15,338 nucleotides of DNA, taken from an uncultured bacterium (GTDB lineage: Bacteria > Patescibacteriota > CALEFQ01). The position numbers and the translations under genes were made by a program. Each line of letters starts with the position of its first letter. The first letter of the stretch is position 1. Below the pieces are notes generated by a model. That model was not told the DNA's origin. It ran no database searches and was given only the letters and a program-made list of their open reading frames with translations. Positions 1 through 15,338 of the stretch are shown here, piece by piece. The DNA lies in NCBI GenBank assembly GCA_937877125.1, contig CALEFQ010000102.1, positions 1 to 15,338 on the forward strand. The letters run 5' to 3'.

Positions 1-2
1 GG

Positions 3-203
3 CTTTTATTCTTTTATTCATTAGGTCTGGTTTTGCCGTTAATCGCGGTCAGCCTCGGGGCCGATCGGGCGCGACGTTTTTTGTCAGGCCGCACGAAATG
101 GTTTAAAATAATAAATATGCTGGCGGGAGTGATTCTAGTGGTAGTTGGGATCTTGTTGTTGACCGGAAATTTTTCCCGGTGGCTTAGCTTTTTCGGCGGT
201 TAA
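3..203 (+). CDS. CcdA-like cytochrome c biogenesis/thiol transport membrane protein, C-terminal fragment
   Basis: Partial gene, open at the left edge; the last 66 codons run to a TAA at 201-203. The visible protein is strongly hydrophobic. One membrane segment with LGLVLPLIAVSLGADRARRF is followed by a short basic loop and a final helix (NMLAGVILVVVGILLLTG). This arrangement of the last two helices, ending in a GVILxxxGILLLTG pattern, is typical of the C-terminus of CcdA/DsbD-type proteins. Those proteins carry electrons from cytoplasmic thioredoxin across the membrane to extracytoplasmic thiol proteins. The catalytic cysteines would lie in the missing part, so the call rests on the tail only. 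A membrane-anchored DsbA-like protein at 10583-11281 would be a plausible redox partner, although it is not linked to this operon. The next gene starts 17 bases after the stop. Confidence 0.6.
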   Translation, partial: LLFFYSLGLVLPLIAVSLGADRARRFLSGRTKWFKIINMLAGVILVVVGILLLTGNFSRWLSFFGG

Positions 204-220
204 TTATTAATTAAAATTAT

Positions 221-754
221 ATGCGAGGTTCAGCCGGTAAAACTAAAGTCGGTTTGCTTCTTATTGTTTTAGCTTTAGTCGTAGTCGTTTTAGGTTTGAC
301 CTGGGTGGTGATCAGGTATCAGGAGGGAAATTCTTCGGCGACTGCGGTTTCGGAAAGTTCGGCACCGCTAGCATCGGTCACAGCTACGCCGACGGCAAGC
401 CAGCCGTCCCGAGGATACCGGACGACATTGACCGATGTGTCCGGAGAAGATGTCGTAGGGGAATTATCGAAAAAGTCGTCAGCCCCCGACGATAAGCAAT
501 TTCTTATCTCGGTTAAATTACCGGCCTTGTCTGGCGATGGCCGATACGGCGCCTGGCTGGTCCAATCAGAAGGAACGGAAAAGAGGTTCTTGGGCGAGTT
601 GACTTTGTCCGGACAGGATTTTACTTTGGAATACTCCCTAGAGGAAGTGGCGGAACAATTTGATAAAATTATTGTGGTCAGCGGCCCTAATCCGGATCAG
701 GCGACGGACAATGTGGTAGCGACTGGCGTTATTGGCAGTCAGTTGTTGTTATAA
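221..754 (+). CDS. Membrane-anchored hypothetical protein
   Basis: A 177-residue protein that I cannot assign to a named family. Residues about 10-32 form a single hydrophobic helix after a short basic start (MRGSAGKTK), so the chain is probably anchored with its C-terminus outside. Residues 35-65 are a Ser/Thr/Ala/Pro-rich linker. Residues about 70-177 look like a compact beta-rich domain (YGAWLVQSEG, FLGELTLSGQDFTLEYSLEE, KIIVVSG). The order 'short strand, LGELTLSG, then a final strand' faintly recalls the C-terminal domain of RskA-type anti-sigma factors, but this is only a resemblance. The start is preceded by an A/T-rich leader without a Shine-Dalgarno motif. It lies 17 bases after the CcdA-like gene and is probably co-transcribed with it. 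Confidence 0.7.
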   Translation: MRGSAGKTKVGLLLIVLALVVVVLGLTWVVIRYQEGNSSATAVSESSAPLASVTATPTASQPSRGYRTTLTDVSGEDVVGELSKKSSAPDDKQFLISVKLPALSGDGRYGAWLVQSEGTEKRFLGELTLSGQDFTLEYSLEEVAEQFDKIIVVSGPNPDQATDNVVATGVIGSQLLL

Positions 755-757
755 TTT

Positions 758-786
758 TTGACAAAACGCCAGACTTGTGATACTAT
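758..786 (+). promoter_or_regulatory. Sigma-70 type promoter for the 817 gene
   Basis: TTGACA (758-763), a 17-base spacer and TACTAT (781-786). The predicted transcription start is about 793, giving a leader of about 24 bases before the ATG at 817. Confidence 0.75.
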
Positions 787-816
787 TTTACGGTCAAGTC
801 ACCTAAGAAATAACTT

Positions 817-1452
817 ATGAAAAACCTGATTTTTTTAGGCGCGGTTACCATTGCGGTGGTCGGAACCATCGCCATTGCTTCGCAATTTTTAAGCGGTTCG
901 GAATTTAAGTTATCCGGTTTACGTGCCAGTGGCAGTGATTTATTGCGCCAGGCGAAGCCGGGGACTGGTAGTGCCGAGTCCGGCAATCCAAATTTGGTCG
1001 AAGAAGAAGTTTATCGGCAGTGGTCCATGTTTAGCAATGATGAATATCGGCTGACTTTGCGTTATCCGCCAGAGTTGACAGTTAATTCTTCCGCGGTCCA
1101 GCTGCTTTCCGCTCAGCCGACGACAACCTTGGTCCAGCTTATCAAACATGGTTCCGCCAATAGCCGGGGAACTTCCATCACGGTCCAAGTCCAGGATATC
1201 GGAGAAAAGAGCCTGGATCAGATCGTGGCGGAATTCAACGGGGGAAAAATTTTGTTCAAACAAGAGACTACGGTTGACGGCATCCGAGCGTTGCGCCTCT
1301 GGGTGCAGAGCCCCTTGGAAGAGAGCGATCAATTGCAAGAAGACTATCTATTTGTGAAAAAGGACAATTATCTCTTCACCTTCAGCTCGGTGGGTGATGA
1401 AAACCGCGCGCAATTTGAAAAAATCATAAAAACCGTCACGTTATCCTATTAA
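817..1452 (+). CDS. Exported or membrane-anchored hypothetical protein (possible PsbP/LpqN-like fold)
   Basis: A 211-residue protein with one N-terminal hydrophobic segment (residues about 3-25: LIFLGAVTIAVVGTIAIASQF) acting as a signal anchor. A low-complexity linker (about 30-60) follows, then a folded domain. The domain opens with WSMFSNDEYRLTLRYPPEL and alternates strands and helices to the end (DYLFVKKDNYLFTFSSVGDE, then a final helix FEKIIKTV). The opening 'W..F.N..Y.L.YP' pattern and the closing 'YLFTFS..... F..I..TV' pattern are common to extracytoplasmic PsbP/LpqN-like alpha/beta domains. That assignment is tentative and I claim no function. It has its own strong promoter and is followed 42 bases later by the ferredoxin gene, probably in the same transcript. 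No Shine-Dalgarno motif is visible. Confidence 0.75.
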   Translation: MKNLIFLGAVTIAVVGTIAIASQFLSGSEFKLSGLRASGSDLLRQAKPGTGSAESGNPNLVEEEVYRQWSMFSNDEYRLTLRYPPELTVNSSAVQLLSAQPTTTLVQLIKHGSANSRGTSITVQVQDIGEKSLDQIVAEFNGGKILFKQETTVDGIRALRLWVQSPLEESDQLQEDYLFVKKDNYLFTFSSVGDENRAQFEKIIKTVTLSY

Positions 1453-1494
1453 ATATTAACGAGCCGTTCGCACCGGCCATTTTCTAAAACAAAC

Positions 1495-1692
1495 ATGAAA
1501 AAACCCGTCATCAATCCGCGCGAGAATTGCATTAGTTGCGGCAATTGCCAATCCGTGGCTCCGACGGTATTCCGGATAGGGGCGGACGGCAAGGCGGAAG
1601 TGATCAATTCTCCGGATTACGCTCCCGAGACAGATGCCATCGATCGGGCCATTCGGGAATGCCCGGTTCAGATTATCAGCTGGCAGGAATAA
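1495..1692 (+). CDS. Single-cluster [4Fe-4S] ferredoxin
   Basis: A 65-residue ferredoxin. Cys12-x2-Cys15-x2-Cys18 near the N-terminus and Cys56-Pro57 near the C-terminus give the four ligands for one [4Fe-4S] cluster. The pattern matches the small monocluster ferredoxins (Fer4_13/Fer4_15 type), and the length is normal for them. It should act as a soluble cytoplasmic one-electron carrier; its partner enzymes are not in this window. There is no second CxxCxxC set, so it is not a bacterial two-cluster ferredoxin. The start is the first ATG, with an A-rich leader (TAAAACAAAC) and no Shine-Dalgarno motif. It is the last gene of the plus-strand block and runs directly into a bidirectional terminator. 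Confidence 0.9.
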   Translation: MKKPVINPRENCISCGNCQSVAPTVFRIGADGKAEVINSPDYAPETDAIDRAIRECPVQIISWQE

Positions 1693-1730
1693 ATTAAAAA
1701 GACGCGTTCTTCAGTTCGCGTCTTTTTAAT
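1693..1730. terminator. Bidirectional intrinsic terminator
   Basis: Perfect 14-bp stem ATTAAAAAGACGCG (1693-1706) / CGCGTCTTTTTAAT (1717-1730) with a 10-base loop. It has an A-run on the left arm and a T-run on the right arm, so it can stop the ferredoxin transcript (plus strand) and the convergent infC-rpmI-rplT transcript (minus strand). Confidence 0.9.
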
Positions 1731-1738
1731 TTGCCGGA

Positions 1739-2089
1739 TTATTTTTGGCCGGCTTCTTTGATGATCGCTTTGAGCGCTTCCGGTTCTTCACTGGCCATTT
1801 CCGACAGCATTTTCCGATTCAAAGTTATTTTCGATTTTTTAAGTTGATTGATAAACAGGCTGTACCGAGTGCCTTCGGCGCGCAGTAGGGCGTTGAGCCG
1901 GGCTTCCCAAAGGGAGCGTAAAAAGCGCTTGCGAACTTTGCGGCCGTAGTAAGCCCGTTTGCCGGCCCAGACGGTAGCTTCTTTCGCCCGTTTGATCAGT
2001 TTCTTGCGGCCGTGGATGAAACCGCGTGCCCGCTTGAGGATGTTCTTCTTGCGTTTTTTGGAGAAAACGCCGCGTTTTACTCTAGCCAT
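1739..2089 (-). CDS. rplT: 50S ribosomal protein L20
   Basis: A 116-residue, very basic protein that matches bL20 over its full length. The N-terminal basic helix (MARVKRGVFSKKRKKNILKR, then GFIHGRKKLIKRAKEA) is followed by the conserved YYGRKVRKRFLRSLWEARLNALLR core and the C-terminal globular part (INQLKKSKITLNRKMLSEMA). L20 binds 23S rRNA early in assembly of the large subunit. It is the last gene of the infC-rpmI-rplT operon, starting 4 bases after the rpmI stop, and ends at the bidirectional terminator. The pheS/pheT genes that often follow in other bacteria are absent here. The start lacks a Shine-Dalgarno motif (AAATAACTAT before the ATG). No L20 repressor-binding leader was recognised. 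Confidence 0.98.
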   Translation of the reverse strand: MARVKRGVFSKKRKKNILKRARGFIHGRKKLIKRAKEATVWAGKRAYYGRKVRKRFLRSLWEARLNALLRAEGTRYSLFINQLKKSKITLNRKMLSEMASEEPEALKAIIKEAGQK

Positions 2090-2093
2090 ATAG

Positions 2094-2276
2094 TTATTTC
2101 AGCAATGCTTTAAGCGTCTTAAAATTTTCTTTGGCGACCTGATAAGGGCGTCGTTTCTTGCGGGAAGCCTGGCCGTTTTCTCGGGTATTAAAATGATCCT
2201 GGGAAGCATAGCGATGCATGATTTTCCCGGTGCCGGTCTTTTTGAAGCGTTTGGCGGTGCTGCTGTTTGGTTTCAT
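2094..2276 (-). CDS. rpmI: 50S ribosomal protein L35
   Basis: A 60-residue basic protein matching bL35: MKPNSSTAKRFKKTGTGKI, then HRYASQDHFNTRENGQASRKKRRP. The usual family opening is MPKMKTHsgAaKRFk, so here the first residues are slightly shortened, while the total length is within the family range. It is a structural component of the large subunit. It sits between infC (6-base gap) and rplT (4-base gap), the canonical order for this operon, so translation is probably coupled. The leader before its ATG (CAATAAACCTCC) has no Shine-Dalgarno motif, which fits translational coupling to infC. Confidence 0.97.
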   Translation of the reverse strand: MKPNSSTAKRFKKTGTGKIMHRYASQDHFNTRENGQASRKKRRPYQVAKENFKTLKALLK

Positions 2277-2282
2277 GGAGGT

Positions 2283-2849
2283 TTATTGCGGTGAATTAGT
2301 ATTGTTATCTCGATCCGCGGTTAAGACAGTGACAATCCCGAAGCCGATGAACTTGGGCTGCTGAACAATGACTGTCTTCGTTTTTATCATATTCTTGATG
2401 AAATCGTCAAGCCTTTCAAAGGCCATTTGTTTTTGTCCTTTTTCTCGGCCGCGCAGGACTAATTCTATTTTAAGCCGATGACCTTCTTTGAGAAATTTAG
2501 TTGCCTGGTCCGCTTTGAACTGCAAATCGTGTTCGCCGGTGCGATAGCCGATCCGAATTCCCTTGGTTTCGATTTTTTTTGATTTGGCGCGTGATTTTTT
2601 CTGCTGTTTGATCAGGCGGTACTGGTATTGGCCGTAATTCATCAGCTTGGCGATCGGCGGTTTGGCCGCGGAAGCTACTTCGACCAGGTCGAGATTTTTT
2701 TCGCGGGCGATTTTTTGGGCTTCGCCCAATTTCAGGACGCCTAATTGTTTGCCTGCCTCATCGATGACTTTTAATTCCGGGGCGGTGATCTCCCGGTTAA
2801 CCCGGATTTTTTTACTCGTTAAAATGGTTTTGATCTCGTGCGTCATCAT
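2283..2849 (-). CDS. infC: Translation initiation factor IF-3
   Basis: A 188-residue protein with both IF-3 domains. The N-terminal domain (about residues 16-85) contains RVNREITAPELKVIDEAGKQ, LGVLKLGEAQKIAREKNLDL and PPIAKLMNYGQYQY. A lysine-rich linker helix (KQQKKSRAKSKK) follows, then the C-terminal domain (about 95-178) with KGIRIGYRTGEHDLQFKA, KFLKEGHRLKIELVLRGRE and the C-terminal strands. IF-3 binds the 30S subunit, prevents premature 50S joining and checks the start codon and initiator tRNA. Two ATGs stand in tandem. The GGGAG motif is only one base from the first (2849) but four bases from the second (2846), so 2846 may be the true start. Many bacteria use a rare start codon for autoregulation here; a normal ATG is present in this gene. 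Confidence 0.97.
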   Translation of the reverse strand: MMTHEIKTILTSKKIRVNREITAPELKVIDEAGKQLGVLKLGEAQKIAREKNLDLVEVASAAKPPIAKLMNYGQYQYRLIKQQKKSRAKSKKIETKGIRIGYRTGEHDLQFKADQATKFLKEGHRLKIELVLRGREKGQKQMAFERLDDFIKNMIKTKTVIVQQPKFIGFGIVTVLTADRDNNTNSPQ

Positions 2850-2850
2850 T

Positions 2851-2877
2851 CTCCCGCCGTTTTTAGGACGGGCAGGG
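2851..2877 (-). promoter_or_regulatory. Shine-Dalgarno motif of infC in a short hairpin
   Basis: On the minus strand GGGAG lies just before the infC start. It can pair with an upstream CCC as TCCC-tgc-CCGT-cctaaaa-ACGG-c-GGGA, two 4-bp helices around small loops. It is one of very few recognisable ribosome-binding motifs in the window. Sequestration is an inference from the pairing. Confidence 0.4.
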
Positions 2878-2905
2878 AAGAGCCGATGCGCGATAACTTA
2901 TTAGA

Positions 2906-3016
2906 AATTTCAAATATCAAATAACCAATATCCAATAAAATTCAAAATCCAATTGTTGAAACAGATAAAATTGCGGATTGAATTTTATTGGATATTTGAG
3001 ATTGGTTATTTAATTT
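2906..3016. repeat. Long imperfect inverted repeat built of 7-bp units
   Basis: The left arm (2906-2954) reads as consecutive heptamers AATTTCA, AATATCA, AATAACC, AATATCC, AATAAAA, TTCAAAA, TCCAATT. The right arm (2975-3016) reads GGATTGA, ATTTTAT, TGGATAT, TTGAGAT, TGGTTAT, TTAATTT and is largely the reverse complement of the left arm. The right arm carries an extra TTGAGAT unit, so the arms differ by whole-unit gain or loss. It lies between the tmRNA 3' end and infC, both on the minus strand. It may shape tmRNA 3' processing or transcription into infC. No other terminator is seen there and no convincing infC promoter was found. Confidence 0.75.
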
Positions 3017-3020
3017 TCAT

Positions 3021-3407
3021 TGGTGGAGATGGGGGGAGTTGAACCCCCGTCTGAATATCCGCGACTAATCACGTTTACTAGTTTAGCCCGCTTGCTTTTT
3101 TCAGCTCCGGCCTAGAAAACGAGCGAAATAACCGGCGCCCAGTCCTTTTTTTTTCGATGTCAGATTAAGGACAAATCCGTCATCTACTCCTGAAAAATAT
3201 AATACCTCAATCTCAGCTCTCAGGTCAGCTAAGCGAGATAGCCGTCGATATTAAGCGACAGCCGGTGCAAAGGAAGGAGCAAAAGCCGCCTTCACGTTGC
3301 TGATAAATGATTTGACACTTATCGATACCAAGGTGGTTTAACGAGACTCTTGGTGACGCTCGACTGGTGTGATGAGCTTTAGATATCCATCGATGCCTGG
3401 CATCCCC
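3021..3407 (-). ncRNA. ssrA: tmRNA (transfer-messenger RNA)
   Basis: About 387 nt. The 5' end GGGGATG (3407-3401) pairs with CATCTCC near the 3' end, giving a 7-bp acceptor stem with a G3-U70 wobble, the alanine identity element. The discriminator A and an encoded CCA follow (3021-3024). The T-arm is GGGGG-TTCAACT-CCCCC. Inside, an open frame ending in TAA at 3253-3251 encodes NVKAAFAPSFAPAVA, a plausible degradation tag ending in the hydrophobic/Ala pattern of SsrA tags. The resume codon is probably AGC (3301-3299) or the AAC after it; the usual GCA is not in frame. The region after the tag can form several stems, as expected for pseudoknots. tmRNA with SmpB and EF-Tu frees ribosomes stalled on broken mRNAs and tags the product. 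The gene is 63 bases downstream of smpB. Confidence 0.95.
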
Positions 3408-3415
3408 GGAAAATA

Positions 3416-3443
3416 AGTCAAAAGTCAAAGGTAAAAAGTCAAA
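3416..3443. repeat. Heptamer array AGTCAAA between smpB and tmRNA
   Basis: Four adjacent 7-bp units: AGTCAAA (3416-3422), AGTCAAA (3423-3429), GGTAAAA (3430-3436), AGTCAAA (3437-3443). The units match those in the hairpin at 12545-12608. The array occupies the position where a tmRNA promoter would be expected, but no clean -35/-10 pair was found. The tmRNA may be made by read-through from smpB. Confidence 0.8.
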
Positions 3444-3470
3444 AATTTGATGAAAGCATGTTGTTAAGGT

Positions 3471-3944
3471 TCAAGCTTTGTGACGTAGCACCCGGCGGAT
3501 ATTGGCTTCATCTTCACGTTTTTTCATATCCTGGCGCTTATCATACTTCTTTTTGCCTCGTCCCAAACCGAAGCTAATCTTTATTTTGCCTCTTTTACTA
3601 TATACTGTCAAGGGGATAGTCGTCAAGCCTTTTTCCTGCTTTTTCCCGATCAATTGGCGGATTTCTGACTTTTTTAGTAATAATTTTCGGGAGCGCAGCG
3701 GGTCATAGGGGATGTTTTTGTTTGCCTTTGCGTAGCGTGGTATCGAGGCATTAATCAGCCAGACACTGGGCAATTTGGCGCCGTTTTTATCTTGTTTTAA
3801 AACGATGTAGCTTCCGGCTAAGCTGATTTGTCCCTCGCGAATAGACTTTACTTCCAGGCCTTTTAAGACTAAACCAGCCTCGAATTTCTCCAGGATTTCG
3901 TAGTCAAAAAAAGCCCGCTTATTTTTGGCCAAAGTATCACCCAT
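3471..3944 (-). CDS. smpB: SsrA-binding protein SmpB
   Basis: A 157-residue protein matching SmpB throughout: NKRAFFDYEILEKFEAGLVL, then GLEVKSIREGQISLAGSYIV, the RSRKLLLKKSEIRQLIGK segment, and TTIPLTVYSKRGKIKISFGLGRGKKKYDKR. It ends in the basic tail DMKKREDEANIRRVLRHKA. SmpB is an OB-fold protein that binds the tRNA-like part of tmRNA and mimics the anticodon arm; its C-terminal tail enters the mRNA channel of stalled ribosomes. It lies immediately upstream of the tmRNA gene on the same strand, a natural pairing. The start at 3944 coincides with the predicted transcription start, so the mRNA may be leaderless. A GAGG is present but only one base from the ATG. Confidence 0.97.
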   Translation of the reverse strand: MGDTLAKNKRAFFDYEILEKFEAGLVLKGLEVKSIREGQISLAGSYIVLKQDKNGAKLPSVWLINASIPRYAKANKNIPYDPLRSRKLLLKKSEIRQLIGKKQEKGLTTIPLTVYSKRGKIKISFGLGRGKKKYDKRQDMKKREDEANIRRVLRHKA

Positions 3945-3950
3945 GCCTCT

Positions 3951-3979
3951 ATCTTAATTTTTTTTCGTTAAAAAGTCTA
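3951..3979 (-). promoter_or_regulatory. Promoter for smpB
   Basis: Read on the minus strand: TAGACT (3979-3974), a 17-base spacer, TAAGAT (3956-3951). The predicted transcription start falls at about 3944, the A of the smpB ATG. Confidence 0.5.
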
Positions 3980-3993
3980 ATTTTAGCCTTCAT

Positions 3994-4022
3994 TTGACAT
4001 AAAGCCTGATAATCGGTATACT
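3994..4022 (+). promoter_or_regulatory. Sigma-70 type promoter for the M24 peptidase gene
   Basis: TTGACA (3994-3999), a 17-base spacer, TATACT (4017-4022). The predicted transcription start is about 4029, only about 8 bases before the ATG at 4037. It faces away from the smpB promoter in the same 92-base gap. Confidence 0.8.
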
Positions 4023-4036
4023 TCCGGTAATATTTT

Positions 4037-5143
4037 ATGAATGACCGCGTCAAATTACTGCGTCAGCAAATGGCCCGACGGAAGTTGGCTGTTTTTTTAG
4101 TGACGAAATCGGAAAGCGTTCGCTGGCTGAGCGGTTATACCGGCCAAGACAGCGCCACGCTCCTGGTGACTCCCCGCCGCAAATTTTTGATGATTATGCA
4201 GGCGTCGTATCGTCAGGCCTGCCGGGAAGCTAAAGGTTGGCAGGTGGTGAATCTTAATGCCAATCCTCGTAAAATTATTAGCCAAACTTTCAAAAAATGC
4301 CCGGGTCAGCGATTGGGCTTCGAAGAAACCATCCCGTTTAATGATTTAGCCCTGTATAAGCGGTTAGACGGTAATAACCGCCGTCATTATATCGCGACCG
4401 AGCATTTCGTAAAAATGTTGAGGATGATCAAGACGCCGGCGGAAATTAAACTGATTCGTCAGGCCTGCCAGATGACCGATGAGGGTTTTCGTTTCGCTTG
4501 CCGAATTTTGCGGCCGGGATTGACCGAGGCGGAATTGTCTTGGCGGCTGGAACGATTTCTACGCGACCGCGGCGCCGACCAGCGCGCTTTTCGCTTCGTG
4601 GTCAGCTTCGGCGTTAACACTTGCAGTTCTCATCACGAGGCCACTTCGCGTCGGCTCAAGCCCGGCGATATTATCCTTTTGGATTTCGGCATCAAGTATC
4701 GGGGATACGTTTCGGATATTACTAGGACCATGTTTTTTGGAAAACCTAATAAAAAATTAGCCGAAATCTATCATCATGTCTATCGTGTTCAGCAAGCCGC
4801 CTTGGCGTCGATTCGTCGCGGTATCACCGCTTGGGAGCTCCATCATTTGGTTGAAAATATGATGCGGACGGATTATCGCTGGGTGATTCCTCATGCGATT
4901 GGTCACGGGATCGGTCTGGAAGTCCATGAATTGCCTCATTTCGGCTGGAAAAAAGGATTAGGAACAAATATTCCCCTGGAACCGAACATGACTTTCACCA
5001 TTGAGCCTGGTATATATTTGCCTAAGCTGGGCGGCGTCCGTATTGAAGATGATGTCCTGATGACCACCCACGGGTATGAGCTATTGACCCGAGCGCCGAA
5101 GAAATTTGAAGAAATGATTATCTCGCCCCGGATTTCGCGTTAG
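4037..5143 (+). CDS. M24 family metallopeptidase (Xaa-Pro aminopeptidase/dipeptidase type)
   Basis: A 368-residue cytoplasmic peptidase with the two-domain architecture of Xaa-Pro aminopeptidases and prolidases. The N-terminal creatinase-like domain (about 1-125) includes FLVTKSESVRWLSGYTG. The C-terminal 'pita-bread' catalytic domain (about 130-368) has all five dinuclear metal ligands visible: Asp216 (LLDFG), Asp227 (SDITRT), His290 (GHGIGLEVHE), Glu323 (TIEPGIY) and Glu337 (VRIEDDV). His200 in the SSHHE motif corresponds to the substrate-binding histidine. It should remove residues next to proline in short peptides during protein turnover. Length is normal for PepQ/PepP-like enzymes; the sequence alone does not tell aminopeptidase from dipeptidase. 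It has a consensus promoter and a very short leader without a Shine-Dalgarno motif. Confidence 0.93.
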   Translation: MNDRVKLLRQQMARRKLAVFLVTKSESVRWLSGYTGQDSATLLVTPRRKFLMIMQASYRQACREAKGWQVVNLNANPRKIISQTFKKCPGQRLGFEETIPFNDLALYKRLDGNNRRHYIATEHFVKMLRMIKTPAEIKLIRQACQMTDEGFRFACRILRPGLTEAELSWRLERFLRDRGADQRAFRFVVSFGVNTCSSHHEATSRRLKPGDIILLDFGIKYRGYVSDITRTMFFGKPNKKLAEIYHHVYRVQQAALASIRRGITAWELHHLVENMMRTDYRWVIPHAIGHGIGLEVHELPHFGWKKGLGTNIPLEPNMTFTIEPGIYLPKLGGVRIEDDVLMTTHGYELLTRAPKKFEEMIISPRISR

Positions 5144-5159
5144 AGCCGCGTTGGCTGAT

Positions 5160-5188
5160 TTGACGGACAAAAAATATTCTGATAAATT
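5160..5188 (+). promoter_or_regulatory. Promoter of the 5195 small transcription unit
   Basis: TTGACG (5160-5165), a 17-base spacer, TAAATT (5183-5188). The predicted transcription start is about 5195, on the ATG of a 37-codon ORF. Confidence 0.55.
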
Positions 5189-5194
5189 ACGATC

Positions 5195-5308
5195 ATGATT
5201 AACTTAGCAATCGGCAGCAATCATCGTCAGATGAGCTCCGCCTATCAGGGTGGCCGCGTTTGTTTTTGGTCGATGACCATCCGTGCCGAGTTGCTGTATG
5301 ATTCCTGA
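5195..5308 (+). CDS. Possible small ORF (37 aa) or structured leader RNA
   Basis: ATG at 5195 opens a 37-codon frame ending in TGA at 5306-5308. The peptide begins MINLAIGSNHRQ and has no membrane segment and no lysine. The first residues loosely recall the start of ribose-5-phosphate isomerase B (IAIGSDHxG), but nothing after them does, so it could be a decayed remnant. What makes it notable is the setting: a promoter starts on its ATG and an intrinsic terminator lies 26 bases after its stop, so the unit is complete by itself. The same bases can form several hairpins (TCATC-gtca-GATGA, TGGTC-gat-GACCA, CCGCC/GGTGG). It may therefore instead be a small RNA or a regulatory leader of the downstream aminopeptidase. 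I do not recognise any known riboswitch motif. Confidence 0.3.
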   Translation: MINLAIGSNHRQMSSAYQGGRVCFWSMTIRAELLYDS

Positions 5309-5334
5309 TTTTTCGAAACTGATTATCGATACAG

Positions 5335-5359
5335 AGAGCTCGGCCCCGAGCTCTTTTTT
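5335..5359 (+). terminator. Intrinsic terminator (or attenuator) before the M29 gene
   Basis: AGAGCTCG / CGAGCTCT 8-bp stem (5335-5342 and 5347-5354) with a 4-base loop, followed by TTTTTT (5354-5359). It lies between the 5160 promoter and the aminopeptidase start at 5400. Since GAGCTC is self-complementary, the upstream copy at 5233-5238 could pair with the left arm and act as an antiterminator. Confidence 0.8.
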
Positions 5360-5399
5360 GTTCATCGGTATCAGATATGCAAATAAATCAATAAAAAAT

Positions 5400-6515
5400 A
5401 TGTCGTCAATCAATAGATCTCTTAAAAAAACTGCCGAGAGAATTATCCGGCAAGTTTTACGTGTCCGGGCCGGCGAGACGATTCTAGTCTTAACTAATCC
5501 GGACCAGGAGTTGCAAAAAATTTCCATGGCTTTGGTGACGGCGTCTCATAATGCCGGAGCCAGACCTAATCTGGTATTTCAAGATCCAAAAACGCCGGAA
5601 GACTTCATGGAACCGCAGGTTCTGGAAGCTTTCAAGAGAAAACCCAATATTTTCATCGGGGTCAGCCAAAGATCGACCGGAGCTGATGCCGAGGGTGCTA
5701 AAAAGCCGTATCCCGGCGTTTCCGGCCATTTAGCCCGGCATGATATCCGGTTCTTCTTGTTTGAAAAAAAATATATGCGGGGGTTTTGGACTTCCGGACT
5801 CCGCGCCCGGGATTTCGTGCGTTTGAATGACATAGATCACCAGGAACTGGGCCGGCTGGGTCGGCGACTTTTTAACCGTTTGAAACCGGCCCGGAAAATA
5901 ATAATCAAAACTGGGTCAGACGACCGGCTGGAAATAGACATCTCGAAGTTCAATCCGATCTGTGATGATGCCCAGTACCAGCGGCCGGGCCAGTACGGGA
6001 ATCTGCCCTGCGGCGAGGTATTTTACTCTCCGGTCCCGGGCCGGGCCCGCGGTTCCATTTTGCTGGACGGAGTATTGACGACCGTGGCGGGAACAATTCG
6101 GCCGCGGGAGCCGGTTCGGGTGATTTTCGAACAAGGACGAGTCTCGGCGATTGAGGGTCGCGAGGCCGCCGATAAATTACGGGCTAATTTCCAGGAAATT
6201 GATGCGCGTATCAAGAAAATGGTTGCCCAAGGGAAAATAAATCGATCACAAGGAAAAGAATACTGTCGGAACATCACCGCGCTGGGCGAGGTTGGGATCG
6301 GAATAAATAGACAGGCTCGAATTTATCCCGGTGTCGGCTTGTTAGAAGCGGAAAAGGTCTTTGGCTCGATGCATATTGCCTTTGGCCATGACTACGAGGG
6401 GAAAATCAGAGCGCTCAATCACCAGGATTGCGTGACTCGGCGGCCGCAGGCGTGGTTGGTGTCGGCTGATGGGCGAACGGAGCAAATCTTGGCCGATCGA
6501 AAATTCCGCGTTTAG
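5400..6515 (+). CDS. M29 family aminopeptidase (AmpS/aminopeptidase T type)
   Basis: With the start at 5400 this is a 371-residue cytoplasmic metallopeptidase of the M29 (COG2309) family, which releases N-terminal residues from peptides using two metal ions. The N-terminal domain (about 10-190) contains VRAGETILVLTNPD, IFIGVSQRSTG and YPGVSGHLARHD. The C-terminal domain carries candidate metal ligands in the family order: Glu206 (PCGEVFYSP), Glu297 (LGEVGIGIN), His325 (GSMHIAFG), and His341/Asp343 (LNHQDCV). Length is slightly below the roughly 400 usual for M29. I reject the longer GTG start at 5283 because the terminator hairpin at 5335-5359 lies inside that extension. The ATG at 5400 follows an A-rich leader (TCAATAAAAAAT). 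It probably works with the M24 peptidase upstream in peptide recycling. No clear promoter lies between the terminator and the start. Confidence 0.85.
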   Translation: MSSINRSLKKTAERIIRQVLRVRAGETILVLTNPDQELQKISMALVTASHNAGARPNLVFQDPKTPEDFMEPQVLEAFKRKPNIFIGVSQRSTGADAEGAKKPYPGVSGHLARHDIRFFLFEKKYMRGFWTSGLRARDFVRLNDIDHQELGRLGRRLFNRLKPARKIIIKTGSDDRLEIDISKFNPICDDAQYQRPGQYGNLPCGEVFYSPVPGRARGSILLDGVLTTVAGTIRPREPVRVIFEQGRVSAIEGREAADKLRANFQEIDARIKKMVAQGKINRSQGKEYCRNITALGEVGIGINRQARIYPGVGLLEAEKVFGSMHIAFGHDYEGKIRALNHQDCVTRRPQAWLVSADGRTEQILADRKFRV

Positions 6516-6524
6516 AATCAAAGA

Positions 6525-6568
6525 GCGGGGGAGAGGGTCGACTCCCCTGCTTGGGACTTTTATTTTTT
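6525..6568 (+). terminator. Probable intrinsic terminator after the M29 gene
   Basis: GCGGGGGAG (6525-6533) / CTCCCCTGC (6542-6550), 9 pairs including one G-U, then a T-rich tract TTTTATTTTTT (6558-6568) starting 7 bases later. The gap before the T-tract weakens the call slightly. Confidence 0.65.
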
Positions 6569-6605
6569 AATGACTGGTGGGCGAGCGGTGATTTTTTTCT
6601 CGAAA

Positions 6606-6628
6606 AATAGGGGAGTCATTCCCCTATT
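6606..6628. terminator. Hairpin oriented as a minus-strand terminator
   Basis: Perfect 9-bp stem AATAGGGGA (6606-6614) / TCCCCTATT (6620-6628) with a 5-base loop. Read on the minus strand the stem is followed by a T-run (TTTTTCGAG), as in an intrinsic terminator, although no minus-strand gene ends here. On the plus strand it lies in the leader region of the TrpR-like gene. Confidence 0.5.
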
Positions 6629-6759
6629 GCCAAATCGCCGAAAAAATTCAGCTTGGACAGTGGTGAAATTTCCGAATCGCCGGCGGGGCTAGGGATTCCT
6701 GGAAGCTGGTATTATTCTGTGTTAATATATTACTGTGATAAAACACTAAAACAATACCT

Positions 6760-7062
6760 ATGGAAAACATCGAAGCAAAATTCAGCACCCCGCAGACCAA
6801 GCGCCTGTTTAAGGCAATTCTTAAGTTGGCTACAGTGGAAGAATGTGAACGTTTTTTTCGCGATCTGTGCACGCTAAAGGAATTAAAAGATCTTTCCCAG
6901 CGCTGGGAGATTGTCTTGATGCTGAAAAATGAGATCCCCTATCGGGAAATCGAATCCAAGACCGGCGCGTCTACGGCGACGATCACTCGCGTGGCGCACT
7001 GGCTCCGTTATGGCAAAAAAGGCTTTGATTTAGTCTTAAGCCGGCAAGGGCGGTCCGCTTAG
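6760..7062 (+). CDS. TrpR-like DNA-binding protein, YerC/YecD family
   Basis: A 100-residue protein of the TrpR superfamily, YerC/YecD subgroup. The helical N-terminal half (TKRLFKAILKLATVEECERFFRDLCT) is followed by LKDLSQRWEIVLMLKN and a helix-turn-helix at about residues 59-86 (IPYREIESKTGASTATITRV, then AHWLRYG). This closely follows the family pattern 'dLsqRweva.lL..g..Y.eIe..TGaSTaTIsRV'. Family members are dimeric DNA binders with poorly known targets; tryptophan binding is not implied. A possible extended -10 (TGtGATAAA, about 6734-6742) would give a leader near 10 bases, but no matching -35 is seen. The gene is followed within 10 bases by the promoter of the next gene. No Shine-Dalgarno motif is present. 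Confidence 0.93.
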   Translation: MENIEAKFSTPQTKRLFKAILKLATVEECERFFRDLCTLKELKDLSQRWEIVLMLKNEIPYREIESKTGASTATITRVAHWLRYGKKGFDLVLSRQGRSA

Positions 7063-7068
7063 TCGAAT

Positions 7069-7097
7069 TTGATGCGCTGCTTCCGTTGTGTTATAAT
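7069..7097 (+). promoter_or_regulatory. Extended -10 promoter for the PPC-domain protein
   Basis: TTGATG (7069-7074), a 17-base spacer and TATAAT (7092-7097) preceded by TG-t, an extended -10. The predicted transcription start is near 7104. This rules out the upstream in-frame start codons at 7069 and 7072 and supports the ATG at 7123. Confidence 0.85.
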
Positions 7098-7122
7098 TCA
7101 GGCAAATAAATTAAATAAAAAT

Positions 7123-8676
7123 ATGAGAACAATCACTTCTCTTAAGTTTGGTTTATTTTTCTTGTGGCTAGTTGTTTTTGGGGCGGGCCAGCTCGCCTGG
7201 GTTCGGGCGGCTGATCCGGCTGTTTTGCCTCCGGGATTGGCCGGGGCGGAGACGGTCCAGGAAGGCTCCCGAGTCGAAGGCGTTTTGAAAAACGGTGAAA
7301 CGGACAATTTTAAAATAACGCTCAATGCCGGTTACCAGTTGCGGGCTTTTGGCAGCGCCTACAAGACCGGTGCTTCCGACAGCAAGTTGATCATAAATAT
7401 TCTGAACGCCCAGGGAAACAAGCTGTCGACCAGCCAGGTGGTTGCCGACGGCATGGCTAATGCCGAAAGTTTTTTTTACAAAGGGTTGAGCCAAGCCGAT
7501 CTGGCCAATTCCGAAACGGTTTATATTGAAGTCAAATCGGAAGGGCCGGCCGATAGCGGTTCCAAATATCAGGTGTCTTTTGAAAAAACTGATCGCTCCG
7601 ATGCCGGGGCGAATACTGACGCCGGCGATCAGATGACCAGTGCTTTAGATCTACAGCTGACGCCAGACACGGTTAATTTTGAGAAGAATTTTCTGGGAAA
7701 AAATCCTTGCGGCAGCACGGAACAGCCGAAATATTGTTCGACGGATGCAAAGGATGTTTATACCTTTTCTCTGACGGCCGGCAAAAACCTCAACCTCCAG
7801 GTGGTGCCTTCGGCCAAGCTTAATCTGACCCTGACGCTGCTCGACCAGAATAGCAATACGCTTAAAACAGCGGCCGGTACCAGCGACGGCGCCATCGTTT
7901 CGATCGATTATGCGGCGACCGCGGCCCAGCAAGTTTACCTGGAAATTACCTCGCCGGCGCCGTCATTTTTTGGCTCTTATAGTCTGGGATTCACCCAAAC
8001 CGTCGGTGCCGTCTCTCCCAGCGTGACTCCAAGTTCTTCGGTGACGCCGAGTTTCACTCCGGCCGCGACCCCGTCAGTGACGGCGGCTACCGGCTTTGAT
8101 CTCTGGGCCTATCGGAACTATTTGATAATTGGCGGAATCGTGGTGGTGGCGATTGTTGTCATTTGGATTGTTCTGGTGTTCCTGCGCAAAAAGCGTAGCC
8201 AAACTGGTGCGGCGGAAGTAGGCAAATTACGCCAGCAAATGAAAGGGGGCGTTTCTCCCTCTGCCGTTACTGCGAAGTCTCCGGCAATCGGCGCCGCCCG
8301 GACCATGCATACTGACATGAAGCGCCTGCCGGCCAATCGTCCGACGGTTCCGCCCGTTCGCCCCAATCCGTCAGTGACGCCGCGTCGTTCGGTCGGGTCG
8401 GCCCAGCCAGTTTTCAAACCGGCCGTCAATCGCCCCACTCCGGTTCCGGCTGATTCTGATATTGGCACTTTCCCCCGAAAAGCTCCCGCTCCGAATGCCT
8501 TGCCGACTGCGTCGGCGGCTTCCCGGCCGATGGTGTCGCCTCCGGCTCGTCCGACGCCGCCGCCCGTTCCGTCCCGTCCTATGGCCTCTTCCGCCCCAAG
8601 TTCCACTTCGCCTCAGGCTCCGACCAAAATGGATGACAAAGACAAGGCGGATATTGACCAGATTTTCGGAGCGTAA
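7123..8676 (+). CDS. Secreted/membrane protein with two PPC-like domains and a proline-rich cytosolic tail
   Basis: A 517-residue single-pass surface protein. Residues 1-29 are a Sec signal peptide with probable cleavage after VRA. Two beta-sandwich domains resembling bacterial pre-peptidase C-terminal (PPC) domains follow at about 45-155 (VEGVLKNGETDNFKITLNAG) and 170-292 (DVYTFSLTAGKNLNLQVVPS). The second has a cysteine pair at Cys196/Cys205 that could form a disulfide. A Ser/Thr/Pro/Val linker (296-320, repeated SVTPS) leads to a membrane helix (333-354) and a stop-transfer RKKR. The last about 160 residues are a Pro/Ser/Ala/Arg-rich, probably disordered tail ending in acidic DDKDKADIDQIFGA. 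No catalytic domain is visible. The topology suggests binding outside the cell with a cytosolic tether. It has its own strong promoter. Confidence 0.8.
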   Translation: MRTITSLKFGLFFLWLVVFGAGQLAWVRAADPAVLPPGLAGAETVQEGSRVEGVLKNGETDNFKITLNAGYQLRAFGSAYKTGASDSKLIINILNAQGNKLSTSQVVADGMANAESFFYKGLSQADLANSETVYIEVKSEGPADSGSKYQVSFEKTDRSDAGANTDAGDQMTSALDLQLTPDTVNFEKNFLGKNPCGSTEQPKYCSTDAKDVYTFSLTAGKNLNLQVVPSAKLNLTLTLLDQNSNTLKTAAGTSDGAIVSIDYAATAAQQVYLEITSPAPSFFGSYSLGFTQTVGAVSPSVTPSSSVTPSFTPAATPSVTAATGFDLWAYRNYLIIGGIVVVAIVVIWIVLVFLRKKRSQTGAAEVGKLRQQMKGGVSPSAVTAKSPAIGAARTMHTDMKRLPANRPTVPPVRPNPSVTPRRSVGSAQPVFKPAVNRPTPVPADSDIGTFPRKAPAPNALPTASAASRPMVSPPARPTPPPVPSRPMASSAPSSTSPQAPTKMDDKDKADIDQIFGA

Positions 8677-8679
8677 ATC

Positions 8680-8707
8680 GTCTTTAGTCTATGGTCTTTG
8701 GTCTATA
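8680..8707. repeat. Heptamer array GTCTTTG/GTCTATG after the PPC gene
   Basis: Four adjacent 7-bp units: GTCTTTA (8680-8686), GTCTATG (8687-8693), GTCTTTG (8694-8700), GTCTATA (8701-8707). They start 3 bases after the stop codon of the PPC gene. No inverted partner is seen nearby. Confidence 0.8.
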
Positions 8708-8738
8708 GGTTGGACTGTATTTATTAAAGGAATGATGT

Positions 8739-8747
8739 TGCTACTAT
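8739..8747 (+). promoter_or_regulatory. Possible extended -10 promoter for argS
   Basis: TG-c-TACTAT (8739-8747) is an extended -10 motif; the -35 region (TTTATT at 8720-8725) is weak. The predicted leader to the argS ATG is about 78 bases. The rest of 8677-8831 holds the heptamer array and nothing else recognised. Confidence 0.35.
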
Positions 8748-8831
8748 TTTCAGAAGGACTGGCTTAGTATCTGGCCGGTTTGGTTCGTAGGAAAATGATC
8801 CGGGAACTATTGAATAAATCAAAATAAGCTA

Positions 8832-10556
8832 ATGATCAAGGCTTATATCGAAAAATTGATCCGTACGGCTTTACCGCCAGACGTCGATGCCGACGTCTCT
8901 TTTGTCGTGGAACGGCCGCGCGAGGCAAGCCATGGTGATTTTTCCTCCAATATCGCGCTGGTTCTGGCGAAGCGCTTGAAGAATAATCCTCTTCAAATTG
9001 CGCAGGATTTGGCCGTTCGTATTCAGGAGCGAGACGCTAAAAAGTATTTCGCCCAAGTAGAAGCGGTCCGCCCCGGCTTCATAAATCTTCGTCTCTCGAC
9101 CGATTGCCTTCGGCAGGTGGTCGGGCAGGTTTTGCGGGCGGCCGACAAGTTCGGCACTTCCGATTTGGGAGCGGGTAAAAAAGTGGTTTTGGAGTATTCC
9201 AGTCCCAATACCAATAAGGCCTTGCATATCGGACATTTTCGTAACGATACGGTGGGCTTAGCCGTCCGTAATTTACTGGCGAGCGTTGGTTATGAGGTGG
9301 TATTGACGTCTTTGTTTAATGATCGCGGCCAGCACATCTGCAAGGCGATGCTAATGTATCAAAAATTTGGCCACGGACAGACTCCCGCTAGCGCCCAGCT
9401 AAAAGGCGATCATTTTGTGGGCAGTTTTTACGCTCGCTACGAAAAAGAATTAGAAAAAGATCCCTCTTTATCTGATCAGGTCGCCCAGATGCTGATCAAG
9501 TGGGAAGCCGGCGATCCGGCGGTTCGGGCGCTCTGGAAAAAATTGACTGCCTGGGTTGAGGAAGGTTTTGAGCAGACTTATCAACGGGAAGGCACGCGCT
9601 TCGATGACAGAATTTACGAAAGTGAAATTTACCAAAAAGGCAAGGAGATCGTCGAACGGTATTTGCGCCAGGGGATTTTCACGAAAAAGCCCGATGGTCA
9701 GGTGGTGGTTGATCTGTCGAAATTCGGTTTGGGGGAAAAGGTGCTCCTGCGATCGGACGGCACGTCTATATATATTACCCAGGACGTTTATTTGGGAGAA
9801 GCCCGCGAGAAAAAATATCATCCCGATCAGATGTTGTATTGCGTCGGCATCGATCAGCGCTATCATTTTCAAGTGCTCTTCGCTATTTATCAGCTGATCG
9901 GTTACCAATTCGCCCATCGCAGTCATCACCTGGCTTACGGTTATATTTTTCTCGGACGAGAAAAAATGTCTTCCCGCAAAGGCAATGTCGTGTCGACGGA
10001 CACCTTCATTGATGAAATGACGGAAAAAGCCCGGGCGGTTATGCGCCAGAGCAAAATCCAAGTCTCGCAATCCGACGAAGCGGCGACTGCCGGCCACATT
10101 GCTCTCGCGGCGATGAAATACGGAATTTTGCGCTACGAGTTACAGAAAGACATTCATTTTGATCCGGAGATAACCATTCAGATGACCGGTGACACCGGAC
10201 CTTATATCCAGTACACCTATGCTCGTATCCAGGGCATCGTTCGCAAGAGTGGGCTCGATAAAATAGACAAATCCGGGACGGCCCTGTCTAAGCCGGAAGA
10301 GCTTGATTTGCTGCGACGGCTTAATCGCTATCCCGAAATAGTGGAAAAGGCGGCGCTGTCTTATTCCCCAAATTTGCTGGCGGAATTTCTGGGGGACTTG
10401 TCACGGAGCTATAATGCGTTTTATAATGCTTGGTCGGTTCTGAAAGCGGAAACGGAAGCTCTCAAGCAAGGCCGGTTGGGTTTGTGCGCGGCCACGGCCC
10501 AGGTCCTCAAAAACGGTCTCAAAATACTGGGGATTGCCGTGTTAGAGAAAATGTAG
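8832..10556 (+). CDS. argS: Arginine--tRNA ligase
   Basis: A 574-residue class I synthetase that charges tRNA-Arg with arginine, full length for the family. The N-terminal tRNA-binding add-on domain (about 1-100) contains SHGDFSSNIALVLAKRLKNN, a family signature. The Rossmann catalytic domain begins around 115 with VLEYSSPNTNKALHIGHFRN; the HIGH motif is residues 132-135. The second signature is KMSSRKG at 378-384. The C-terminal helical DALR-type anticodon-binding domain contains GDTGPYIQYTYARIQGI and ends in LKILGIAVLEKM, like the usual '..vLGi..pe.M' tail. The start follows an AT-rich leader (AAAATAAGCTA) with no Shine-Dalgarno motif. The next gene starts 26 bases after the stop with no terminator between them, so read-through is likely. 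Confidence 0.98.
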   Translation: MIKAYIEKLIRTALPPDVDADVSFVVERPREASHGDFSSNIALVLAKRLKNNPLQIAQDLAVRIQERDAKKYFAQVEAVRPGFINLRLSTDCLRQVVGQVLRAADKFGTSDLGAGKKVVLEYSSPNTNKALHIGHFRNDTVGLAVRNLLASVGYEVVLTSLFNDRGQHICKAMLMYQKFGHGQTPASAQLKGDHFVGSFYARYEKELEKDPSLSDQVAQMLIKWEAGDPAVRALWKKLTAWVEEGFEQTYQREGTRFDDRIYESEIYQKGKEIVERYLRQGIFTKKPDGQVVVDLSKFGLGEKVLLRSDGTSIYITQDVYLGEAREKKYHPDQMLYCVGIDQRYHFQVLFAIYQLIGYQFAHRSHHLAYGYIFLGREKMSSRKGNVVSTDTFIDEMTEKARAVMRQSKIQVSQSDEAATAGHIALAAMKYGILRYELQKDIHFDPEITIQMTGDTGPYIQYTYARIQGIVRKSGLDKIDKSGTALSKPEELDLLRRLNRYPEIVEKAALSYSPNLLAEFLGDLSRSYNAFYNAWSVLKAETEALKQGRLGLCAATAQVLKNGLKILGIAVLEKM

Positions 10557-10582
10557 CCTAATTACTTTTTAATAATAATCCT

Positions 10583-11281
10583 ATGAAAGATTCTTGGAAG
10601 GTCATTGCTATTTTAGTCTGTGTTTTGTTTGTCATCAGTTTGGTTTGGCAATATTTTGCGGTTAATAGTACTCAGCAAAAACTAACCGATCTGCAAGCCA
10701 GGAGCGCGCCTCTTTTGGAAGCTTACGAAGCGCAAATGAAGGCTAATCAGCCGGCTCCGGCGCCTAATCCTGAAGATGTTAAAGCTGGGGACTCTTTTTT
10801 CACTGGAGCCGCAGAGGCCAAAACTACGCTGATTGTCTTTACCGATTTTCAGTGTCCTTACTGCGCCAAAATGCATGAGAGTATAGATGCGGCCCGGAAA
10901 AAATTCAGCTCAAGCGATCTAAAGATAGTTTATCGAAATTTCCCTTTGAGCGGGCATCCTCAAGCTTTGCCGGCGGCTAAGGCCGTGATGGCGGCAGGCA
11001 AACAGGGGAAATTCATCGAAATGGCCGACTTGCTATTCAAAAATCAAACGGCTTTGGCCGATGATAAGTATGTCGAATGGGCGAAACAGTTGAAACTTAA
11101 TGTCAGCAAGTTTCAGGAAGACATGAAAAGCGCGGCCGTGGAAGAAGCGATCAATAAGGAAAAGGCGGACGGCGAATCATATGGCGTGACTGGAACTCCG
11201 GCGGCTTTCTTGGACGGAGTCCAAATCGGCGGTGCCTTGGAAGCGAATGCCCTGGAAGCGAAGATCCGTGAAAAATTATAA
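10583..11281 (+). CDS. Membrane-anchored DsbA-like thiol:disulfide oxidoreductase
   Basis: A 232-residue extracytoplasmic thioredoxin-fold protein. Residues about 7-26 form an N-terminal membrane anchor. A helical/coil spacer with Pro-rich residues 56-66 leads to the DsbA/thioredoxin_4-type domain (about 70-232). The active site is FQCPYC at 89-94 (Cys91, Cys94), and the conserved cis-proline loop is VTGTPAAF with Pro206. DIKIVY-type strand and PLSGHPQALPAAKAVMAA match DsbA-like proteins of the BdbD type. It should oxidise or isomerise cysteines in exported proteins; the CcdA-like membrane protein at the left edge is a possible electron partner. The Cys pair in the PPC protein upstream is a potential substrate (inference). 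It is followed 11 bases later by the flavin-fold gene, indicating an operon. Confidence 0.92.
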   Translation: MKDSWKVIAILVCVLFVISLVWQYFAVNSTQQKLTDLQARSAPLLEAYEAQMKANQPAPAPNPEDVKAGDSFFTGAAEAKTTLIVFTDFQCPYCAKMHESIDAARKKFSSSDLKIVYRNFPLSGHPQALPAAKAVMAAGKQGKFIEMADLLFKNQTALADDKYVEWAKQLKLNVSKFQEDMKSAAVEEAINKEKADGESYGVTGTPAAFLDGVQIGGALEANALEAKIREKL

Positions 11282-11292
11282 CTATCGACCAT

Positions 11293-11661
11293 ATGATTAC
11301 TGCCGCGATGAAATCAATGATAGAAAACAATGCCTTGGCGGTAGCGACTATTTCGGCCGACCACACTCCGCATTGTATTGCCGTCGGGTATGTCCAGGTG
11401 ATTAATTCGACCCAACTTTTGTTGACGAATAACTACATGCGCCGGACTCCGGAAAATATTAAGCGGATGCCAGCGGTGGCTTGTGCGTTTTGGAGTCCGG
11501 ACTGGAAAAACAAATGCGAAGGATATGAGTTAATTGGATCGGCGGAGTATTTCACCTCCGGTCCTTGGATGGATAAAATCAAGAGTATTCCGGAAAATGA
11601 GGGCGAGCCATGTCGGGGCGCGATCATCATTACGGTTACGGAAATAAAGAATTTGGGCTAA
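11293..11661 (+). CDS. Pyridoxamine 5'-phosphate oxidase-like flavin-binding-fold protein
   Basis: A 122-residue protein of the PNPOx-like split-barrel family. The opening helix (MKSMIENNALAVATISADHTPHCIAVGYVQV) followed by QLLLTNNYMRRTPENIKRMP, then ACAFWSPDWKN, YELIGSAEYF and GAIIITVTEIKNLG follows the usual order of the fold: strand pair, N-capping helix 'T..Ni..nP.va', strand pair, final strand. Members bind FMN or F420, but the ligand and reaction here cannot be told from sequence. Length (about 120) is normal for the small single-domain members. Its start lies 11 bases after the DsbA-like stop, so the two are co-transcribed. A second in-frame ATG at 11308 (MKSMIENN) is an alternative start. 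An intrinsic terminator follows at 11671-11705. Confidence 0.8.
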   Translation: MITAAMKSMIENNALAVATISADHTPHCIAVGYVQVINSTQLLLTNNYMRRTPENIKRMPAVACAFWSPDWKNKCEGYELIGSAEYFTSGPWMDKIKSIPENEGEPCRGAIIITVTEIKNLG

Positions 11662-11670
11662 TCTGACGAA

Positions 11671-11705
11671 AAAGGCTCTTGGCGGTAAGCTGAGAGTCTT
11701 TATTT
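11671..11705 (+). terminator. Intrinsic terminator after the flavin-fold gene
   Basis: AAAGGCTCT (11671-11679) pairs with AGAGTCTTT (11693-11701) over 9 bp including one G-U, with an inner GC/GC step; a T-rich tail TTTATTT follows. It closes the argS/DsbA-like/flavin-fold block. Confidence 0.7.
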
Positions 11706-11714
11706 ACATCAAGA

Positions 11715-11743
11715 TTGACTAAACTGGTTTTTTATCTTAAAAT
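11715..11743 (+). promoter_or_regulatory. Promoter of the tRNA-Leu locus
   Basis: TTGACT (11715-11720), a 17-base spacer, TAAAAT (11738-11743). The predicted transcription start at about 11750 is 3 bases before the 5' end of the disrupted outer tRNA-Leu, so the promoter belongs to the outer gene and now also serves the nested one. Confidence 0.75.
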
Positions 11744-11792
11744 TTGGGCATCGCCCGGGTGGTGAAATTGGCAAACACGTATTATTGAAAGC

Positions 11793-11806
11793 ATTTTTTC
11801 ATCTGG
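11793..11806. repeat. Left inverted repeat flanking the nested tRNA-Leu
   Basis: ATTTTTTCATCTGG, exact reverse complement of 11890-11903. Together with the acceptor stem of the nested tRNA it would form one long helix interrupted only by the G11807/A11889 mismatch. Confidence 0.9.
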
Positions 11807-11807
11807 G

Positions 11808-11892
11808 GGGCGAGTGGTGAAATTGGCAAACACGTACGGTTCAGGGCCGTATGCCGCAAGGCTTGAGGGTTCAAGTCCCTCCTCGCCCACCA
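11808..11892 (+). tRNA. tRNA-Leu (anticodon CAG)
   Basis: An 85-nt class II tRNA with every element in place: acceptor GGGCGAG/CTCGCCC, TG at 8-9, and D-arm GTG...CAC with the GG of the D-loop. The anticodon stem TACGG/CCGTA encloses loop TTCAGGG (anticodon CAG at 11842-11844, reading CUG). The long variable arm is GCC-GCAA-GGC, the T-arm GAGGG-TTCAAGT-CCCTC, the discriminator A, and CCA is encoded. The long variable arm and A73 agree with leucine. It lies inside the interrupted tRNA-Leu that shares its anticodon and its D-arm sequence, but the acceptor, anticodon stem, variable and T-stem bases differ. It is therefore not a recent copy of the outer gene. The CCA end overlaps the right inverted repeat. 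Confidence 0.97.
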
Positions 11893-11903
11893 GATGAAAA
11901 AAT
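11890..11903. repeat. Right inverted repeat flanking the nested tRNA-Leu
   Basis: CCAGATGAAAAAAT, exact reverse complement of 11793-11806; its first three bases are the CCA end of the nested tRNA. Confidence 0.9.
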
Positions 11904-11915
11904 ACCGGTTGCGTT

Positions 11916-11945
11916 TCCGTCTACGGCGGATCCGCCGTAGGCGGA
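11916..11945. repeat. 30-bp palindrome inserted at the anticodon of the outer tRNA
   Basis: The 20-bp perfect palindrome CTACGGCGGATCCGCCGTAG (11921-11940) is extended by TCCGT on the left and GCGGA on the right (one G-U), giving a 15-bp hairpin without a real loop. It sits exactly between T33 and C34 of the outer tRNA. Its form suggests a small dispersed palindromic element. Confidence 0.85.
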
Positions 11946-12032
11946 CAGGGCGCTAGGGGAGCAATCCCTTGGAGGTTCAAGTCCTCTCCTGGGCACCAGA
12001 AAAGAAAAGTCTTTTCGTGGAATAAATAACCA

Positions 12033-12545
12033 ATGAAGATTTTTATTACAATCTTTTTGCTAGCGGCTCTGCTGGGTCTGGCCGGGTGCAGTACCGATTC
12101 CTTGACCTCCCTGACGAAATTTGGCCCCGAGTCAGATATTAAATTGCCGGAAACTGGTCAGTTTTTCACGCTGGATCGGATTGATAACGCCGGGACATTC
12201 AGCGAATATGTTTCCGTCGGTTATGACGGAAAAGTTAAGATCAACTCGCAAAAGTTAGGTGAGCAGGCCTTGGCGGTCAGTCGCGATGAGGTAGCACAAA
12301 TGTACCAGCTGATCAATGAGCGGCGCTATGACGAATTAAAAGAAAAACTGAAATTAGAAAATTCGGGATCGACTTCTTTCAGCGAAACTTTGACCTTGTT
12401 TAATGAGGAAGGCCGTAAACAGATTTTCGAAATAACCGCGGAAGATTTACAGACGGGAGAAAACACCTTTTTGCCTGACAGCTGGGATGTGGCGCTGACA
12501 AAAATCAGGCGATTCTTGGGGACTTTGACTGGTGAGAAAGACTAA
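12033..12545 (+). CDS. Lipoprotein of unknown function
   Basis: A 170-residue exported lipoprotein. The signal peptide (MKIFITIFLLAALLGLAGC) ends in a clear lipobox, Leu16-Ala17-Gly18-Cys19, so Cys19 should be lipid-modified after cleavage by signal peptidase II. The mature part begins with a Ser/Thr-rich spacer. It has a mixed alpha/beta domain with GQFFTLDRIDNAGTFSEYVS, VGYDGKVKINSQ, a helical VSRDEVAQMYQLINERRYDEL and a final helix DSWDVALTKIRRFLGTL. The strand-Gly-x-Asp-Gly pattern followed by 'L....F.....' helices recalls small cell-envelope lipoproteins of many bacteria, but I do not recognise a named family. The leader GGAATAAATAACCA contains a weak GGA only. It begins 34 bases after the tRNA locus; no separate promoter was identified. 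Confidence 0.85.
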   Translation: MKIFITIFLLAALLGLAGCSTDSLTSLTKFGPESDIKLPETGQFFTLDRIDNAGTFSEYVSVGYDGKVKINSQKLGEQALAVSRDEVAQMYQLINERRYDELKEKLKLENSGSTSFSETLTLFNEEGRKQIFEITAEDLQTGENTFLPDSWDVALTKIRRFLGTLTGEKD

Positions 12546-12608
12546 GTCAAAAATCAAAAGTCAAGAGTTGTTGAAAAAACTTTTGACCTTTGACTTTTTA
12601 CTTCTGAC
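12545..12608. repeat. Inverted repeat made of 7-bp units before ileS
   Basis: The left arm reads AGTCAAA (12545-12551), AATCAAA (12552-12558), AGTCAAG (12559-12565). The right arm reads TTTTGAC (12581-12587), CTTTGAC (12588-12594), TTTTTAC (12595-12601), TTCTGAC (12602-12608), the reverse-complement family. The arms can pair into an imperfect stem of about 25 bp. It begins on the stop codon of the lipoprotein gene and ends 6 bases before the ileS ATG, so it fills the whole gap and may act as a terminator or as a structure in the ileS leader. Confidence 0.8.
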
Positions 12609-12614
12609 TTGAAT

Positions 12615-15338
12615 ATGTTTAAACCCGTTAATCCTAAACAAAATTTTGTCGCTCTCGAGCACGAGATGCTCGATTTTTGGGCGAAACATAAAATTTTCTC
12701 TAAACTCCAACAACAGCTAAAAGGTAATAAGAGCTGGTCGTTTTTAGACGGTCCGATCACGGCCAATAATCCCATGGGCGTTCATCACGCCTGGGGTAGA
12801 ACGCTGAAAGACTTATTCCAGCGTTATTTTGCGATGCGCGGCTACGACCAGCGCTGGCAAAATGGTTTTGACTGCCAGGGCTTGTGGGTGGAGGTGGAAG
12901 TGGAAAAGGAACTGAAATTCAAGACTAAAAAGGACATAGAGAAATTCGGGATCGACAAGTTTGTCGAAAAGTGCAAAGAGCGAGTTCGGAAGTATTCCGC
13001 CATTCAAACCAAACAGTCGATTCGTCTGGGACAGTGGATGGACTGGGACAATTCGTATTACACGATGACTGACGAAAATAATTTTGCCATTTGGCATTTT
13101 CTGAAAACTTGCCACGAGCGCGGCGATTTGTACAAAGGCCGCGATTCCGTGCCTTGGTGCCCGCGTTGCGGGACGGCTATTTCCCAGCATGAAATCTTGA
13201 GCGAGGAATACAAACAACTGAAGCATAAGGCAATTTATTTCAAATTGCCGATCATCGAGCGCCCCGGCGAACAATTCCTGGTTTGGACCACCACTCCCTG
13301 GACGATCCCGGCCAACGTCGCACTGGCGGTCAATCCGGATTTTGATTACGGCGTTTACGCCAAAGACGGCGAAAAGTTTATCATGTTTACGGAGCTGGCG
13401 GCTAAAGTATTAGGGAAGGATTGGAAAGAAGTCGAGAAAGTCTCCGGGGCCAAATTGGCCGGTTTACATTATCGCGGTCCCTTTGATGATTTGGAGCGGG
13501 TGCGCGAGGCGAAAAAGACTAATGAGCAAACTTTCCATTCGGTGGTTGACAGCAAAGATTTAGTCACAGCGGAGGAGGGCACTGGTATCGTGCATATTGC
13601 CCCCGGCGCCGGGACGGAAGATTTTCGACTGGGCCAGGAGAAAAAATTACCGGTCATCGAAGTGATTGATGAAAGCGCGGTTTATCTTGATAAGCTAGGG
13701 GAATTCGTCGGGCAAAACGCCAAAGATAATCCGGGCATAATTTTAGATTATCTCAAAAAGCAAAAGAAACATTATTTTAAGGTGGAAGAATACACCCACC
13801 GCTATCCGACTTGCTGGCGGTGCAAAGACGAACTGGTTTGGCGAGTAGTCGACGAGTGGTATATTTCCATGGACAAATTGCGGCACCAGATGATGGCGGT
13901 CTCCAAAAAAATCAATTGGATCCCGGGCTTCGGCCTGGAGCGCGAATTGGACTGGCTGAAAAATATGCACGATTGGCTGATTTCCAAGAAGCGCTATTGG
14001 GGATTAGCTTTGCCGATCTGGGAATGCCAGTGCGGCCATTTTGAAGTGATCGGTTCTCGCGAAGAATTGGAACAGAAAGCGGTTGAGGGTTTCGATCAGC
14101 TCGCCGGTCACAGTCCGCACAAACCCTGGATCGACGCGGTCAAGATTAAATGCCCGAAATGCGGAAAACTGGTCAGCCGCGTGCCTGATGTCGGCAATCC
14201 CTGGCTGGATGCTGGTATTGTGCCTTTTTCTACCATGGGCTATTTCCGCGACAAAAAATACTGGCAGAAATGGTTCCCGGCGGATTTCATTTGCGAGTCT
14301 TTTCCGGGACAGTTCAAGAACTGGTTTTATTCGCTGATCGCGATGAGTACGGCGCTGGAAAACACCAATCCTTTCCAAACGGTTCTCGGTTATGCGACGG
14401 TCAAGGATGAAAAAGGCGAGGAAATGCACAAATCGAAAGGTAACGCCATTTGGTTTGATGACGCGGCGGAAAAAATCGGCGTCGATGTGATGCGCTGGAT
14501 GTATTGTACCCAGCCGCCCGAGGCTAATCTGCGTTTCGGCTATCACGCGGCGGATGAAGTGCGGCGTAAACTGCTGCTGCTTTGGAACGTGTATGTTTTC
14601 TTTACCACTTATGCCAATATCGATAAGCCTAAGTTAGGCCTGGTCGGGACAGCGCCGAAACACAAGTTGGATCGCTGGATCCTATCGGCTTTACACGAGC
14701 TGATTGCGGCGACCAATGAATCATTGGCCAAATACGACCAGGCCGCGGTAGTCGCTAAGACGGAAAAATTCATCGACAGCCTGGCGAACTGGTATGTCCG
14801 CCGTTCCCGCCGCCGTTTCTGGAAGAGCGAAAGCGATGCCGACAAAGCCGAGGCGTATCAGGTGCTTTATACGGTTTTGCTGACCATGGCCAAATTGCTG
14901 GCGCCGTTCATTCCGTTCATTACGGAATCAATTTATCAAAACCTGAAGCGTGAAAAAGATCCCGAGTCGATTCACCTGGCGGCCTATCCCCAGGCAGACC
15001 GCCAGCTAATTGATGAAAAGCTAAATCGCGAGATGGAATTAGTTTTACAAGTCGTCCGTTTGGGCCGAGCCGCCCGGGAAAAAGGCAAGGTTAAGGTGCG
15101 TCAGCCTCTCGGCGAAATGCTGATCGCCGGCGGGCAGATGACTGACGATCTGACCGGCCAAGTGAAGGAAGAGCTTAATCTTAAACAGCTTAAATTTATT
15201 GAGACGGCCGAAAAGTACGCGACCAAGAAGATCAAGCTGAATTTCCCGTTATTGGGCAAAAAATACGGCCCGGCACTTAAAGAAATCCAAGCGGCACTCG
15301 CGGATAATTATAATCAGGATGAATCAGGCACTTTGAAG
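12615..15338 (+). CDS. ileS: Isoleucine--tRNA ligase (3' end beyond the window)
   Basis: 908 codons are open from the ATG at 12615 to the window edge with no stop. This class I synthetase charges tRNA-Ile. The catalytic core begins with SWSFLDGPITANNPMGVHHAWG; the HIGH-equivalent is His57-His58-Ala-Trp. NGFDCQGLWVEVEVEKEL follows. The CP1 editing domain contains FLVWTTTPWTIPANVALAV and GTGIVHIAPGAGTEDF. Cysteine pairs Cys182/185, Cys400/403, Cys471/473 and Cys513/516 could bind zinc. The KMSKS-equivalent is MHKSKGN at 604-610, with Lys replaced by Met-His at its start; GVDVMRWMYCTQPPEANLRFGY after it supports an IleRS-type tail. The anticodon-binding domain contains LANWYVRRSRRRFWKS. ValRS is less likely because the second signature and the WVEVEVEKEL block fit IleRS. 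The start lies 6 bases after the heptamer hairpin, without a Shine-Dalgarno motif. Confidence 0.95.
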   Translation, partial: MFKPVNPKQNFVALEHEMLDFWAKHKIFSKLQQQLKGNKSWSFLDGPITANNPMGVHHAWGRTLKDLFQRYFAMRGYDQRWQNGFDCQGLWVEVEVEKELKFKTKKDIEKFGIDKFVEKCKERVRKYSAIQTKQSIRLGQWMDWDNSYYTMTDENNFAIWHFLKTCHERGDLYKGRDSVPWCPRCGTAISQHEILSEEYKQLKHKAIYFKLPIIERPGEQFLVWTTTPWTIPANVALAVNPDFDYGVYAKDGEKFIMFTELAAKVLGKDWKEVEKVSGAKLAGLHYRGPFDDLERVREAKKTNEQTFHSVVDSKDLVTAEEGTGIVHIAPGAGTEDFRLGQEKKLPVIEVIDESAVYLDKLGEFVGQNAKDNPGIILDYLKKQKKHYFKVEEYTHRYPTCWRCKDELVWRVVDEWYISMDKLRHQMMAVSKKINWIPGFGLERELDWLKNMHDWLISKKRYWGLALPIWECQCGHFEVIGSREELEQKAVEGFDQLAGHSPHKPWIDAVKIKCPKCGKLVSRVPDVGNPWLDAGIVPFSTMGYFRDKKYWQKWFPADFICESFPGQFKNWFYSLIAMSTALENTNPFQTVLGYATVKDEKGEEMHKSKGNAIWFDDAAEKIGVDVMRWMYCTQPPEANLRFGYHAADEVRRKLLLLWNVYVFFTTYANIDKPKLGLVGTAPKHKLDRWILSALHELIAATNESLAKYDQAAVVAKTEKFIDSLANWYVRRSRRRFWKSESDADKAEAYQVLYTVLLTMAKLLAPFIPFITESIYQNLKREKDPESIHLAAYPQADRQLIDEKLNREMELVLQVVRLGRAAREKGKVKVRQPLGEMLIAGGQMTDDLTGQVKEELNLKQLKFIETAEKYATKKIKLNFPLLGKKYGPALKEIQAALADNYNQDESGTLK

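Follow-up and report, generated by a model that had tools for sequence, protein, structure and literature searches.

Layered tRNA genes in Patescibacteria point to probable serial in-place replacement by palindrome-bounded cassettes

Certain tRNA genes of several uncultured Patescibacteria with small genomes have probably been replaced in place, serially, by palindrome-bounded DNA cassettes that carry a tRNA gene. Here, we report one such locus in a 15,338-nucleotide stretch of DNA (the window), in which a complete tRNA-Leu(CAG) gene lies inside a broken tRNA-Leu gene. Observed in the analysis were recurrence of the architecture, the same isoacceptor inside and outside where the outer layer is readable, palindromic families, many decayed outer genes, and empty sites at one locus.

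The composite locus lies between a PNPOx-fold gene (11293 to 11661) and a lipoprotein-like open reading frame, which is followed by ileS (12609 to 15338). Most of the named relatives among 120 matches listed for the window's IleS are Patescibacteria or Parcubacteria. The parts of the locus are as follows.

11715 to 11743, + strand: promoter-like site (TTGACT, 17-nt spacer, TAAAAT; 10 of 12 consensus positions); could drive the composite, weak
11753 to 11781, + strand: outer, broken tRNA-Leu, 5' part with acceptor GCCCGGG, D-arm, and the beginning of the anticodon stem (shuffle P of ~0.01)
11782 to 11910, + strand: 129-nt insert holding the inner tRNA; comparable architecture at other loci
11793 to 11806, + strand: left arm of a 14-bp inverted repeat that directly flanks the inner tRNA (P of ~0.001)
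11808 to 11892, + strand: inner tRNA-Leu(CAG), complete, with encoded CCA (ARAGORN; Rfam RF00005)
11890 to 11903, + strand: right arm of the 14-bp inverted repeat, taking in the inner CCA
11911 to 11915, + strand: GCGTT, outer anticodon-stem letters pairing with CGC at 11951 to 11953 (assignment likely, weak alone)
11916 to 11945, + strand: 30-nt palindrome, one of a dispersed family, lodged in the anticodon loop of the outer gene
11946 to 11998, + strand: outer tRNA-Leu, 3' part, with anticodon letters, variable and T-arms, acceptor, and CCA (shuffle P of ~0.01)

The inverted repeat extends to a pair of 22-nt arms when the inner acceptor stem is counted. The complete tRNA-Leu(CAG) that the initial annotation had read in the insert was confirmed by ARAGORN and by RF00005 (11808 to 11889, 53.1 bits; cut-off, 29). 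It has the cloverleaf, long variable arm, A before CCA, and Leu anticodon expected of a bacterial tRNA-Leu, and it is 92% and 89% identical to the tRNA-Leu(CAG) genes of genomes G188 and G175, respectively; on the best reading of the window, this inner gene would be the working one. A promoter had been placed 3 bases before the old gene; the site in fact ends 9 nt before 11753, and finding one such site against 0.7 per shuffle is within chance.

Elsewhere in the window, a tmRNA gene (3021 to 3407, − strand) with a long tag, VKSFISNVKAAFAPSFAPAVA (21 amino acids), lies beside smpB, and a 43-nt imperfect inverted repeat stands just downstream of it (2912 to 3011); a similar tmRNA tag, ANSLASKVKNAFAFSPALAVA, was seen at locus L282 in genome G132. 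Repeats rich in AAGTCAAAAGTC occur in direct and inverted orientation at 3415 to 3449 and 12544 to 12610. A stretch of 21 nt (6574 to 6594), perhaps another tRNA-Leu fragment, shows 81% complementarity with the inner tRNA at its 3' end.

No program (ARAGORN, Rfam models) called the outer tRNA in the native sequence. Its 3' fragment does match Leu tRNAs from other Patescibacteria, for example over 42/42 nt at L154, 49/51 at L156, and 39/40 at L155. With 11782 to 11910 and 11916 to 11945 both removed in script, ARAGORN called an 87-nt tRNA-Leu(cag); there was no outer Leu call with only one stretch removed or with all of 11782 to 11945 removed, and in intron mode the form lacking the 129 nt was called as Gly(tcc) with a 30-nt intron. 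This acceptance was rejected as proof of a single outer gene, since 504 of 1,024 five-base linkers replacing GCGTT also gave a Leu call; because, in addition, the acceptor halves pair 7/7 in 713 of 3,660 ordered pairs of different Leu genes, the perfect outer fold discriminates little. Although the acceptor halves of the window pair, the concordance of its outer halves looks chimeric: at −0.77, it is below that of all 61 intact Leu tRNAs (mean, 4.74; standard deviation, 2.47) and similar to that of random Leu chimeras (mean, −0.04). The outer anticodon, annotated as CAG, is likely so, not certain, because it is read beside a palindrome whose copies have preferred flanking letters.

The D-arm of the outer gene is identical to that of the inner gene over 23 nt. 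Other within-genome pairs differ at 5.0 positions on average (zero in 1 of 32), and pairs from different genomes differ at 5.07 (zero in 3 of 1,443). No genome among 31, judged on the loci examined, had two different intact CAG genes. Gene conversion would explain both the D-arm identity and the chimera-like halves of the window. One outer gene, with its D-arm converted by a nearby copy, is favored because the halves pair in 11 of the 15 outer genes that were rejoined in script (borders set by eye); set against the 713 of 3,660 random Leu pairs, acceptors that pair without mismatch in 11 of 15 also argue that outer halves belong together.

For the window only, the halves might instead derive from separate tRNA-Leu genes in a cluster that has decayed, their nesting being accidental, an origin that we regard as unlikely. 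The chimera-like halves speak for it, as do their differing nearest relatives, and tandem tRNA-Leu(CAG) and tRNA-Leu(GAG) genes 21 nt apart do exist at L153. Many genomes, however, share the architecture with pairing outer halves, the anticodon stem matches (TAGCG/CGCTA), and a palindrome occupies the same anticodon-loop position in G384 and G215. The window passes a two-sided shuffle test (P of ~0.01 on each side, 100 shuffles). That the feature goes beyond chance or misassembly is supported mainly by its recurrence in other genomes, and on that ground the nesting of a tRNA-Leu(CAG) in a broken tRNA-Leu, as first annotated, is real.

Reading by eye showed the nested architecture at 22 loci besides the window, spread over 17 other genomes, which with the window makes 23 nest loci in 18 genomes; 14 of the genomes belong to one class, from which 49 genomes were searched with the locus DNA (chosen since G317 gave the best ArgRS match). 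The further nests were as follows.

G384, G215, G119, G250, G196, G079, and G188: Leu(CAG) nests, from the flanks of 30 tRNA-Leu(CAG) loci
G164 and G132: Leu(CAG) nests, via TTTACCCCGYAC loci
G333, G392, G266, and G250: Leu(CAA) nests, via TTTACCCCGYAC loci
G215, G063, and G386: Pro(CGG) nests, via TTTACCCCGYAC loci
G386: Arg(CCT) nest, via TTTACCCCGYAC loci
G359: Ile(GAT) nest, via TTTACCCCGYAC loci
G386: Pro(GGG) nest, from L232
G386, at a contig start: partial nest with two outer 3' halves, L205
Candidatus Woykebacteria RBG_13_40_15: Thr(CGT) nest, L015
Candidatus Curtissbacteria RIFCSPLOWO2_02_41_11: Val(CAC) nest, L052

The borders of exons, and most of the nests, were assigned by eye. 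The nest test asked whether the sequences on both sides of an intact tRNA resemble the ends of that kind of tRNA more closely than shuffled sequences do. In its first application, 18 of 123 places were positive, and 14 of these, the window included, were judged to be nests, with each flank exceeding at least 98% of shuffles; the four others were discarded (tandem genes at L153, one place at L191, and two at L199). Applied to places without an intact same-strand neighbor, the test gave 9 positives among 75 in L153 to L305 and 2 among 25 in L001 to L146, intended as a control, where both positives (L015, L052) are nests in other Patescibacteria. Two-sided testing covered 22 of the 23 nests (L205 was left out); 16 passed, the window and 15 others, and 6 passed on one side only.

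Nested genes serve Leu(CAG), Leu(CAA), Pro, Arg, Ile, Thr, and Val, and the outer anticodon equals the inner one in 12 of 12 readable outer layers (by eye). C stands at the first anticodon position in 21 of 23 nests and, as the search was biased towards Leu(CAG), in 10 of 12 when Leu(CAG) is set aside. Inserts measure ~115 to 195 nt in seven Leu(CAG) nests (by eye). The outer gene of G384 has one break after GGCAGA and another between TT and CAGG; it rejoins as tRNA-Leu(cag) and is closest to an intact gene of G266. In G215, an undamaged tRNA-Leu(cag) lies in five exons with four inserts between them. A leader-trailer helix, seen in 4 of 14 inner-type genes (L180, L181, L188, and L192), was dropped as a trait of free-standing genes when three of the four proved nested (3 of 5 nested versus 1 of 9 single inner-type genes); it was found in none of 23 rows of outer-type genes, which include two genes twice (one further gene was too short).

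Uninterrupted genes at the same place in relatives, which the initial annotation had proposed to look for, were found for nests other than the window's. The end of an SBP-like gene lies upstream at 18 of the 30 tRNA-Leu(CAG) loci, and 12 of these 18 hold a single intact gene and 6 hold a nest; the window lies at a different locus, and no empty site for it was found in the genomes searched. Close relatives of the window were sought by proteins. The best IleS among 80 loci was 62% identical, IleS being a poor marker (it recovers 1 of 4 order members at an E value of 1e-300); one ArgRS scan found none, and the best match in further ArgRS searches was 46%. Nearer kin exist among protein records only (IleS, 88%; ArgRS, 74%).

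Many inserts begin with TTTACCCCGYAC, and the left ends of several read TTTACCCCG(C/T)AC. The TTTACCCCGYAC 12-mer occurs at 46 places in 20 of the 49 genomes (reversed control, 12); of 30 such loci examined by eye, 12 are tRNA nests and ~10 others are palindromes without a tRNA. The TTTACCCCG ... CGGGG ends present at other nests are absent from the window insert, which has its different 14-bp repeat. Ends resembling CCCCGCACC ... GGTGCGGGG were also seen by eye without a tRNA at L276, L292, L293, L296, L297, L301, and L305. The L276 copy apparently lies within a pilin-like coding sequence (by eye).

Besides tRNA matches, the locus search gave hits confined to the 30-nt palindrome, ten of which read TCCGCC-nnn-GGCGGA-TCCGCC-nnn-GGCGGA. 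With up to 3 mismatches, this pattern occurs at 137 places in 27 of the 49 genomes (reversed control, 0), with at least two copies in 20 genomes and up to 19 per genome. The copy in the window departs from it at 5 positions, 1 of the 24 in the stems and 4 of the 6 in the loops, which accounts for its own 30-mer (up to 3 mismatches) being found in 0 of 379 genomes. The outer genes of G384, G215, G132, and G250 carry related palindromes at the corresponding tRNA position. In related genomes, the stretch resembles REP elements in size and copy number (palindromes of 20 to 40 nt, several copies per genome); REP palindromes are reported to have a GTAG or CGTC tag at one end, and this tag is absent from 11916 to 11945. 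Some known small dispersed palindromes lodge inside genes.

Eroded prophages or islands, in which an integrase-targeted tRNA gene kept the element's replacement tRNA while all else was deleted, offer another account of the nests, one that we consider improbable. Its logic has been published for Lys and Leu tRNAs (PMC10865867), in three IMG/VR contigs (L148, L150, and L152) only a short gap separates the 5' half of a tRNA-Leu from a complete tRNA-Leu(TAA), and some related tRNAs have 3' ends repeated downstream (L154), as islands leave. The inserts, however, are short and alike and are bounded by inverted repeats, and neither tRNA type of the window was found in viral contigs by exact pattern; a phage origin of the window tRNAs was discarded on these zero matches for each pattern. 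A plasmid search returned two partial matches. A conventional integrative element is unsupported, because no integrase was found in 14 scanned window proteins and the two window junctions share 5 nt at most, with no att core. Of the tRNA-restoring integrative element first proposed for the window, what is supported is a nearly tRNA-only element replacing the gene that it breaks, its architecture recurring at 22 other loci.

A 205-kb viral contig (L149) holds, at 2380 to 2560, a tRNA-Leu-like sequence with an anticodon-loop insert of ~50 nt ending in CACCA, and a 5' tRNA-Leu half lies just upstream, possibly a comparable nesting in a phage. The phage-like contigs L148 and L150 have a long open reading frame that, by reading, resembles a T7-type RNA polymerase. 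At L154, L189, L191, L199, L210, L211, and L226, tRNA 3' ends seem to be repeated downstream within ~360 nt, perhaps as remnants of islands or nests.

The outer layers differ in their state. For 7 of the 15 rejoined outers, the call was a tRNA-Leu whose anticodon is that of the inner gene (5 cag, 2 caa); two of these carry faults, an acceptor mismatch in G266 and a G before CCA in G079. Five of 15 are undamaged, with full acceptors and A before CCA (the window, the Leu outers of G384 and G215, the middle layer of G132, and G392). The other eight comprise G164, called as Thr(agt), two that the caller left undetermined, and five without a call. Genome G132 has three layers: the outermost is the most damaged, its 3' part holding further palindromes and ending in TCA; the middle tRNA-Leu(CAG) rejoins perfectly; and the innermost gene is intact. 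The middle type (acceptor GCTCGAG) is the intact inner gene of G079 and G164, and the innermost type (GGGTACG) is similar to the gene that forms the outer layer in G079. By eye, the Pro nests of G386 and the Ile nest of G359 look deeper than two layers. A difference in age among the layers accounts for this spread of states better than uniform function does.

It is very unlikely, in our judgment, that the outers are functional multi-intron bacterial tRNAs whose hairpins and tRNA-bearing insert are removed from the RNA. Most inserts do lie in loops, and their positions recur (nt 14 to 16, 22 to 24, or 33 to 35 for 18 of 21 in nine Leu outers); a third of the outers are undamaged, the one of G215 despite four inserts. 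Yet 8 of 15 fail to rejoin into the inner isoacceptor, the base before CCA in G079 and the TCA end of the outermost G132 layer are faulty as described, and the palindromes are dispersed DNA repeats. The repeated positions may, speculatively, reflect choice of target, such as single-stranded DNA loops, rather than splicing. No group I or II intron model of Rfam matched in the window at E values up to 1. A bulge-helix-bulge motif is a 4-bp helix between two 3-nt bulges; none was seen at the junctions (fold judged by eye), where the 30-nt stretch forms a self-contained hairpin. The two-intron pre-tRNA that the initial annotation had offered as an alternative is weakened because its 30-nt insert is a dispersed repeat and eight outers no longer rejoin, and it is left with the undamaged outers. 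For these, excision of palindromic inserts from the RNA, so that a locus yields two or three tRNAs, one from the intron of another, seems slighter still in probability.

Under serial replacement, then, the unit would be a short DNA cassette with a complete tRNA gene between inverted repeats. It would land in the resident gene of its own isoacceptor, in most cases close to where the D-stem ends, breaking that gene, whose role the cassette tRNA would take over. The old halves would remain on both sides as dead layers, decaying and gathering more palindromes in the D-loop, anticodon loop, and T-loop, and a later cassette could land in the new gene to give layers like Russian dolls. In the window, transcription of the inner tRNA probably begins from the old promoter and takes in the 5' half as a leader. 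Movement of the cassette as DNA, silence of the outer genes, and the manner of their transcription are inferences. Targeting of the same isoacceptor may reflect homology or only the survival of cells whose loss was covered. Counting against serial replacement are the assignment of borders and most nests by eye, the undamaged outers with up to four inserts (G215), surprising for dead genes, and, in the window, the lack of TTTACCCCG ends on the insert, the chimera-like halves, the identity of the two D-arms, and a palindrome copy that strays from its family pattern and has no match among 379 genomes.

Genes for tRNAs are usually taken as inherited and stable; here, they seem to be replaced repeatedly in place by fresh copies with their own inverted repeats, the layers recording the order of events. 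A mobile unit that carries nothing beyond the gene it has only just destroyed would count as a selfish element of very small size. Codons of C34 isoacceptors, the kind hit in most nests, are usually readable by a U34 partner, which would carry a cell through the loss. Broken layers may confound tRNA counts in these genomes, and L015 and L052 are named loci for a direct test of splicing.

No report of nested tRNA genes of this kind was found in the open-licence literature. In tRNA-dependent lysogeny of actinobacteriophages, as in the nests, a host tRNA gene is broken by an insert that brings along a complete tRNA of matching isotype (PMC10865867). That insert is a whole prophage with an integrase and an 8- to 17-bp core, whereas the nests hold little but the tRNA, are layered, and span six amino-acid families; with no integrase among the 14 scanned proteins and no core, the window is not a member on present evidence. 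The tRNA-Thr(GGU) gene of Caldiarchaeum is likewise split by a mobile element in a natural population (PMC3293823), but that case is archaeal, with a 1.8-kb element bearing a recombinase gene and with true introns, and its abstract describes no complete tRNA inside the broken one. Genomic islands also use tRNA genes as insertion places, but they restore the target from carried sequence, whereas each nest encloses a complete second gene and leaves the old one unrestored (PMC4383910). REP palindromes, REPINs, and Rickettsia palindromic elements are small dispersed palindromes like those described here (PMC3733652, PMC3116915, PMC2694212); unlike them, the present palindromes accumulate in broken tRNA genes at fixed positions, and related ones enclose a tRNA.
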